From contig NZ_VOHK01000009.1 of the NCBI RefSeq assembly GCF_007859325.1, positions 1 to 64,000 on the forward strand: DNA of 64,000 bases. Direction: 5' to 3'. Shown here piece by piece: positions 1-64,000 of this stretch (position 1 is the stretch's first letter; each line of letters opens with the position of its first letter). The stretch is from Luteimonas marina (GTDB lineage Bacteria; Pseudomonadota; Gammaproteobacteria; Xanthomonadales; Xanthomonadaceae). Made by a program: the position numbers and the translations under genes. The notes below the pieces were generated by a model. The model saw nothing but the letters and a program-made list of their open reading frames with translations, had not been told where the DNA came from and ran no database searches.

Positions 1-277
1 CGCCGCCTTGGCCGGGCTGGCGCCCTATAACGTGGACAGCGGCCAGCACGCCGGCAAACGCCGCATCCGCGGCGGGCGGGCACCGATCCGCCGGGTGTTG
101 TACATGGCCTGCTGGTCGGTGATCCGCACCCAACCCGACTTCAAGGATCGTTACCAGCGGCTACGCCAGCGAGGCAAGTGCGCCAAGGTCGCCATCACCG
201 CCTGCATGCGGGTCCTGCTGACCCGGCTCAATGCCATGGCCCGTGATCGGACCGAATGGAAGGTGCCGGCCAACTAG
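1..277 (+). CDS. IS110-family transposase, C-terminal fragment (cut by window edge)
   Basis: The reading frame is open from the first bases and ends at TAG 275-277. The translation AALAGLAPYNVDSG, then KRRIRGGRAPIRRVLYMA, is the typical C-terminal transposase_20 region of IS110/IS116/IS902 elements, which includes the catalytic-serine half of these DEDD transposases. Only about 91 codons are inside the window, so whether the whole element is intact cannot be judged. No IS end or target duplication is recognisable downstream, as expected because IS110 elements usually lack inverted repeats. It lies directly upstream of the pilB promoter, so an insertion may have separated pilB from neighbours such as pilA or pilSR. 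Family assignment is firm; activity is unknown. Confidence 0.85.
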   Translation, partial: AALAGLAPYNVDSGQHAGKRRIRGGRAPIRRVLYMACWSVIRTQPDFKDRYQRLRQRGKCAKVAITACMRVLLTRLNAMARDRTEWKVPAN

Positions 278-380
278 GCAAAGACAGTTGCTCCTACAGG
301 GGTGTTTCAGGGGGCGGCGTTCGTTGGGAGGCTTCGGGTCGCCGCGGATTGTGCGCGGATGCGCCTTGGCGCATGGTTGC

Positions 381-395
381 GGGCACGGGTCTTGC
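381..395 (+). promoter_or_regulatory. sigma-54 (RpoN) promoter of pilB
   Basis: The sequence GGGCACGGGTCTTGC matches the RpoN consensus TGGCACG-N4-TTGC at all but the first base. The -24 GG is at 382-383 and the -12 GC at 394-395, with the required 12-base step between them. A start near 407 would leave a leader of about 27 nt before the pilB ATG. Type IV pilin genes are classically RpoN/PilR dependent; finding the element directly in front of pilB suggests the pilB transcript starts here. Inferred from sequence only. Confidence 0.6.
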
Positions 396-433
396 GTTAA
401 AGTTTTCGTATCGGCTCCAGGGGGGATTCCACC

Positions 434-2161
434 ATGAATGCAGTCGCGACCGCCAACCTCGCCGGCATCACCGGCATCGCCCGCCGGCTGGTCCTGGACG
501 GCGCCCTGGACGAGGCGACCGCCCGCGAGGCCCTGGACAAGGCCACGGCCGAGCGCAAGCAGGTCGCGAACTACCTGCGCGAGCAGAAGCTGGTGACGGC
601 GGCGCAGATGGCCGCGGCCAACTCGATCGAGTTCGGCATGCCGATCCTCGACCCGTCGGCGATGGACGCCAACCAGAGCGCGATCAAGCTGATCAGCGAG
701 GAACTGCTGGGCAAGCACCAGGTGCTGCCGCTGTACAAGCGCGGCAACAAGCTGTTCGTGGGACTGTCCGACCCGACCAACAGCCATGCCCTGGACGAGG
801 TGAAGTTCCACACCAACCTGGTGGTGGAGCCGATCCTGGTCGACGAGGACAGCATCCGCCGCACGCTGGAACTGTGGCAGCAGAACCAGGACAGCTTCGG
901 CGACACGCTGGGCGACAGCGACGGGCTGGACAATCTGGACATCGAGGCCGGCGGCGAGGACGACGCCCGCGATACCGGGATCGACGGCAAGGGCGACGAC
1001 ACGCCGGTGGTGAAGTTCGTCAACAAGGTGCTGATCGACGCGATCCGCCGCGGCGCGTCGGACATCCATTTCGAGCCCTACGAGAACGACTACCGGGTGC
1101 GCCTGCGCATCGACGGCCTGCTCAAGCAGACGGCGAAGATGCCGATCAAGCTCAACCAGCGCATCACCGCGCGCCTGAAGGTGATGGCGCAACTGGACAT
1201 CGCCGAGAAGCGTGTGCCGCAGGACGGCCGCATCAAGCTCAACCTCAGCAAGACCAAGCAGATCGACTTCCGCGTCAGCACCCTGCCCACCCTGTTCGGC
1301 GAGAAGGTGGTGCTGCGTATCCTCGACGGCAGCGCGGCCAGGCTGGGCATCGAGAAGCTCGGCTACGAGGCGGACCAGCAGCAACTGTTCCTGGACGCGA
1401 TCCACAAGCCCTACGGCATGGTGCTGGTCACCGGCCCGACCGGTTCGGGCAAGACGGTGAGCCTGTACACGGCGCTGGGCATCCTCAACGACGAGACCCG
1501 CAACATCTCCACCGCCGAGGATCCGGTGGAAATCCGCCTGCCGGGCGTGAACCAGGTGCAGCAGAACGAGAAGCGCGGCATGACCTTCGCCGCCGCGCTG
1601 CGCAGCTTCCTGCGCCAGGATCCGGACATCATCATGGTCGGCGAGATCCGCGACCTGGAAACCGCCGAGATCGCGATCAAGGCCGCGCAGACCGGCCACA
1701 TGGTGCTGTCCACCCTGCACACCAACGACGGGCCGCAGACCATCGCGCGCCTGATGAACATGGGCATCGCGCCGTACAACATCACCAGTTCGGTGACGCT
1801 GGTGATCGCCCAGCGCCTGGCGCGGCGGCTGTGCAACAAGTGCCGGCGGCCGATGGACCTGCCCGACCACGCGCTGCTGGCCGAGGGGTTCACCGAGGCC
1901 GAGATCGCCGAGGGCTTCACCGTGTACGAGGCGGTGGGCTGCGACGAATGCACCGGCGGGTACAAGGGCCGGACCGGCGTGTACCAGGTGATGCCGATGA
2001 GCGACGAGATCGCCACCATCATCCTGCAGGGCGGCAACGCCATCGAGATCGCCAAGGCGGCGCAGGCGTCCGGGGTGCGCGATTTGCGGCAGTCGGCGCT
2101 GCTGAAGGTCCGCAACGGCATTACCACGCTGGCCGAGATCAACCGCGTGACCAAGGATTGA
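434..2161 (+). CDS. pilB: Type IV pilus extension ATPase PilB
   Basis: 575 residues, the usual PilB length. The cytoplasmic hexameric ATPase powers pilus polymerisation through the platform protein PilC. An N-terminal MshEN-type domain is followed by the GspE/PulE ATPase core: Walker A GPTGSGKT at residues 334-341, Walker B DIIMVGE at about 398-404, and the zinc-binding pair CNKC / CDEC at about 467-470 and 503-506 that marks PilB rather than the retraction ATPase PilT. A strong ribosome site (AGGGGGG) lies 9-15 bases before the ATG and a sigma-54 promoter further upstream. The gene is followed by repeats and a toxin-antitoxin pair rather than by pilA or pilC. A 14-bp direct repeat (GGGCGGCGTTCGTT) occurs just before it (312-325) and right after its stop (2162-2175). 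Confidence 0.97.
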   Translation: MNAVATANLAGITGIARRLVLDGALDEATAREALDKATAERKQVANYLREQKLVTAAQMAAANSIEFGMPILDPSAMDANQSAIKLISEELLGKHQVLPLYKRGNKLFVGLSDPTNSHALDEVKFHTNLVVEPILVDEDSIRRTLELWQQNQDSFGDTLGDSDGLDNLDIEAGGEDDARDTGIDGKGDDTPVVKFVNKVLIDAIRRGASDIHFEPYENDYRVRLRIDGLLKQTAKMPIKLNQRITARLKVMAQLDIAEKRVPQDGRIKLNLSKTKQIDFRVSTLPTLFGEKVVLRILDGSAARLGIEKLGYEADQQQLFLDAIHKPYGMVLVTGPTGSGKTVSLYTALGILNDETRNISTAEDPVEIRLPGVNQVQQNEKRGMTFAAALRSFLRQDPDIIMVGEIRDLETAEIAIKAAQTGHMVLSTLHTNDGPQTIARLMNMGIAPYNITSSVTLVIAQRLARRLCNKCRRPMDLPDHALLAEGFTEAEIAEGFTVYEAVGCDECTGGYKGRTGVYQVMPMSDEIATIILQGGNAIEIAKAAQASGVRDLRQSALLKVRNGITTLAEINRVTKD

Positions 2162-2275
2162 GGGCGGCGTTCGTTCGGGGCGCCTTCAGGCGCAAGGGGC
2201 GCGCAAAGGCGTGCCCACACGCATCACCGGGGACGGCTTGGGGGGAAGTCGGCTCCGATCGCGGTTTCCGGAAAG

Positions 2276-2540
2276 TCGTCGTCCCCGCGAAACGGGGAAG
2301 CGCTTGTTCAACAGCGTGAAGCGCTGGTCATCCGGCGTCTTGGAATTCAAGCACTTGAAGACGCTGGATCCCCGCCTTCGCGGGGATGACGGCGTTTTTC
2401 CGGGGATGACGGCGTTTTTCCGGGGATGACGGTGTCTTTCCGGGGATGACGGCATTCTTTTGCGGGGATGGCGGCTTTTTTGGGGGGATGACAGCGCTTT
2501 TCGCGAGGACGACGGCGCTTTTTCCACGGGTAACCTTCAG
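2276..2540. repeat. Family A palindrome with outward tandem array
   Basis: A degenerate copy of the family A palindrome (CGTCGTCCCCGCGAAACGG, 2277-2295) faces a good inverted copy ending CGCGGGGATGACGGCG at about 2380-2395. The last 20 nt of that copy (CGGGGATGACGGCGTTTTTC) is then repeated in tandem about seven times up to 2530. The units decay with distance from the palindrome: the second unit is perfect and the last ones differ at several positions. There is no unique spacer between units. This fills most of the gap between pilB and the toxin-antitoxin pair. Confidence 0.85.
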
Positions 2541-2549
2541 GCGGAGTAG

Positions 2550-2569
2550 GTCGGGGCTACGCCCCCGAC
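2550..2569. repeat. Family E 20-bp palindrome
   Basis: The arms GTCGGGG(C) and (G)CCCCCGAC enclose CTAC/GTAG, making a near-perfect 20-bp hairpin. The reverse-complement copy occurs at 56248-56267. Both have the flanking word AGGTCGG / CCGACCT followed by TA, so this is a dispersed repeat and not a gene-specific terminator. Confidence 0.7.
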
Positions 2570-2614
2570 GCCATCAACTTGGCCTTGTTGGACAAAACAG
2601 CTATTCTGGCTGCC

Positions 2615-2866
2615 ATGAAGACCTACAGTGCCCTGGAAGCCAAGAACCGCTTTGGCGAACTGATCGAAGCCGCGCAGCGGCAGCCGATCGGCGTGACCCG
2701 CAATGGCCGCCCTTCCGTGGTGCTGATTTCGGCCGAGAGCTACGCGCGCCGCCAGCGCATGGCGCGCGAGCGCATGCGTCAGGCCATGCAGCGTGCCGGC
2801 GAGCACGCCGCCGCCCAGGGCCTGGACGAGGCCGCGCTGGAACGTCTGTTGGCGGATGAAAGCTGA
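2615..2866 (+). CDS. Phd/YefM-family antitoxin
   Basis: 83 residues beginning MKTYSALEAKNRFGELIEAA, the N-terminal signature of the Phd/YefM fold, which binds operator DNA; the C-terminal tail (about residues 50-83, rich in Arg, Ala and Glu) would wrap the toxin. This ATG was chosen over an upstream TTG because the family signature begins exactly at it. The gene overlaps the next one by 11 nt (ATGAAAGCTGA), so the two are translationally coupled, as is normal for such modules. The pair sits between pilB and pilC and is flanked by palindromic repeats, which suggests acquisition by the pilus locus. Specific partner and targets are unknown. Confidence 0.88.
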   Translation: MKTYSALEAKNRFGELIEAAQRQPIGVTRNGRPSVVLISAESYARRQRMARERMRQAMQRAGEHAAAQGLDEAALERLLADES

Positions 2867-3278
2867 ACGCGTCGTCATCGACAGCAATGTCCTGATCGCC
2901 GCATTGATTTCGCCTGCCGGGACGGCACGCCGTGTGATCGATACCGTGCTGGATCGGGAAATCGACGTATTGCTGTCCGAGGCCGTGTTCACCGGGCTGG
3001 TTTCGCGCCTGGAAAGGCCGAAATTCGATCGCTACCGGGAAGCCGACGCTTGGAACCAGTTCCTGTCGGAGCTGGTGGAACTGGCGATCTGGCACGAGGA
3101 TACAGGTGTCGCCGCCGGCGTCTCCTGCGACGCGGACGACGACAAGTTCCTGGCCCTGGCGGCAATCGGTCGCGCCGATGCGATCATCAGCGGCGACCAC
3201 GATCTGCTGGAACTTGGCAGCTACGAGGGCATCCCCATTCTTGCTCCGGCGCAGTTCCTGCAGGACCTCCGGGACTGA
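2856..3278 (+). CDS. PIN-domain toxin (putative ribonuclease, COG1569 type)
   Basis: 140 residues forming one PIN domain. Acidic residues expected to bind metal are visible: D9 in VVIDSNVL, E42 in LLSEAVF, the acidic cluster at 92-96 (CDADDDKF) and D114/D116 in SGDHDLL. The family is the putative toxin group that pairs with Phd-like antitoxins. The start ATG lies inside the end of the antitoxin gene; a longer upstream frame exists, but its translation is a shadow of the antitoxin and shows no PIN homology. Target RNA is unknown. All catalytic acids appear present, so the toxin is probably active and held in check by the intact antitoxin. Confidence 0.88.
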   Translation: MKAERVVIDSNVLIAALISPAGTARRVIDTVLDREIDVLLSEAVFTGLVSRLERPKFDRYREADAWNQFLSELVELAIWHEDTGVAAGVSCDADDDKFLALAAIGRADAIISGDHDLLELGSYEGIPILAPAQFLQDLRD

Positions 3279-3378
3279 TTGCCCCGCACCGCCACGGCCT
3301 GCGGCCGGCGATCCCGGCAGGGTCATGCGCCCAGTGCCCCCCTGCCCCGCCCCTCGTCCGTGGCCCTCATCCCTGACG

Positions 3379-3515
3379 ATGTCATTTCGACCGCAGGGAG
3401 AAATCTTCCTCTCGTGCGCCGGACAGGAGATTTCTCCCTGCGGTCGAAATGACAAGGAGCGTCGAAATGACAAGGGGCGTCGAAATGACAAGGGGTGTCG
3501 AAATGACAAGGGGAC
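3379..3515. repeat. Family B inverted-repeat pair with tandem tail
   Basis: Left arm TCATTTCGACCGCAGGGAGA (from 3379) faces its reverse complement TCTCCCTGCGGTCGAAATGA (to about 3451), separated by about 25 nt, a long potential hairpin. The right outer end is then amplified as an 18-nt unit (GTCGAAATGACAAGGGGC) four times, ending near 3512. The rest of the 442-nt gap (3279-3378 and 3516-3720) shows no ORF with a coding look; 3690-3720 holds the pilC ribosome site. Confidence 0.85.
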
Positions 3516-3720
3516 GGGACGACAGGGGCGCAAGGGAGCCGTGGGCTCGGCGGGGCTCGGCGGGGCACTCCGGAAGGCGGTCCTGCGGGGGCGATCCGGC
3601 CCCCAGGGGGCGAAATCCGGCCGGCCGTCACATACTTGAATTTCACTTCGCGGCGTAAACGGCTAACATCCAAGGGAATTCGCCGGCTGGGGAGGCCGGC
3701 GATCATCAGGGGAAACACCG

Positions 3721-4983
3721 ATGGCCGTGACACGTTCCGCCGCCAAGACCGCCACCCGGCCCGTCGCCCGTGCCGGGGTGACGCAGGAGACCTTCGTCTG
3801 GCAGGGTACCGACAAGCGCGGTATCAAGATGAAGGGCGAGGAGCAGTCGAAGAACGCCAACATGCTGCGCGCCGAACTGCGTCGCCGCGGCATCCAGCCC
3901 ACCTTCGTCAAGACCAAGCCCAAGCCGCTGTTCGGCAGCGCCGGCAAGCCGATCACGCCAAAGGAAATCGCGGTCTTCAGCCGCCAGCTGGCGACGATGA
4001 TCAAGTCCGGCGTGCCGCTGGTGACGGCGCTGGAGATCATCGGCAACGGCAACAAGAACGTGCGGATGAAGAAGCTGGTCGACGAGCTGCGCCTGGACAT
4101 CGAGGGCGGCTCGTCGATCTACGAGTCGATGAGCAAGCATCCGGTCCAGTTCGACGAGCTGTACCGCAACCTGGTGAAGGCCGGCGAAGGCGCGGGCGTG
4201 CTGGAAACGGTGCTCGACACCATCGCCACGTACAAGGAAAACATCGAGACCCTGAAAGGCAAGATCAAGAAGGCGCTGTTCTACCCGGCGATGGTCATCG
4301 TGGTCGCGATCCTGGTCAGCGCCCTGCTGCTGATCGTGGTGGTGCCGCAGTTCGAGGCCACGTTCGCGAACTTCGGCGCGGAGCTGCCGGCCTTCACCCA
4401 GCTGATCATCAACGCCAGCCGCTTCATCACCAAGTGGTGGTGGTTGATCCTGCTGATCGTGGGCGGCGGCCTGTTCGGCTTCATCTTCCTGCTCAAGCGC
4501 TCGCCGAAGCTGCAGCACACGATGGACCGGCTGAGCCTGAAGATCCCGGTCATCGGCCAGGTGCTGCACAACGCGGCGATCGCCCGCTTCGCCCGCACGC
4601 TGGCGGTGACCTTCAAGGCCGGCGTGCCGCTGGTGGAGGCGCTGGGCATCGTCGCCGGCGCCACCGGCAACAAGGTCTACGAGCAGGCGGTGTTTCGCAT
4701 GCGCGACGACGTCTCCGTCGGCTACCAGGTCAACATGGCGATGAAGCAGGTCAACCTGTTCCCGCACATGGTGGTGCAGATGACCGCGATCGGCGAGGAG
4801 GCCGGCGCGCTGGACACGATGCTGTACAAGGTGGCCGAGTTCTACGAGGAAGAGGTGAACAACGCCGTGGACGCGTTGAGCAGCCTGCTCGAGCCGCTGA
4901 TCATGGTGGTGATCGGCACCGTGGTCGGCGCGATGGTCATCGGCATGTACCTGCCGATCTTCAAGCTCGCCGCGACGATCTGA
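3721..4983 (+). CDS. pilC: Type IV pilus inner-membrane platform protein PilC
   Basis: 420 residues with two GspF/T2SF domains. It forms the inner-membrane platform on which PilB acts to insert pilins. The N-terminal part FVWQGTDKRGIKMKGE and the conserved block FSRQLATMIKSGVPLVTALE open domain one. Three membrane segments are visible at about residues 187-211, 238-262 and 393-416. The second repeat has RFARTLAVTFKAGVPLVEAL. The ATG is preceded by AGGGGAAA. It is separated from pilB by the toxin-antitoxin pair and about 440 nt of repeats, so it probably needs its own promoter; a convincing one was not found. pilD follows after a 247-nt repeat-filled gap. Confidence 0.96.
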   Translation: MAVTRSAAKTATRPVARAGVTQETFVWQGTDKRGIKMKGEEQSKNANMLRAELRRRGIQPTFVKTKPKPLFGSAGKPITPKEIAVFSRQLATMIKSGVPLVTALEIIGNGNKNVRMKKLVDELRLDIEGGSSIYESMSKHPVQFDELYRNLVKAGEGAGVLETVLDTIATYKENIETLKGKIKKALFYPAMVIVVAILVSALLLIVVVPQFEATFANFGAELPAFTQLIINASRFITKWWWLILLIVGGGLFGFIFLLKRSPKLQHTMDRLSLKIPVIGQVLHNAAIARFARTLAVTFKAGVPLVEALGIVAGATGNKVYEQAVFRMRDDVSVGYQVNMAMKQVNLFPHMVVQMTAIGEEAGALDTMLYKVAEFYEEEVNNAVDALSSLLEPLIMVVIGTVVGAMVIGMYLPIFKLAATI

Positions 4984-5029
4984 CGACCTGCGCGATCTCA
5001 CGGATGCAGCCGCACATATCGTTCCGGAC

Positions 5030-5203
5030 CCAGCCGCTCCTGTCATCCCGGGCACGGCCACATGTATCGTTCCGGGCGCCACCGCACCTGCCATTCCGGG
5101 CGCAGCTTCACGTGTCATTCCGAGCGCAGCGAGGAATCTGCTTGCGGCAGCGATGCAGGACGGCACAGGCAGATTCCTCGCTGCGCTCGGAATGACAGGC
5201 TTT
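5030..5203. repeat. Family B variant hairpin with degenerate tandem array
   Basis: The core is TGTCATTCCGAGCGCAGCGA at about 5110-5130 facing TCGCTGCGCTCGGAATGACA at about 5182-5201. The left outer end is preceded by several degenerate 22-24-nt units of the type CACGTGTCATTCCGGGCGCAGC (about 5030-5112). As in the other arrays, the units resemble the outer end of the palindrome and lie outside it. This occupies the whole pilC-pilD gap. Confidence 0.8.
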
Positions 5204-5230
5204 TTTGACGCTTCCGGTAGACGCATCTAG

Positions 5231-6091
5231 ATGGCTTACCTCGACCAGAACCCCGAACTCGGCTACCCGCTGGTCGCCGGGCTTGGCCTCCTCGTCGGCA
5301 GCTTCCTCAACGTGGTGATCCTGCGCCTGCCGCGGCGCATGGAGTGGGAGTGGAAGCGCGACGCGCGCGAGGTGCTGGAGGAGCCGGAGCTCTACGACCC
5401 GCCCCCGCCCGGGATCGTGGTGGAGCGCTCGCACTGCCCGCACTGCGGGCACCAGCTGTCGTGGTACGAGAACATCCCGGTGCTGAGCTGGCTGGCGCTG
5501 CGCGGCAGGTGCCGCAGCTGCAGGGCGCCGATCTCGATCCAGTACCCGCTGGTGGAACTGGTGACGGCGCTGCTGTGCACGCTGTGCGTGTGGCAGTTCG
5601 GCTTTGGCTGGCAGGGGTTCGGGGCCTGCCTGCTGACGTGTTTCCTGGTGGCGCTGTCGGGGATCGACCTGCGCACGCAGCTGCTGCCGGACTCGCTGAC
5701 GCTGCCGCTGATGTGGCTGGGGCTGGTGGCCTCGCTGGACAACCTGTACATGCCGGCGAAACCGGCGCTGCTGGGCGCGATCGCGGGCTACGCCAGCCTG
5801 TGGTCGGTGTGGTGGGTGTTCAAGCAGGTGACCGGCAAGGAAGGCATGGGCCACGGCGACTTCAAGCTGCTGGCCGCGCTCGGGGCCTGGGTGGGGCTGG
5901 CGGGGGTGCTGCCGATCATCCTGCTGTCGTCGGTGGTGGGGGCGGTGGCGGGTTCGATCTGGCTGGCGATGAAGGGCCGCGACCGGGCGACGCCGATCCC
6001 GTTCGGGCCGTACCTGGCGATCGCGGGGTGGGTCGTCTTCATGTGGGGCGAGCAGCTGATCGGCCTGTACAAGGGCTACGCCGGGTTGTAG
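5231..6091 (+). CDS. pilD: Prepilin peptidase / N-methyltransferase PilD
   Basis: 286 residues. An integral membrane aspartyl protease that cleaves type IV prepilin leaders and N-methylates the new first residue. The cytoplasmic loop carries the two cysteine pairs C69-C72 and C94-C97 of the methylase domain. The two catalytic aspartates are D146 (SGIDLRTQLLPD) and D210 in the GMGHGD motif. About eight hydrophobic segments are visible. The stop codon lies within the word GGGTTGTAGCGG, which begins a family C repeat; the same word ends the truncated hepT gene at 6744, so the present C-terminus (YAGL) may be repeat-supplied. Function is secure. Confidence 0.96.
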   Translation: MAYLDQNPELGYPLVAGLGLLVGSFLNVVILRLPRRMEWEWKRDAREVLEEPELYDPPPPGIVVERSHCPHCGHQLSWYENIPVLSWLALRGRCRSCRAPISIQYPLVELVTALLCTLCVWQFGFGWQGFGACLLTCFLVALSGIDLRTQLLPDSLTLPLMWLGLVASLDNLYMPAKPALLGAIAGYASLWSVWWVFKQVTGKEGMGHGDFKLLAALGAWVGLAGVLPIILLSSVVGAVAGSIWLAMKGRDRATPIPFGPYLAIAGWVVFMWGEQLIGLYKGYAGL

Positions 6092-6312
6092 CGGGCGTCC
6101 GCGCACTATGCGCGCACCTCCCTCCCAGCCTTCTGCCCCCACAGACGCGTCGCCCCCTCCGTTGTCATTTCGACCGCAGGGAGAAATCTCCCGTCCGGCG
6201 CGCGGAAAGAAGATTTCTCCCTGCGGTCGAAATGACAGGTTCTTTTCTCTCCCGCCGCTTGCGGGTTACATGCCTGCCGGGGTAAGGCTGGATGGGGGCG
6301 CTCTTTCCCCTT
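6083..6312. repeat. Family C repeat interrupted by a family B hairpin
   Basis: The left part (6083-6140, GGGTTGTAGCGGGCGTCCGC then CCCTCCCAGCCTTC) closely resembles the left part of the intact family C element at 6735-6790. The right end GGCTGGATGGGGGCGC is at about 6288-6303. Between them is a complete family B pair (TCATTTCGACCGCAGGGAGA at about 6163, inverse copy to 6236). The nesting implies that B entered after C. Confidence 0.7.
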
Positions 6313-6373
6313 CAAGGCAAAACCCATGCTGAAATGCGTATGATCGTCATGCGCAGAATGCGAAGGGTGCCCC

Positions 6374-6664
6374 ATGCGACCGTCTGCTGTGCTCCACATG
6401 AAGCGAAGCGCCGTACGCGAAGCGGCGCGCCGTTTCCGCGTGACGAATCCGCGCGTATTCGGATCCATCCTGCACGGAACCGATTACGACGGGAGCGACC
6501 TCGACCTGCTGGTCGATGCATTGCCCGGCACGACGCTGTTCGACCTGGGCGGGCTGCAGGTTGAGCTGGAAGCGCTGCTTGGCATTCAGGTCGACCTGCT
6601 GACGCCAGCCGATTTGCCAGCGAAGTTCCGGGCTAAGGTGCTTGCCGAGGCGCAGCCCGTATGA
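6374..6664 (+). CDS. MNT-domain nucleotidyltransferase antitoxin (MntA-like)
   Basis: 96 residues of a minimal nucleotidyltransferase. The diagnostic GS-x10-D-x-D pattern is FGSILHGTDYDGSDLDLLVD (residues 29-48), with G30-S31 and the metal-binding D42 and D44; D74 in GIQVDLL is the likely third carboxylate. In HEPN/MNT modules such proteins neutralise the HEPN RNase toxin by AMPylating it. The start has AAGGG seven bases upstream; a second ATG at 6398 would give an 88-residue form. The stop overlaps the next start (ATGA, 6661-6664), as in intact modules, but the partner is only a stub. The antitoxin is therefore an orphan here. Confidence 0.88.
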   Translation: MRPSAVLHMKRSAVREAARRFRVTNPRVFGSILHGTDYDGSDLDLLVDALPGTTLFDLGGLQVELEALLGIQVDLLTPADLPAKFRAKVLAEAQPV

Positions 6665-6744
6665 CGGAAAGCCGGCTGCCCGACTACCTTGGCCATATGC
6701 GCCAGGCCGTGGTCCGCGTCGACCGCAATCCCATAGGGTTGTAG
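6661..6744 (+). pseudogene. Truncated HEPN (DUF86/HepT-like) toxin remnant
   Basis: Only 27 codons remain: MTESRLPDYLGHMRQAVVRV, then DRNPIGL and stop. The first 16-18 residues match the start of DUF86/HepT HEPN toxins, which normally run to about 110-140 residues and carry a catalytic R-x4-6-H motif further on. That motif is missing. The frame ends exactly in GGGTTGTAGCGG, the start of a family C repeat, so insertion or deletion at the repeat removed the rest. Too short to fold as a HEPN domain, so probably inactive. Confidence 0.75.
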
Positions 6745-6868
6745 CGGTTTCCGCGCTTCGCGCGGCCCCCATCCCAGCCTTCCCCCGCAGGCGGGGGAAG
6801 GGGCAAAAAAGCCGCTTTCGCTTCTGGCTCCTTCCCCCGCCTGCGGGGGAAGGCTGGGATGGGGGCGC
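6735..6868. repeat. Family C palindromic repeat
   Basis: Left arm CATCCCAGCCTTCCCCCGC at about 6770-6788 faces GCGGGGGAAGGCTGGGATGG at about 6844-6863, around an AT-richer loop. It begins with GGGTTGTAGCGG at the end of the hepT remnant and stops just before coaE. Confidence 0.8.
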
Positions 6869-6883
6869 TTTTCCGTCCACACC

Positions 6884-7537
6884 ATGCACAATCCCCCCAT
6901 GGCCGACTACGTAGTGGGACTCACGGGAGGCGTGGCCTCCGGCAAGAGCGAGGTGACGCGGCGCTTCGAGGCGCTGGGCGTGGCCGTGGCCGACGCCGAC
7001 CTCGCCGCGCGCGACGCGGTGGCCGTGGGCAGCGAGGGGCTGGCGGAGGTGGTGGCGGCCTTCGGCGCGGGTGCGCTGGCGCCGGATGGTTCGCTGGACC
7101 GGCCGGCGATGCGCCGGCGCGTGTTCGCCGACGATGCGGCGCGCCTGCGGCTGGAGGCGATCGTGCATCCGCGCGTACGCGACCTGCTGCGCGCGCAGTG
7201 CGCGGCGGCGCCGGGGCCGTATGCGATCGCCGCGATCCCGCTGCTGGCCGAGGCCCTGCCCGTGCAGGGCACCGGCGCCGGCGGGCGCGCGGCCTATCCC
7301 TGGCTGCGGCGGGTGCTGGTGGTCGACGTGCCGGTCGAGGTGCAGCGCGAGCGGCTGCTGGCGCGCGACGGCATCGACGCGGCGCTGGCCGAACGGATGA
7401 TCGCGGCGCAGGCGACGCGGCAGGAGCGGCTGGCGATCGCGGACGACGTGATCGTCAACGACGGGCCGCTGGAGGCGCTGGAGGCGCACGTGGCGGCGCT
7501 GGATGCGCGGTATCGGGCGCTGGCTGGGGCGGGCTGA
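6884..7537 (+). CDS. coaE: Dephospho-CoA kinase
   Basis: 217 residues. Phosphorylates the 3'-OH of dephospho-CoA in the last step of CoA synthesis. P-loop GGVASGKS at residues 15-22, DADLAAR shortly after it, and the lid region with TRQERLAIAD near the C-terminus. A second ATG at 6899 (MADYVVGLTGG) gives a start closer to most homologues; the first ATG is retained because both are in frame and neither has a clearly better ribosome site. Placement after pilD is the standard pil-coaE arrangement in this group. A short insertion (LPVQGTGAGGRAAYPW) precedes the VVDVP strand. Confidence 0.95.
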   Translation: MHNPPMADYVVGLTGGVASGKSEVTRRFEALGVAVADADLAARDAVAVGSEGLAEVVAAFGAGALAPDGSLDRPAMRRRVFADDAARLRLEAIVHPRVRDLLRAQCAAAPGPYAIAAIPLLAEALPVQGTGAGGRAAYPWLRRVLVVDVPVEVQRERLLARDGIDAALAERMIAAQATRQERLAIADDVIVNDGPLEALEAHVAALDARYRALAGAG

Positions 7538-7587
7538 GTGGACGAGGCGCGTTTGCCGGTTTGCTGATGGGCGGTGGTTGCTGACTT

Positions 7588-7683
7588 GCCCCCACCCCAG
7601 CCCTCCCCCGCAGGCGGGGGAGGGAGCCGGAGGCCGCTGCTTTCAGCTCCCTCCCCCGCCTGCGGGGGAGGGTTGGGGTGGGG
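7588..7683. repeat. Family C palindromic repeat
   Basis: CCCCCACCCCAGCCCTCCCC on the left and GGGGAGGGTTGGGGTGGGGG on the right, each with its own inner GCAGG/CCTGC hairpin, around about 25 nt. It lies between the convergent coaE and Nudix genes and could act as a bidirectional transcription stop, although no U-run follows. Confidence 0.8.
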
Positions 7684-7702
7684 GCCCGCCAAGCCCGCGA
7701 AC

Positions 7703-8698
7703 TCAACGCCCCCACAACCCCCGTATCGCCGCAATCCCCTGCGCGCCGTGGCTGCGCGCTTCGGCGATGTCGTCCGGGCCCAGCCCGCCGATGGCGTAGA
7801 TCGGCAGCGACGCTTGTTCGCGCAGGGCCTCGAACCGCGCCCAGCCGATGCCGCCGTGGTCGGGATGGGTCGGCGTGGGATGCACGGGGCCGACGATGGC
7901 GAAGTCGCAGCCCAGGGCCTGGGCGAGCCGCAGTTCGTCGGCGTCGTGGCAGGATGCCGACAGGAGAGCGTCGGCTGGCACCGGCCGCTGGCGCTGTTTG
8001 CGCAGTTGCGCGGCGGGCAGGTGCAGGCCGAGGCCGAATTCACAGGCAAGTCCGGCGTCGCCGTTCACCAGCAGCTGGACGCCGGCGGCGTCGCAGCTCA
8101 GGGCGGCGTTGGACAGCAGGTGGTGCCGGCGGGCGCGGTCGATGCCGGGCATGCGGAACTGCACGCGGCGCACGCCGCGGGCGAGCGCGGCTTCGAGCGA
8201 GGCCAGCCATTCGCCGTCGTCCCCGCCGGGGGGCGGTGTGACCAGGCAGTGATCGGGCTGCAGCAGGGCGGCGACCACGGGGAGATCGGGCGCGGGCATG
8301 TCGTAGCGGGCGAGCTTGTCGGGCTGCACCCACGCCAGGGCCTGCCCTTCGTAGCCCTTCGGCGTGCCGCGCCAGGCCTGGATGCGGCGCACGTCCAGAC
8401 GCAGGCGGCGGCGCGGGGTCAGGTGCGGGACGACCATCACCGGCGCGCCGACGTCGACCTCGATGCCCAGTTCCTCGTCCAGTTCGCGCGCCAGCGCGGC
8501 TTCGGGGGTCTCGCCGGGTTCGACCTTGCCGCCGGGGAATTCCCACAGGCCCGCCAGCTCGCTGCCCTCGGTGCGCCGGGCCAGCAGCACGCGGCCGCGC
8601 GCGTCGACGATGACGCCGGCGACGACGTGGGTGGGTTTGCGCTCCTCCCCCCGCGAATGCGGGGGGAGGCCGGGAGGGGGGGATGTGGAGTCAGTCAT
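7703..8698 (-). CDS. Nudix hydrolase fused to a thiamine-phosphate-synthase-like domain
   Basis: 331 residues. The N-terminal half is a MutT-type Nudix domain: HVVAGVIVDARGRVLLARR, then the Nudix box from about residue 56 to 78 (GGKVEPGE, RELDEELGI). It probably hydrolyses oxidised dGTP. The C-terminal half resembles ThiE/TenI (VNGDAGLACEFGLGLHL; IVGPVHPTPTHPD; IYAIGGLGPDDI), an architecture known from Pseudomonas and Xanthomonas MutT proteins next to secA. Residues 4-19 (STSPPPGLPPHSRGEE) are translated from an inserted family C palindrome; homologues go almost directly from MTD to HVVAG. Whether translation starts at this ATG or, after the repeat, at another codon is not settled. The same-strand gene upstream is secA. 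Confidence 0.88.
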   Translation of the reverse strand: MTDSTSPPPGLPPHSRGEERKPTHVVAGVIVDARGRVLLARRTEGSELAGLWEFPGGKVEPGETPEAALARELDEELGIEVDVGAPVMVVPHLTPRRRLRLDVRRIQAWRGTPKGYEGQALAWVQPDKLARYDMPAPDLPVVAALLQPDHCLVTPPPGGDDGEWLASLEAALARGVRRVQFRMPGIDRARRHHLLSNAALSCDAAGVQLLVNGDAGLACEFGLGLHLPAAQLRKQRQRPVPADALLSASCHDADELRLAQALGCDFAIVGPVHPTPTHPDHGGIGWARFEALREQASLPIYAIGGLGPDDIAEARSHGAQGIAAIRGLWGR

Positions 8699-8758
8699 CG
8701 CGACATCTGCGCGGGCCCCCACCCCAACCCTCCCCCGCTTTGCGGGGGAGGGAGTCAT
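8650..8758. repeat. Two family C palindromes, one inside the Nudix gene
   Basis: One hairpin (CCTCCCCCCGCGAATGCGGG, then GGGAGGC, about 8644-8672) lies within the first codons of the Nudix gene. A second (CCCTCCCCCGC..GCGGGGGAGGG, about 8727-8752) lies between it and the secA stop. Confidence 0.75.
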
Positions 8759-8763
8759 TCTTT

Positions 8764-11493
<2,730 letters not shown>

Positions 11494-11550
11494 GGGTTTA
11501 CCGGAAGCTGTGACGGGGGCCAGGCGGCGCCGGATGGGCGCGCCGGCAAT

Positions 11551-11578
11551 GAAAAAAGGGCGCAGTGGCGCCCTTTTC
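11551..11578 (-). terminator. Rho-independent terminator after the M23 peptidase gene
   Basis: On the minus strand GAAAAGGGCGCC-ACTG-CGCCCTTTTTTC forms a GC-rich stem with a short loop, followed by six Ts. It lies 270 nt after the M23 stop and 58 nt before the secA start. On the plus strand the same stem is followed by only four Ts. Confidence 0.75.
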
Positions 11579-11659
11579 GATGGCAACGCGCATTGTACCG
11601 TGGTGGCGCCGGGGGGCGTTTGCAAGGGTTCGGGATGTGCCCTGCCTCCGCTTTTGGCT

Positions 11660-11850
11660 CCTCCCCCCGCTGCGCGGGGGGAGGCTGGGAGGGGGGTGCG
11701 TCTGGAGCCCTGATGCATCAGGGCTGGCGAACTTACCCCCACCCCAACCCGCCCGGCTCGGCGCAGCGCGCCGAGCGTTCGGCCAACCCGCGCGGCAGTG
11801 CCGCGCAAACGGGTTCGCCTCCCCCCCCGCTTCGCGGGGGAGGGAGCTTT
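11660..11850. repeat. Family C repeat split by unrelated sequence
   Basis: Right-type arm CCCCCCGCTGCGCGGGGGGA at about 11663-11682 and a second segment CCCCCACCCCAACCCGCCC at 11738. The latter is interrupted by CGGCTCGGCGCAGCGCGCCG and related palindromic sequence (about 11755-11812), then resumes at CTCCCCCCCCGCTTCGCGGG. The element ends exactly at the M23 stop codon. Confidence 0.65.
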
Positions 11851-12757
11851 ACATGCGCTTGCCGATCTCGCCGAGGAACTTGCGCGGGTTGTGGACGCGC
11901 CCGTTCTCCCAGACTTCCAGGTGCACATGCGCACCGGTGGAGCGCCCGGTCGAGCCGGCCTTGGCGATCTCCTGGCCCACGCGCACCAGGTCGCCGACCT
12001 TCACGGTGTTGCGCGAGTTGTGCGCGTAGCGGGTCACGAAGCCGTTGCCGTGGTCGACCTCGACCACGTTGCCGTAGCCGCTGCGCACGCCGGAGTAGCT
12101 GACCACGCCGTCGGCGACGGTCATGACCGGGTCGCCGGTCCTGGCGTCAAAATCGATGCCCTTGTGGAACTGGCTGCCGCCGCCGAAGGGGTCGGCGCGG
12201 CCGCCATAGCCGGAGGTGATGTAGCCGTTGGCGACCGGCGAGCGCGAGGGCATCGCGTTGCGCTCCAGCTCCTGGTCGAACAGCAGCGCCTCGAGCACCG
12301 ACAGCTGGCGACCGGCGCTGCCGAACTGCGCGTCGACGCCGTCGAGGCCATCGACCAGCTGCCGCGCGGGCATGTCCTGGCTGGGTTCGGCGCCGCCGAC
12401 GCCCACGGGCTTGTCGAAATCGAACTCGCCGTCGCCGAGCTTGGCGATCCGGGTCAGGCGGTCGCCGAGCGCGTTGAGGCGGTTGGCCTGCGCCTGCAGC
12501 TCGCCCAGGCGCGCGGCCAGCGCGTTGACCTCGCGCTGCGCCTCGCGGCGGGTGGAGTCGAGCGCCTGCTCCTGGCTGGCGACCTGCTGCTGCAGCTGCG
12601 ACACGCCGCCGGCGTTCAGCGCGCCGCCCAGGATGATGCCGGCCCCCACGAGCACGATGGCCGCGGACACGGGCTTGCCGAGCAGCCGGCCCTGCAGGCG
12701 CTGGCCGAGCGAGTGGAGCGTCGACAACGCCTGCACGTGGATACTGTGTAAAGTCAT
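11849..12757 (-). CDS. Membrane-anchored M23-family metallopeptidase
   Basis: 302 residues: a cytoplasmic start, one membrane segment (about 31-51, [16 protein letters not shown]), a periplasmic coiled coil (about 52-95, [20 protein letters not shown]) and a C-terminal LytM/peptidase M23 domain with the zinc ligands HxxxD (FHKGIDFD) and HxH (GAHVHLEV), plus YAHNS. The catalytic set looks complete, so it is a probable peptidoglycan DD-endopeptidase acting in the periplasm. The gene family sits between dciA and secA throughout Xanthomonas relatives. The ATG chosen is only 7 nt from the divergent dciA start, so its promoter must lie inside dciA, or the true start is further in. Confidence 0.92.
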
Positions 12758-12764
12758 GATTGTG

Positions 12765-13262
12765 ATGTCTGATTCCCTGCCACGGCGGTCCAGTTCGCCA
12801 AAGGTGCCGGCCGGTGCGGAACGGTCCGCGACCATGCAATCGGCGCTCGATGCACTGCTTTCCGGTACCGCCCGCGATCCGGTGCGCCATGCCCTCGGGC
12901 TCGACGCGCTGGACCGGCAATTGCGTCCTCTCCTGCCCCCGCAGCTGGCCGCGCATGCGCGGCTGGCCAATGTTGCCGATGGCAGGCTCGTCTTCCTCGT
13001 CGATTCCCCCATCTGGCATGCCAGGTTGCGCCTGGCCGCCAGCGAACTGCTCGACGCTGCCCGGTCCCTCGGGCTGGAAGTCCGCGAACTCGCCATCAAG
13101 ACGACCTCGCAACCGCTGCGGCCTCCCGTGCAGACCCCTGCTCGGGCACCGGCGCCCGCTGCGGGCGCTGGCCGGTCGACGGCGGCGGAAGAGGCCTTCC
13201 GCGCGGCCCTGGCCGCCCTGTCGGACCCCGCACCGGGCGGGAAGGCCGAAGGCGAACGCTGA
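12765..13262 (+). CDS. dciA: DUF721 / DciA-like replicative helicase loader
   Basis: 165 residues. The DUF721 core DPVRHALGLDALDRQLRPLL, then LAAHARLANVADGRLVFLVDSPIWHARLRL, is at about residues 38-110; a Pro/Ala-rich linker and a short C-terminal helix follow. DciA is the ancestral bacterial protein that loads DnaB when DnaC is absent. An upstream in-frame ATG at 12756 (MIVMSDS) would overlap the divergent M23 start, and a downstream ATG at 12834 is also possible. Family assignment is good; the exact start is uncertain. Confidence 0.85.
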   Translation: MSDSLPRRSSSPKVPAGAERSATMQSALDALLSGTARDPVRHALGLDALDRQLRPLLPPQLAAHARLANVADGRLVFLVDSPIWHARLRLAASELLDAARSLGLEVRELAIKTTSQPLRPPVQTPARAPAPAAGAGRSTAAEEAFRAALAALSDPAPGGKAEGER

Positions 13263-13482
13263 GCAACCGGCATCCGGCAGGCGGTTCCCGGCGTCCTGCC
13301 GGCCCACGCGGACAGGGCATGCTAGCGGCCACGGATGCACCGGGCGTTAACGAAGCGCTTACCAAAGGCTCATTTTTCGTTAAGAAAACGTTATTTCTGC
13401 GCCTTCGGGGCGTGAAGCGTGAACCGGGTCAAGATTGGTTGCATCTGCAAGCGCAGGGGATGGACGCCGCCCGATCGTCGTC

Positions 13483-13750
13483 TCCACGTACCGATCGTCA
13501 TCCCCGCGCGTCGATCGTCATCCCCGCGCACCAATCGTCATCCCCGCGCACCAATCGTCATCCCCGCGAAGGCGGGGATCCAGCGTCCCGGCTATTCAAA
13601 AGCCTGAAGGGAGAACTGTCATTTCGAGCGCAGCGAGAAATCCAGGCGCTTGAAAAGCAAGATTTCTCACTGCGTTCGAAATGACAAGTCCGGGCGTCCT
13701 GGAGGTTCTCCTGACGACACTGGATCCCCGCCTTCGCGGGGATGACGGCG
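13483..13750. repeat. Composite of a 20-nt tandem array, family A palindromes and a family B pair
   Basis: A 20-nt unit (ATCGTCATCCCCGCGCACCA) is repeated about four times up to a family A palindrome at 13556-13585. A family B pair follows (TCATTTCGAGCGCAGCGAGA at about 13619, inverse to 13685), then an inverted family A copy at 13719-13749. The array again lies on the GATGAC side of A. The remainder of the 544-nt gap between the convergent dciA and lpxC genes (13263-13482, 13751-13806) shows no coding signal. Confidence 0.8.
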
Positions 13751-13806
13751 TCTTTGGGCTTTGGCGGGCGGCCGGGCGGCCCCCTTTTGGGGCGCCCCAG
13801 GGGCGC

Positions 13807-14715
13807 TCAGGCAGTCAGGGGCTGGCCGTAGGCGACCGGCGGGGTCGCGGCCTCGGGGTAGGAGACTTCTTCCCAGGCGGCGCGGTCGGCCAGCAGCGCG
13901 CGCACGAGCTTGTTGTTCAGGGCGTGGCCGGACTTGTAGCCCTCGAACGCGCCGAGGATGGCATGGCCGGCGAGGTACAGGTCGCCGACCGCGTCGAGGA
14001 TCTTGTGGCGCACGAACTCGTCGGCATAGCGCAGGCCGTCGTCGTTGAGCACGCGGAATTCGTCGAGCACGATCGCGTTGTCCATCGAGCCGCCGAGGCC
14101 GAGGTTGCGCTCGCGCATGTATTCGAGGTCGCGCATGAAGCCGAAGGTGCGGGCGCGGCTGACCTCGCGGATGTAATTCTCGGTGGAGAACTCGATCTCG
14201 GCGCGCGACTGCGACTTGGGAATGGCCGGATGGTCGAAATCGACCGTGAAACCGAGGCGGAAGCCGTCGTGGGGCTCGAAGCGGGCGATCTTGTCGCCCT
14301 CGCGCACCTCGACCGGGCGCTTGACCCGGATGAAGCGCTTGGGCGCGTCCTGTTCGACGATGCCGGCCGACTGCAGCAGGAACACGAACGGGCCCGACGA
14401 GCCGTCCATGATCGGCACTTCGGCCGCGGACAGCTCCACGAAGAGGTTGTCGATGCCCAGGCCAGCCAGCGCCGACATCAGGTGTTCGACCGTCTGCACC
14501 TTGGCGCCGTCGCAGGACAGGCCGGTGCAGAGCGTGGTTTCGGACACCAGTTCGCCGGACGCGGGGATCTCGACCGCGGGGTCGAGGTCGACGCGGCGGA
14601 ACACGATGCCGGTGTCGGGGGCGGCCGGGCGCAGGGTCAGGAACACCTTCTCGCCGCTGTGCAGGCCGACGCCGGTGGCGCGGATCACGTTCTTGATGGT
14701 GCGTTGCTGCGGCAT
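13807..14715 (-). CDS. lpxC: UDP-3-O-acyl-N-acetylglucosamine deacetylase
   Basis: 302 residues, matching the family length. A zinc enzyme that commits the cell to lipid A synthesis. Zinc ligands: H78 in [10 protein letters not shown], and H and D in [37 protein letters not shown] is the standard N-terminus; the longer upstream frame is repeat DNA and promoter region. It follows ftsZ on the same strand after 329 nt containing a family C repeat and a candidate promoter, so it can be expressed independently of the division cluster. LpxC level is controlled by proteolysis in many gammaproteobacteria; nothing here shows whether that applies. Confidence 0.97.
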
Positions 14716-14769
14716 CTGGGGGGCGGCCTGGGAGTCCGGAAGGGTCCCGAAATCGGGGCAACGGCGCAG

Positions 14770-14775
14770 ATTATC
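14770..14775 (-). promoter_or_regulatory. Candidate -10 box of lpxC
   Basis: GATAAT on the minus strand, 54 nt before the lpxC ATG, would give a leader of about 45-48 nt. No good TTGACA lies at the right distance (TTCGTT at 18 nt is the nearest), so the call rests on the -10 box and position. Confidence 0.4.
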
Positions 14776-14885
14776 ACCCTGCGCGCTGAACTGAACGAAA
14801 GCGGGAAGCGCGATGGTTTGTTCCGAAAAGCCACCGGGGCCGGCACTGGCCCCGGTGGTGGAATCGGACATGGACTTCTTTTTTG

Positions 14886-15030
14886 CCCCTCCCCCCGCTT
14901 GCGGGGCATTGCGCCCTTCACGGGTGGAAGGCTGGGATGGGGGCAACGCTGTGCACTCACCCCCACCCTGACCCTCCCCCGCACGCGGGGGTGGGGACTT
15001 TTCAGCGCCTTCCCTCCGCAAGCGGAGGAA
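14886..15030. repeat. Family C repeats in the ftsZ-lpxC gap
   Basis: Several arms are visible: CCTCCCCCCGCTTGCGGGGC at about 14887, GGAAGGCTGGGATGGGGGC at about 14926, CCCCCACCCTGACCCTCCCC at about 14961, and GCGCCTTCCCTCCGCAAGCG at about 15004. They look like two overlapping elements. The last hairpin lies right after the ftsZ stop and could slow transcription. Confidence 0.7.
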
Positions 15031-15044
15031 GGCGCTTCCGGGCC

Positions 15045-16292
15045 TCAGTCGGCCTGGCGGCGCAGGAACGCGGGGATGTCGAGGTAGCTGGCGTCCTTGC
15101 CGAAGTCGGCGACTTCCGGCGTCGATGCGGCGATGGTCGATTCGGCGCCGGCAGTCCGGCCGCGCAGGCCCGCGGCGATGTTGCTGCCCGGGTTGTACGG
15201 CTCGGTGACGTCGTCGATCAGCATGCCGGTGGTGCCGTCGCGCTTGCCGGTGTTGATCAGCTGCACGTGCGGGCGACGCGCCGACTCGAACTGGCCACTG
15301 TCGCTGCCCCGGGTGGTGCCGCGCGCCGCGGCCCGGTTGAGGCCGGTGGCGACCACGGTCACGCGCACGTCGTCCTGCATGTCCGGGTCGAGCACGGTGC
15401 CGATGACGATGGTCGCGTCCTCGCTGGCGAAGTTCTCGACCGTGCGGCCGACTTCGTCGAACTCGGACATGGTGAAGTCCGGGCCGGCGGTGATGTTGAC
15501 CAGGATGCCGTTGGCGCCGGCGAGGTTGACGTCGTCGAGCAGCGGGTTCTGGATCGCCGCCTCGGCCGCGGCCTGCGCGCGGTCGTCGCCGCGGGCGTGG
15601 CCGGTGCCCATCATCGCCAGGCCCATCTCGGACATGACGGTGCGCACGTCGGCGAAGTCGACGTTGATCAGGCCCGGACGCACGATCAGGTCGGCGATGC
15701 CCTGCACCGCGCCGAGCAGCACGTCGTTGGCGGCGCGGAAGGCCTGGATCATCGTGGCGTTGCGACCAAGCACGGTGATCAGCTTCTCGTTCGGGATCGT
15801 GATCAGCGAGTCACAGTGCGAGGACAGGTCCTCGATGCCCTTGAGCGCGACCTGCATGCGGCGGCGGCCCTCGAACGGGAACGGCTTGGTGACGACGGCG
15901 ACGGTGAGGATGCCCATCTCCTTCGCCAGCTGCGCGACCACCGGCGCGGCGCCGGTGCCGGTGCCGCCGCCCATGCCGGCGGTGATGAACACCATGTCGG
16001 CGCCCTGCAGCGCGTCCATGATGATCTCGCGATCCTCGAGCGCGGCCTGGCGGCCGACTTCCGGGTTGGCGCCGGCGCCCAGGCCCTTGGTGACGTTGGT
16101 GCCGAGCTGCAGCTGCAGCTTCGCGCCGCAGTTCTTGATCGCCTGCGAATCGGTGTTGGCGGTGATGAATTCCACGCCGTCGACGCTGCTGCCGACCATG
16201 TGCGCGACCGCGTTGCCGCCGCCGCCGCCCACGCCGATGACCTTGATGACGGCGTTGGGCGCCATCTTTTCCACGAGTTCGAAATGTGCCAT
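15045..16292 (-). CDS. ftsZ: Cell division tubulin FtsZ
   Basis: 415 residues. GTP-binding cytoskeletal protein of the Z-ring. The tubulin signature GGGTGTG is at about residues 107-113, with [10 protein letters not shown] at the N-terminus and NxDxAD-type contacts ([11 protein letters not shown]). A variable linker of about 60 residues is followed by the conserved C-terminal peptide [13 protein letters not shown], which binds FtsA and ZipA. Ribosome site GAGAGGACAAGG. It lies 115 nt after ftsA on the same strand. Confidence 0.98.
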
Positions 16293-16407
16293 GTCCTTGT
16301 CCTCTCTAGTCGTTAGTTATGTGTCGCTGGGTGTTGCTGCTTGCTTGCCACGCTTCGCTTTCGTCGTCGCTTCCTGATTTGCCTCGTCGTCCGGATCCGG
16401 GCGTCCA

Positions 16408-17643
16408 TCAGAATTCCCCCCGGAACCAGGTGCTGACCTTCTTGAGCAGGCTGCCCGCCTTGCCCGTCGGCAGCGACGGGCGGCGCGGGTTCTCGATCTG
16501 GCTGCCCATCAGCAGCAGGCCCACGCCAGTGGCGTGGACCGGGTTGTTGACCACTTCGCCCAGGCCGGTGACGTGCTGCGGGATGCCCACGCGCACCGGC
16601 ATCTGCAGCATTTCCTCGGCCAGCTCGACCACGCCCTCCATCTTCGCGGCGCCGCCGGTGAGCACCATGCCGGCGCGCACGTGCTGCTCGAAGCCGGAGC
16701 GGCGCAGTTCGGCCTGCACCATCTCGAAGATCTCCTCGTAGCGCGCCTGCACCGCCTGCGCCAGCGACTGCCGCGGCAGCCGCCGCGGCGGACGGTCGCC
16801 GACGCTCGGGACCTGGATCGATTCCTCGCTGGTCGCCAGCTGCGCCAGCGCGCAGGCGTAGCGGACCTTGATCTGCTCGGCCTCGGGCGTGGGCGTGCGC
16901 AGCATGTGCGCGATGTCCTCGGTGACCTTGTCGCCGGCGATCGGCAGCGAGGCGGTGTGGCAGATCGCGCCCTGCACGAACACGGCGAGGTCGGTGGTGC
17001 CGGCGCCCATGTCCACCAGCACCACGCCCAGCTCGCGCTCGTCGCCGGTCAGCACCGCGGTGCTGGAGGCGAGCGAGGACAGCACCAGGTCATCGATCGA
17101 CAGGCCGCAGCGCTGCACGCACTTGCTGATGTTGGCCGCGGCCGACTGCGCGCAGACCACCAGGTGCGCGTGCACTTCCAGGCGCACGCCGGTCATGCCG
17201 ACCGGGTTGCGGATGCCTTCCTGGGAATCGTCGAGCACGTACTCGCGCGGGATCGCGTGCAGGATGCGCTGGTCGGCCGGGATCGCCACCGCCTTGGCCG
17301 CGTCGAGCACGCGATCGAGGTCGGCCCAGGTCACCTCGCCGTCGCGGATCGGCACGATGCCGTTGGAGTTGCGGCACTGCACGTGGTTGCCGGAGATCGA
17401 CGCGTACACCGAGCGGATCTCGCAGCCGGCCATCAGCTCGGCCTCCTCGACCGCGCGCTGGATCGACTGCACGGTCGATTCGATGTCGACCACCACGCCG
17501 CGCTTGAGCCCGCGCGATTCGTGCGAGCCGATGCCGATCACCTCGATCGGATTGCCGGGCGAGTACTCGCCGACCAGCGCCACGATTTTCGAGGTGCCGA
17601 TGTCGAGGCCGACGATGAGGGCCTTGTCGCCTTTGCGGTTCAT
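16408..17643 (-). CDS. ftsA: Cell division actin-like ATPase FtsA
   Basis: 411 residues. Tethers FtsZ to the membrane. Actin-fold phosphate loops are visible (VGLDIGTSKIVALVGE, residues 11-26; VVLVDMGAGTTDLAVF), then the adenosine motif LTGGAAKMEG. The C-terminal amphipathic helix GSLLKKVSTWFRGEF is the membrane-targeting sequence. The ATG overlaps the ftsQ stop (ATGA). Confidence 0.97.
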   Translation of the reverse strand: MNRKGDKALIVGLDIGTSKIVALVGEYSPGNPIEVIGIGSHESRGLKRGVVVDIESTVQSIQRAVEEAELMAGCEIRSVYASISGNHVQCRNSNGIVPIRDGEVTWADLDRVLDAAKAVAIPADQRILHAIPREYVLDDSQEGIRNPVGMTGVRLEVHAHLVVCAQSAAANISKCVQRCGLSIDDLVLSSLASSTAVLTGDERELGVVLVDMGAGTTDLAVFVQGAICHTASLPIAGDKVTEDIAHMLRTPTPEAEQIKVRYACALAQLATSEESIQVPSVGDRPPRRLPRQSLAQAVQARYEEIFEMVQAELRRSGFEQHVRAGMVLTGGAAKMEGVVELAEEMLQMPVRVGIPQHVTGLGEVVNNPVHATGVGLLLMGSQIENPRRPSLPTGKAGSLLKKVSTWFRGEF

Positions 17644-18467
17644 GTGTGGGGGCCGTGATTCGTGATTCGTGATTCGTGATTGGGAAAACTGGGGAAGCGG
17701 GAGAACGCCAGCGCTTCGCCGCCGGGTTGTTCGATTCCCGATTCCCGATTCCCGACTCCCGGCTTCGCCCACTCGAGGGCGAAGCCATTGGTGTAGCGCA
17801 GGTCCGCGCGCCGCAGCGACTCGGGGTTGCGCGCCAGCAGCTGCGGCAGCACGCGCGCGAAGCGTTTCAGGCGCAGGCGCGCTTCCTGGCTGCCGACGAT
17901 CACTTCGATGCCGTCGTCGAGGATGAGCGACCAGCTGTCGCGGCTGTCGAGCGCCAGCTTCGCCACCGTGTGGCCGCCGGGCGCGAACATCTCGCGCGAT
18001 TCGTTGTAGAGCGCGACGACGTCCGGCGCGCGCGCGTCCGGCCCGTGCAGCAGCGGCAGGCCGACGGGCACGTCGATGCCGGCGACCGGGAACAGGCGGC
18101 CCTGTTCGGACAGCAGCCGGTCCTCGCCCCAGCGCGCGAACGGGCGGTGTTCGACCACGCGCACTTCCAGCACGTCGGGCCAGCGCTTGCGCACCTCGGC
18201 GTGTTCGACCCACGGCAGCTTCGCGACCGCGGCCTGCGCGTCGTCGAGCTTCACCGCGAAGAAGCCCGAGGCCGCGTGCGGCAGCAGCGTCTCGCGCAGG
18301 CGCGCGGTGTCGACGCGCTCCAGCCCGTCGGTCACGCGCAACGTGCGCAGCGGCCAGCGCTCGGTGCCGATCCAGCCGTTGACCAGCGCGACCACCGGCA
18401 GCACGACCAGGGCGATCGCGAGCGCCCAGGTCGCCACCTGCAGGATGCGGCGGACTGCGGCATTCAT
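17640..18467 (-). CDS. ftsQ: Cell division protein FtsQ with repeat-derived C-terminal tail
   Basis: 275 residues. Bitopic divisome scaffold: short cytoplasmic start, membrane helix (about 11-32, [18 protein letters not shown]), POTRA domain (about 38-110, [20 protein letters not shown]) and the FtsQ beta domain with [20 protein letters not shown]. The family part ends near residue 233 (GFALEWAK). The last 40 residues ([14 protein letters not shown], and [11 protein letters not shown]) are translated from family D short tandem repeats at 17653-17765, yet the frame stays open to a perfect ATGA overlap with ftsA. Its start overlaps the ddl stop in the same way. Confidence 0.93.
17653..17765. 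repeat. Family D short tandem repeats inside the 3' end of ftsQ
   Basis: GATTCGT units (GTGATTCGTGATTCGTGATT, 17655-17682) and, about 50 nt away, GATTCCC units (GATTCCCGATTCCCGATTCC, 17733-17762), in opposite sense on the coding strand. The words NRESGI / NHESRI in the protein are their translation. Similar paired units occur at 28236-28320 and, as a half copy, at 59428-59452. Confidence 0.8.
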
Positions 18468-19401
18468 ACCGTCTGCTCCAGCACCCGCCAGCACAGCCCG
18501 GCGTAGTCGATGCCCAGCTGCGCCGCGGCCTTGGGCACCAGCGAGTGGCTGGTCATGCCCGGCGCGGTGTTGACTTCGAGCAGCAGCAGTTCGCCGCTGG
18601 CGCGGTCGCGCATCAGGTCGACGCGGCCCCAGCCGGAACAGCCGGCGGCGCGGAACGCGGCCAGCGCGAGTTCGCCGATGCGCTTTTCCTCCTCGCCTTC
18701 CAGGCCGGGGCACAGGTAGCGGGTGTCTTCGGAGACGTACTTGGCGTGGTAGTCGTACCACTCGCCCTTGGGCACGATGCGGATCGATGGCAGCGCGAGC
18801 TCGCCCAGGATGCCGACGGTCAGTTCGTCGCCGTCCACCAGCGGTTCCACCAGCATCTCGCCACCGTACTCGCGCGCAACGCGCTCGGCTTCGGCGATGC
18901 CGGCCGCGTCGGCCACGCGCGCCACGCCGACGCTCGATCCTTCGCAGGAAGGCTTCACGAACACAGGCAGACCGATTTCGGCGATTGCCGCGGGCACGTC
19001 GCCATTCGGCGGCAGGCGCAGGAAGCGCGGCGTCGGCAGGTCGGCGGACTGCCACACCTGCTTGGTGCGGATCTTGTCGAGGGTCAGTGCCGCGCCGAGC
19101 ACGCCGGCGCCGGTGTACGGCACGCCCAGCGCCTGCAGCAGGCCCTGCAACACGCCGTTCTCGCCGTCGCCGCCGTGCAGGATGTTGAACACGCGATCGA
19201 CCCGGCCGGCGCGGATCGCTTCGAGCAGCGCGGGAATGCCGTCCACCGCATGCGCATCCACGCCGCGCGCGCGCAGCGCATCGAGCACGCCGCGCCCCGA
19301 GTCCAGCGACACTTCGCGCTCGCTGCTGGTGCCGCCGAGCAGCACCGCGACGCGGCCGAACACGGCCGGATCGGTGAAGCGCGGCGCAGGCACGGCGGCG
19401 C

Positions 19402-19405
<4 letters not shown>
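18464..19405 (-). CDS. ddl: D-alanine--D-alanine ligase
   Basis: 313 residues. Makes the D-Ala-D-Ala dipeptide for UDP-MurNAc-pentapeptide. ATP-grasp fold with [17 protein letters not shown] near the N-terminus, [31 protein letters not shown] and the metal-binding end [18 protein letters not shown]. The DdlB type is typical of the division cluster. Both ends overlap neighbours by ATGA (murC upstream, ftsQ downstream). Confidence 0.97.
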
Positions 19406-20846
<1,441 letters not shown>

Positions 20847-20850
<4 letters not shown>

Positions 20851-22193
20851 GCATTCCTCCCGAGGCCGCCGAAGGTCGGCTCGATGCGTGGGCGCAGGCG
20901 GCTGGTGCCGCGCGCGCCGGCGACCGCGGACGGCGGCGGCTGCGTGGTCGGCGGCGGCGCCGGCGCCGGCGCATCGCCGCCCGGGCCCTTCGCGCCCTCG
21001 CCGCGCAGGCGCGCGACCTGGCGCTGGGCGCGGTCGAGTTCGTAGGACACGCGCAGCAGCAGACCGATCGCGACGCAGGTCATCATCACGCTGGAGCCGC
21101 CGGACGAGATCAGCGGCAGGGTCAGCCCCTTGGTCGGCAGCAGCCCGAGGTTGACGCCCATCGAGACCAGGCTCTGCAGGCCGATCATCAGCGCCACGCC
21201 GAAGGCGCAGTAGCCGGCAAAATGGCGCCGCATCTCCACGCAGCGATAGCCGATCCACAGCGCGCGGCCGACCAGGGCGGCGAACAGCGCGATCACGAAG
21301 AACACGCCGACGAAGCCTAGTTCCTCGCCGATCACCGAGAAGATGAAGTCGGTATGCGCCTCCGGCAGGTAGGACAGCTTCTGGATCGACGCACCGAGGC
21401 CGACGCCGGCCAGCTCGCCGCGGCCGATGGCCATCAGCGCGTTGCTCAGCTGGTAGCCGGCGCCGAGCTGGTCGTCCCACGGGTTCCAGAACGAGGTGAT
21501 GCGGCGCAGGCGATAGGGTTCGATCACCGCCACCGCCACCAGCGCCGGCAGCAGGCCCAGCACCGGCAGCATCATGCGCTTGAGGTGGCCGCCGCCGAGC
21601 ACCAGCATGCAGGCGGTGACCGCGAGCAGCATCGTCGCCGAGCCGAAGTCCGGCTGCATCAGCAGCAGGCCCACCAGCACGACCGCCACGCCGATCGGCT
21701 TGAGCATCGCCGCCCAGGTCGCGTTGACCTCGTCGCGGAAGCGCACCAGGTAGCTCGCCAGCCAGACCAGGTAGAGGATCTTCACCGCCTCGACCACCTG
21801 GAAGTTCGACACGCCGAGGTTGATCCAGCGGCGCGCGCCGTTGACGGTGTGGCCGAGGCCGGGCACGAACACCAGCAGCAGCAGCAGCACGCACAGCGCC
21901 AGCAGCGCCTGCGGGTACTTCTCCACCAGCTTCAGGTCGGTGCGCATCACCACCGCGCACAGCACGATGCCCACGGCCAGGAACACGACGTGGCGGACGA
22001 GGTAGTAGAACGGGCCCTCGCCGTGGTTCACCGCGACCGCGATCGAGCTGGACGCGACCATGACCACGCCGAAGGCCGCGATCGTCGCCACGATCGCCAG
22101 CAGCCAGCCGTCGTAGCGCCCCTCGATCGCGTCCAGGCGCGTGGCCTGGCGGGCGCCGCTTTCGAATGCGCGGGAATCGAACGTCGTGCTCAT
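20847..22193 (-). CDS. ftsW: Peptidoglycan glycosyltransferase FtsW
   Basis: 448 residues. SEDS-family septal glycosyltransferase that works with FtsI. About ten membrane segments; signature words [40 protein letters not shown] and [10 protein letters not shown]. After the last helix comes a tail of about 65 residues rich in Pro and Ala ([17 protein letters not shown]) ending [17 protein letters not shown]. The start codon overlaps the mraY stop by one base (TGATG). murC follows at once, where murG is expected. Confidence 0.96.
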
Positions 22194-23278
22194 CAGCGCA
22201 CCTTCAGGGTGGCGAGCCCGACCAGGACCAGGATCACCGAGATGATCCAGAAGCGCACGATCACGCGCGGCTCCGGCCAGCCTTTGAGCTCGAAGTGGTG
22301 GTGGATCGGCGCCATGCGGAACACGCGCTTGCCGGTGAGCTTGAACGAGGCCACCTGGATCATCACCGACAGCGTCTCGATGACGAAGATGCCGCCCATG
22401 ATCACCAGCACCAGTTCCTGGCGCACGATCACCGCGATCGTGCCGAGCACCGCACCGAGCGCGAGCGCGCCGATGTCGCCCATGAACACCATCGCCGGAT
22501 AGGTGTTGAACCACAGGAAGCCGAGCCCGGCGCCGGCGATCGCGGCGCAGATGATCGCAAGCTCGCCCGCGCCCGGCACCACCGGAATCTGCAGGTAGCG
22601 CGCGAACTCGGCGTGGCCCGAGGCGTAGGCGAACACCGCCAGGCCGCAGGCGACCAGCACCGTCGGCATGATCGCGAGGCCGTCGAGGCCGTCGGTGAGG
22701 TTGACCGCGTTGGAGAAGCCGACGATCCAGAAGTAGGCGATCGCGACGAAGCCGACGCCGGCCAGCGGCAGCGCCACAGACTTGAAGAACGGCACGAAGA
22801 ACGTGGTCGCCGCCGGCACGTCGGCGTAGAGGTACAGGTACACGCCCGCGGCGAGGCCGAAGATCGACTGCAGCAGGTACTTCCAGCGCGACTTGAGGCC
22901 GTTGGGGTCGCGCTTGACGATCTTGATCCAGTCGTCGTACCAGCCGATCGCGCCGAACGCCACCATCACCAGCAGCACCACCCACACGTACTTGTTGCGC
23001 AGGTCGCCCCACAGCAGCACCGACGCAAAGACCGTGAACAGGATCAGCGCACCGCCCATCGTCGGCGTGCCCGCCTTGGAGAAGTGCGACTGCGGGCCGT
23101 CCTGGCGGATCGGCTGGCCGCCCTTGTACTGGGCCAGCTTGCGGATCACCGCCGGGCCCCACCACAGCGACAGGAACAGCGCGGTCAGCGCGGCGAGGAT
23201 GCCACGGAAGGTGAGGTAGCCGAACAGGCCGAACAGGCCTTCGAGCTGCTGCAGCCAGCGTGTCAGTTCAAGCAGCAT
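22193..23278 (-). CDS. mraY: Phospho-MurNAc-pentapeptide transferase (lipid I synthase)
   Basis: 361 residues, the family length. Ten-helix membrane enzyme that attaches phospho-MurNAc-pentapeptide to undecaprenyl phosphate. Motifs: [23 protein letters not shown] (aspartates for Mg), [13 protein letters not shown] and the HHHFE loop ([13 protein letters not shown]). [16 protein letters not shown] was chosen as the N-terminus; 11 more codons upstream overlap murF and match nothing. Confidence 0.97.
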
Positions 23279-24659
23279 CGTGATCCCCCGTGTCGCGTGG
23301 CAACAGCGCATCGACGATGCGGTCCATCGCGCTGCCGCGCGAACCCTTCACCAGCAGGCGCACGCCCGAGTGCAGGTCCACACGCAGCGCGTCGACCAGG
23401 GCGTCGTGGCTGTCGAAATGGCGCCCGCCGTCGCCGAAGGCCTCGACCGCGGCGGCGCTCAGCGGCCCGAGCGCGTACAGCCGCGCGATGCCGGCGCGCT
23501 GCGCGCGGCGACCGGCTTCGGCATGCAGCGCCACCGCGTCCTCGCCGAGCTCGCGCATGTCGCCGAGCACCAGCCAGTTCTCGCCGCTGGCCGCGGCCAG
23601 CGTGTCGATCGCGGCGTTCAGCGAACCCGGGTTGGCGTTGTAGCTGTCGTCGATCAGGATCGCGCCGTTGTCGAGGCGATGGCGCACGAGGCGGCCCTTC
23701 ACCGGCTCGGCCTCCGACAGCGCCTGCGCGATCGTCGCCAGCGGCACGCCGAGCGCCAGCGTGATCGTGGCCGCGGCCAGCGCGTTGGCGACGTTGTGGC
23801 GGCCCGGCAGCGGCAGCGACACCCTGGCCTCGCCCGCCGGCGTGGCCAGGGTGAAGCGCGAGACCTCGTCGTCGAGCCGGAGGTCGCGCGCGGTGACGTC
23901 GGCGCTCGCTTCCAGGCCGAAGCGCAGCAGCCGGCGGCCGTGGGCGCGCTCGGCGAAGTACGGCGCGAAGGCGTCGTCGGCGTTGATCACGGCGACGCCG
24001 TCGTGCGGCAGCGCGTCGTAGATCGCGGCCTTGGTGTCGGCGATGCCGAGCAGGCTCTGCATCCGCTCCAGGTGCGCCGGCGCGACATTGTTCACCAGTG
24101 CCACGTCCGGGCGCACGATCCCGGTCAGGTAGGCGATGTCGTTGTGCTTGCCGGCGCCCATCTCGTAGACCGCGACGTCGGCGTCGTCGGGCGCGTCGAT
24201 CACCGCCAGCGGCAGGCCGATCTCGTTGTTGCGGTTGCCGGGGTTGGCGTAGGCCGCCAGCGTGCGCGACAGGATCGCCAGCGTGAGCTGCTTGACGCTG
24301 GTCTTGCCGTTGCTGCCGGTGATCCCGACCACCTTGCCGGTGCGGGCGTGCTGCAGCGACGCAGCCAGCGCGGCCAGCGCACGCTCGGTGTCCGCCACCA
24401 CCACCTGCGGCAGCGGCGCGTCGCAGGCGCGCGAGACCAGCGCCGCGCGCGCGCCCTGTTCGGCGGCGGTCGCGACGTGGTCATGGCCATCGAAGTTCGC
24501 GCCCTTGAGCGCGATGAACAGCGCCGCGCGGCCATCGCTGGCGTCGAGCGTGCGGGTGTCGGTCTCGACCGCGTCGATCAGCACGTCGTCGCCCTGCCCG
24601 CCCCCATGCAGACGGCCGTTGGTCCATTGCGCGATGCGCGAAAGCGGCAGCGGCTTCAT
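23268..24659 (-). CDS. murF: UDP-MurNAc-tripeptide--D-Ala-D-Ala ligase
   Basis: 463 residues. Completes the pentapeptide by adding the product of Ddl. P-loop [17 protein letters not shown]-contact block [24 protein letters not shown] and the C-terminal [11 protein letters not shown]. Overlaps murE by 4 nt and mraY by 11 nt. Confidence 0.97.
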
Positions 24660-26128
24660 GGCGCGGCCTCCAGCGCTTCGCGCGCGACCAGCCCGTCGTC
24701 GAAGGGATGCTTCACCCCGGCGATGTCCTGGTAAGTCTCGTGGCCCTTGCCGGCGATCAGCACGATGTCGCCCGCCTTCGCGCGGCCGATGGCGCCGCTG
24801 ATCGCGGCGCGACGATCGCGCTGCACGACCACGCGCCGCGGATGCGCAAAACCGGCCATGATCCCGGCCACGATCGCGTCACCGTCCTCGCCGCGGGGGT
24901 TGTCGTCGGTGACCACGACCTCGTCGGCCAGGCGCTCGGCGATCGCGGCCATCTGCGGGCGCTTGCCGGTGTCGCGCTCGCCGCCGCAGCCGAACACGCA
25001 GACCAGGCGCCCGCGCAGGTGGCCGCGCAGCGATTCCAGCGCCTGCTCCAGCGGATCGGGCTTGTGCGAATAGTCGACCACCACCAGCGGCAGGTCGCCG
25101 CCGCCGAGGCGGTTCATGCGCCCCGGGATCGGCTGCAGCCTGCCGAGCACACCGGCGATCGCGTCCACGTCGAAGTCCAGCGCGTGCAGCACGCCGGCCA
25201 CGACCAGCAGGTTGTCGATATTGAAGCGCCCCAGCAGCGGCGAGGCGATGCGACGCACGCGGCCGTCGAGATGCAGGTCGAAGGCGATGCCGTCGGCGTC
25301 GAGCGAGACGTCCTGCGCACGCACCGGGGCGTCGGCGGCGCCACGCGCGCTGGTGCCGATGGCTCGCAGCGCGTCCGGCAGCGCGGCGAACAACCGGCGG
25401 CCGTAGGCGTCGTCGAGGTTCACCACCGCCGCGCGCAGGCCCGGCGTCGCGAACAGCTTCGCCTTCGCCGCGCCGTAGGTGTCCATGTCGCCGTGGTAGT
25501 CGAGATGGTCGCGGCTGAGGTTGGTGAACACGCCGACCGCGAAATGCACCGCGTCCACGCGCCCCTGGTCGAGCGCATGCGAGCTGACTTCCATCGCGAT
25601 CGCCTGCGCGCCTTGCTCGCGCAGCTGCGCGAGCAGCGCATGCGTCTGCAGCACCAGCGGCGTGGTGAAGCCGGTCGGCTGCGCCTGGCCGTACAGTCCC
25701 GCGCCGAGCGTGCCGATGGTGCCGCTGCGCACGCCGCACAGGTCCAGCGCCTGCGCCAGCAGTTGCACGGTGGAGGTCTTGCCGCTGGTGCCGGTGACGC
25801 CGATCGCGGTCATGCCCGCGGACGGACGGCCGTGGAACTCATCGGCCATCGCGCCCATGCGCGCGCGCAGGCCGGGCACGGCGATGGCGTCGGCCGGCGG
25901 CGGCGGCACGTCGTCCGGCACCGGCGGCTCGAACAGGATCGCGCGCGCGCCGGCGCGCCGGGCCTGCTCGACGAAATGCAGGCCGTGCGTGCCGAAGCCG
26001 CCGATCGCGACGAAGGCATCGCCTTCGCGCACGTCGCGGCTGTCGAGCACCAGCCCGGCGATCGACAGCGACGCGGGCACGCCGGCCACCTCGGGCAGCA
26101 GCCGCGACAGCGGCATCAGGCGGCTCAT
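24656..26128 (-). CDS. murE: UDP-MurNAc-L-Ala-D-Glu--2,6-diaminopimelate ligase
   Basis: 490 residues. P-loop [26 protein letters not shown] with the carbamylated-lysine region, and the substrate-choosing motif DNPR ([10 protein letters not shown]), which indicates meso-diaminopimelate rather than lysine as the third residue and fits a Gram-negative wall. The start overlaps the ftsI stop (ATGA). A second Met at residue 5 is an alternative start. Confidence 0.97.
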
Positions 26129-27960
26129 CGCGCCGCCCCCGGCTGCGCCGCGGTACCGGCCGCGACGGTGGCGGGCGCCGCGACCTTCGCCACCCGGGCC
26201 TTCTTCGCTTCCTCGGCGGCCTGCGCCGCCAGCCAGGTCTCGATGTCGTCCGGCGGCACGTCCATCAGCCGCAGCGCGCCCTCCATCACCCGCGCGAACA
26301 GCGGCGCGGAGACGTAGCCGCCGCCGTAGGTGGAACCGCCGCCGGAGGGATCGGGATCGTTGACCACCACGGTCACCGCGAAGCGCGGCTTGTCGACCGG
26401 TACCAGCCCGGCGAAATAGGCGATGTAGCGACGCGAGTAGCCGCCGCCCGAAGACTTGCGCGCGGTGCCGGTCTTGCCGGCGACGTGGTAGCCCAGGATC
26501 GCCGCGCGCGTCGCGGTGCCGCCCGGCTCGGTGACGGTCTGCATCATCTGCATGACCTGCGCGGCGACCTTCGGGTCGAGCACCTGCTTCGCCTCGCCGC
26601 CGGAGCCACCCTTGACGAAGGTCGGCGTCACCGCGCGGCCGCCGTTGCCGAGCGTGGCGTAGGCGCGCGCGATCTGCAGCGGCGTCACCGACAGGCCGTA
26701 GCCGTAGGACAGGGTCTGCTTGGTGGTGCCGTCCCAGCGCTCGGGCGTACGGAAATTGCCCGGCGCCTCGCCCGGGAAGCCGCTGCCGGTGCTGGAGCCG
26801 TAGCCGAGGCGGCGCAGGAAGGCGTCGAACTCGCGGTCGGGCAGCAGCTTGACGATCTTCGACACGCCGACGTTGGAGCTCTTGGTGATGATGCCGGTGG
26901 TGTCGAGCACACCGTAGTTGCGGAAGTCGCTGGTCTTGTACTTGCCGTTCGCGATCCAGCCGGGGCTGGTGTCGAAGCGCGTGGTCGGGGTAATCACGCC
27001 CGATTCGAGCGCGGCCGCGACGGTGAGCGGCTTCATCGTCGAGCCCGGCTCCAGCAGGTCGGTCACCGCGCGGTTGCGGTAGGCGTCGCGGTTCTCGCCG
27101 CTGACCTTGTTGTTGTTGTACGAAGGCAGGTTCGCCATCGCCAGCACTTCGCCGGTGGCGACGTCGAGGATCACCACCGAGCCGCTGGCGGCGCCGGCTT
27201 CGAGCAGGGTGCGCTTGAGCTCGCGGTAGGCAAGGAACTGGATGCGGCGGTCGATGCTCAGCACCAGGTCCTTGCCGGGTTCGGCGGGACGGATCAGGTC
27301 GACGTGCTCGACGATGCGGCCGTGGCGGTCGCGGATCACCTTCTGCGCGCCGGGCGTGCCGCTGAGCCAGTCGTCGAACGCCAGCTCGACGCCCTCCTGC
27401 CCCTGGTCGTCGACGTTGGTGAAGCCGAGCACGTGCGCGACCGCCTCGCCCTGCGGATAGAAGCGGCGGAACTCGCGCTGCGAGAACACGCCGGGAATGC
27501 GCAGCGCCAGGATCTTCTGCGCCACCGCCGGGTTGATCCGGCGATGCCGCGGCACGTACATGAACTCCTTGTCCTTGCGCTGCGAGACGTAGCGGGTCAG
27601 GTAGTCGGGCGGCAGGTCGGTGGCCTCGGCCAGGCGCGCGATCGCGGCCGGGTTGTTGGCCAGCTCCTGCGGATTCGCCCACAGCGATTCGACCGGCGAG
27701 GACACCGCCAGCGGCTCGCCGTTGCGGTCGGTGATCATGCCGCGCGAGGTCGGGATCGGCACCTCGCGCAGGAAGCGCGCATCCGCCTTTTTCTGGTAGA
27801 AGGCGTTGTCGACCAGCTGCAGGTCGACCGCGCGGCCGACCAGGACCACCGAGCACAGCGCCATCGCGCCGCCGACCAGCCACAGCCGCCCGCGCAGGTT
27901 GAACTGCGCGCGCGGGCGCGGCTTCTTCGCCGAACCGCCGGCGGTCTTGACGAACCTCAT
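26125..27960 (-). CDS. ftsI: Septal transpeptidase FtsI (PBP3)
   Basis: 611 residues. Class B penicillin-binding protein. A cytoplasmic basic start ([15 protein letters not shown]), one membrane helix at about 27-46, the non-catalytic PBP dimer domain ([17 protein letters not shown]), then the transpeptidase with active-site serine S307 in STMK, the SSN triad and KTGT. A C-terminal Ala/Val-rich extension (about 30 residues after the fold) is unlike the E. coli protein. Overlaps ftsL and murE by ATGA. Confidence 0.97.
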
Positions 27961-28220
27961 GGCCGCACCACCACGATCTCGCCGGCGGCGGGGAACTTCA
28001 TGCCGAGCTTGTTGCGCGCGACCTGGTCGATGCGGTTGCTCTCGGCCCAGGTCGCCTGCTCCAGCTGCAGCCGGCCGAACTCGATGTTGAGCTCGTCGCG
28101 CGCGCGCTCGAGCCGCGTCAGCTGCACGTACAGCTCGCGATGCTGGTGGCGCGCGTGGACCACGCCGATCGCGGAGATCACGGTGGCGATGACGAGCACG
28201 GCCAGGGCGATGCGGGTCAT
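27957..28220 (-). CDS. ftsL: Cell division protein FtsL
   Basis: 87 residues: a short start, one membrane helix (about 4-21, [18 protein letters not shown]) and a periplasmic coiled coil ([20 protein letters not shown]) ending with the conserved [11 protein letters not shown]. It forms the FtsQLB complex. Identified by architecture and place between rsmH and ftsI; overlaps both neighbours. Confidence 0.95.
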
Positions 28221-29266
28221 GGCCGCGGCTCCGCTGCGGCCGGGATTGGGGATTGGGGATTGGGGATTGGGGCCTGCCGTCCCGCTTTTCCGAATCCCGA
28301 ATCCCGAATTCCCAATCCCAGCTTTTCAGCCACCCGCAGCACCGCGCTGCGCGCGCGCGGATTCGCCGCCACTTCGTCTTGGGGCGCCTTGCCGGCGTCG
28401 CCGATGGCGCGCAGCGTCGGCACGAAGCCGGTCGCTTCGGGCAGGCGGCGATTGCCGGGCGGCGCCTTCGCGCGGGCGGCGATGAAGCGCTTGACGATGC
28501 GGTCCTCGAGCGAGTGGAAGCTGATCACCGCCAGCCGGCCGCCGGGCCCGAGCGCGTCGTGTGCGGCGTCGAGGCCGCGCTCGAGGTCGTCGAGCTCGCG
28601 GTTGACGTGGATACGGATCGCCTGGAACGAGCGCGTCGCCGGGTGGATTTCCCGATGGGAGCCGGCGTGTTTCCCTCGCGGCATCACCGAGGCGATCAGC
28701 TCGGCCAGTTCGGTGGTGCGGGTGAGCGGCTGCTCCGCGCGGCGCGCGACGATGGCGCGCGCGATGCGGCGGCTCATGCGCTCCTCGCCGTAGGTCCACA
28801 GCACGTCGGCGATCTCGCGCTCGTCCGCGCGCGCCAGCCACTGCGCCGCGCTTTCGCCGGATTCGGGGTCCATGCGCATGTCGAGCGGGCCGTCCTTGCC
28901 GAAGCTGAAGCCGCGATCGGCGACGTCGAGCTGCGGCGAGGACACGCCGAGGTCGAACAGCACGCCGTCGACGCCGGCCGCCGCCGCGTCCCAGCCGCCG
29001 AGGTCGGCGAAGCTGCCGCGCCGGATCGCGACCCGGGCATCGCCGGCAAACTCGCGCTGCGCCACCGCGATCGCTTCGGGATCCTTGTCCATCAGCAGCA
29101 GCCGACCTCCCGCGCCCAGGCGTTGCAGCACGCCCCGCGCATGGCCGCCGCGCCCGAACGTGCCGTCCAGATAGGTTCCGTCTTCGACCACGCGCAGCCC
29201 TTCCATGACCTGCTCGAACATCACCGGAAGGTGCGCGGACCGGACTTCCGCGCCACCGTCCGTCAC
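28217..29266 (-). CDS. rsmH: 16S rRNA m4C1402 methyltransferase with repeat-derived tail
   Basis: 349 residues. AdoMet-dependent N4-methyltransferase for C1402 of 16S rRNA. SAM motif [46 protein letters not shown] and [18 protein letters not shown] start overlaps the mraZ stop (GTGA). The family region ends near residue 315 (VAEKLGLG); the remaining 34 residues ([17 protein letters not shown], then PQSPIP) come from family D repeats at 28236-28320, still in frame up to the ATGA overlap with ftsL, the same situation as in ftsQ. Confidence 0.95.
28236..28320. repeat. Family D short tandem repeats inside the 3' end of rsmH
   Basis: GGGATTGGGGATTGGGGATT (28241-28270) faces GAATCCCGAATCCCGAATTC (28290-28312) as an imperfect inverted pair around a short unique segment. 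Confidence 0.8.
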
Positions 29267-29712
29267 AACTGCAGATCCACCAGGTCGTCGCCCAGGTCGG
29301 CATCGCCCAGCGTCTGCCTGATCTGCGCGAGGTGCGCCTGCTCGCTCCACAGCTCGAACTTGTCGCCCATGCCCACCAGCACCGCCTTCTTCTCGATGCC
29401 GACCGCGTTGCGGTGGCTGGCGGGAATGCCGACGCGCCCGTTGGCGTCCGGCTCGACGAAGGTCGCCGCGCCGACCAGCTTCAGCTGCAGCTGACGGTTG
29501 ACCGAGCGCGTGCGCGGCAGTGCGTTGACCTGGTCGCGCACGCGCTCCCAGACCGCCAGCGGATACAGGTAGAGGCTTCCGGACTCGAAGGGGTTGTAGG
29601 TGACCACCAGGCGATTGCCGCCAGCGCTCGCGACGAGATCCCGGTAACTGGTCGGGATCGCCAGCCGGCCCTTGTCGTCGATCGTGATGGCGGTCTCGCC
29701 CTGGAACACCAC
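29263..29712 (-). CDS. mraZ: Transcriptional regulator MraZ
   Basis: 149 residues, first gene of the division cluster. Two AbrB-like half-repeats with the DxxGR words [14 protein letters not shown] and [13 protein letters not shown]. MraZ binds repeats in its own promoter and controls the cluster. The start is GTG, with two candidates in tandem (29712 and 29709); the second gives the more common N-terminus MFQGE. Ribosome site AGGAAG. The stop overlaps rsmH. The operator it should bind lies 45-85 bp upstream. Confidence 0.96.
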
Positions 29713-29754
29713 TTCCTGCCCGGAGGTACCCGTCTTCGGCGGGCTTCAGCATCG

Positions 29755-29820
29755 GAAAACCACAAAATTCCCGGTTTCCCCACGAAGCGCCACCTTATGG
29801 GCGGTCCCGAACGATGTCAA
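29755..29820 (-). promoter_or_regulatory. mraZ promoter and MraZ operator
   Basis: On the minus strand TTGACA (29820-29815), a 17-bp spacer, then TAAGGT (29797-29792). Overlapping and following the -10 box are TGG boxes at 29792, 29782 and 29762, with a CGGGA one near 29773: TGGCG, TGGGG, CGGGA, TGGTT at about 10-bp steps. MraZ in E. coli binds TGGGN boxes separated by 5 bp, the same period. The position, overlapping the start site, fits autorepression of the whole cluster. Confidence 0.8.
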
Positions 29821-29890
29821 CAGCTTTCATGTGCAAATTTCATTAAGCGGGTCAATGACTTGCACGATAGTTCACAGACTTGTTCAAGCC

Positions 29891-29899
29891 TTATCCACA
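29891..29899 (+). promoter_or_regulatory. Consensus DnaA box upstream of mraZ
   Basis: TTATCCACA is a perfect high-affinity DnaA 9-mer. It lies 71 bp upstream of the mraZ -35 box in AT-richer DNA (29821-29940), with no second perfect box nearby. Single 9-mers occur by chance, but this one is well placed to influence the division promoter. Confidence 0.45.
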
Positions 29900-30020
29900 A
29901 GCTGCTGATTCGTCTCAAATTTTGAGAATGACCGCTGGACAGTCCGCATGTCGGGTGACGCTGCAGGCCTCTTCGTCAGTGATGCTGCGACGCAACATCG
30001 GCCGATATTCAACTGCTCGG

Positions 30021-30068
30021 TTGACGGTTGCGCCGTGGCAGCGCATATTCAACCACATGATTGAATAT
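30021..30068 (+). promoter_or_regulatory. arsR promoter with overlapping inverted-repeat operator
   Basis: TTGACG (30021-30026), a 17-bp spacer and CATATT (30044-30049) form a good promoter. A perfect inverted repeat ATATTCAA-N8-TTGAATAT (30045-30052 and 30061-30068) covers the -10 box and the ATG. An extra half-site ATATTCAA is at 30005-30012. The arrangement fits autorepression by the regulator encoded just downstream. Confidence 0.7.
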
Positions 30069-30368
30069 CCGTCGCCGCTCGACGGGGTGTTCCACGCCCT
30101 CTCCGATCCCACCCGGCGCGCCATGCTCGCCGCGCTGGCCGCGGGCGAGCGCAGCGTCGGCGAACTGGCCGCGCCGTTCGAGATTTCGCTGGCGGCCGCC
30201 TCCAAGCACATCCGCACGCTCGAGCGCGCCGGCCTGGTGAAGCGCACCGTGCAGGGTCGCACCCACCGTTGCGCGCTCGAGGCCGCGCCGCTGGCCGGGG
30301 CTCTGGCGTGGCTGCGCAGCCATGCGGGAGGCCGGGCCGGTGAGGAAGGTGGCGGAGCCGGCCTGTAA
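30057..30368 (+). CDS. ArsR/SmtB-family transcriptional regulator
   Basis: 103 residues. Winged helix-turn-helix: FHALSDPTRRAMLAALAAGE, then SVGELAAPFEISLAAASKHI (recognition helix) and LERAGLVKRTVQGRTHRCAL (wing). No metal-binding CxC pair is present, so this is the non-metal subgroup often found beside SRPBCC/AHSA1 genes, though no such partner is here. The ATG sits inside its own probable operator and about 10 nt from the predicted transcript start, so the mRNA may be nearly leaderless. The last 15 nt overlap the 3' end of rnpB on the other strand. Confidence 0.85.
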   Translation: MIEYPSPLDGVFHALSDPTRRAMLAALAAGERSVGELAAPFEISLAAASKHIRTLERAGLVKRTVQGRTHRCALEAAPLAGALAWLRSHAGGRAGEEGGGAGL

Positions 30369-30790
30369 GCCGGGTTCTGTCGTGGACAATCATTCCTCTA
30401 GGCGCATCGTCACCGATACGCTCGAGCAACCTACCCGGAGACACCGCGGGCCACGGCATGGTCTCCCTATTTGGTCTTGCTCCCGGTGGGGTTTGCCGTG
30501 CCGGTCCGTTACCGGACTCGCGGTGCGCTCTTACCGCACCATTTCACCCTTGCCTGTGCCCTGCCACCCCTTTGCCGTCTCCGGAACGACTTGGCCGGCT
30601 TCGCCGGCAAGTGCCGCAAGCGAGCCGCTTCGGCCAGCGGCGGCAAAGGGGTGACAGGGCCATCGGCGGTATCTTTCTGTTGCACTTTCCGTCGGCTCAC
30701 GCCGCCCAGGCGTTACCTGGCACCGTGCCCTGTGGAGCCCGGACTTTCCTCGGCATCGTTTCCGATGACGCGACTGCCCGGCCGACTCCG
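30354..30790 (-). ncRNA. rnpB: RNase P RNA (bacterial type A)
   Basis: Read on the minus strand, the 5' arm GGAGTCGGCC pairs with the 3' arm GGCCGGCTCC. The universally conserved words are present: CGAGGAAAGTCCGGGCTCC near the 5' end, ACAGAAAGATACCGCC in the middle and ACAGAACCCGGCTTACAGG near the 3' end. Length is about 437 nt; the ends are estimated from the terminal helix. It is the catalytic RNA that removes tRNA 5' leaders. Position between rsmI and mraZ is usual in this group. No U-tailed terminator is seen past the 3' end, which runs into the convergent arsR gene. Confidence 0.95.
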
Positions 30791-30842
30791 CCGAGCGCAT
30801 TGTCGCACGCCCGATTCAGGGCCGGATGAACTGCTGCCCGCG

Positions 30843-31685
30843 TCAGCTTCCGTACAAGGCCTTGCGCGGCGCGCCGGTGATCTCCGCCGCCAGCTTCGCC
30901 GCGGCGGACGGCGGCAGGTGGCCGCTGAGCAGTGCGTACACGCGACGGCCCTCGACCAGGCGCGCCTCGCCATCGTCGCCCGCGCCCTCCACCATCACCA
31001 CGAATTCGCCCTTGCGCTGGTCGGCGTCGGCGACGACGCGCGCATGCAGCTGCGCCAGGGTGCCGTCGAGCACCGTCTCGAACAGCTTGGTCAGCTCGCG
31101 CGCCAGCACCGCGCGGCGTTCGCCGCCGAAGGCCGCGACGGCATCGGCCAGCATGTCGTCGATGCGGTGCGAGGATTCGTAGAAGATCAGCGTGCGCGGT
31201 TCGCCCGCGAGCGCGGCCAGCCGCTCGCGCCGCGCCGACGCCTTCGCCGGCAGGAATCCCTCGAAGGCGAAGCGGTCGCTGGGCAGTCCGGCGACGCTCA
31301 GCGCGGCCACCAGCGCGCTCGGCCCCGGCACCGGGCTCACGCGCAGGCCGGCCTCGCGCGCGGCGCGCACCAGGCGGTAGCCGGGATCGCTGACCAGCGG
31401 CGTGCCGGCGTCGCTGACCAGGGCCAGCGACTGCCCCGCCTGCAGCCTCGCGACCAGGCGCTGCGCCAGTGCGTCCTCGTTGTGCTCGTGCAGCGCCAGC
31501 AGCGGCGTGGCGATGCCGAACTGCGACAGCAGCTGGCGGGTGTGGCGGGTGTCCTCGGCGCAGATCGCGTCGACCTCGCGCAGCACGGCCTGCGCGCGCG
31601 GCGACAGGTCACCGAGGTTGCCGATCGGCGTGGCGACGACGTGCAGCACGCCGGCGGCGGCCGGTCCGGGTTCAGCGGCTGGCAT
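30843..31685 (-). CDS. rsmI: 16S rRNA 2'-O-ribose C1402 methyltransferase
   Basis: 280 residues. Tetrapyrrole-methylase fold: LHVVATPIGNLGDLSPRA, CAEDTRHTRQLLSQFGI, LVSDAGTPLVSDPGYRLV, PVPGPSALVAALSVAGLP and FYESSHRIDD are all standard. It methylates the same nucleotide as RsmH (also in this window). Divergent from lpoA with 58 nt between the starts. Confidence 0.97.
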   Translation of the reverse strand: MPAAEPGPAAAGVLHVVATPIGNLGDLSPRAQAVLREVDAICAEDTRHTRQLLSQFGIATPLLALHEHNEDALAQRLVARLQAGQSLALVSDAGTPLVSDPGYRLVRAAREAGLRVSPVPGPSALVAALSVAGLPSDRFAFEGFLPAKASARRERLAALAGEPRTLIFYESSHRIDDMLADAVAAFGGERRAVLARELTKLFETVLDGTLAQLHARVVADADQRKGEFVVMVEGAGDDGEARLVEGRRVYALLSGHLPPSAAAKLAAEITGAPRKALYGS

Positions 31686-31707
31686 CGTCTCTCCACGGTC
31701 GGGACGG

Positions 31708-31713
31708 TAGAAT
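31708..31713 (+). promoter_or_regulatory. Candidate -10 box of lpoA
   Basis: TAGAAT followed by CG, 30 nt before the lpoA start in the short divergent gap with rsmI. The same TAGAATCG word precedes the 20-codon ORF at 53491. No clear -35 box. Confidence 0.4.
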
Positions 31714-31743
31714 CGCGGCTATTGTCCACCGCGGAGCCCGCCG

Positions 31744-32919
31744 ATGCGGCAAATGACGAAATGGATCGTGTGTGCGGCCATGCTGGCCATGCTGGCGGGC
31801 TGCGCATCGGTGCAGGTCAGCGGGCCGGTCACCGACGACGGGGCCAGCGCCCAGCCGGTGGTGAACCCGCACTGGAACTTCGATCCGGCGCGCCCCGCGG
31901 GCGACCGCGACGGCTATCGCCCGCCGCGCAAGCTCGCGGTGCTGCTGCCGATGACCGGACAGCTGGCCACGGCCGCCGCCTCGGTGCGCGACGGCCTGCT
32001 CGCCGGCTACTACGCCGAGCGGCGCGGCAAGCCCGAACTCGCGTTCTACGACACCGCGGGCACGGTCTCGGGCGCGATCTCCGCGCGCGACCGCGCGATC
32101 GCCGAAGGCGCGGACCAGATCCTCGGCCCGCTCGGCCGCGACGAGGTCTCCGCGCTGTTCCAGTCGGCGCAGCCGGTACCGCTGCTGGCGCTGAACCGCG
32201 GCAGCAGCGCGCCGTCGGACAACGGCGCGGACTTCTCGCTCGCCCCCGAAGACGAGGGCACGGCCGCCGCGGCCTACGCGCTCGCGCGCAACGCGAAGCG
32301 GGTGCTGGTGCTCAGCAACGGTGACGACCACGCGCAGCGCAGCATCAACGCGTTCCGCGCGCGGCTGGAGGCCGAGGGCGGCGCGATCGTCGGCACCCTG
32401 GCCATCGTCGGCGACAAGCCCGCCGACCAGTCGGACGCGCTGCGCTCGGCAGCGACGCGCGAAGGCGGCGTGGACGCGATCCTGATCGCCCTGCGCGGCA
32501 GCCAGGCGCGCCTGGTCGTGCCGCAGCTGTTCGCGGCGGGGCTGGGCGACCGGCTGCGCGTCGCCACCTCGCAGCTCACCTCGGGCACCGGCAAGGCCGA
32601 CGAGGACAAGGCGCTGGACGGCATCGCCTTCGCCAGCGAAACCTGGACCAGCGCGGGGCTGTCGGGCCTGCCGTCGCCGGCGACGCTGGCGGCCGATCTG
32701 CCCACCGCGCGAGGACCGGCGGCGCGGCTGTTCGCCTTCGGCCACGACGCCTGGCTGCTCAGCGGCTACCTGCAGCACCTGGCCGAGCACCCCGAGGCCA
32801 GCCTCGACGGTGCTACCGGCAGGCTGACGCTCGATGCCGGCGGCAACGTCCAGCGCGCGCCGGCATGGGCCACCTTCAGCAACGGCATCGTGGTGCCGCT
32901 GGCGGGCGCCGGCGGCTGA
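31744..32919 (+). CDS. lpoA: LpoA-type lipoprotein, penicillin-binding protein activator (short form)
   Basis: 391 residues. A signal peptide with lipobox LAGC (Cys20) is followed by a periplasmic-binding-protein fold: KLAVLLPMTGQLATAAASVR, ILGPLGRDEVSALF, LALNRGSS and LFAFGHDAWLL. This corresponds to the C-terminal domain of E. coli LpoA; the N-terminal TPR-like domain (about 250 residues) is missing, as in other Xanthomonas relatives. In E. coli LpoA stimulates PBP1a; here activity is inferred. It is followed after 6 nt by yraN, the standard rsmI-lpoA-yraN order. Confidence 0.88.
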   Translation: MRQMTKWIVCAAMLAMLAGCASVQVSGPVTDDGASAQPVVNPHWNFDPARPAGDRDGYRPPRKLAVLLPMTGQLATAAASVRDGLLAGYYAERRGKPELAFYDTAGTVSGAISARDRAIAEGADQILGPLGRDEVSALFQSAQPVPLLALNRGSSAPSDNGADFSLAPEDEGTAAAAYALARNAKRVLVLSNGDDHAQRSINAFRARLEAEGGAIVGTLAIVGDKPADQSDALRSAATREGGVDAILIALRGSQARLVVPQLFAAGLGDRLRVATSQLTSGTGKADEDKALDGIAFASETWTSAGLSGLPSPATLAADLPTARGPAARLFAFGHDAWLLSGYLQHLAEHPEASLDGATGRLTLDAGGNVQRAPAWATFSNGIVVPLAGAGG

Positions 32920-32925
32920 CCGGCG

Positions 32926-33288
32926 ATGCGCAGCCGCGGCGCCGGGGTCGAAGCCGCCGCGCGCGAACATCTGCTCGGTGCCGGGCTGCGCATGCTCGCG
33001 GCCAATGCCGCCGCGCGCTTCGGCGAACTGGACCTGGTGATGCTCGACGACGACACCGTGGTCTTCGTCGAGGTGCGCTATCGCCGCAGCGCGCGCTTCG
33101 GCGGCGGCGCGGCGTCGGTGGACGCAGGCAAGCGCCGCCGGCTGGTGCTGGCCGCGCAGCAGTTCCTGGCCATGCACCGCGAACACCGCGACGCGCCGTG
33201 CCGGTTCGACGTGGTCGACGCCTCCGGGGATCCCGCCGCTCCGCAACTGCGCTGGATCCGTGACGCGTTTCGCGCCGACGACGCCTGA
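32926..33288 (+). CDS. yraN: UPF0102 protein YraN (putative endonuclease fold)
   Basis: 120 residues. Core [20 protein letters not shown], then [21 protein letters not shown], is the YraN/RecB-like nuclease motif with E-L-D and E-V-R(K) positions. Lys is replaced by Arg in VEVRYR, as in many members. Function in the cell is unknown. Confidence 0.92.
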
Positions 33289-33304
33289 AGCAACACCGAA
33301 CCGC

Positions 33305-33331
33305 GGTCATTTCGAGCGCAGCGGGAAATCC
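33305..33331. repeat. Single family B half-copy after yraN
   Basis: GTCATTTCGAGCGCAGCGGG, then AAATCCC. No facing arm is seen before the virB6-like gene ends at 33464. The rest of 33332-33463 shows nothing recognisable. Confidence 0.65.
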
Positions 33332-33463
33332 CCGCCCAAGAACGATACCCAAGGGAACTTTCGGAACGCCGTTTCTCGAACCACGCCGGGATTCTTGGTG
33401 ACTCCGGTTCTTCAACCACCAGGAAGATTGCCGTCGATTCCTTGCCTCGCGATTGCGCCTCGA

Positions 33464-34429
33464 CTATGTCCAGCCGGCTCCGCGATTGCCGTGAGGTGAC
33501 ATGCCGGCGGCGGTCTGGGCTGGACCTGCCGGAGCCGGGGCCAGATGACTGCCCATCGTCCCACCCGGATTGCCGGGCGAGCCCTGCTGCGGCTGCGGCT
33601 GGAACGCGTTGTACGGGCTGAACTGGCCCAGGGTGCCCTGGAACAGCATCGCCGCGATCGGTGGTGCGCTCACGATCAGCGTGGTCAGGATCAGGCCCAG
33701 CCCGCCCTGCTGCATCGCCATGCTGGTCACGTTCTCGCTGCCCGGCATGCCGACCCCCGGAATCATGCTGCTCACCCAGAACGCCATGCCCACGGCGATC
33801 ACCATGTCCAGCGCCAGGGTGACCGTCACGGTCAGTACCGCCATCGAGAAGATCGCGCCCATGCCGTAGAGCAGCCACTTGTGGAACAACGGCCTGGTCT
33901 GCTCGAACAGCAGGCACAGGATGAACAGCGGCCCCAGCGCCAGCACCAGCCCGATCGCGAACTTGTTCAGCATGATCGCGGCCGCCGCCGTGATCGCCGG
34001 CAGCCCGAGGCCGGCCGTGATCAATGCAAGCGTGCGGTCCTTCTGCTCCCGGGTTTCCTCGTCATGGGTGCTGTCCACCGAATCGACCACGACCAGCGCC
34101 GCCTGCAGGATGGCCAGCGTGCGGTCGATGTTCTCGTATGCACCCTCTCCGTCCGCGTCACCGGTCATGGTCTCGTTGATCGTGCTCGACAGCCCGTCGG
34201 TCACGGCGCCGTAGATCGAGCCGAAGGATGCGCCGAGCCCGAGCGCGATGCCGACGATGAAGGTGGCCCGGAGCGCGCCGACCACCAGCGCCATCATCGA
34301 CTCGCGCGACGTCCCGGTCACGATGCGGTAGCCCTGGATCATGATCCACAGGGTAAGGATGAGCACGCCGATCCCGCCGAGCACCTGGATGACGCGGGTG
34401 CCGAGGTTGGGCAGGTACTCGTGGATCAA
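33464..34429 (-). CDS. Orphan VirB6/TrbL-like type IV secretion membrane protein
   Basis: 321 residues from the first usable codon (TTG). At least six hydrophobic segments, the central block DRTLALITAGLGLPAITAAA, and the C-terminal signature MQQGGLGLILTTLIVSAPPI, followed by GTLGQFSPYNAF, are typical of VirB6 channel proteins. A Pro/Gly-rich tail follows. The frame stays open for about 26 codons before this TTG (…DVVFFHEINSFIDDE), which looks like a genuine VirB6 N-terminus, but there is no ATG, GTG, TTG or CTG before a stop. So either the true start has been lost, a rare start codon is used, or there is a frameshift. No other secretion genes are nearby. Confidence 0.75.
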   Translation of the reverse strand: MIHEYLPNLGTRVIQVLGGIGVLILTLWIMIQGYRIVTGTSRESMMALVVGALRATFIVGIALGLGASFGSIYGAVTDGLSSTINETMTGDADGEGAYENIDRTLAILQAALVVVDSVDSTHDEETREQKDRTLALITAGLGLPAITAAAAIMLNKFAIGLVLALGPLFILCLLFEQTRPLFHKWLLYGMGAIFSMAVLTVTVTLALDMVIAVGMAFWVSSMIPGVGMPGSENVTSMAMQQGGLGLILTTLIVSAPPIAAMLFQGTLGQFSPYNAFQPQPQQGSPGNPGGTMGSHLAPAPAGPAQTAAGMSPHGNRGAGWT

Positions 34430-34539
34430 CTCGTCGTCGATGAACGAGTTGATCTCGTGGAAGAAGACGACATCTTCGGCATCGCTGCACCACGGAATGG
34501 ACCATCACACGAAGCCTGCCCCTGCAAGAGGGCGGTGGA

Positions 34540-35046
34540 CTATTCAAGTGCGGACAGCGCCTGTTCGAGGATGCGCGCCGGCGGCACGTCGATGGCGATG
34601 GCGCGCACGTCGGTTTCGCCGCGCGGGGACTCCAGTGCTTCGAACTGGCTGTCGAGCAGCGAGACGGGCATGTAGTGGCCGCTGCGCGCGCGCATGCGCG
34701 CGGCGATCAGGTCGCGACCGCCCTGCAGGAACAGGAAGCGCAGCGGCAGGCCGGCCTCGCGCAGCATGTCGCGGTGCGCCCGGCGCAGGCCGGAGAAGGC
34801 CAGGGCCACGCGCTCGCCGACGGTGACGCGGCACTGCAGTTCGACGGCAATGCGCTCCACCCAGGGGCGGCGCATGTCGTCGGTCAGCGGCTGGCCACTG
34901 GCCATGCGCGCCTTCGCTTCGTCGCTGTGGAAGTCGTCGGCATCGAGGAAGGTCGCCGGCCAGGCGCCGGCCAGCGCGCGCGCCAGCGTGGTCTTGCCGC
35001 TGCCCGACACGCCCATCACCACGGCCACGCGCACGTCGCGGCTCAT
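34540..35046 (-). CDS. gntK: Gluconokinase
   Basis: 168 residues. P-loop [14 protein letters not shown], then [20 protein letters not shown] and LKRAYRD-like [13 protein letters not shown], are standard for GntK. It converts gluconate to 6-phosphogluconate. The start overlaps the phosphorylase stop (ATGA), so it is the last gene of the operon, which fits gluconate being a product of that enzyme. Confidence 0.93.
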
Positions 35047-37415
35047 GCCGGCAGCTCCACGCGTACCACGTAGCGATGCCCGGCGCGGACGTGCGCGATG
35101 CGGTCGCCGTCGAGCCGCTGCCCGTCCACGATCAAGACCGTTTGCGCAAGGCCCTGCATGCGTTCGATCTCCACGTCGAACTCGGCGCCGCGGAACCGCC
35201 GCCGCGCGCGCGCGCGCGGCCAGTGCGAGGGCAGCTTCGGCGCGATGCGCAGGCCGTCGCCGTCGCCGCGCAGGCCGAACAGCGATTCGACCAGGCAGCG
35301 GTACAGCCAGGCCGCGGTGCCGGTGTTGAATAGTTGGCTGGAACGGCCGGCGGTGCGCGGGTGCAGCCGCCAGGCGCCGCGATAGTAGTTGGGCACGAAC
35401 ACCGGCAGCTGGCCGCGCTGCAGGCAGTCGTCGGCATCGGGGCCCGACAGCATCGCGCGCAGCGTGCGCCAGGCGCGGTCGGACTCGCCCACGGCGTACA
35501 GCGCGTGCAGCCAGAACACGGCGGCATGGTTGTAGACCGCGCCGTTCTCCGCCGAGCCCGGGAACTTCTGCGTCAACCGACCGACGTCCTCGCGCATGCC
35601 GGTGTACGGCGGGCCGAGCATCGCCACGCCCCAGGGCGACACCAGCTCCGCCTCGACCGCGGCGAGCAGGCGCCCGCGCCGCGCCTCGTCGGCGGCGCCA
35701 CCGAGCATCGCCCAGGCTTGCGGGTTGAGGTAGATGCGGCCCTCGTCGTCGGCGCGCACGCCGAAGGCCACGCCGTCGTCGGTGATGCCGCGGGCGTACC
35801 AGTCGCCGTCCCACAGGTGCCGGTTCACGGCGGCATTGAAGGCGTCGGCGCCTGCTCGGAACGCGGCGCCCTGCGCGTCGCGCCCGTGCCGCGCGCAGAT
35901 GCCGGCCCACAGCGCCAACGCGTGCGCGCTGGCCAGCGACAGCCAGCCGGAGACGCCGCGTCCCTTCCAGCCGACCATGTTCATCGGGTCGCACCAGTCG
36001 CCCTGGGCGATGTAGCTGAGTCCGCGGTCGTCACGCTGGTCGAGCAGCCACTGCATCGCGCGGTCGATGCGCTCGGCGACGCTGGCGGCGCGGCCTTCGC
36101 GATCGACCACCGCTTCGTCCAGCAGCGCATCGTCTCCGGTCTCGTCCAGGTAGGCGTCGAGGAACACTGGCAGCCAAACGCAATGGTCGGTATGCGGCAC
36201 CTGGTTGATGTACTTCAGCTCGGCGCCTTCGACCAGCAGGATGCCGTCGGGCATCGCGCCGCTCGGTTCCTGCTGCGACAGCGCGTGCAGGAAGGCCGCG
36301 CGCGCCGTGGCCGGCCGCAGGTAGGCCATGCCCATATGGTCCTGCAGGTAGTTGCGCGTCTGCGGATCGGTGGTCAGTCGGTTGGCATCGCCGTGGTAGT
36401 AGACCTGCCGCGGCAGCCAGTGGTTGGCGAAATCGTCCAGCCACGGGTCCGGCGTCTCGATGCGCAGGCAGCCGCGGCCTTCGTCGAGATAGGCCGCGTA
36501 GCGCGCGGTGGCGTCGGCGAAGCCGTGCGCGGAGAGGTGGCGTTCGCGCAGCGCCGCGATGTCCGCGTCGTCGCGCGCCGGCGCGAACAGGAAGCGGTAG
36601 TCCTGCGCCTCGTCCGGCACCAGCGCGACGCGGTACTGCAGGGCCGCCGTCGGCGTCTCGTACAGCGCGTCGCCCCTGGCCAGCGATTGCGCGCCGACAA
36701 TCGCGGAAGGCGCGTTGAGCCCGCCCTCGCCTTCGAACGCCGCCTGGTTCGCCTCCCACGCGTCGGGCGCGCGCTCGTGCAGCAGCACCGTGCGGTCCTT
36801 GAAGTCGCGATTGCGGAAATAGTCCTCGACCTTCTGGTACGGAGTGACGCTGCTGCAGACGATGCCGCCGAGGTCGGCGCGGTAGCCGCCGCACTGGTGC
36901 ATCCACGACATGTAGCCGACCGGGAAGTACGGATACAGGCTGATCCTGCGCGCACGGCCGGAGAGGTTGCGCACGCGCAGCGTCCACAGCTCGGCGACGT
37001 CGTCGACCGGCAGCGCGACGCCCAGTTCCACCTCGATTCCGTCGCAGCGCACGGTCCACGCCACGTCGCCCTGCCCGACCGAGAACGCGAACCCGTCCGG
37101 CGCCCGCTTCACCGGCGCATGCGGCGCCGAGAACAGCCCGCCGCTGTCCTCGTCCTTCACGTAGCAGAAGCGGCCGGGGTGATGCGCGTAGTACGGCTGC
37201 TCCGGCTGCATGAAGGTCTTCGCCTCCAGTGCCGGCGCGTGCGCGTACTTCGCCGGCTCGGGCTGCATGAACTGCGCGGTGGCATAGCCGCGGCAGTTGA
37301 GCTGCAGCAGCATGCGCCGGTTCCACAGGAAGGTGGAGGCCTGCGGCATCGCCGTCGGGCTGTGCAGGACGCAGCGCCGGCCGCCTTGCTCGAATGCGCA
37401 GGGCGCTTCGCTCAT
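35043..37415 (-). CDS. GH94 glycoside phosphorylase, probably cellobionic acid phosphorylase
   Basis: 790 residues. Beta-sandwich N-terminal domain ([20 protein letters not shown]), then an (alpha/alpha)6 barrel with the catalytic-loop motif GDWCDPMNM (D473 and D476 are candidates for the general acid), [28 protein letters not shown] and the C-terminal [10 protein letters not shown]. Family GH94 uses phosphate to split beta-glucosides. The choice of cellobionate rests on context: gluconokinase and a sugar-acid-type symporter are co-transcribed, and cellobionic acid phosphorylase is known from Xanthomonas. Phosphorolysis would give glucose 1-phosphate plus gluconate. Cellobiose or related specificity remains possible. 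Confidence 0.85.
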
Positions 37416-38803
37416 GCCGCCGCGTCCCGCCGCGCCTGCAGCTCCGCCTGCACCCGTTCCAGCGCCGCGTCGTCCAGCGGATAGAAGCGCATCAGCCAGG
37501 CCGCGAGCAGCGCGACCACGCCGGGAATCACGGTCAACAGCAGCGCGATGCCCTGCCGCGAGGCATCCGACTGCGCCTCGTTGGCGACATAACCCATCGC
37601 CGCCAGCACCCAGGCGATCGCCGCCGCGGCGAGCGCGCCGCCGAGCTTCTGCGAGAAGGTTGCGGCCGAGAAGGTCATCGCGGTGGCGCGGCGCCCGGTC
37701 TTCCATTCGGTGTAGTCGGCGCAGTCGGCGTACATCGAGAAGGCCAGCGGCGACTTCGGCCCCAGCAGCAGGCCGATCGCGGTATTGAGCGCGAACAGCG
37801 CCCAGATCGCGTCGGGCGGCACGAAGTACATCGCGCAGCTGAGCACGCCGACGCCGGCCATCAGCCACATCAGCAGCCGGCGCTTGTCGACGTAGCGCGT
37901 CATCACCGGCGTCAGCGCCGCGCCCACCGCCAGCGCGACCGAGTACATGCCCAGGAAGGTGCCGGTCAGCTCCGGCCGGCCGACGTGGTACTTCAGGAAG
38001 TACACCAGCGAGCCGCTGCGCATCACGATCGTCACCATGATCACCAGCGCCAGCACGAACAGCACCAGCCACGGCTTGTTGTGCAGCAGGTCGAGCAGGT
38101 CCTGCTTCACCGCCGTGCGCTGCTGCGGCGGCGGCGCGATGCGCTCGCGCGTGGTCAGGAACACGGTGGCGAAGGTCGCGGTCGCGATCACGCCGTACAG
38201 CGCCAGCGTGAGCTGCCAGCCCAGCGCCTCGTCGCCGCGCCCGAGCCATTGCACCAGGTCCAGCGTCAGCCAGTTGACCAGGGTGGTGCCGGCGAAGGCG
38301 GCGATGAAGCGGAAGCTGATCAGGGTGGTGCGCTGCTGGCTGTCGGCGGTCATCACGCCCGAGAGCGCGGAGTACGGCATCGACAGCACGGTGTAGGCCA
38401 GCATCATCAGGGTGAAGGTGGCATAGGCCCAGAGCAGCTTGCCGCCGGGATCGAGGTCGGGCACGGTCCAGGTGAGCACGCCGGTCAGCGCCAGCGGCAG
38501 CGCGCCGAACAGCAGGTAGGGGCGGAAGCGACCCCAGCGCGTGCGCGTGCGGTCGGCGAGCGCGCCCATCAGCGGGTCGGTCACCGCGTCCACCAGCCGG
38601 GTCACCAGGATCATGGTGCCGACCGCGGCCGCGGCCAACCCCATGACGTCGGTGTAGAAGATCAGCAGGAAGGCCGAGATGTTGGCCCAGTACAGGTTGA
38701 AGCCGAAGTCGCCGAGGCCGTAGCCGGCCTTCTCGCGCAACGGCAGGATCGCGCCGGCCGCACGTGGTCCGCCCGGCTGCGCCGTGGCCTGGTCGTTGCC
38801 CAT
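37412..38803 (-). CDS. GPH-family sugar:cation symporter
   Basis: 463 residues with about 12 membrane segments. The early block [20 protein letters not shown], then [15 protein letters not shown], is the glycoside-pentoside-hexuronide family signature. First gene of a three-gene operon with the GH94 enzyme and gluconokinase (4-nt overlaps), so it likely imports cellobionate or another oligosaccharide across the inner membrane. A LacI-type operator lies 58-71 nt upstream. Confidence 0.9.
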
Positions 38804-38860
38804 GTCTCTCCCCGTGGCGCCGCGCCCCGTCTGCGGGGGCGTCCGGCCGTCGATGCGGTG

Positions 38861-38874
38861 TGGTAGCGCTATCA
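38861..38874 (-). promoter_or_regulatory. LacI-family operator upstream of the cellobionate operon
   Basis: TGGTAGCGCTATCA is a near-perfect palindrome with central GCGC. It matches the class bound by LacI-type sugar repressors and differs by one base from the xyl-box TGGTAGCGCTAACA described in Xanthomonas. The repressor gene is not in the window. Confidence 0.65.
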
Positions 38875-38984
38875 AGAGTGCCGGCAACGGGGGGCGAAGG
38901 CAAACCGGACTCGCGCGGTACCGGGGCATCGGTGGTTTCGGCGGGAGGGCGGATGGGCTGCGGGGGGAGTGTCGCGATCGGCGG

Positions 38985-39083
38985 TCCCCCGCCCCAGCCC
39001 TCCCCCGCAGGCGGGGGAGGGAGCAGGATGCCGCGGCTGTTGGCCCCCTCCCCCGCCTGCGGGGGAGGGTTAGGGTGGGGGAC
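38985..39083. repeat. Family C palindromic repeat between the symporter gene and dnaE
   Basis: CCCCAGCCCTCCCCCGCAGG on the left and CCTGCGGGGGAGGGTTAGGG on the right, around about 30 nt. The remaining parts of this 404-nt divergent gap hold the LacI-type operator and the dnaE leader; no further gene is seen. Confidence 0.8.
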
Positions 39084-39207
39084 CGGCCCTCCGCTTCCCG
39101 CCCCGGCACGAAGCGATGTCCTGCCGTTCCGCCGATGCGGCCATGTCAAGCCTTGTCCGCACCGCCCCCGCCACCTACCCTGCGCCTGCCCGCCTGCACC
39201 GGCCACG

Positions 39208-42200
39208 ATGTCCTCCCGTTTCGTCCATCTCCACGTCCACAGCGAGTACTCGCTGGCCGACTCGACGATCCGCATCCCGGATCTCGTGAAGCGCTGCGCC
39301 GAGCACGGCCAGCCCTCGGTCGCGATCACAGACCGCAACAACCTGTTTTCGCTGGTGAAGTTCTACCGGGCGGCCGAGGGCGCCGGGATCAAGCCGATCG
39401 CCGGCGCCGACGTGATGGTCGCCGACGGCGGCGACCCGGCCTGGCCGCTGACCCTGCTGTGCCGCGACCGCGAGGGCTACCTGAGCCTGTCGCGTCTGCT
39501 CACGCGGGCGTGGATGCAGGGCCATCGCCACGACGGCGTGGTGGTCCGCCCCGACTGGCTGGGCGAGGATGCCGCCGGCCTGTTCGCCATCGCCGGCCGC
39601 CACAGCCGCGCCGGCCAGCTGTTCGCCAGCGGCCGCGACGACCTCGCGACGGCCTGGCTGGGCGACCTGCAGCGCGCCTACGGCGAGCGCTGCTTCCTCG
39701 AACTCACCCGCTGCGGGCTCGACGGCGAGGACACGTTCAACGGCTTCGCGCTGCAGGCCTCGAGCGCGCGCGGCATCCCGGTGGTCGCCAGCAACGAGGT
39801 GCGCTTCCTAGACGCCGACGGCTTCGAGGCGCACGAGGCGCGCGTGTGCATCGCCTCGGGCCGCGTGCTCGACGACCCCAAGCGTCCGAAGGACTATTCG
39901 CCCGGGCAGTACCTCAAGTCCAGCGAGGAAATGGCGGCGCTGTTCGCCGACGTGCCCGACGCGATCGACAACACCGTCGCGCTGGCGCAGCGCTGCAACC
40001 TCGAACTGCGCCTGGGCACCTACTACCTGCCGGCGTTCCCGGTGCCGTCCGACGAGACGCTGGACAGCTGGATCCGCAAGGAAGCGCGCGACGGCCTCGC
40101 GCGGCGGCTGGACAAGCACCCGCTGGCGCCCGGCCACACGCGCGAAAGCTATGACGAGCGGCTGGAGCGCGAGCTCGACGTCATCGTCTCGATGGGCTTC
40201 CCCGGCTACTTCCTGATCGTCGCGGACTTCATCAACTGGGCCAAGGACCACGGCATCCCGGTGGGACCGGGCCGCGGCTCGGGCGCCGGCTCGCTGGTCG
40301 CCTGGGCGCTGGGCATCACCGACCTCGACCCGCTGCCCTACGACCTGCTGTTCGAACGCTTCCTCAATCCCGAACGCGTGTCGATGCCGGACTTCGACAT
40401 CGACTTCTGCATGGACCGCCGCGACGAGGTGATCGACTACGTCGCCGGCAAGTACGGCCGCGACCGCGTCAGCCAGATCATCACCTACGGCACGATGGCG
40501 GCCAAGGCGGTGCTGCGCGACGCCGGCCGCGTGCTCGGCTTCCCCTACGGCTTCGTCGACGGCCTGTCGAAGCTGATCCCGCTGCAGCCGGCCGATCCGC
40601 TGTCGCTGGAGGACGCGATCGGGCGCAGCAAGCGCGCGCAGAAGGACGACGGCTACGTCGTCGCCGAGTTCAGGCAGCGCTACGAGGAAGAGGACGACGT
40701 GCGCGACCTCGTCGACCTCGCGCTGCAGCTCGAGGACCTCACCCGCAACGCCGGCAAGCACGCCGGCGGCGTGGTGATCGCGCCCTCGCCGCTGTCGGAC
40801 TTCTGCCCGCTGTTCGCCGAACACGATGCCGACGGCCGCGGCCGCAACCCGGTCACCCAGTTCGACAAGGACGACGTGGAAGCGGTCGGCCTGGTGAAGT
40901 TCGACTTCCTCGGCCTGAGGACGCTGACGATCATCGACTGGGCGGTGAAGGCGATCAACGAACGTCGCGCGTCGAAGGGCGAGGCGCCGCTCGACATCTC
41001 GGCGCTGCCGCTCGACGACAAGCCGAGCTACGAACTGTTCGCACGCGGCGACACGGTCGCGGTGTTCCAGTTCGAATCGCGCGGCATGCGCGAGCTGCTC
41101 AAGCGCGCGAAACCAGATACGTTCGAGGACATCATCGCGCTGGCCGCGCTGTTCCGCCCCGGCCCGCTGGGCAGCGGGATGGACCGGCAGTGGTGCGACC
41201 GCAAGCACGGGATCGAGGACGTCAGCTACCCGCATCCGGCGCTGGAGCAGGCGCTCTCGCCGACCTACGGCGTGATTGTGTACCAGGAACAGGTGATGCA
41301 GATCGCCCAGGTGCTGGCCGGCTACTCGCTGGGCGGCGCCGACCTGCTGCGCCGCGCGATGGGTAAGAAGAAGCCCGAGGAGATGGCCAAGGAGCGCGCC
41401 AAGTTCGAGTCCGGCGCGGCCGCCAACGGCGTCGACGCGCGCACCGCGACCCAGATCTTCGACCTGATGGAGAAGTTCGCCGAGTACGGCTTCAACAAGT
41501 CGCACTCGGCCGCCTATGCGCTGGTCGCCTACCAGACGGCGTGGCTGAAGGTGCACCACCCGGCCGAGTTCATGGCCGCGGTGATGTCCAGCGACATGGA
41601 CAACACCGACAAGGTGGTCGGCTTCCTCGACGAGGCCAAGGCGATGGGCCTGACCGTGCTGCCGCCAGACGCGAACGCGTCGAACTACATGTTCGAGGCG
41701 ATCGACGCCCGCACGATCCGCTACGGCCTGGGCGCGGTGAAGGGCGTCGGGCGCGGCGCCTGCGAGGCGATCATCGAGGCGCGCGGCGAGGGCTACGCCG
41801 ACCTCTACGACTTCTGCAAGCGCGTGGATTCGGGCAAGCTCAACCGGCGCACGCTGGAGGCGCTGATCCACGCCGGCGCGCTCGACGCCTTCGCGTCCAA
41901 CCGCGCCTCGCTGATGCTGCAGCTGCCGGAAGTGCTCAAGGCCACCGACCAGATCGCGAAGAACCTCGCCGCCGGCATGTTCGACATGTTCGGCGGTGGC
42001 GGCGCACCCGACATCCACATCGAGCTGCCGACCTGCGACGAGTGGCCGCTCAAGCAGAAACTCGACGGCGAGCGCGACACCCTCGGCCACTACCTCAGCG
42101 GCCATCCGCTCGATCCCTACCGCGAGGAACTCAAGGCGCTGGTCGGCCACGACCTCGGCCAGCTCGACGCGCTCTGGGCCAGCCGCCCCGAGGAGAAGGG

Positions 42201-42729
42201 CCGCAGCTGGCGCCCGGAAACCACCGTGGTCGTCGCCGGCCAGGTGCTGGCGATGCGCAAGCGCGGCGATTCGCAGGCCTTCGTGCAGATCGAGGACGGG
42301 CGCGGGCGGCTCGAATGCGCCTTCTTCGCCGAGGAATACTTCGCCAACGCCGCCCTGCTCACGCGCGACCGCATCCTCGTCATCGAGGGCGGCCTGCGCG
42401 AGGACGAGTTCAGCGGCGGCTTCTCGCTACGCGCGCGCCGCTGCTGGGATTTCGAGCAGGTCTGCCAGCAGCACGCGCAGGGCCTGGCGCTGAAGCTCGA
42501 CCTGCGCGTGCCCGGCTCGCTGGAGCGCGTGGAATCCTTGTTCGCGCAACACCGCCCCGGGAAGACGCCACTGCGCTACGACCTGCTGCTGCCCACCGGC
42601 GCCGCGGGCAAGCTCGACGTCAACGGCAGCCATGGCGTGCGTGTCGCCGCCGACCTGCCGTCCACGCTGCGTTCACTGCCGGGCGTGGAGCAGGTCAAAC
42701 TGTCGCTCGCGCGCCCCTGGGTGAACTGA
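39208..42729 (+). CDS. dnaE: DNA polymerase III alpha subunit
   Basis: 1173 residues, the DnaE1 length. PHP domain at the N-terminus ([20 protein letters not shown]), polymerase palm with [16 protein letters not shown] (catalytic aspartates near residue 400), [24 protein letters not shown], the beta-clamp and OB-fold parts ([20 protein letters not shown]). The ATG at [11 protein letters not shown] was chosen over a longer frame that is repeat DNA. In many gammaproteobacteria accA follows directly; here a block of about 9.6 kb lies between them. Its last 35 nt overlap a minus-strand ORF. Confidence 0.98.
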
Positions 42730-43138
42730 ACGTCGTCGCCCGGGCGGGATCGTCGCATCGAGGCGTCCATGGCCGCAGGACCAGGCGCCGTCCCCGGCGC
42801 CATCTTCGACATGCGGATCCCGGCGTTGCCGCACCCCTGCCGCAGGGTTGCCCACGCCCCCCCGGACCGGCATGACGCAAGCGGATGCCGCCACCGAAGT
42901 AGTGCCACGGGATCCATGCCTGCACGTCGCTGCACGGCCACGCGAACACGTGACAACGATCACTGCGGTCGATCGCCGCAGCCAATCCCGGCAAACGCAA
43001 TGCGTGTTCGATCCTTCGCAGTTGCCACGGCCATGTACTGCCGATGCCGTGGGCCTCGAAGCACAACACCTCGCGCGCAAGGATCAGTTCACCGGGAATG
43101 CTGGAAAGACCCCGCAACAGCCAGGTCTCGCTGCGCAT
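42695..43138 (-). CDS. Hypothetical protein with a possible PH-like domain; C-terminus doubtful
   Basis: 147 residues from MRSETWLLRGLSSIPGELIL; a longer start at 43228 adds 30. Residues 1-85 read like a real domain: repeated beta-strand-like stretches (GELILAREVLCFEAHG; CHVFAWPCSDVQAWIPWHYF) and WPWQLRRIE, suggestive of GRAM/bacterial PH folds. After WHYFGGGIRLRHAGP the frame becomes Gly/Arg-rich and runs 35 nt into the end of dnaE. A run of seven Gs (on the minus strand, near 42857-42863) lies just where quality drops, so a frameshift there is possible. It is the last gene of the minus-strand lipoprotein set, 108 nt after the preceding stop (18 nt if the longer start is used). Function unknown. 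Confidence 0.5.
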   Translation of the reverse strand: MRSETWLLRGLSSIPGELILAREVLCFEAHGIGSTWPWQLRRIEHALRLPGLAAAIDRSDRCHVFAWPCSDVQAWIPWHYFGGGIRLRHAGPGGRGQPCGRGAATPGSACRRWRRGRRLVLRPWTPRCDDPARATTFSSPRGARATV

Positions 43139-43246
43139 CTCCCCACGGGATGCAGATCGCGCTTGCGTTTGATCCCAGCGAGCGGCAGCGATCATGTGCA
43201 CTGCGTCGCACATTGTCGGCCCTGTCAACCCAAGCCAGCGCCCATG

Positions 43247-44230
43247 TCAGCGCGAACCCGGTGGCGACGACGTCCATGCCGCCGCCAGTGCAAATGCTTC
43301 CGCACGTGCTTCGTGCTCGCGACGGCAGCGCCTGGCGGCGATGTCGGCGTCGCGGTCGGCGCCGATGTATTGCTGCATCCGCTTGTGGTTGGCCTGCGCC
43401 AGGCAGGCATGCAGTTCGCCATCCTCCGGCAGCGGAGCGAGATGGATCGGGTGCATGAGGAGCGCATGCTCGACCTCGTCGTAGACCGCGGCCGGGGCCG
43501 TGGTCACCGCGACGTCGGCATCGAACCATGCGCTGGGCGCCGCCTCCGCAGGATCCATCCCAAGCCATGGCCCACCGGTTTCGACATATTCCATGCCGAT
43601 GTACATGCGTCCACGCATCGCGTCCTCACCCTGGGCGAAGCGGAAATGCACGATGTCCATGTTCTGCGCATCGTAAGGACTGCGCTTCGCAGCCTGCTCC
43701 AGCACCAGCGCCTCTTGGTCGGCATAGCGTGAACGCACGAGGGCTTCTGCGTGACGACGAGTGACGGCTTCCATCCCGCCGCTGCGGATGCGCGGGATGT
43801 CGTCGGTTGCCGCGATCCGCTCCGTCGGCAAGCGTTCCCGCCGGCTGCGACCATCGGCGGACACGAAAATCCAATGCAGGCAGGACGATCGCATGCAGTT
43901 CGCCGCCACGCGGATCTCGCCCTTCCAGTCCGGCGGCGGAACCCCCCGCACGCGCTGCAGCACCAGGTCCGCATAGGCGCCCCGCCCATGCACCATGATC
44001 CGTCCGTCGGCGCTGTCGCGTTCCAGCGGTGGCTGTGGCGTGTGAGGCGTGTCCGCGGCGGCATTGACGTCCAGCCGCTCCTGCGAGGCCCATGAGCGGA
44101 CATCGCCACGCGCATCGAGACTCCCCGACGATTCCGGGCCGCCACAGGCCGTTGTTGCCAGCAACACCGCCACTCCCGTCGCAATCCGCGCGCCCCAGGC
44201 ACGACGCCTACACGTCGCGAGGGTATTCAC
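43247..44230 (-). CDS. Putative lipoprotein, partner of the first paralogue
   Basis: 327 residues from a GTG that overlaps the stop of the preceding lipoprotein gene (GTGA). N-terminus with Arg-rich start, hydrophobic stretch IATGVAVLLA and lipobox TTAC. The mature part has paired cysteines (NCMRSSCLHW) and the blocks YADLVLQRVRGVPPPDWKGE, DIVHFRFAQGEDAMRGRMYI and AVYDEVEHALLMHPIHLAPL, ending in a charged helix (RRCRREHEARAEAFALAAAW). No known family is recognised and it is not a relative of the three long paralogues. Strict coupling suggests the two products act together outside the inner membrane. Confidence 0.75.
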   Translation of the reverse strand: MNTLATCRRRAWGARIATGVAVLLATTACGGPESSGSLDARGDVRSWASQERLDVNAAADTPHTPQPPLERDSADGRIMVHGRGAYADLVLQRVRGVPPPDWKGEIRVAANCMRSSCLHWIFVSADGRSRRERLPTERIAATDDIPRIRSGGMEAVTRRHAEALVRSRYADQEALVLEQAAKRSPYDAQNMDIVHFRFAQGEDAMRGRMYIGMEYVETGGPWLGMDPAEAAPSAWFDADVAVTTAPAAVYDEVEHALLMHPIHLAPLPEDGELHACLAQANHKRMQQYIGADRDADIAARRCRREHEARAEAFALAAAWTSSPPGSR

Positions 44231-45432
44231 GGGATGCGCTCGAGTTCGGTGGCGTTGGAGGGCTGGTAGTACGGATCGTGGGTGCTCCACGCATTGTTCG
44301 GATTGTCGTTGTCCTGGAACACGCGCGAGCCACCGTGGATGCTCGACTGCACGGTGCCGCCCCCGTTGCCGGCGTAGGTGTCGTATTCGCCGATCGCTTC
44401 CAGCCCGCGCCGATGCATGCCGTCGTTGGTGGCGACGGTGTTGGCGTGGGTCCGGGCGTAGATGCCGGCCACCTCGCGCTGGGTCTGCGCACGGATCCCG
44501 GCACGGTCCGCCTCGCCGCGCGCATTGATCTGCGCCATGCGCCCTTCGTGCCACTGGTCGATGCCCTGGCGCTGCGCGGCGTAGTAGCGCTGGAGCGTCC
44601 CCGTCACCCGCTGCCTGGCATCGGCCATCCATTGCGGGTCCGGCTGGATGGTCATGGCGATGCGATCGGCGAGTCCGACATCCAGCTGGCCGTTGCGTGC
44701 CCGGTTGGCCACGATCTCGGTGCTGGCTGCGGTGGTGTTGCCGCGGAACGACGAGAAGCTGACGCCGGACGACAGCACCTCGCGGATCTCAACACCTTCC
44801 AATGTGTAGCCGATCAGCAGGTGCCCGGCCTCGATACGACGTTGCTGACCCGCATCCGGAATCCCGCCCCCTTGAGCCGCCTGCTCCATCCTGGCCACGC
44901 CTTCGGGCCAATCCATGTAGTCGAGCACGCGCGCATCCGGGCGGAACTGTGCCGCCACGGATTCAAGGAACGCGCGGACGCTGCGATACGGGGCCGCCGG
45001 ACAGGGATTGGTGGGGAGCTCGGTGCCCTGCACTTGCCAGGACGCGGCCGGCACCAGCCGGAACGCGGCGATTCCATCCGGCGCCGTCGCCGTCCACGCG
45101 ACCTGCAATCCGCCGCTGCAGACGTCGCCATTCTCCCAGCGCACGCCGCCGCTCATCCGCCAACCGGCCGGCACCTGCACCGTGTAGGCAAGGCGTGGCG
45201 AACCGAAACCGGCTTCGTCCATGATCTGCACCGGTGCCAGTTGGCCGGTGCCGGCATGCACTGGCACTGGCGCCGTCTCAGCATCGCCACCCCCGGCCCA
45301 TGCCGATCCCGCATCCAGCTGGCCGTCACCGCCAACAGAGTCAGGCCACTGCGTGCCTGCACCTGTGCCACCACAGGCGGAAAGCGCCAATGCCACCGCC
45401 AGTACACGCGTGGTCCTGATCATCGTCTTCAT
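44227..45432 (-). CDS. Lipoprotein paralogue 1 with ELERIP tail
   Basis: 401 residues. Signal peptide MKTMIRTTRVLAVALALSAC with lipobox LSAC. N-terminal domain (about 75-200): PVQIMDEAGFGSPRLAYTVQ, VPAGWRMSGGVRWENGD, then FLESVAAQFRPDARVLDY. A helical middle (about 260-330) with WHEGRMAQINARGEADRAGI, and a C-terminal tail with SSIHGGSRVFQDN, DPYYQPSNATELERIP. The tail is shared almost unchanged with the genes at 45598 and 47559. A two-part promoter-like element lies 37 nt upstream (45470-45497). The chosen ATG is followed at once by the signal peptide; upstream in-frame codons add nothing. Function unknown. Confidence 0.82.
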   Translation of the reverse strand: MKTMIRTTRVLAVALALSACGGTGAGTQWPDSVGGDGQLDAGSAWAGGGDAETAPVPVHAGTGQLAPVQIMDEAGFGSPRLAYTVQVPAGWRMSGGVRWENGDVCSGGLQVAWTATAPDGIAAFRLVPAASWQVQGTELPTNPCPAAPYRSVRAFLESVAAQFRPDARVLDYMDWPEGVARMEQAAQGGGIPDAGQQRRIEAGHLLIGYTLEGVEIREVLSSGVSFSSFRGNTTAASTEIVANRARNGQLDVGLADRIAMTIQPDPQWMADARQRVTGTLQRYYAAQRQGIDQWHEGRMAQINARGEADRAGIRAQTQREVAGIYARTHANTVATNDGMHRRGLEAIGEYDTYAGNGGGTVQSSIHGGSRVFQDNDNPNNAWSTHDPYYQPSNATELERIP

Positions 45433-45469
45433 GCCTTGCTCCCCGGCGGACATCGCCATTCACTTCACG

Positions 45470-45497
45470 AGGCGCAGAATGGGTTGATTCCGGCTCA
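45470..45497 (-). promoter_or_regulatory. Shared two-part element, copy 1
   Basis: Minus strand TGAGCCGG (45497-45490), 14 nt, GCGCCT (45475-45470); 37 nt to the ATG of lipoprotein paralogue 1. Same words and same spacing as at 46810, 48849 and 48899. Confidence 0.7.
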
Positions 45498-45597
45498 TCG
45501 CGGCGCCAGCCCGTCGCCGGCATCGCCGGAAAACAGGCCGGCTCGCGCAGGCAGGCCAGCCGGGGACATCTTGCGGGGCTGGACGACGATGCTCGTT

Positions 45598-46776
45598 TCA
45601 GCGGATCCGTTCCAGCTCGGTCGCATTCGATGGTTGTGCATGGGGATCGTCGGTATTCCAGACATTCGACGTCCTGCTGTTGTCCTGGAACACGCGCGAA
45701 CCCTCGTGGATCGAGCTGTAGACCGTGCCGCCATGGATGCCGGCATACGCATTGCGTTCGTAGATGCCATCGATGGTGCGCGCATGGATGCGGTCGTTGG
45801 TGGCCTGGGTGTTGGCATAGGTCTGTGCCCGCATCGCGGCCACCTCGCGCGTGGCGCGCGACCAGATCGCGGCACGGTCGGCGGCCCCCTTGGCGTTGAT
45901 CTCGGCCATGCGCCGCGCGTGCCAGGCCTGGATCTGCTTGAGCTGTTCGGCGTAGAAATGATTGACGTTGGCCTGCACGCGCTTGACCGCCGGCTCGGCC
46001 CACTCCGGATTCTCTTCGATGCTGCCGACGATCCGGTCCAGCAAGCCCATGTCGAGCTGGCCGTTCGGCGCGCGGTAGGCATCCACGCGACCGGCACCGG
46101 CGACAATGTTGCCGTTGGATTTGACCCGGTTGAAGGTCACCGCCACGGCAAGCACTTCACGCATGTCGACACCATCGGCCTCATACCCGATCAGCACGCG
46201 ACCCGCGTCGAAGCGCTGCTCGACCTCCGCAGGCGGCGGTTGCCCGTGGCGGCGCGCCGATTGTTCGGCGCGGGCGGCGTGCTCGGGCCAGTCGCTGTAG
46301 TCCAGCACCCGCGCGTTGGGCCGTGCCTGCATGGCGACGGCTTCCAGCAGTTCGCGTGCGGAGCGGAAGGGCTCCACCGGGCATGGATCCACCGGCAGCT
46401 CGGTGCCCTTCACCTGCCAGACGAACGCCGGATACATCTCGTACACGCTGACGTTGTCCGGTGCGACCGCCGCCCACGTCACGCGCGCCTGGTGCGAGTA
46501 GCACTCGGCCTTGTCGTTCCACTGCACGCCACCTGCGGTCTGCCACCCTCTGGGCACCTGCAGCCGGAAGGCCACCATCGGCGTACCGAATCCGGACGTG
46601 TCGACAATCTCGACCGGCACCAGCCGGCGCGTGTCAGACGTCGCGGAGCCGTGCGCACCGGACGCTTGCGTTGCCGCGACGCGTCCATCGCCCGCATCAC
46701 TCGCCGACCCGCATGCCGACAGCGCGAGCAGCACCGCGGCCGCGCACATGGTCCTCCGACCGATTCCCCTGAACAT
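45598..46776 (-). CDS. Lipoprotein paralogue 2 with ELERIR tail
   Basis: 392 residues. Signal peptide with lipobox LSAC (MFRGIGRRTMCAAAVLLALS). Same layout as paralogue 1: PVEIVDTSGFGTPMVAFRLQ, VPRGWQTAGGVQWNDK, GTELPVDPCP, NARVLDYSDWPE; a helical part with WHARRMAEINAKGAADRAAI; tail SSIHEGSRVFQDN and DPHAQPSNATELERIR. Unlike the other two it has no coupled partner gene; 165 nt of non-coding DNA follows to paralogue 1. The N-terminal domain keeps two cysteines (AECYSH and DPCP) that align with those of the paralogues and may form a disulfide. Confidence 0.82.
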   Translation of the reverse strand: MFRGIGRRTMCAAAVLLALSACGSASDAGDGRVAATQASGAHGSATSDTRRLVPVEIVDTSGFGTPMVAFRLQVPRGWQTAGGVQWNDKAECYSHQARVTWAAVAPDNVSVYEMYPAFVWQVKGTELPVDPCPVEPFRSARELLEAVAMQARPNARVLDYSDWPEHAARAEQSARRHGQPPPAEVEQRFDAGRVLIGYEADGVDMREVLAVAVTFNRVKSNGNIVAGAGRVDAYRAPNGQLDMGLLDRIVGSIEENPEWAEPAVKRVQANVNHFYAEQLKQIQAWHARRMAEINAKGAADRAAIWSRATREVAAMRAQTYANTQATNDRIHARTIDGIYERNAYAGIHGGTVYSSIHEGSRVFQDNSRTSNVWNTDDPHAQPSNATELERIR

Positions 46777-46809
46777 GGTGTCCCCCTTCGATGCCCGAAC
46801 TCTCCTGCA

Positions 46810-46837
46810 AGGCGCAAAGACACGCGCAACCGGCTCA
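46810..46837 (-). promoter_or_regulatory. Shared two-part element, copy 2
   Basis: Minus strand TGAGCCGG (46837-46830), 14 nt, GCGCCT (46815-46810); 33 nt to the ATG of paralogue 2. Confidence 0.7.
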
Positions 46838-46878
46838 TCGGCGCGCCGCGGTGCATGCCGCCGCGGCGACGATCCGAC

Positions 46879-47562
46879 TCACCGACCCTGGCCGCCCTGC
46901 CCGTCCATCGCGTTGCGCACCGGGAAGCCGGCCTGGCGCCAGGCGTCGATACCGCCGCGATACCAGTGCACGTTGCCGTAACCCATCTCGATCGCCCGCA
47001 GTGCGGCGTTGTACGAGCCCCAGCAGTGCGTGCCGCCGCAATAGACCACCAGCATCTTCGACTTGTCGCCGCCGGTGGCCTGCTGCAGATACTGGCCGAA
47101 ACCCTGCTGGACCTGGTCGTCGAAGCTGCCGCCCTGCGCGGCAGGCACCACCGCCACCGCGCCGGGCAGATGTTCGGGACCGGCATAGGCATGCAGCAGC
47201 AACACCTTGCCCTGCCCGCCCTGCAGCAGTTGCGCGAGCTGCTGCGTGCCGATGACCCTGCCGCCGGGGATCGCGGTCGGGGTCGGACCGCCGAGCTGGT
47301 CGGACGGACGCAGCTGCGGCGTCGGCGCCACGCCGAAGTCCTGCGCTTCGCCCGATGCCGCCGGCGGCGCGAACCGCGGTTGCCCGGACTGCATGGAGGG
47401 ATCCGGCCGCGCCTGCGTCGCGCGCGGCGGCGGCGGCGGGGACGGCTGGCGCTGGCCGGAACCACCGAAGCTGTCCTGCGCCTGGAGCGCCGGCGCGACG
47501 GCAAGGCACAGGAGGGTCGCGACTGCGGATGCCAGCGCCAGCCTGCGGGACAGGCCGGTCAC
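46879..47562 (-). CDS. Periplasmic rhodanese-like protein with Cys-x4-Cys-Trp motif
   Basis: 227 residues. A signal peptide (about 1-28, ending VAPALQAQ) without lipobox, a Pro/Gln-rich linker (29-100) and a single rhodanese domain: GGRVIGTQQLAQLL, then VVYCGGTHCWGSYNAALRAI and GYGNVHWYRGGIDAWRQAGF. The active-site loop has two cysteines followed by Trp, resembling the CxxCW rhodaneses found near PQQ-dependent enzymes. A GTG start overlaps the stop of paralogue 3 (GTGA), so it is that lipoprotein's partner. Possible roles are sulfur transfer or thiol redox chemistry on the lipoprotein; this is inference. Confidence 0.85.
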   Translation of the reverse strand: MTGLSRRLALASAVATLLCLAVAPALQAQDSFGGSGQRQPSPPPPPRATQARPDPSMQSGQPRFAPPAASGEAQDFGVAPTPQLRPSDQLGGPTPTAIPGGRVIGTQQLAQLLQGGQGKVLLLHAYAGPEHLPGAVAVVPAAQGGSFDDQVQQGFGQYLQQATGGDKSKMLVVYCGGTHCWGSYNAALRAIEMGYGNVHWYRGGIDAWRQAGFPVRNAMDGQGGQGR

Positions 47563-48809
47563 GGGATGCGCTCCAGCTCGGTGGCGTTGGCCGGATCGTG
47601 ATAGGGATCGTTGCTGCTGTAGACGAGGTTCGGATCGCTGTTGCCCTGGAACACCCGGCTACCACCGTGGATGCTCGACTGCACCGTGCTGCCGTCGGTG
47701 CCGGCGTAGCTGTTGTACTCGCCGATGCCTTCCATCGTCCGGCGGTGGATGTTGTCGTTGGTCGCGCTGGTGTTGGCGGCGATGGCGCTGTAGATCCCCG
47801 CCACTTCCTGGTTGGTGCGCATGCGGATCGCGTGGCGGTCCGCGGCACCGCGGGCGTTGATGATCGCCATCTGCCGGTTGTGCCAGTCGTTGATGCTGCG
47901 GGCCTGGCCGTCGTGGAAGCGCTGCATGCTGGCCATGCTGCGCTGCTTCATCGCCTCCATCCACTGCGGGTTGGGCCGCATCGACTGCGCAACGCGCCCG
48001 CCCAGCTCCATGTCGAGGCCGCCGTTGGGCGCGCGCAGCGAATGGATCGTGGCAGTGCCGCCGACGATGTTGCCCTGCGTCTGCGAGAAGGTGACCGCCG
48101 CGGTCAGCATCTCGCGCATGTCGACGCCGTCCTTGTCGTAGCCGATCAGGATGCGCCCGGCGTCATGGCGCACCTGTGCCTGCGGGTTCGACTGCCCGGC
48201 CTGTGCCATCTTCTGCTCGACGTCCGGCAGGCGCTGGTAGTCGAGCACGCGCGCGCCGGGGCGCGTGCGCTGCAAGGTGGCCTCGAGGAATTCTCGGGTC
48301 GAGCGGTATGGCGCCGCCGGGCAGGGATTCATCTGGATCTCGGTGCCGGCCACCTGCCAGCTGAAGCCGGGCAGGATCTCGATCGCGGTCAAGCTGTCGG
48401 GTGCGATCGCGCCCCAGGCGACCTGCAGCTGGTTGCCGATGCAGTTGGTCGAATCGTTCCAGCTCACGCCGCCCACGGTCTGCCAGCCGGCCGGGATCTG
48501 CACCTCGGAAGCGACCATCGGCTGCGCGAAGCCGTTGCCGTCGACGATCTGCGCCGGCTGCAGGCGCGAGGTATCGGGCGGCGGCGGCATCGGCGGCGGC
48601 GCGGCCTGCCGCTGCAGCGCCTGTCCCTCCGGCGCGGTGGCCAGCATGCCCTGGTCGGCCTGCAGCGCCTGCCCCTGCGGCCACCCCGGCGCCTGGCCGC
48701 CGTCGTCCAGCGCCTGCCAGCCATCGTTCTCCGACGCACCGCCACCGCACGCCGCCAGCGCCAGTCCCAGCACCGTTGCCGTCACGCCCGTTCTGATCCC
48801 GTTGCCCAT
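47559..48809 (-). CDS. Lipoprotein paralogue 3 with ELERIP tail
   Basis: 416 residues. Signal peptide with lipobox LAAC (GVTATVLGLALAACGGG), then a Gln/Pro-rich linker of about 55 residues absent from the others. Domain words match the paralogues: PAQIVDGNGFAQPMVASEVQ, IPAGWQTVGGVSWND, GTEIQMNPCPAAPYRSTREF, GARVLDYQRLPD; helical part WHNRQMAIINARGAADRHAI; tail SSIHGGSRVFQGN, DPYHDPANATELERIP. First gene of the set, 420 nt from the sigma-factor stop on the same strand, and coupled to the rhodanese gene. The ATG at MGNGIRTG was chosen because the signal peptide starts there. Confidence 0.82.
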   Translation of the reverse strand: MGNGIRTGVTATVLGLALAACGGGASENDGWQALDDGGQAPGWPQGQALQADQGMLATAPEGQALQRQAAPPPMPPPPDTSRLQPAQIVDGNGFAQPMVASEVQIPAGWQTVGGVSWNDSTNCIGNQLQVAWGAIAPDSLTAIEILPGFSWQVAGTEIQMNPCPAAPYRSTREFLEATLQRTRPGARVLDYQRLPDVEQKMAQAGQSNPQAQVRHDAGRILIGYDKDGVDMREMLTAAVTFSQTQGNIVGGTATIHSLRAPNGGLDMELGGRVAQSMRPNPQWMEAMKQRSMASMQRFHDGQARSINDWHNRQMAIINARGAADRHAIRMRTNQEVAGIYSAIAANTSATNDNIHRRTMEGIGEYNSYAGTDGSTVQSSIHGGSRVFQGNSDPNLVYSSNDPYHDPANATELERIP

Positions 48810-48848
48810 GGTCGTCCCCGGGGGCCCGGATGGCCCTGTCCCCCTTCC

Positions 48849-48876
48849 AGGCGCAGGACGCCGCGAAACCGGCTCA
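48849..48876 (-). promoter_or_regulatory. Shared two-part element, copy 3
   Basis: Minus strand TGAGCCGG (48876-48869), 14 nt, GCGCCT (48854-48849); 39 nt to the ATG of paralogue 3. Confidence 0.7.
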
Positions 48877-48898
48877 CGCAGGCGGCAGGCGCCCGGCG

Positions 48899-48926
48899 TG
48901 AGCCGATCCGGCCGGAATCCGCGCCT
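48899..48926 (+). promoter_or_regulatory. Shared two-part element, copy 4 (divergent)
   Basis: Plus strand TGAGCCGA (48899-48906), 14 nt, GCGCCT (48921-48926); 45 nt to the ATG of the 70-residue ORF. It lies back to back with copy 3, 22 bp apart. Confidence 0.6.
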
Positions 48927-48971
48927 TGTCGGGTAAACGGCCCGCACGGCCGCTTCCAGGGGGACCTCCGC

Positions 48972-49184
48972 ATGCTCGACCGCACCCGCCCGCCATGCGC
49001 CACCCGGCGCGAGCTCTATGCGCGCATCGCCGGTAGCGCCGGCGAACACGACGTCCGCCGCGCCGAACGCCTGCTGCTGCGGGCGCTCGAGCGGCAGTGG
49101 CCGCAGGTGCGGCTCGAACGCCTGCTGGCGCTGCTGCTGCGGCGCACGGGCGGCGACGCGACCGCCGCCGGGTCGATGCCATGA
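48972..49184 (+). CDS. Small basic helical protein, hypothetical
   Basis: 70 residues: MLDRTRPPCATRRELYARIA, then a helix with HDVRRAERLLLRALERQW and VRLERLLALLLRR, strongly basic and amphipathic. AGGGGGACC lies about 10 bases before the ATG. The fourth copy of the shared promoter-like element lies just upstream, which supports it being a real gene of the same set. It is convergent with the sigma-factor gene, 44 nt away. No family recognised. Confidence 0.5.
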   Translation: MLDRTRPPCATRRELYARIAGSAGEHDVRRAERLLLRALERQWPQVRLERLLALLLRRTGGDATAAGSMP

Positions 49185-49228
49185 ACCAGGACTACCGCAC
49201 GCCGTTCGAGCGCCTGCGCCAGGCCTGG

Positions 49229-49789
49229 TCAGCGCTGATCCGCCAGAGCCTCGAACAGCCAGCTGCGCGCGACCTGCCAGTGGCGCTTGACCGTGGCCGG
49301 GGAACTGTCCAGCGCCGCGGCGGTTTCCTCGATGGTCAGGCCGCCGAAGTAGCGCAGTTCGACGATCTTCGCCTTCTCGGCGTCGAAGCGCTCGAGCGCG
49401 ACCAGCGCACCGTCCAGCGCGGCGACGTCGATGTCGTCGCCACTGCCGTCGGCAAGGTCGATGCTGGTGATTGACACCCGCTCGCCGCCATCACGCTTGT
49501 GCGCCGATCGCCGCCGGGCGTGGTCGACCAGCACCTCGCGCATCACCCTCGCGGCCATGTGCACGAAATGAACGCGGTCGCGCCACTCGATGCGATCCAG
49601 GCCGCTCAGGCGCAGGTAGGCCTCGTTGACCAGTGCGGTCGCCTGCAGCGTGTGCCCGGCGCGTTCGCCGCCGATCTGGCGCTGCGCGATCGCGCGCAGC
49701 TCGGGATAGAGCGCATCGACCAGGCGATCGCGCGCGGACAGGTCGCCCTGCCGCCAGTCCGCAAGCCATTGCGTGAATTCCCCGCTCAC
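49229..49789 (-). CDS. ECF43-like RNA polymerase sigma factor (EcfK-type)
   Basis: 186 residues from GTG (VSGEFTQWLADWRQGD). Sigma region 2 (about 18-90, with HTLQATALVNEAYLRL and RVHFVHMAARVMREVLVDHA) and region 4 (about 125-180, LRYFGGLTIEETAAALDSSP). This is the ECF class encoded beside membrane Ser/Thr kinases. In Xanthomonas citri EcfK, phosphorylation by PknS of a threonine in region 2 (reported as T51) switches the factor on; here residue 51 is also Thr, in HTLQAT. No anti-sigma gene is present. The kinase gene diverges from it with 107 nt between starts. A longer start at 49834 is less likely. Confidence 0.9.
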   Translation of the reverse strand: MSGEFTQWLADWRQGDLSARDRLVDALYPELRAIAQRQIGGERAGHTLQATALVNEAYLRLSGLDRIEWRDRVHFVHMAARVMREVLVDHARRRSAHKRDGGERVSITSIDLADGSGDDIDVAALDGALVALERFDAEKAKIVELRYFGGLTIEETAAALDSSPATVKRHWQVARSWLFEALADQR

Positions 49790-49896
49790 GGCGGCAAGTC
49801 TAGCAACGGCCGCGGACGCCGCGCACGTGGGCAAGGCGCCGCACTTTTGCTAGCGTCGCGACGTCGGCACGATCTCTGCCGGTGCCGGGAACCGGA

Positions 49897-52269
49897 ATGA
49901 ACCCATCCACCGAGGGCGCAGTGCTGCAATGGTTCGAGCGCGCGCTCGACCAGCCCGCCGACGAACGCCGCGCATGGCTCGACGCACAGGCGCTGCCGGA
50001 ATGGCTGCATCTTCGCGTGATGCGCCTGCTCGACGCGGAAGCCGGGATCGGCGACTTCTTGGAACAGCCGGCGGCGGCACCGGAGCCCGACGGTTTCCCG
50101 CAGCTCGGGGAACGCATCGGCAACTACCGCCTGGCCAGCCGCATCGACAGCGGCGGCATGGGCGTGGTCTATCTCGCCCAGCGCGCCGACGACGCCTACG
50201 ACCAACAGGTCGCGGTCAAGCTGATCCGCCCGCTGCACCTGGGCGCGAACGCCGCGTTCCGCGCACAGCTGATCGCCCGCTTCGAGAACGAACGCACCCT
50301 GCTCGCCCGGCTGGGACACCCCAACATCGCCCGTATCCTCGACGGCGGCACCACCGCGTCGGGACTGCCCTGGCTGGCGATGGAGTACGTCGACGGGATC
50401 TCGCTGATCGACCACTGCGACCGCAACGGCCTCGATGTCGAGGCGCGCCTGCGCGTGTTCCGCAAGGTCTGCGACGGCGTGCAGGAAGCGCATCGCCACC
50501 TGATCGTGCACCGCGACCTGAAGCCGGAGAACATCCTGGTCGGCGCCGACGGCGAGCCGCGCCTGCTCGATTTCGGCATTGCGCGCATGCTCGACGCGGG
50601 CGAGACCGGATCCGCGGAACACCTGGTCACCTCGCTGACCGCGATGACGCCCGCCTACGCCAGTCCCGAACAGGTGCGGCACGAGCCGACCACCACGCGT
50701 TCGGACGTGTATTCGCTGGGCGTGATCCTGTACCAGCTGACCTCCGGCATCCGCCCGTACGAGCTGGCCGGGCTCAGCCCGGCGCAGGCCGAACGCACCA
50801 TCTGCGATACCCGGCCCCGCGCCCTGCGCGACGCGTTGCGCTCGGCGCCGCTCGACGATGCCGAGCGCCGCCGCCGGATGGCGGGACTGGACGGCGACCT
50901 CGAGCGCATCGTCGCCAGGGCCATGCACAAGGACGTCGAGCGCCGCTACGGCTCGGCGCAGGAGCTCGCCGACGACATCCGCCGCCACCTCGACGGCCGG
51001 CCGGTGCTGGCGCATCCCGATTCCGCCACCTACCGCCTGCGCAAGTTCGTCGGCCGCCATCGGCTGGGCACCGCGCTCGCCACGTTCGCCACGCTCGCGA
51101 TCCTGGGCGCAGCCGGCATCGCGGCATGGCAGGCGCGGCAGGCCGCGCGCGCGGCCGACGACATGCGCCAGGTCAACGCCTTCCTGATGGACGTGCTGTC
51201 GATGTCCGACCCGTTCAACAGCGGCGGCGAGCTCACCCTCAGCCAGGCGCTGGACGGCGCCGCCGAACGCATCGACGGACATTTCCCCGGCCGCCCCGAC
51301 CTGTCGGCGGAGGTCCGCTTCGGCATCGGCTACAGCATGGTCAGCCGCTATCGCCTGGAGCAGGCGGAAACCCAGCTCGAACGCGCGCGGCAGGAAAGCG
51401 AGGCGGTGTTCGGTCGCGACGACGTGCGCACGATCCGCGTCGTCGAGGGCCTGGCCGGGCTGCGCCACGAGCAGGGCCGCATCGACGAGGCCATCGCGCT
51501 GTACCACGACGGCATCGCGCGCTGCGAGCGCGCGGGACTGCGCAAGGACCCGGTCTACCTCTACCTGGTCAACAACCTCGGCATGCTGTTCATGACCCAG
51601 GACCGCTATGACGAGGCCGACGCGATGCTGCAGCGGACGCTGGAGATCTGGCGCGCCTCGCACGATGGCGGCGAGGCGGGCACCGACCACGCCAACCTGC
51701 TGTCGAACCTCGCCCAGGTCGCGCACGAGAAGGGCGAACACGCGCGCTCGGACCAGCTGTACCGGCAGGCGCAGGCGGAGCTCGAATCGCTGTTCCCCGC
51801 CGGCAGCCCGGACCTGGCGATCGTGCTCGGCAACCGCGGCCAGCTGGCCGAGGACATGGACGACAGCGACGGCGCGCTCGCGCTGTACCGGCAATCGCTG
51901 GCAATGCGCGAACGGATGTTCAAGGGCGATCATCCCAGCCTCGTCGTCGGCCTGGGCAATGTCGCGCGGCTGTCGGCCGAGGCCGGCGACACCGCGACCG
52001 CGCTCGAGACCGCCCTGCGCGGCGCCGAAATGGCCGACCGCGTGTACACCGGGCCCAGCGGCCGCCACGCCAGCGCCTGGGCCACGCTGTCCGCGGCGCG
52101 GCTGGCCGGCGGCGACACGAACGGCGCCGCCGAGGCCCTGCGCCGCGCACGGCACCTGCTGGCCGCCGTCGAACCGCCCACGCCTTCGGTGAAAAGCTAT
52201 CTGGACCGCGTCGCGGCCCGCCTGTGCGCCGCGCCTGGCGCACAGGCAGCCGATTGCGCCGCCCCCTGA
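49897..52269 (+). CDS. Membrane Ser/Thr protein kinase with TPR sensor domain (PknS-like)
   Basis: 790 residues. A short N-terminal helical part, then a Hanks-type kinase domain (about 75-345): glycine loop IDSGGMGVVYLAQR, VAVKLIRP (catalytic Lys), HRDLKPEN with D207, DFGIAR at about 225 and YASPEQ. One membrane helix at about 389-410 is followed by a periplasmic part of about 375 residues with several tetratricopeptide repeats (RYRLEQAETQLERARQES; ANLLSNLAQVAHEKGEHARS). All catalytic residues are present. It is the probable activator of the divergent sigma factor; the TPR part is exported and may sense the signal. Confidence 0.93.
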   Translation: MNPSTEGAVLQWFERALDQPADERRAWLDAQALPEWLHLRVMRLLDAEAGIGDFLEQPAAAPEPDGFPQLGERIGNYRLASRIDSGGMGVVYLAQRADDAYDQQVAVKLIRPLHLGANAAFRAQLIARFENERTLLARLGHPNIARILDGGTTASGLPWLAMEYVDGISLIDHCDRNGLDVEARLRVFRKVCDGVQEAHRHLIVHRDLKPENILVGADGEPRLLDFGIARMLDAGETGSAEHLVTSLTAMTPAYASPEQVRHEPTTTRSDVYSLGVILYQLTSGIRPYELAGLSPAQAERTICDTRPRALRDALRSAPLDDAERRRRMAGLDGDLERIVARAMHKDVERRYGSAQELADDIRRHLDGRPVLAHPDSATYRLRKFVGRHRLGTALATFATLAILGAAGIAAWQARQAARAADDMRQVNAFLMDVLSMSDPFNSGGELTLSQALDGAAERIDGHFPGRPDLSAEVRFGIGYSMVSRYRLEQAETQLERARQESEAVFGRDDVRTIRVVEGLAGLRHEQGRIDEAIALYHDGIARCERAGLRKDPVYLYLVNNLGMLFMTQDRYDEADAMLQRTLEIWRASHDGGEAGTDHANLLSNLAQVAHEKGEHARSDQLYRQAQAELESLFPAGSPDLAIVLGNRGQLAEDMDDSDGALALYRQSLAMRERMFKGDHPSLVVGLGNVARLSAEAGDTATALETALRGAEMADRVYTGPSGRHASAWATLSAARLAGGDTNGAAEALRRARHLLAAVEPPTPSVKSYLDRVAARLCAAPGAQAADCAAP

Positions 52270-52363
52270 GGGCCCCGCGCCGCCATCCCCGACCGCACGC
52301 CCGGGTACGGTGGTTCGAGCCGCCGTCGGCTAGACTGCGCGCTTCCCCGCAGCAGTCCCGGGC

Positions 52364-53323
<960 letters not shown>

Positions 53324-53399
53324 TCCCTCGGATCAACCGCCTTGCCCGTGCCCGGGGACGCCGCCGAGGCCAGGGCACCGCCGACCGAGTCGCTTCTGC

Positions 53400-53481
53400 C
53401 CGTCATCCCGGCGAAAGCCGGGATCAAGCTTTTTCAGCAACTTGCCGGAGAACTGGATCCCGGCTTTCGCCGGGATGACGA
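53400..53481. repeat. Family A variant palindrome pair
   Basis: CGTCATCCCGGCGAAAGCCG at about 53401 faces CGGCTTTCGCCGGGATGACG at about 53461-53480 around 40 nt. Confidence 0.8.
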
Positions 53482-53490
53482 CTTGTTCTC

Positions 53491-53496
53491 TAGAAT
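53491..53496 (+). promoter_or_regulatory. Candidate -10 box before a 20-codon ORF
   Basis: TAGAAT followed by CG, right after the family A pair and 40 nt before an ATG with a strong ribosome site. No clear -35 box. Confidence 0.4.
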
Positions 53497-53535
53497 CGTC
53501 CCGTCCGCGACCGGCGGATTTCCGGGGGAACGACC

Positions 53536-53598
53536 ATGATCATCAGGAAGCCCGACCCCGCCGGCGTGATCGGCGGCATCCGCATCGAGACCGAGTGA
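53536..53598 (+). CDS. 20-residue peptide upstream of tilS, possible leader
   Basis: MIIRKPDPAGVIGGIRIETE and stop. The ATG is preceded by GGGGGAACGACC, one of the strongest ribosome sites in the window, and by a TAGAAT box, so it should be translated. The stop is 55 nt before the tilS ATG. Either a leader peptide or the first codons of a gene that has lost its remainder. No family recognised. Confidence 0.4.
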   Translation: MIIRKPDPAGVIGGIRIETE

Positions 53599-53653
53599 AC
53601 GCCTGCTGCGCGCGGACGCGGAGCCGCGCGACGCCTCGCCACGCCATGTCGCC

Positions 53654-54994
53654 ATGACCTTCCCGCTCACGTGGCCGGACGACGCGCCGGCCGCAGCGAA
53701 CGCGCCGCTGCTGGTCGGCTACAGCGGCGGCCTCGATTCCACCGTCCTGCTGCAGCGCCTGGCCGGCGACGCCGCGCTGCGCGCGCGCGGCCTGCGCGCG
53801 ATCCACGTCCACCACGGCCTGCACGACGACGCCGATGCGTGGGCGGCGCATTGCGCGCAAGCCTGCGCGGCGCTCGACGTTCCCCTCGACGTCGTCCGCG
53901 TGCGCGTCGCCCGCGACGGCGACGGACTCGAAGCCGCGGCGCGCGGCGCGCGCCACGCCGCGTTCGAAAGCGCGTTGGCCAACGGCGAAGTGCTGGCGCT
54001 CGCGCACCACCGCGACGACCAGGCCGAAACCTTCCTGCTGCGCGCGCTGCGCGCCTCCGGCGTCGATGGACTGGCCGCGATGCGCGCATGGCGCCGGTTC
54101 GGGCGCGGCTGGCTGTGGCGCCCGCTGCTCGACGTGCCGCGGCAGGCGCTGCGCGACCACGCGCTGGCACACGGACTGCGCTGGATCGAGGATCCGTCCA
54201 ACGGGGACGATGCGCACGACCGCAACTTCCTGCGCCTGCACGTGATGCCGACGCTGCACGCGCGCTGGCCGCAGGCCGACGCCGCGTTCGCGCGCGCCGC
54301 CGGCCTGCAGCGCGAAGCCGCCGGCCTGCTCTCGGAAGCCGACGCGCAGGCGCTCGCCGTGGCGCGGACGCTGGACCCGCGCTGCCTGCAGGTGGCGCCG
54401 CTTGCCTCCCTGCCGGGGGCACGACAGGCGCGCGTGCTGCGCCAGTGGCTGGACGAGGCCGGGCTGCCGCCGCTACCGGCGGAGGGCGTCGCGCGGATCG
54501 TGCGGCAGTTGCTCGGCAACGCGCCGGGAGAGGCCGCCGAATTCGCATGGCGCGGCGCCGTCGTCCGCCGCTGGCGGGACCTGCTCTGGGCCGGGCCGGT
54601 GCTGCCGCCCGCGCCCGCCGGCGTGCGCATCGGCTGGGATGGCGCGATGCCGCTGCCATGGCCGGGCGGCGGCACGCTGGCGCTGGACATCGTCCAGCCC
54701 GCCGACGGCGGCTCCGGGGCAGATGCCGCGGCAGGCATCGCGACGCCGTTCGTCGTCCACGCGCGCACGGGCGGCGAACGCATCACGCTGCCGGGCCGCC
54801 GGCATTCGCACGCACTCAAGCACGTGCTGCAGGACCTCGGCGTGCCGCCCTGGATCCGCGCGCGCCTGCCGCTGCTCTGCGACCGCGAAGGAACGGTGCT
54901 TGCCGCCGGCCACCTCGCCTTCTCCGCCGGATTCGATGCCTGGCTGCGCGCGACCGGTCGTCGCCTGCACTGGTCGGGCCTCGCCGCGACCTGA
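53654..54994 (+). CDS. tilS: tRNA(Ile) lysidine synthetase
   Basis: 446 residues. Converts C34 of the CAU anticodon to lysidine. PP-loop SGGLDS at residues 24-29, [32 protein letters not shown] and [19 protein letters not shown] in the catalytic domain, and a C-terminal substrate-binding domain ending with [20 protein letters not shown]. Ribosome site before the ATG is weak; the 20-codon ORF lies just upstream. Confidence 0.96.
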
Positions 54995-55025
54995 CCTGCG
55001 CGCGTCGCTGGCTTACACTTCGCGC

Positions 55026-55289
55026 ATGGCCAAGAAGCCCGCCGCCGAGACACCTGCCGTCGCCGATTTCGAGACTTCGCTCGACCAGCTCGAACAACTG
55101 GTCGAGAAGATGGAGCACGGCGAGATGAGCCTGGAGGAATCGCTGGCCGCATACGAGCGCGGCGTCGGCCTGTACCGGCGCTGCCAGCAGGCGCTGGAGC
55201 AGGCGGAACTGCGCGTGCGCCTGCTCACCGATCCCGATGCGCCTGACAAGGCCGAACCCTTCCCCGGCGCCGCCGATGGCGACGCCTGA
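55026..55289 (+). CDS. xseB: Exodeoxyribonuclease VII small subunit
   Basis: 87 residues. [20 protein letters not shown], then [20 protein letters not shown], is the whole XseB fold. Overlaps ispA by 14 nt; xseB-ispA is a common pair. The large subunit xseA is not in the window. Confidence 0.96.
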
Positions 55290-56181
55290 TCCCCGCGACC
55301 ACGACGTCCAGGCGCGACTGACCCGCTGGCGCACCCGCGCCGACGCCGCGCTCGCCGCAGCGCTCGACGGCGTCGAAGGCACCGAACCACGCCTGCTCGC
55401 CGCGATGCGCCACGCCGTGCTGCTCGGCGGCAAGCGCATGCGACCCCTGCTCGCGTACGCGGCCGGACACGCCTGCGGCGCCTCGGAAGAAGCGCTGGAC
55501 GCACCGGCCGCCGCGGTGGAACTGGTCCACGCCTATTCGCTGGTGCACGACGACCTGCCGGCCATGGACGACGACGCCCTGCGCCGCGGCCAGCCGACCG
55601 TGCACGTCGCGTTCGACGAGGCCACCGCGATCCTCACCGGCGATGCGCTGCAGGCGCTGGCGTTCTCCGTGCTCGCGCAGTCCGCGCTGCCCGACGCGCG
55701 GCGCGTGGCGATGCTGGCCGAACTGGCGACCGCGTCCGGCGCCGCCGGCATGTGCGGTGGCCAGGCCTTCGACCTTGCTGCGACCGGCGCGGGATCGATC
55801 ACGCTGGACTCGCTGGAACGCCTGCACGCACTGAAGACCGGCGCCCTGCTGCGCGCCGCGGTGCGGCTGGGCGCGATCGCGGCCGGTGCCGACGCCGCGA
55901 CGCGGCGCGCGCTGGACGATTTCGCCGACGCGCTCGGCCTCGCCTTCCAGATCCGCGACGACCTGCTCGACGTCGAAAGCAACAGCGCCACGCTCGGCAA
56001 GACCGCCGGCAAGGACGCGGCGCAGGACAAGGCCACCTTCCCGGCCCTGATCGGGCTGGACGCCTCGCGCGCGCGCCTGCGCACGCTCGCACAGCACATG
56101 GACGACGCGCTCGCCGGATGCGGAGGCGATACCGCGCCGCTCGCCGCCCTCGGCAGCCGCGCGATCGAGCGCGATCACTAG
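55276..56181 (+). CDS. ispA: Farnesyl diphosphate synthase
   Basis: 301 residues. Condenses IPP with DMAPP and GPP. First Asp-rich motif DDLPAMDDD starts at residue 92 and the second, DDLLDVE, is near 226; GGKRMRPLL near residue 51. The dxs gene that often follows is absent; instead come repeats and a convergent DUF4870 gene. Confidence 0.96.
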
Positions 56182-56189
56182 CACTCCCG

Positions 56190-56267
56190 TCATCCCCGCG
56201 CAGGCGGGGATCCAGCGTCTTTGCGGTTGATCGACAGGGCTTGCAGCGTCGGGGGCGTAGCCCCGAC
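56190..56267. repeat. Family A half-copy followed by a family E palindrome
   Basis: CCGTCATCCCCGCGCAGGCG at about 56189, then GTCGGGGGCGTAGCCCCGAC at 56248-56267. They lie between the convergent ispA and DUF4870 genes and may end transcription on either side. Confidence 0.7.
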
Positions 56268-56284
56268 CTACGGCAATCCCGGGA

Positions 56285-56722
56285 TCAAAGCAACCGCAGC
56301 GTCAGCGGGTAGCGGTACTGCTCGCCGTTCCAGGCCTTGATCGTGGCGATGATGCTGCACACCAGCCACATCACCGCGATCGCCGCGACCGCTGCCAGCA
56401 GCACCAGGCCCGCCGGCAGGGTGACGATCAGGCCGATGCCCAGGGTCAGCACGGTCGCGCCCAGCAGCAGGAAGCCGGCCACGCACACCGCGCAGGCATA
56501 CAGGAACATGCTGAGGTTGAAGTTGAACGCCTCGCGCGCGTGTTCGGCGGCGAAGGGCGCGTCGTCGCGCTTGAGCAGGTAGATCACGCCAGCGGCGAGC
56601 ATGCCGGCGAAACCGGCCGTCCAGCTGGTCAGCAGCGCGAGGGCCAGCGCGGCGACGTGCGCCCCGGCGGCCCACTGGCGATCGGCCAGGGAAGCGTCTT
56701 CACGATGCAGCATGGCATTCAT
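56285..56722 (-). CDS. DUF4870 membrane protein
   Basis: 145 residues. A short polar start, then membrane segments at about 22-45, 63-95 and 97-125, with EHAREAFNFNLSMFLYACAV and the tail IKAWNGEQYRYPLTLRLL, the DUF4870/YlaF-type signature (N-F-N in the middle, Y-R-Y-P near the end). Function unknown. A paralogue lies 160 nt upstream. The start at MNAMLHRED was chosen; the longer frame has no homology. Confidence 0.85.
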   Translation of the reverse strand: MNAMLHREDASLADRQWAAGAHVAALALALLTSWTAGFAGMLAAGVIYLLKRDDAPFAAEHAREAFNFNLSMFLYACAVCVAGFLLLGATVLTLGIGLIVTLPAGLVLLAAVAAIAVMWLVCSIIATIKAWNGEQYRYPLTLRLL

Positions 56723-56881
56723 CGTCCAACTCCGGCCGGAAACCGTCCGGCGCAGGAACGATGATGCGGCCGCGCGCAGGGAACTCAACCCGCCGGAAGC
56801 ACCAGTGACCTTTGGCCCCCGCCGGAGTCCTGAAGGCGCGCCTGCAAAATGCCGGCGCGCGATTGCGCGCCGGCACGTGAC

Positions 56882-57241
56882 TCAGCTGATCAGCCGGATC
56901 GCGAACGGATAGCGGTAGTTCTCGCCCTTGTTGGCGGCGAGCCCGGCGATGATGCTGAAGATGATGCAGACGATCCAGAGGATGAAGTTCAGCAGCGCGC
57001 CGATCAGGATCACCGACAGGATGATGCCGATGATGTAGCCGAACAGCAGCGTGATCTGGAAGTTCAGCGCTTCCTTGGACTGGCCGGTCAGGAAACCCTT
57101 GTCCGCCTTGTCCTTGTTGATCAGCCACACCACCAGCGGCACGATGAAGCCGAGGATGATGCCGGACAGGTGGGTCAGCATCGCGACCGTGCGGTCGTCC
57201 TGGCTGGCTTCGCCGCCGTGGATCGGATTGGTGTCGTTCAT
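56882..57241 (-). CDS. DUF4870 membrane protein, second copy
   Basis: 119 residues. HLSGIILGFIVPLVVWLINK, SKEALNFQITLLFGYIIGII and AANKGENYRYPFAIRLIS. Same family as the gene at 56285 but clearly diverged. Ribosome site GGGGAAGGCGAC before the ATG. Function unknown. Confidence 0.88.
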   Translation of the reverse strand: MNDTNPIHGGEASQDDRTVAMLTHLSGIILGFIVPLVVWLINKDKADKGFLTGQSKEALNFQITLLFGYIIGIILSVILIGALLNFILWIVCIIFSIIAGLAANKGENYRYPFAIRLIS

Positions 57242-57320
57242 GTCGCCTTCCCCGGTTGGTTGAAATGAATGTTTCCGTACGCCGGCGCCTGCCCCCGCAC
57301 GGTCGCCGGCTAGCATACCT

Positions 57321-58694
57321 TCAATCGCCGCCGGCCACCGTCATCCGCCCCAGCAGGATCGATCCCGTGCGGATGTGCGAGCGCGGGTCGACGTCGCCGC
57401 CCACCGCCTCGATCGCGGCGAACATGTCACGCAGGTTGCCGGCGATGGTGATCCCGTCCACCGGATGCACGATCCCGCCGTTCTCGACCAGGAACCCCGC
57501 CGCGCCGCGCGAGTAGTCGCCGGTCACGGCATTGACGCCCTGCCCCATCAGTTCGGTGACCACCAGGCCGCGGCCCATGCCGCGCACCAGGTCGTCGAAG
57601 CCGCCGGCATTCGCGCGGACTTCGAGGTTGTGCACGCCGCCGGCGTTGGCCGTGGTCTGCAGCCCGAGCTTGCGCGCCGAATAGCTGCCGAGCACGTAGC
57701 GCTGCAGCACGCCGTCCTCGACCAGCGCGGAAGCGCGCGTGGCCACGCCCTCGCTGTCCCAGGCCGCCGAGCGCAGGCCGCGCACCAGGAACGGGTTCTC
57801 GTGCATCGACAGCCAGTCCGGGAAGATCCGCGTGCCGGCGCTGTCGAGCAGGAAGCTGGCGCGCCGGTACAGCGCGCCGCCGGACACCGCGCCGAGCAGG
57901 TGGCCGACCAGCGAACGCGCCATCTCCGCCGGGAACAGCACCGGATACTCGCCGGTCGCGACCGGGCGCGGCTGCAGCCGCGCCAGCGTGCGCTGCGCGG
58001 CCTTGCGGCCGATCGCGGCCGGACGCTCGAGGTCGGCTTCGGCCAGCGCGATGCTGTACCAGCCATCGCGCTGCATGTCCTCGCCGCTGCCGGCGATCAG
58101 GGCGCAGCCGATGCTGTGGTGGCTGCCGCGCTCGCTGCCGACGAAGCCGTGCGAGTTGGCATACACGCTCAGCGACGTGCTGGTGCTGGTCGAGGCGCCG
58201 TCGGAGTTGGCGATGCGCGCGTCGGCATCGCGTCCGGCGGCCTCGCAGGCGAGCGCGATGTCGACCGCGCGCTCGGCGTCCAGCGCCCAGGGATGCCAGT
58301 CGTCGAAGTCGGGCCAGCCGTCCGGTCCGGGCCGCGCCATCAGGTCGGCGTCGGCGAGGCCCGCCGCGGCGTCGTCCTCGGTGAACTTCGCGATCGCGCA
58401 GGCCTGGGCCACGGTGGCCTCGAGGCTGGATTCGCGCAGGTCGGCGGTGCTGGCGCTGCCCTTGCGCTTTCCGAAGTAGACGGTGACGCCGATGCCGCGG
58501 TCGCGCGTGGACTCGACCGTCTCCACCTCGCCCATGCGCACGTTCACGCTGAGCCCGCGTTCCTCCGAGCACGAGACCTCGGCCTGGCTGGCGCCCTGCG
58601 CGCGGCAGGCGTCGAGCAGGCGCGCGGCCAGCGCCTCGAGGCGGTCGAGCCGCTCGCGGCTGTCGTCGGCGGCGGTCACGGCAACGCTGTTCAA
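57321..58694 (-). CDS. pmbA: TldE/PmbA subunit of the TldD-TldE metalloprotease
   Basis: 457 residues. [59 protein letters not shown] and [20 protein letters not shown] are standard. TldE lacks the HExxH zinc site and works with TldD (at 59458) on unfolded peptides such as microcins. The start is TTG (58694) only 17 nt from the divergent darP start; an internal start is possible. Confidence 0.95.
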
Positions 58695-58711
58695 TGGCTT
58701 ATCCTGATGCG

Positions 58712-59278
58712 ATGAGAGGAAAGGACGAGGACACCGGCGAGTTCCTGTCGCCCAGCCGCAGCCAGCAGCGCCGCGAAGCGCTGGACGTGCTGGCGCTGGC
58801 CGCGCGGCTGGTCGCGCTGGAGCCGGGCCGGCTGGCGAAGCTGCCGGTGCCCGAACACCTGCTGCCGCACGTCGCCGAAGCGAAGCGCATCACCTCGCAC
58901 ATCGCCCACAAGCGCCAGCTGGCGTTCCTGGCCAAGCAGATGCGGCGCGAGGACGACGAGGCGCTGGACGCGATCCGCGACGCGCTCGACGCCGGCGGCG
59001 AGGCGGCGAAGCAGGAAACCGCCCTGCTCCACCGCGCCGAACGCTGGCGCGAGCGCCTGATCGACGAAGGCGACGGCGCGCTGGCGGAACTGCTGGGTGA
59101 ATTCCCGCAGGCCGACCGGCAGAAACTGCGGCAGCTGGCGCGCAACGCGGTCGAGGAACGCAACCGCAACAGGCCGCCGCGGGCATTCCGGGAATTGTTC
59201 CGGGAGATCCGGGACCTGCTGGGCGGATCGTCCGAAGGCGACGATGGCGCCGACGCGGAAGGGCCCGACGCCCGCTGA
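58712..59278 (+). CDS. darP: Ribosome biogenesis factor DarP (YjgA, DUF615)
   Basis: 188 residues. [20 protein letters not shown], then [20 protein letters not shown] and [17 protein letters not shown], is the YjgA signature. Promotes 50S subunit maturation in E. coli. Between pmbA and tldD, its usual neighbours. The ATG at MRGKDEDTG was chosen; six upstream codons (from 58694) are possible. Confidence 0.94.
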
Positions 59279-59279
59279 C

Positions 59280-59381
59280 CCCGTCATTCCAGCGGAAGCT
59301 GGAATCCATTTTCGCTTTTCGCGCTTCCGTTCAAAGGCACAAGGGCAACATGGATTCCAGCTTTCGCTGGAATGACGGGGA
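59280..59381. repeat. Family A variant hairpin after darP
   Basis: CCGTCATTCCAGCGGAAGCT at about 59281 faces AGCTTTCGCTGGAATGACGG at about 59360-59379 around 60 nt. A half family D copy (CGAATCACGAACAGCCCATC, 59424-59443, then ACCAATCAC) follows before the tldD stop. Confidence 0.75.
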
Positions 59382-59457
59382 GTTTCAGACGCGCCGGCAA
59401 GCGCGACGGCTGGCCCGCTTCTCCGAATCACGAACAGCCCATCACCAATCACGGCCT

Positions 59458-60924
59458 TCAAGCCTTTGTCCCGCCCACCGTGATCTGCGAGATCAGCAGC
59501 GACGGCTGGCCCACGCCCACCGGCACGCTCTGCCCGTCCTTGCCGCAGGTGCCCACGCCCTCGTCCAGCGCGAGGTCGTTGCCGACCATCGTCACCCGCT
59601 GCATCGTCTCCGGGCCGTTGCCGATCAGGGTCGCGCCCTTGACCGGCGCGGTGATCCGGCCGTCCTCGATCAGGTAGGCCTCGGTCGCGGAGAACACGTA
59701 CTTGCCGCTGGTGATGTCGACCTGGCCGCCGCCGAAGTTCACCGCGTACAGGCCACGCTTGACCGAGCGGATCATCTCCTCGCGCTCGTGCGTGCCGGCG
59801 AGCATGTAGGTATTGGTCATGCGCGGCATCACCAGGTGCGCGAAGGACTCGCGGCGGCCGTTGCCGGTCGGCGCGACGCCCATCAGCCGCGCGTTGAGCG
59901 TGTCCTGCATGTAGCCGGTGAGCACGCCGTCCTCGATCAGCGTGGTGCAGCGCGTCGGCGTGCCCTCGTCGTCGACGTTGAGCGAGCCGCGGCGGCCGGG
60001 CAGCGTGCCGTCGTCGACGATGGTCACGCCGGGCGCGGCAACGCGCTGGCCCATGCGGCCGGCGTAGGTGGACGTGCCCTTGCGGTTGAAGTCGCCCTCC
60101 AGGCCGTGGCCGACGGCCTCGTGCAGCAGCACGCCCGGCCAGCCATTGCCGAGCACCACCGGCATGCTGCCGGCCGGCGCGTCGATCGCCTCGAGGTTCA
60201 CCAGCGCCTGGCGCAGCGCCTCGCGCGCGAAACGCTCGGGCTTGCCGTCGCCGAGCAGTTCCTCGTAGGTGTAGCGCCCGCCGTAGCCGGCATAGCCGCT
60301 CTCGCGGCGTCCGTCCTGTTCGACGATCACCTGCACGTTGAGCCGCACCAGCGGGCGCACGTCGGCGGCAAGCACGCCGTCGCTGCGCGCGACCAGCACC
60401 GTGTCCACGCCGCCGGTGAGGCCGACCATCACCTGCTTCACGCGCGGATCGGCGGCGCGCAGCGCGCGGTCGACGCGGCGCAGCGCCTCGACCTTGGCGG
60501 CGTTGCCGAGCGCGTCGACCGGATCGTGCGCCGGATACAGCGCGGCCGCCGCGGGCGCGCGCCCCTGCCCCACCGCCAGCGCCTGCGGCGCCTGCGAGGT
60601 CCCGTCGCGCGCGATCGCCCGCGCCGAGCGCGCCGCTTCCAGCAGCGCCTCGCCATTGATGTCGTCGGAATAGGCGAAGCCGGTCTTCTCACCGCTGATC
60701 GCGCGCACGCCCACGCCCTGCTCGATCGAATGCGCGCCGTCCTTGACGATGCCGTCCTCGACGCTCCAGCTCTCGCGCCGCGAATGCTGGAAATACAGGT
60801 CGCCGAAATCGACGCCCGGGCCCAGCAGGGTGCCGAACATGCGGTCGAGCTGGTGCGCGTCGAGGCCGGCGGGCAGCAGCAGGCGGGATTGCGCGACGGT
60901 GAGTGCGGTCTGCGGATCGTTCAT
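59458..60924 (-). CDS. tldD: TldD metalloprotease subunit
   Basis: 488 residues. Zinc motif [11 protein letters not shown] near residue 268, [36 protein letters not shown] and [10 protein letters not shown] are standard. Forms the active heterodimer with PmbA/TldE. Located downstream of yhdP, separated by 44 nt. Confidence 0.97.
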
Positions 60925-60968
60925 GCGGCCAAGTCTGGGGCTTGTGGCGGGGATCGCAAGTCCGCCGG

Positions 60969-63900
60969 TCACTGCTCGCGCGCAGGTACCGCGGCCCCGC
61001 GCGCGGCGGCGGCCTGCGGCGCGGCGGCATGGTCGAGCACCTCGACCTTCGGATCCTTCCACGGTCCGGTGACGCGATAGGTCTTCGCGCCCATCTCGCC
61101 CAGCGGCCGCTTCAGCATCGCGTTGGCGACCGCGCCGACCGCCGCGCCCACCGGCCCGCCGGCGATCGCGCCCACCGCCGGCAGCAGGTTGCCGGTCTTG
61201 GGCAGGACCTCGATGGTCTGGTCGTGGGTCTGCGCGCGCAGGTCGCTGCGACCGCGCATGCGGATTTCCGCCGCCGGCCCGTCGATCACCATGTCGTCGC
61301 TGCGCGCGGCGCCCGCGGCGAAGCGCACGCGGCCGCCGACGCGGTCGAAGGCGAAGCCCTTCGAGAAGAAATCGCGGAAGTCCAGCATCAGCCGGCGCGG
61401 CAGCTGGGCGACGCTGAGCAGCCCCAGCACACGCCCCGCGCCCGGCTCCACCTCCACCAGGCGGCCGTCCTTGATCGCCAGCGACAGTTCGCCGTGCATG
61501 GTGCCGAGCGCGAAATCCCCCGGGCCGCGCGGCCACTGCGCGGAAAAGCGCAGGGTGCCGGTGCCGCCGTCGATGCTCTTGCCGAAGCCCAGGCCCGCCA
61601 TCAGCTCGCCGAAATCGCGGCTGTCCGCGTCGACCTGCAGCCGCGTGCGCGCCGCATTGCCGCGCCCGGTCCAGGCACCGCTGGCCTCGAGCTGCTGGGT
61701 CGGCGAGCGCGCTTGCAGCTGCACGATCTCCAGCCCGTCCGCCGTCGGCCGCGTGCGCAGCGCGAGCTTGCCGAGCGCAAGCGCGCCGAAGCGGAAATCG
61801 TCGATGTCGAGCTGCAGCGGCGGCACCTTCGCCGGATCGACCGTCTCGCCGGCCTGCTCCGGCGCGGGCGTGGACGCGGGCGCGCCCGCCAGCGGTTCGG
61901 GGACCTGCCAGTGCAGCCGCGCGAAGTGGCCGCTGACCGCGACGCGCGCGTCGCGCGGCACCTGCAGCGTGCCGGCGATCGCCTCGCCCTCGAAGCGGAT
62001 CTCGGTGCCGCCGGGCGTCTGCGCGGCGACCAGGCGCGTGTCCGCAAAGCGGGTGCCGAGCAGCTTGAGCTGCGCGGCGCTCACGTCGAGGCTGCGCAGC
62101 GGCAGTCCATCGTCACCGCCGCTGCCGCCGGACGCGAGCGTGGCCCAGGCCATCGCATCGAGCACCGGCGTGCGGCCGCTGGCCACCAGTCCCGAGGCGG
62201 GCGGCGCCTCGGCCACCCGCGAGGCGCCGAGCGCGACGCGCACGCCGGTGCCCGCCGAGGTCGTGCGCGCGCGCAGGGCGAGCCGTCCGCCGAGATCGAC
62301 GTCGACCTCGCCGCCGTCCAGCGGCAGCGTCGTGGTGATCGTGGTCGGCAGCGTCGCCGACGCCGGCTTCTGCAGCGGTTCGGGCAGGTCGAGCGCGGTG
62401 CCGGCGAGGCTGGAGCGCAGCTGCAGCCGCGTCGTCGCCGGGCCGGCCGCGGCCCGCGACGCCTTCGCGACCGCCACGCCCACCCGCCACTGCGACTGGC
62501 CGCGGATGTGCGGCGCCAGCCAGCCCAGCCCGGGCGCATGCTGCAGCAGGTCGTCCGCGGTCAGCGCGGCATCGAGATCGGCCTCGAACGCGGACGCGGC
62601 AGCGCGCACGTGGCCCTCGCCCGCGCGCAGCGAGAGCGTGCCCGGGCGACCGTCGCGCACCGCGGACAGGCCATTGCCGTCGAAGCCGTGGCGGTCGTAG
62701 CGCGCGCGCCCGCGGACCTGTTCGAAGGCGAGCTTCCAGCGCGCATCGGCCAGCGTCGCGCCGTCCAGTTCCACTTCACCGGACAGCGCGGGCTTCGGCT
62801 TCGCGTCGCCGCCGTGCAGCGGCAGCGTCATCGCGAACGTCGCCGCCACCGGCCCGCTGGCCGACAGGCTGTCGAGCGTGTCCTCGATGCCCTTGCGCAG
62901 CGGGCTCTGGCGCAGCAGCGACAGCAGTTTCCCGGCGTCGCCGCCCGCGGACGCGCGGACGTTCAGCTCGGCCCGGCCGTAGTGCGCGAGGTCGGCCTCG
63001 ATCGCCCTGACCTCGACGCCCGCGATCGCCCCGCGCCCCTTCACCGAGAAGCCGTCGTTGACGAAGGCGACGTCGCCTTCCAGATGATCCACCGCCGGCC
63101 AGTCGGGCTGGAACCGGACCACGCCGTCGGCCAGCCGCGCGTCGGCGTGGAACAGGCCGGCGTGCTGCTTCTGCTGGCGCGTGCTGAAGGGCCAGTCGTC
63201 GAGGTCGCCGACGATCAGGGCGCGCCCGTTGCGCACGCGCCCGGCGACCAGGGCCTCGTCGAGCCAGCGCTCGGCCGCGTCGGGCATCAGGTGGCGCACC
63301 CAGAAGCGCCGGGCGACCGGCACCTGCGCCTCGTCCAGGGTCGCGGCGAGGTCGATGAACGGGCGCGTGCCGTCGTTCTGGAACCACATCCCGCCGCGCA
63401 CGTCGGCGGCGTAGCCCTCGCCGTCCACGCGCAGCGCGGGCGTGCCGATGCGCAGGCCCGCGCCTTCGCGCCAGCCGACGACGTCGCCGCGCAGCGTGAC
63501 CGGATGCGGTTGGCCGAAGCCCGAAGGCCAGTCGAAGCGGACCACCGCGGCCGGATCGGGTTCGAAGCGGAAGCCGTGTTCGTCGCCCGACAGCGTGCCG
63601 GCGAGGCCGTCGAGGCCCGGCGTATCGCCGATCGTGGCGAAGCGCAGCGCCTCGACCCGCGCGCGCGCGCGCAGGCGGCCATCGGCATCGCGGGTGAGGA
63701 CGATGTCGCGCATCGACGCATCCGGCACGGCGCCGAGCAGCCAGTTGCGCAGCCCCGGGTCGAGGCGGTCGCCCAGTGCCAGCGCGGCGACCAGCGGGCC
63801 GGCGTCGATGCGCGCGGCGCGCAGCGCGAACCGGCGTCCGCCGGCCATCGCCAGGCCGTCGAGCACCTGCGGCGCGCCCTCGCTGCCGATGCGCAGCCGC

Positions 63901-64000
63901 GGCGCGTCGACGCGCCAGCCGTCGCCATCCAGCTGCCAGCGCGCCTTCGCTTCCAGCTGTTCGAAGCGCATGCGCGGCGGTGCACGCCCTGGCGCGACCG
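60969..64000 (-). CDS. yhdP: YhdP-family AsmA-like phospholipid transport protein, C-terminal part (cut by window edge)
   Basis: The frame is open to the window end, so at least 1010 residues are visible and the N-terminus lies outside. Long beta-rich AsmA/DUF3971 repeats ([80 protein letters not shown]) and the C-terminal block [19 protein letters not shown] identify YhdP. E. coli YhdP, with TamB and YdbH, carries phospholipid to the outer membrane. The neighbour tldD is usual in this group. Confidence 0.93.

Follow-up and report, generated by a model that had tools for sequence, protein, structure and literature searches.

The window, a 64,000-nucleotide stretch of the Luteimonas marina genome, contains three lipoprotein genes close to genes for an ECF sigma factor and a Ser/Thr kinase. 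A two-block element, TGAGCCGR-N14-GCGCCT, precedes each of the lipoprotein genes, and the locus raises the question of whether the element is the promoter signature of the neighbouring sigma factor. Since the signal follows the sigma factor across genomes, where most of its sites precede either genes that encode exported proteins or the gene of the kinase itself, the four copies in the window are very probably start sites read by the neighbouring kinase-controlled sigma factor.

Exact copies of the element in the lipoprotein gene cluster

The prediction of four copies, three on the minus strand and one on the plus strand, was borne out by an exact-match search of the window. Elements 1 (45470..45497), 2 (46810..46837) and 3 (48849..48876) are on the minus strand upstream of the genes for lipoproteins A, B and C, at distances of 37, 33 and 39 nt from the ATG codons at 45432, 46776 and 48809, respectively. 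Element 4 (48899..48926) is on the plus strand, divergent from element 3 and directed at the 3′ end of the sigma factor gene, with 45 nt to the ATG at 48972 of a 70-codon ORF. These distances agree with the predicted range of 33–45 nt, the start codons having been picked by the position of the lipobox. Element 3 has the same position in Luteimonas sp. J29.

The blocks of the four copies are identical except for the R position, whereas the spacers share little, as had been noted, with pairwise identities of 21–50%. The 30 bases downstream of the elements are 23–47% identical in pairs. Elements 3 and 4 have 62% identity across the 60 bases upstream, because each of these stretches includes the mirror image of the other. 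As predicted, the partner genes of lipoproteins A and C have no element; they start inside GTGA overlaps with the lipoprotein stop codons. The sigma factor gene in the window has no element of its own.

The genome-wide search that had been proposed covered 3,910,508 bases in 21 contigs and found the same four exact copies, all within the cluster, and none in the backwards-read control. A third-order Markov model of the window gives an expectation of 0.29 exact copies per genome and 0.00025 per 3.5 kb. With one mismatch allowed, the genome contained 17 copies, against 12 when the pattern was reversed as a control; therefore, the exact form alone stands out, and we claim no wider regulon in this genome. 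The best reading is that the regulon of the element in L. marina consists of the local cluster only.

Genes of the cluster

Lipoproteins A (44227..45432, 401 amino acids), B (45598..46776, 392 amino acids) and C (47559..48809, 416 amino acids), all encoded on the minus strand, are paralogues with 46–53% identity. A and B have the lipobox LSAC, and C has a predicted PsbP/Mog1/DcrB-like fold with a long helix. No Pfam family was above its cut-off for the lipoproteins, and for lipoprotein A none was found at E<=0.1. The predicted alpha-beta domain matched cyanobacterial PsbP (2xb3) with an E-value of 1.2e-4, and SciW, EagT6, DcrB and LpqN more weakly. The lipoproteins differ from PsbP/Mog1/DcrB/EagR-like proteins in their low identity of about 6–14%, an extra helix of about 80 residues and a beta-rich tail.

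The partner of lipoprotein A (43247..44230, minus strand, 327 amino acids), the start of which overlaps the stop of A at GTGA, matched no family above its cut-off in profile searches. The partner of lipoprotein C (46879..47562, minus strand, 227 amino acids), the start of which overlaps the stop of C, is a rhodanese-domain protein (PF00581, 6e-12; TIGR03865 PQQ_CXXCW, 5e-26, below its cut-off). The 70-codon ORF (48972..49184, plus strand) has a 73-codon counterpart in Luteimonas sp. J29, with 27 of 48 core residues identical. It shares an ATGA overlap with a second small ORF (49181..49474, plus strand), which is largely antisense to the sigma factor gene; whether this second ORF is a real gene is uncertain.

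Assignment of the sigma factor

The sigma factor gene (49229..49834, minus strand) may alternatively start at the GTG at 49786. Its product matches TIGR02999 (Sig-70_X6), which we take to be ECF43, with 203.9 bits against a cut-off of 126.15, and PF07638 at 1.3e-47. A divergent gene for a Ser/Thr kinase (49897..52269, plus strand, PF00069) adjoins it. The kinase of 790 amino acids has the motifs HRD at 205 and DFG at 225, a TPR tail and one likely membrane helix near residues 392–410. Region 2.2 of the sigma factor, placed by eye, reads LQATALVNEAY (QATA) and contains threonine T66; Q64 and T66 are invariant in 12 of 12 aligned orthologues. According to two papers, the acidic DxxD/DAED of region 2.2 is replaced in ECF43 by an uncharged threonine motif such as QTTA, QATE or STTA (PMC13147305, PMC8103513). 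The assignment to ECF43 in the original prediction thus fits both the profile and the published hallmarks, namely the QxTA threonine and the adjoining Ser/Thr kinase.

Spacing of the element at homologous loci

The upstream regions of relatives, a comparison that had been suggested, were examined in 18 regions (279,687 b) collected by homology to the lipoproteins; weak lipoprotein matches with internal stops (G085, G127, G173) were left out. The pattern TGAGCCNN-N14-GCGC[CA]T had 17 occurrences. When the spacer length was varied from 2 to 40, the remaining lengths together yielded 13, with at most five at any single spacing, and five of the 13 represent one coding position in the kinase. The reversed sequences contained one occurrence in all. 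Twelve of the 18 regions have the N14 site; the spacing is fixed at 14 nt at these loci selected by protein homology. Two regions (G002, G037) were known beforehand to have the element; without them, there are 14 such sites in 16 regions. Four f9 regions with lipoprotein relatives (L076–L079) have no N14 site, and no sigma factor gene was found in their short contigs. In the sigma-bearing relatives, the element is mostly about 20–60 nt from the start codon, and a few sites are just 6–12 nt away, depending on the choice of start codon.

Co-occurrence of the element with the orthologous sigma factor

The unrefined TGAGCCGR-N14-GCGCCT matched 14 of 61 relatives at 23 sites, compared with 8 in the backwards control. 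Thirteen of the sites are in five genomes having the sigma orthologue. The other 10 are in nine relatives not known to have it, close to the backwards count of 8, and three of these nine (G022, G040, G053) had no sigma orthologue when searched.

Some of the genomes counted below had supplied sites for designing the refined pattern TGAGCCRRNTN11TGCGCCT, and the counts are therefore partly circular. In the family sample of 297 genomes, this pattern was present in 7 of the 14 that have the orthologous sigma (284 bits or more, next 216) and in 2 of the 283 without it (Fisher 3e-9). In the order sample of 250 genomes, it matched 8 of 13 with the sigma at 283 bits or more (next 245) and 1 of 237 without it (3e-11), or 7 of 12 and 2 of 238 with the cut at 284 (2e-9). 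These bit-score cuts were chosen after the results; the score gap in which they lie is wide for the family and less so for the order. The two samples have most of 54 family genomes in common (counted by eye), so their counts are not independent. Among order genomes outside the family, the numbers were 4 of 6 with the sigma and 0 of 190 without it (2.5e-7), G039 being the sole previously unseen genome of the four.

Seven of the 14 sigma-bearing family genomes lack the exact refined form, and several of them have relaxed forms. With one mismatch allowed, 17 sigma-bearing genomes contained 45 sites, as against 11 backwards. The refined-pattern matches L167 (G316) and L169 (G188) look like chance, as does the single match (L162) of a pattern one base longer among the 297 family genomes.

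A sigma factor tree was built from 57 rows, of which 53 are different. In this tree, one clade of 21 with support of 99/98 contains all but one of the 17 site-bearing loci, where the weight matrix defining site-bearing loci was trained on clade members, and 16 of the 57 rows had 1.5-kb flanks only, which lowers the chance of detecting a site in them. The matrix was built from 28 hand-picked sites, every one starting with TGAGCC, so the invariance of this hexamer in it results from the choice of sites. For five sigma factors of the clade (L084, L087, L089, L090, L216), the surrounding 5 kb contain no site that scores 18, and L089 has a weak site with a score of 10.3. Outside the clade, L091 from Acidobacteria has a site of score 19.9 that faces away from its sigma gene.

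Candidate targets in related genomes

In relatives, the element precedes lipoprotein and rhodanese genes, the kinase gene itself, and genes for secreted subtilases, an M23 peptidase and other exported proteins. Sites off the sigma contig in sigma-bearing genomes belong to a lipoprotein (G171), a subtilase (G146) and an exported protein (G039), and G099 has a relaxed site at a beta-lactamase-fold protein on a contig other than that of its sigma gene. The location of these sites indicates that the link works in trans. The element is found before the kinase gene in genus g61 (including G160), G171 and G039, where it would make a positive feedback. The fixed 14-nt spacing, the co-occurrence with the orthologue in family and order, and the distant sites in sigma-bearing genomes all favour the proposal that the neighbouring ECF sigma factor recognizes the element as its promoter.

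Alternative explanations of the element

The blocks resemble each other (TGxGCC) and are 21 bp apart in the sites, about two helix turns, as in a direct repeat (TGAGCC/TGCGCC) for a tandem-binding activator or repressor. We consider such an operator very improbable, and it was set aside on the middle letters of the two blocks. The pattern TGxGCC-N15-TGyGC[CA] occurred in the 18 regions 19 times with A followed by C, five times with all other letter combinations, and never with AA or CA, which shows that the blocks are not interchangeable. Moreover, CA is tolerated in place of CC in the second block and not in the first, although the sites were preselected to begin with TGAGCC. The 33–45 nt between the element and the start codon in the window are too short for a separate downstream promoter, and no sigma-70-like promoter was found in 43000-50200, where shuffles yield just 0.5. 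A copying origin of the elements, as functionless leftovers of lipoprotein gene duplication, would suit the paralogy of the three lipoproteins (46–53% identity). It is hardly credible and was rejected on the identities of the flanks and spacers, which are 21–50% except for the one mirror pair with 62% upstream, whereas the blocks are unchanged. Furthermore, the fourth copy does not precede a lipoprotein gene, and the blocks are also conserved beyond the genus, including in a second family and, with relaxed matching, in a second order. An RNA element was also rejected: the Rfam search of 43000-52500 gave no family at its cut-off, and a spacer of constant length but variable sequence gives no hint of a hairpin.

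The element might instead be a promoter of a different sigma factor, the gene of which is located elsewhere in these genomes. The protein cannot be identified from co-occurrence, and the L. marina genome has four sigma-profile matches at E<=1e-40, including the sigma factor at 49229-49834. However, the element tracks the orthologue (7 of 14 against 2 of 283), though 240 of the 297 genomes have some relative at E<=1e-40, and the site-bearing loci concentrate in one well-supported sigma clade (16 of 17, 99/98). This makes another sigma factor very improbable. We regard it as highly probable that the ECF43-type sigma factor at 49229-49834 and its orthologues use the element as their core promoter, and that this sigma factor is activated by the adjacent kinase.

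Proposed mechanism of activation

Typical ECF promoters have the form TGAAAC-N16-CGTA/C or GGAAC-N16-17-CGTC. The element is similar in having two short blocks near the start codon with a set gap of about 16–17 nt between cores, and TGAGCC with TGCGCCT is no exact match to these consensus sequences. In the mechanism that we infer from sequence, encompassing promoter activity, sigma dependence, phosphorylation and signal, the -35 block TGAGCC(G/A)(G/A)WT would be contacted by sigma region 4 and the -10 block TGCGC(C/A)T by region 2, at one set distance of N14 from 8-mer to 6-mer. The TPR tail of the adjacent membrane kinase may pick up a signal from the envelope or the outside. The kinase would then phosphorylate the sigma factor at the conserved threonine of the QxTA motif. 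In this state, the sigma factor would bind RNA polymerase, and the promoters would fire. The presumed output in L. marina comprises the three paralogous lipoproteins, the two partner genes coupled to them and a short transcript in the divergent direction. Relatives also have the element at the kinase gene and at distant genes that encode secreted proteins.

Two comparable systems have been described. EcfK/PknS of Xanthomonas citri pairs an ECF43 factor with a Hanks-type kinase, and EcfK controls a type VI secretion system (PMC13147305). The window resembles it in having an ECF43-type sigma factor beside a membrane Ser/Thr kinase in Xanthomonadales, and a conserved QxTx threonine in region 2.2, EcfK being activated through its kinase. 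The linked output differs from type VI secretion, since it consists of lipoprotein and rhodanese genes. In Vibrio parahaemolyticus, the regulon of the ECF43 factor EcfP, of the EcfP/PknT pair, confers polymyxin resistance, and EcfP is inactive until the neighbouring kinase phosphorylates a threonine in the usual DAED region (PMC8999054, PMC8103513). The sigma factor of the window likewise has the region 2.2 threonine and a neighbouring kinase. The excerpts consulted from PMC13147305 give no promoter sequence for EcfK, and those of PMC13147305, PMC8999054 and PMC8103513 give none for ECF43.

ECF43 is a leading case of sigma factor activation by Ser/Thr phosphorylation, and a sharp, rare and transferable signature would allow ECF43 targets to be read from genome sequence alone. 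Within the sigma clade, it already points to PsbP/Mog1-like-fold lipoproteins, CXXCW-type rhodanese proteins, the kinase and secreted hydrolases. The element may also serve as a ready reporter for the signal sensed by the kinase.

Element 4 and possible antisense feedback

At four loci, a site in antisense orientation adjoins the sigma gene on its 3′ side. Three of these sites are exact, in the window, in Luteimonas sp. J29 and in G328 (the window and loci L082 and L062), and the fourth is relaxed, in the Nevskiaceae MAG Hydrocarboniphaga YM.9 (L083). In G328 and YM.9, the distance between site and sigma gene is about 60–100 nt, and the 70-codon ORF has no relative there; the one site each of L062 and L083 that faces the 3′ side of the sigma gene has no clear gene downstream. 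We speculate, with considerable doubt, that element 4 drives a sigma-dependent transcript that enters the sigma gene in antisense from its 3′ side, by which the sigma factor would damp its own mRNA. If so, the same promoter would be positioned to give feedback of opposite sign depending on the lineage. The first product encoded by the antisense transcript in the two Luteimonas-type genomes would be a small conserved protein, whose ORF is coupled by ATGA or GTGA to a second one.

The element and its gene neighbourhood

All four copies of TGAGCCGR, 14 nt, GCGCCT that the original prediction placed between 45470 and 48926 are present and exact on the strands claimed. Three lie on the minus strand before the genes of lipoproteins A, B and C, and the fourth (element 4, 48899..48926) lies on the plus strand before a 70-codon ORF. 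The distances to the start codons, 37, 33, 39 and 45 nt, are as claimed, and the spacers do share little, with pairwise identities of 21–50%, while the blocks are constant except for the R. An exact search of the whole genome (3,910,508 bases) found no fifth copy and no match to the backwards pattern; a third-order Markov model trained on the window gives 0.29 expected copies per genome. With one mismatch allowed, the genome contains 17 sites against 12 in the backwards control. These similar counts give no basis for inferring a wider regulon from this genome on its own.

The lipoprotein genes, each encoding a lipobox, are on the minus strand. Lipoprotein C (from 48809 down) is followed by a rhodanese gene, whose GTG start overlaps the lipoprotein C stop, and then by lipoproteins B and A. 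The GTG start of a partner gene of unknown family overlaps the lipoprotein A stop in the same way. The ECF sigma gene that the original prediction placed next to the set is located at 49229–49834 on the minus strand (TIGR02999, 203.9 bits, cut-off 126). It forms a divergent pair with a plus-strand kinase gene (49897–52269), which encodes HRD and DFG motifs, a TPR tail and one probable membrane helix. The sigma factor reads LQATALVNEAY around T66; in an alignment of twelve orthologues, Q64 and T66 do not vary. Passages of published work describe a phosphothreonine site here that replaces the usual acidic RNA polymerase contact, with QTTA in ECF43, QATE in EcfK of Xanthomonas citri and STTA in EcfP of Vibrio parahaemolyticus (PMC13147305, PMC8103513, PMC8999054).

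Conservation of the spacing in relatives

Upstream regions of relatives were compared at loci selected by protein homology. Lipoprotein C matched proteins in 15 of 297 family genomes (E≤0.001; 12 of these ≤1.1e-30) and in 12 of 200 order genomes, and every strong match outside its own genome was fetched, giving 18 regions (L062–L079; 279,687 bases). The fixed spacing recurs: of the matches to TGAGCCNN-Nk-GCGC[CA]T with k from 2 to 40, 17 have k=14, and the remaining values of k together account for 13; the reversed sequences contain one match in total. Two genomes, G002 and G037, were already known to carry the element before the count, and the remaining 16 regions contain 14 of the k=14 sites. 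At least one such site is present in 12 of the 18 regions. Two regions without one (L073 and L075) have relaxed forms before the lipoprotein gene, and four (L076–L079), also without one, are short contigs that yielded no sigma gene. Five of the 13 off-spacing matches, all with k=11, belong to one kinase-gene codon run, SHPNVARI, which imitates both blocks (L067, L068, L070, L071 and L072). These matches were rejected as promoters, since they are coding matches in conserved kinase sequence.

Co-occurrence with the sigma factor

A profile built from twelve sigma orthologues separated 14 of the 297 family genomes (284–363 bits) from the next best match (216 bits). These 14 include each of the 12 genomes whose lipoprotein match was strong. 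The refined pattern TGAGCCRRNTN11TGCGCCT was found at 11 sites in nine family genomes, against four sites, by eye, in the backwards control; it occurs in 7/14 genomes with the sigma factor and 2/283 without (Fisher, 3e-9). In the order sample, which includes 54 family genomes mostly shared with the family sample, it has 12 sites in 9 of 250 genomes (backwards control, 2). It is present there in 8/13 genomes with a sigma match of at least 283 bits and in 1/237 others (3e-11), a cut chosen after the results had been seen; at 284 bits the counts are 7/12 and 2/238 (2e-9). Outside the family they are 4/6 and 0/190 (2.5e-7). Some of the counted loci had served to shape the pattern, which limits the independence of the counts; genome G039, unseen at that stage, fits the co-occurrence. 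A pattern one base longer matches only one of the 297 family genomes. Allowing up to one mismatch, 17 sigma-bearing genomes contain 45 sites, exact ones included, against 11 for the backwards pattern, and 16 of them have at least one. At the sequence level, the co-occurrence supports the proposal that the element is the promoter signature of the neighbouring ECF sigma factor.

Seventeen loci in a sigma tree of 57 rows (53 of them different) have a site scoring at least 18 within 5 kb. Sixteen of these fall in a single clade of 21 rows (support 99/98), and 1 of the 36 rows outside it has such a site. The weight matrix was trained on clade members, so this result is more a description than an independent test. 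Clade members L084, L087, L089, L090 and L216 have no such site within 5 kb. In an Acidobacteria MAG (L091), a site scoring 19.9 (6845–6872) is oriented away from a sigma gene that is ECF43-like but falls outside the clade; the site may be a chance match or a sign that the signature is more widely distributed.

Promoter reading and proposed mechanism

The element could also be a direct-repeat operator, which fits less well. The blocks of a direct repeat would be interchangeable, but the variable letters in TGxGCC-N15-TGyGC[CA] are A then C in 19 cases and others in 5. Position, orientation, fixed spacing, block asymmetry and sigma co-occurrence taken together favour a –35/–10 promoter. The portions examined of the ECF43 literature and of a review on type VI secretion (PMC6653060) contain no ECF43 promoter sequence, and we make no claim that the signature is new to the literature.

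We propose that a signal would activate the kinase, and that the phosphorylated sigma factor would then act on the promoters. The final step is supported by the genome comparisons; the steps before it are inferred by analogy with EcfK and EcfP.

Sites distant from the sigma gene and putative outputs

The element and the sigma gene are on different contigs in four draft genomes. Judging by the contig positions, the distance between them would be tens of kilobases even for adjoining contigs, which fits action in trans. The element precedes a lipoprotein gene in G171 (contig 121; sigma gene, contig 142), a secreted subtilase by 59 nt in G146 (contigs 3 and 5), an exported beta-lactamase-fold protein by 43 nt, in relaxed form, in G099 (contigs 1 and 6) and an exported protein by 39 nt in G039 (contigs 21 and 82). 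On a single contig of G347, a relaxed site before a lipoprotein gene is 1.17 Mb from the sigma gene. In family f2, where 3/3 genomes have the sigma factor, the genes preceded by sites include those of a subtilase-type protein, an M23 peptidase and a beta-propeller protein. Two site–gene pairs are common to f2 genomes G048 and G057 (L033/L021 and L036/L032); their 14-nt spacers differ at 1 and 3 positions, respectively. The kinase gene itself has the element in front of it in genus g61 (G160 among its members), in G171 and, more weakly, in G039. Lysobacteraceae bacterium JHOS43 (L086) has another kinase gene downstream of its sigma–kinase pair, with a one-mismatch element (10016–10043) 47 nt before the start.

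The model of lipoprotein C (22-sequence alignment; mean pLDDT 82, first 64 residues below 50) contains a predicted domain resembling PsbP (2xb3, E 1.2e-4) and, more weakly, SciW, EagT6, DcrB and LpqN, with a helix of about 80 residues after it; a Pfam search gave no match at cut-off. From the secreted hydrolases of relatives, and by comparison with EcfK in defence against amoebae, we would guess at an outward-directed response. In the window's genus, a refined-form site (L029, G012:C5:181494-181521) is upstream of an exported protein that appears outer-membrane-barrel-like by eye. Exported proteins behind the element at L206, L080, L089 and L250 share a stretch like LFADGFE, IFANGFQ, LYADGFD or IFASGFE shortly past the signal peptide.

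The divergent element 4

Element 4 points at the 3' end of the sigma gene, an orientation found also in Luteimonas sp. J29 and G328 and, in relaxed form, in a Hydrocarboniphaga MAG (order Nevskiales, family Nevskiaceae). In G328 and the Hydrocarboniphaga MAG, no relative of the 70-codon ORF was found near the site and just ~60–100 nt separate it from the sigma gene, so transcription antisense to the sigma gene is possible. The ORF, of 70–73 codons, is conserved in two Luteimonas-type genomes (27 of 48 core residues), with 24 third-position changes against 12 first- and 14 second-position ones. In the window it is joined by an ATGA overlap to a 97-codon ORF (48972–49474 together, plus strand), which overlaps the end of the sigma gene in antisense. 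Luteimonas sp. J29 (L082) has a counterpart of the 70-codon ORF and the same overlap arrangement.
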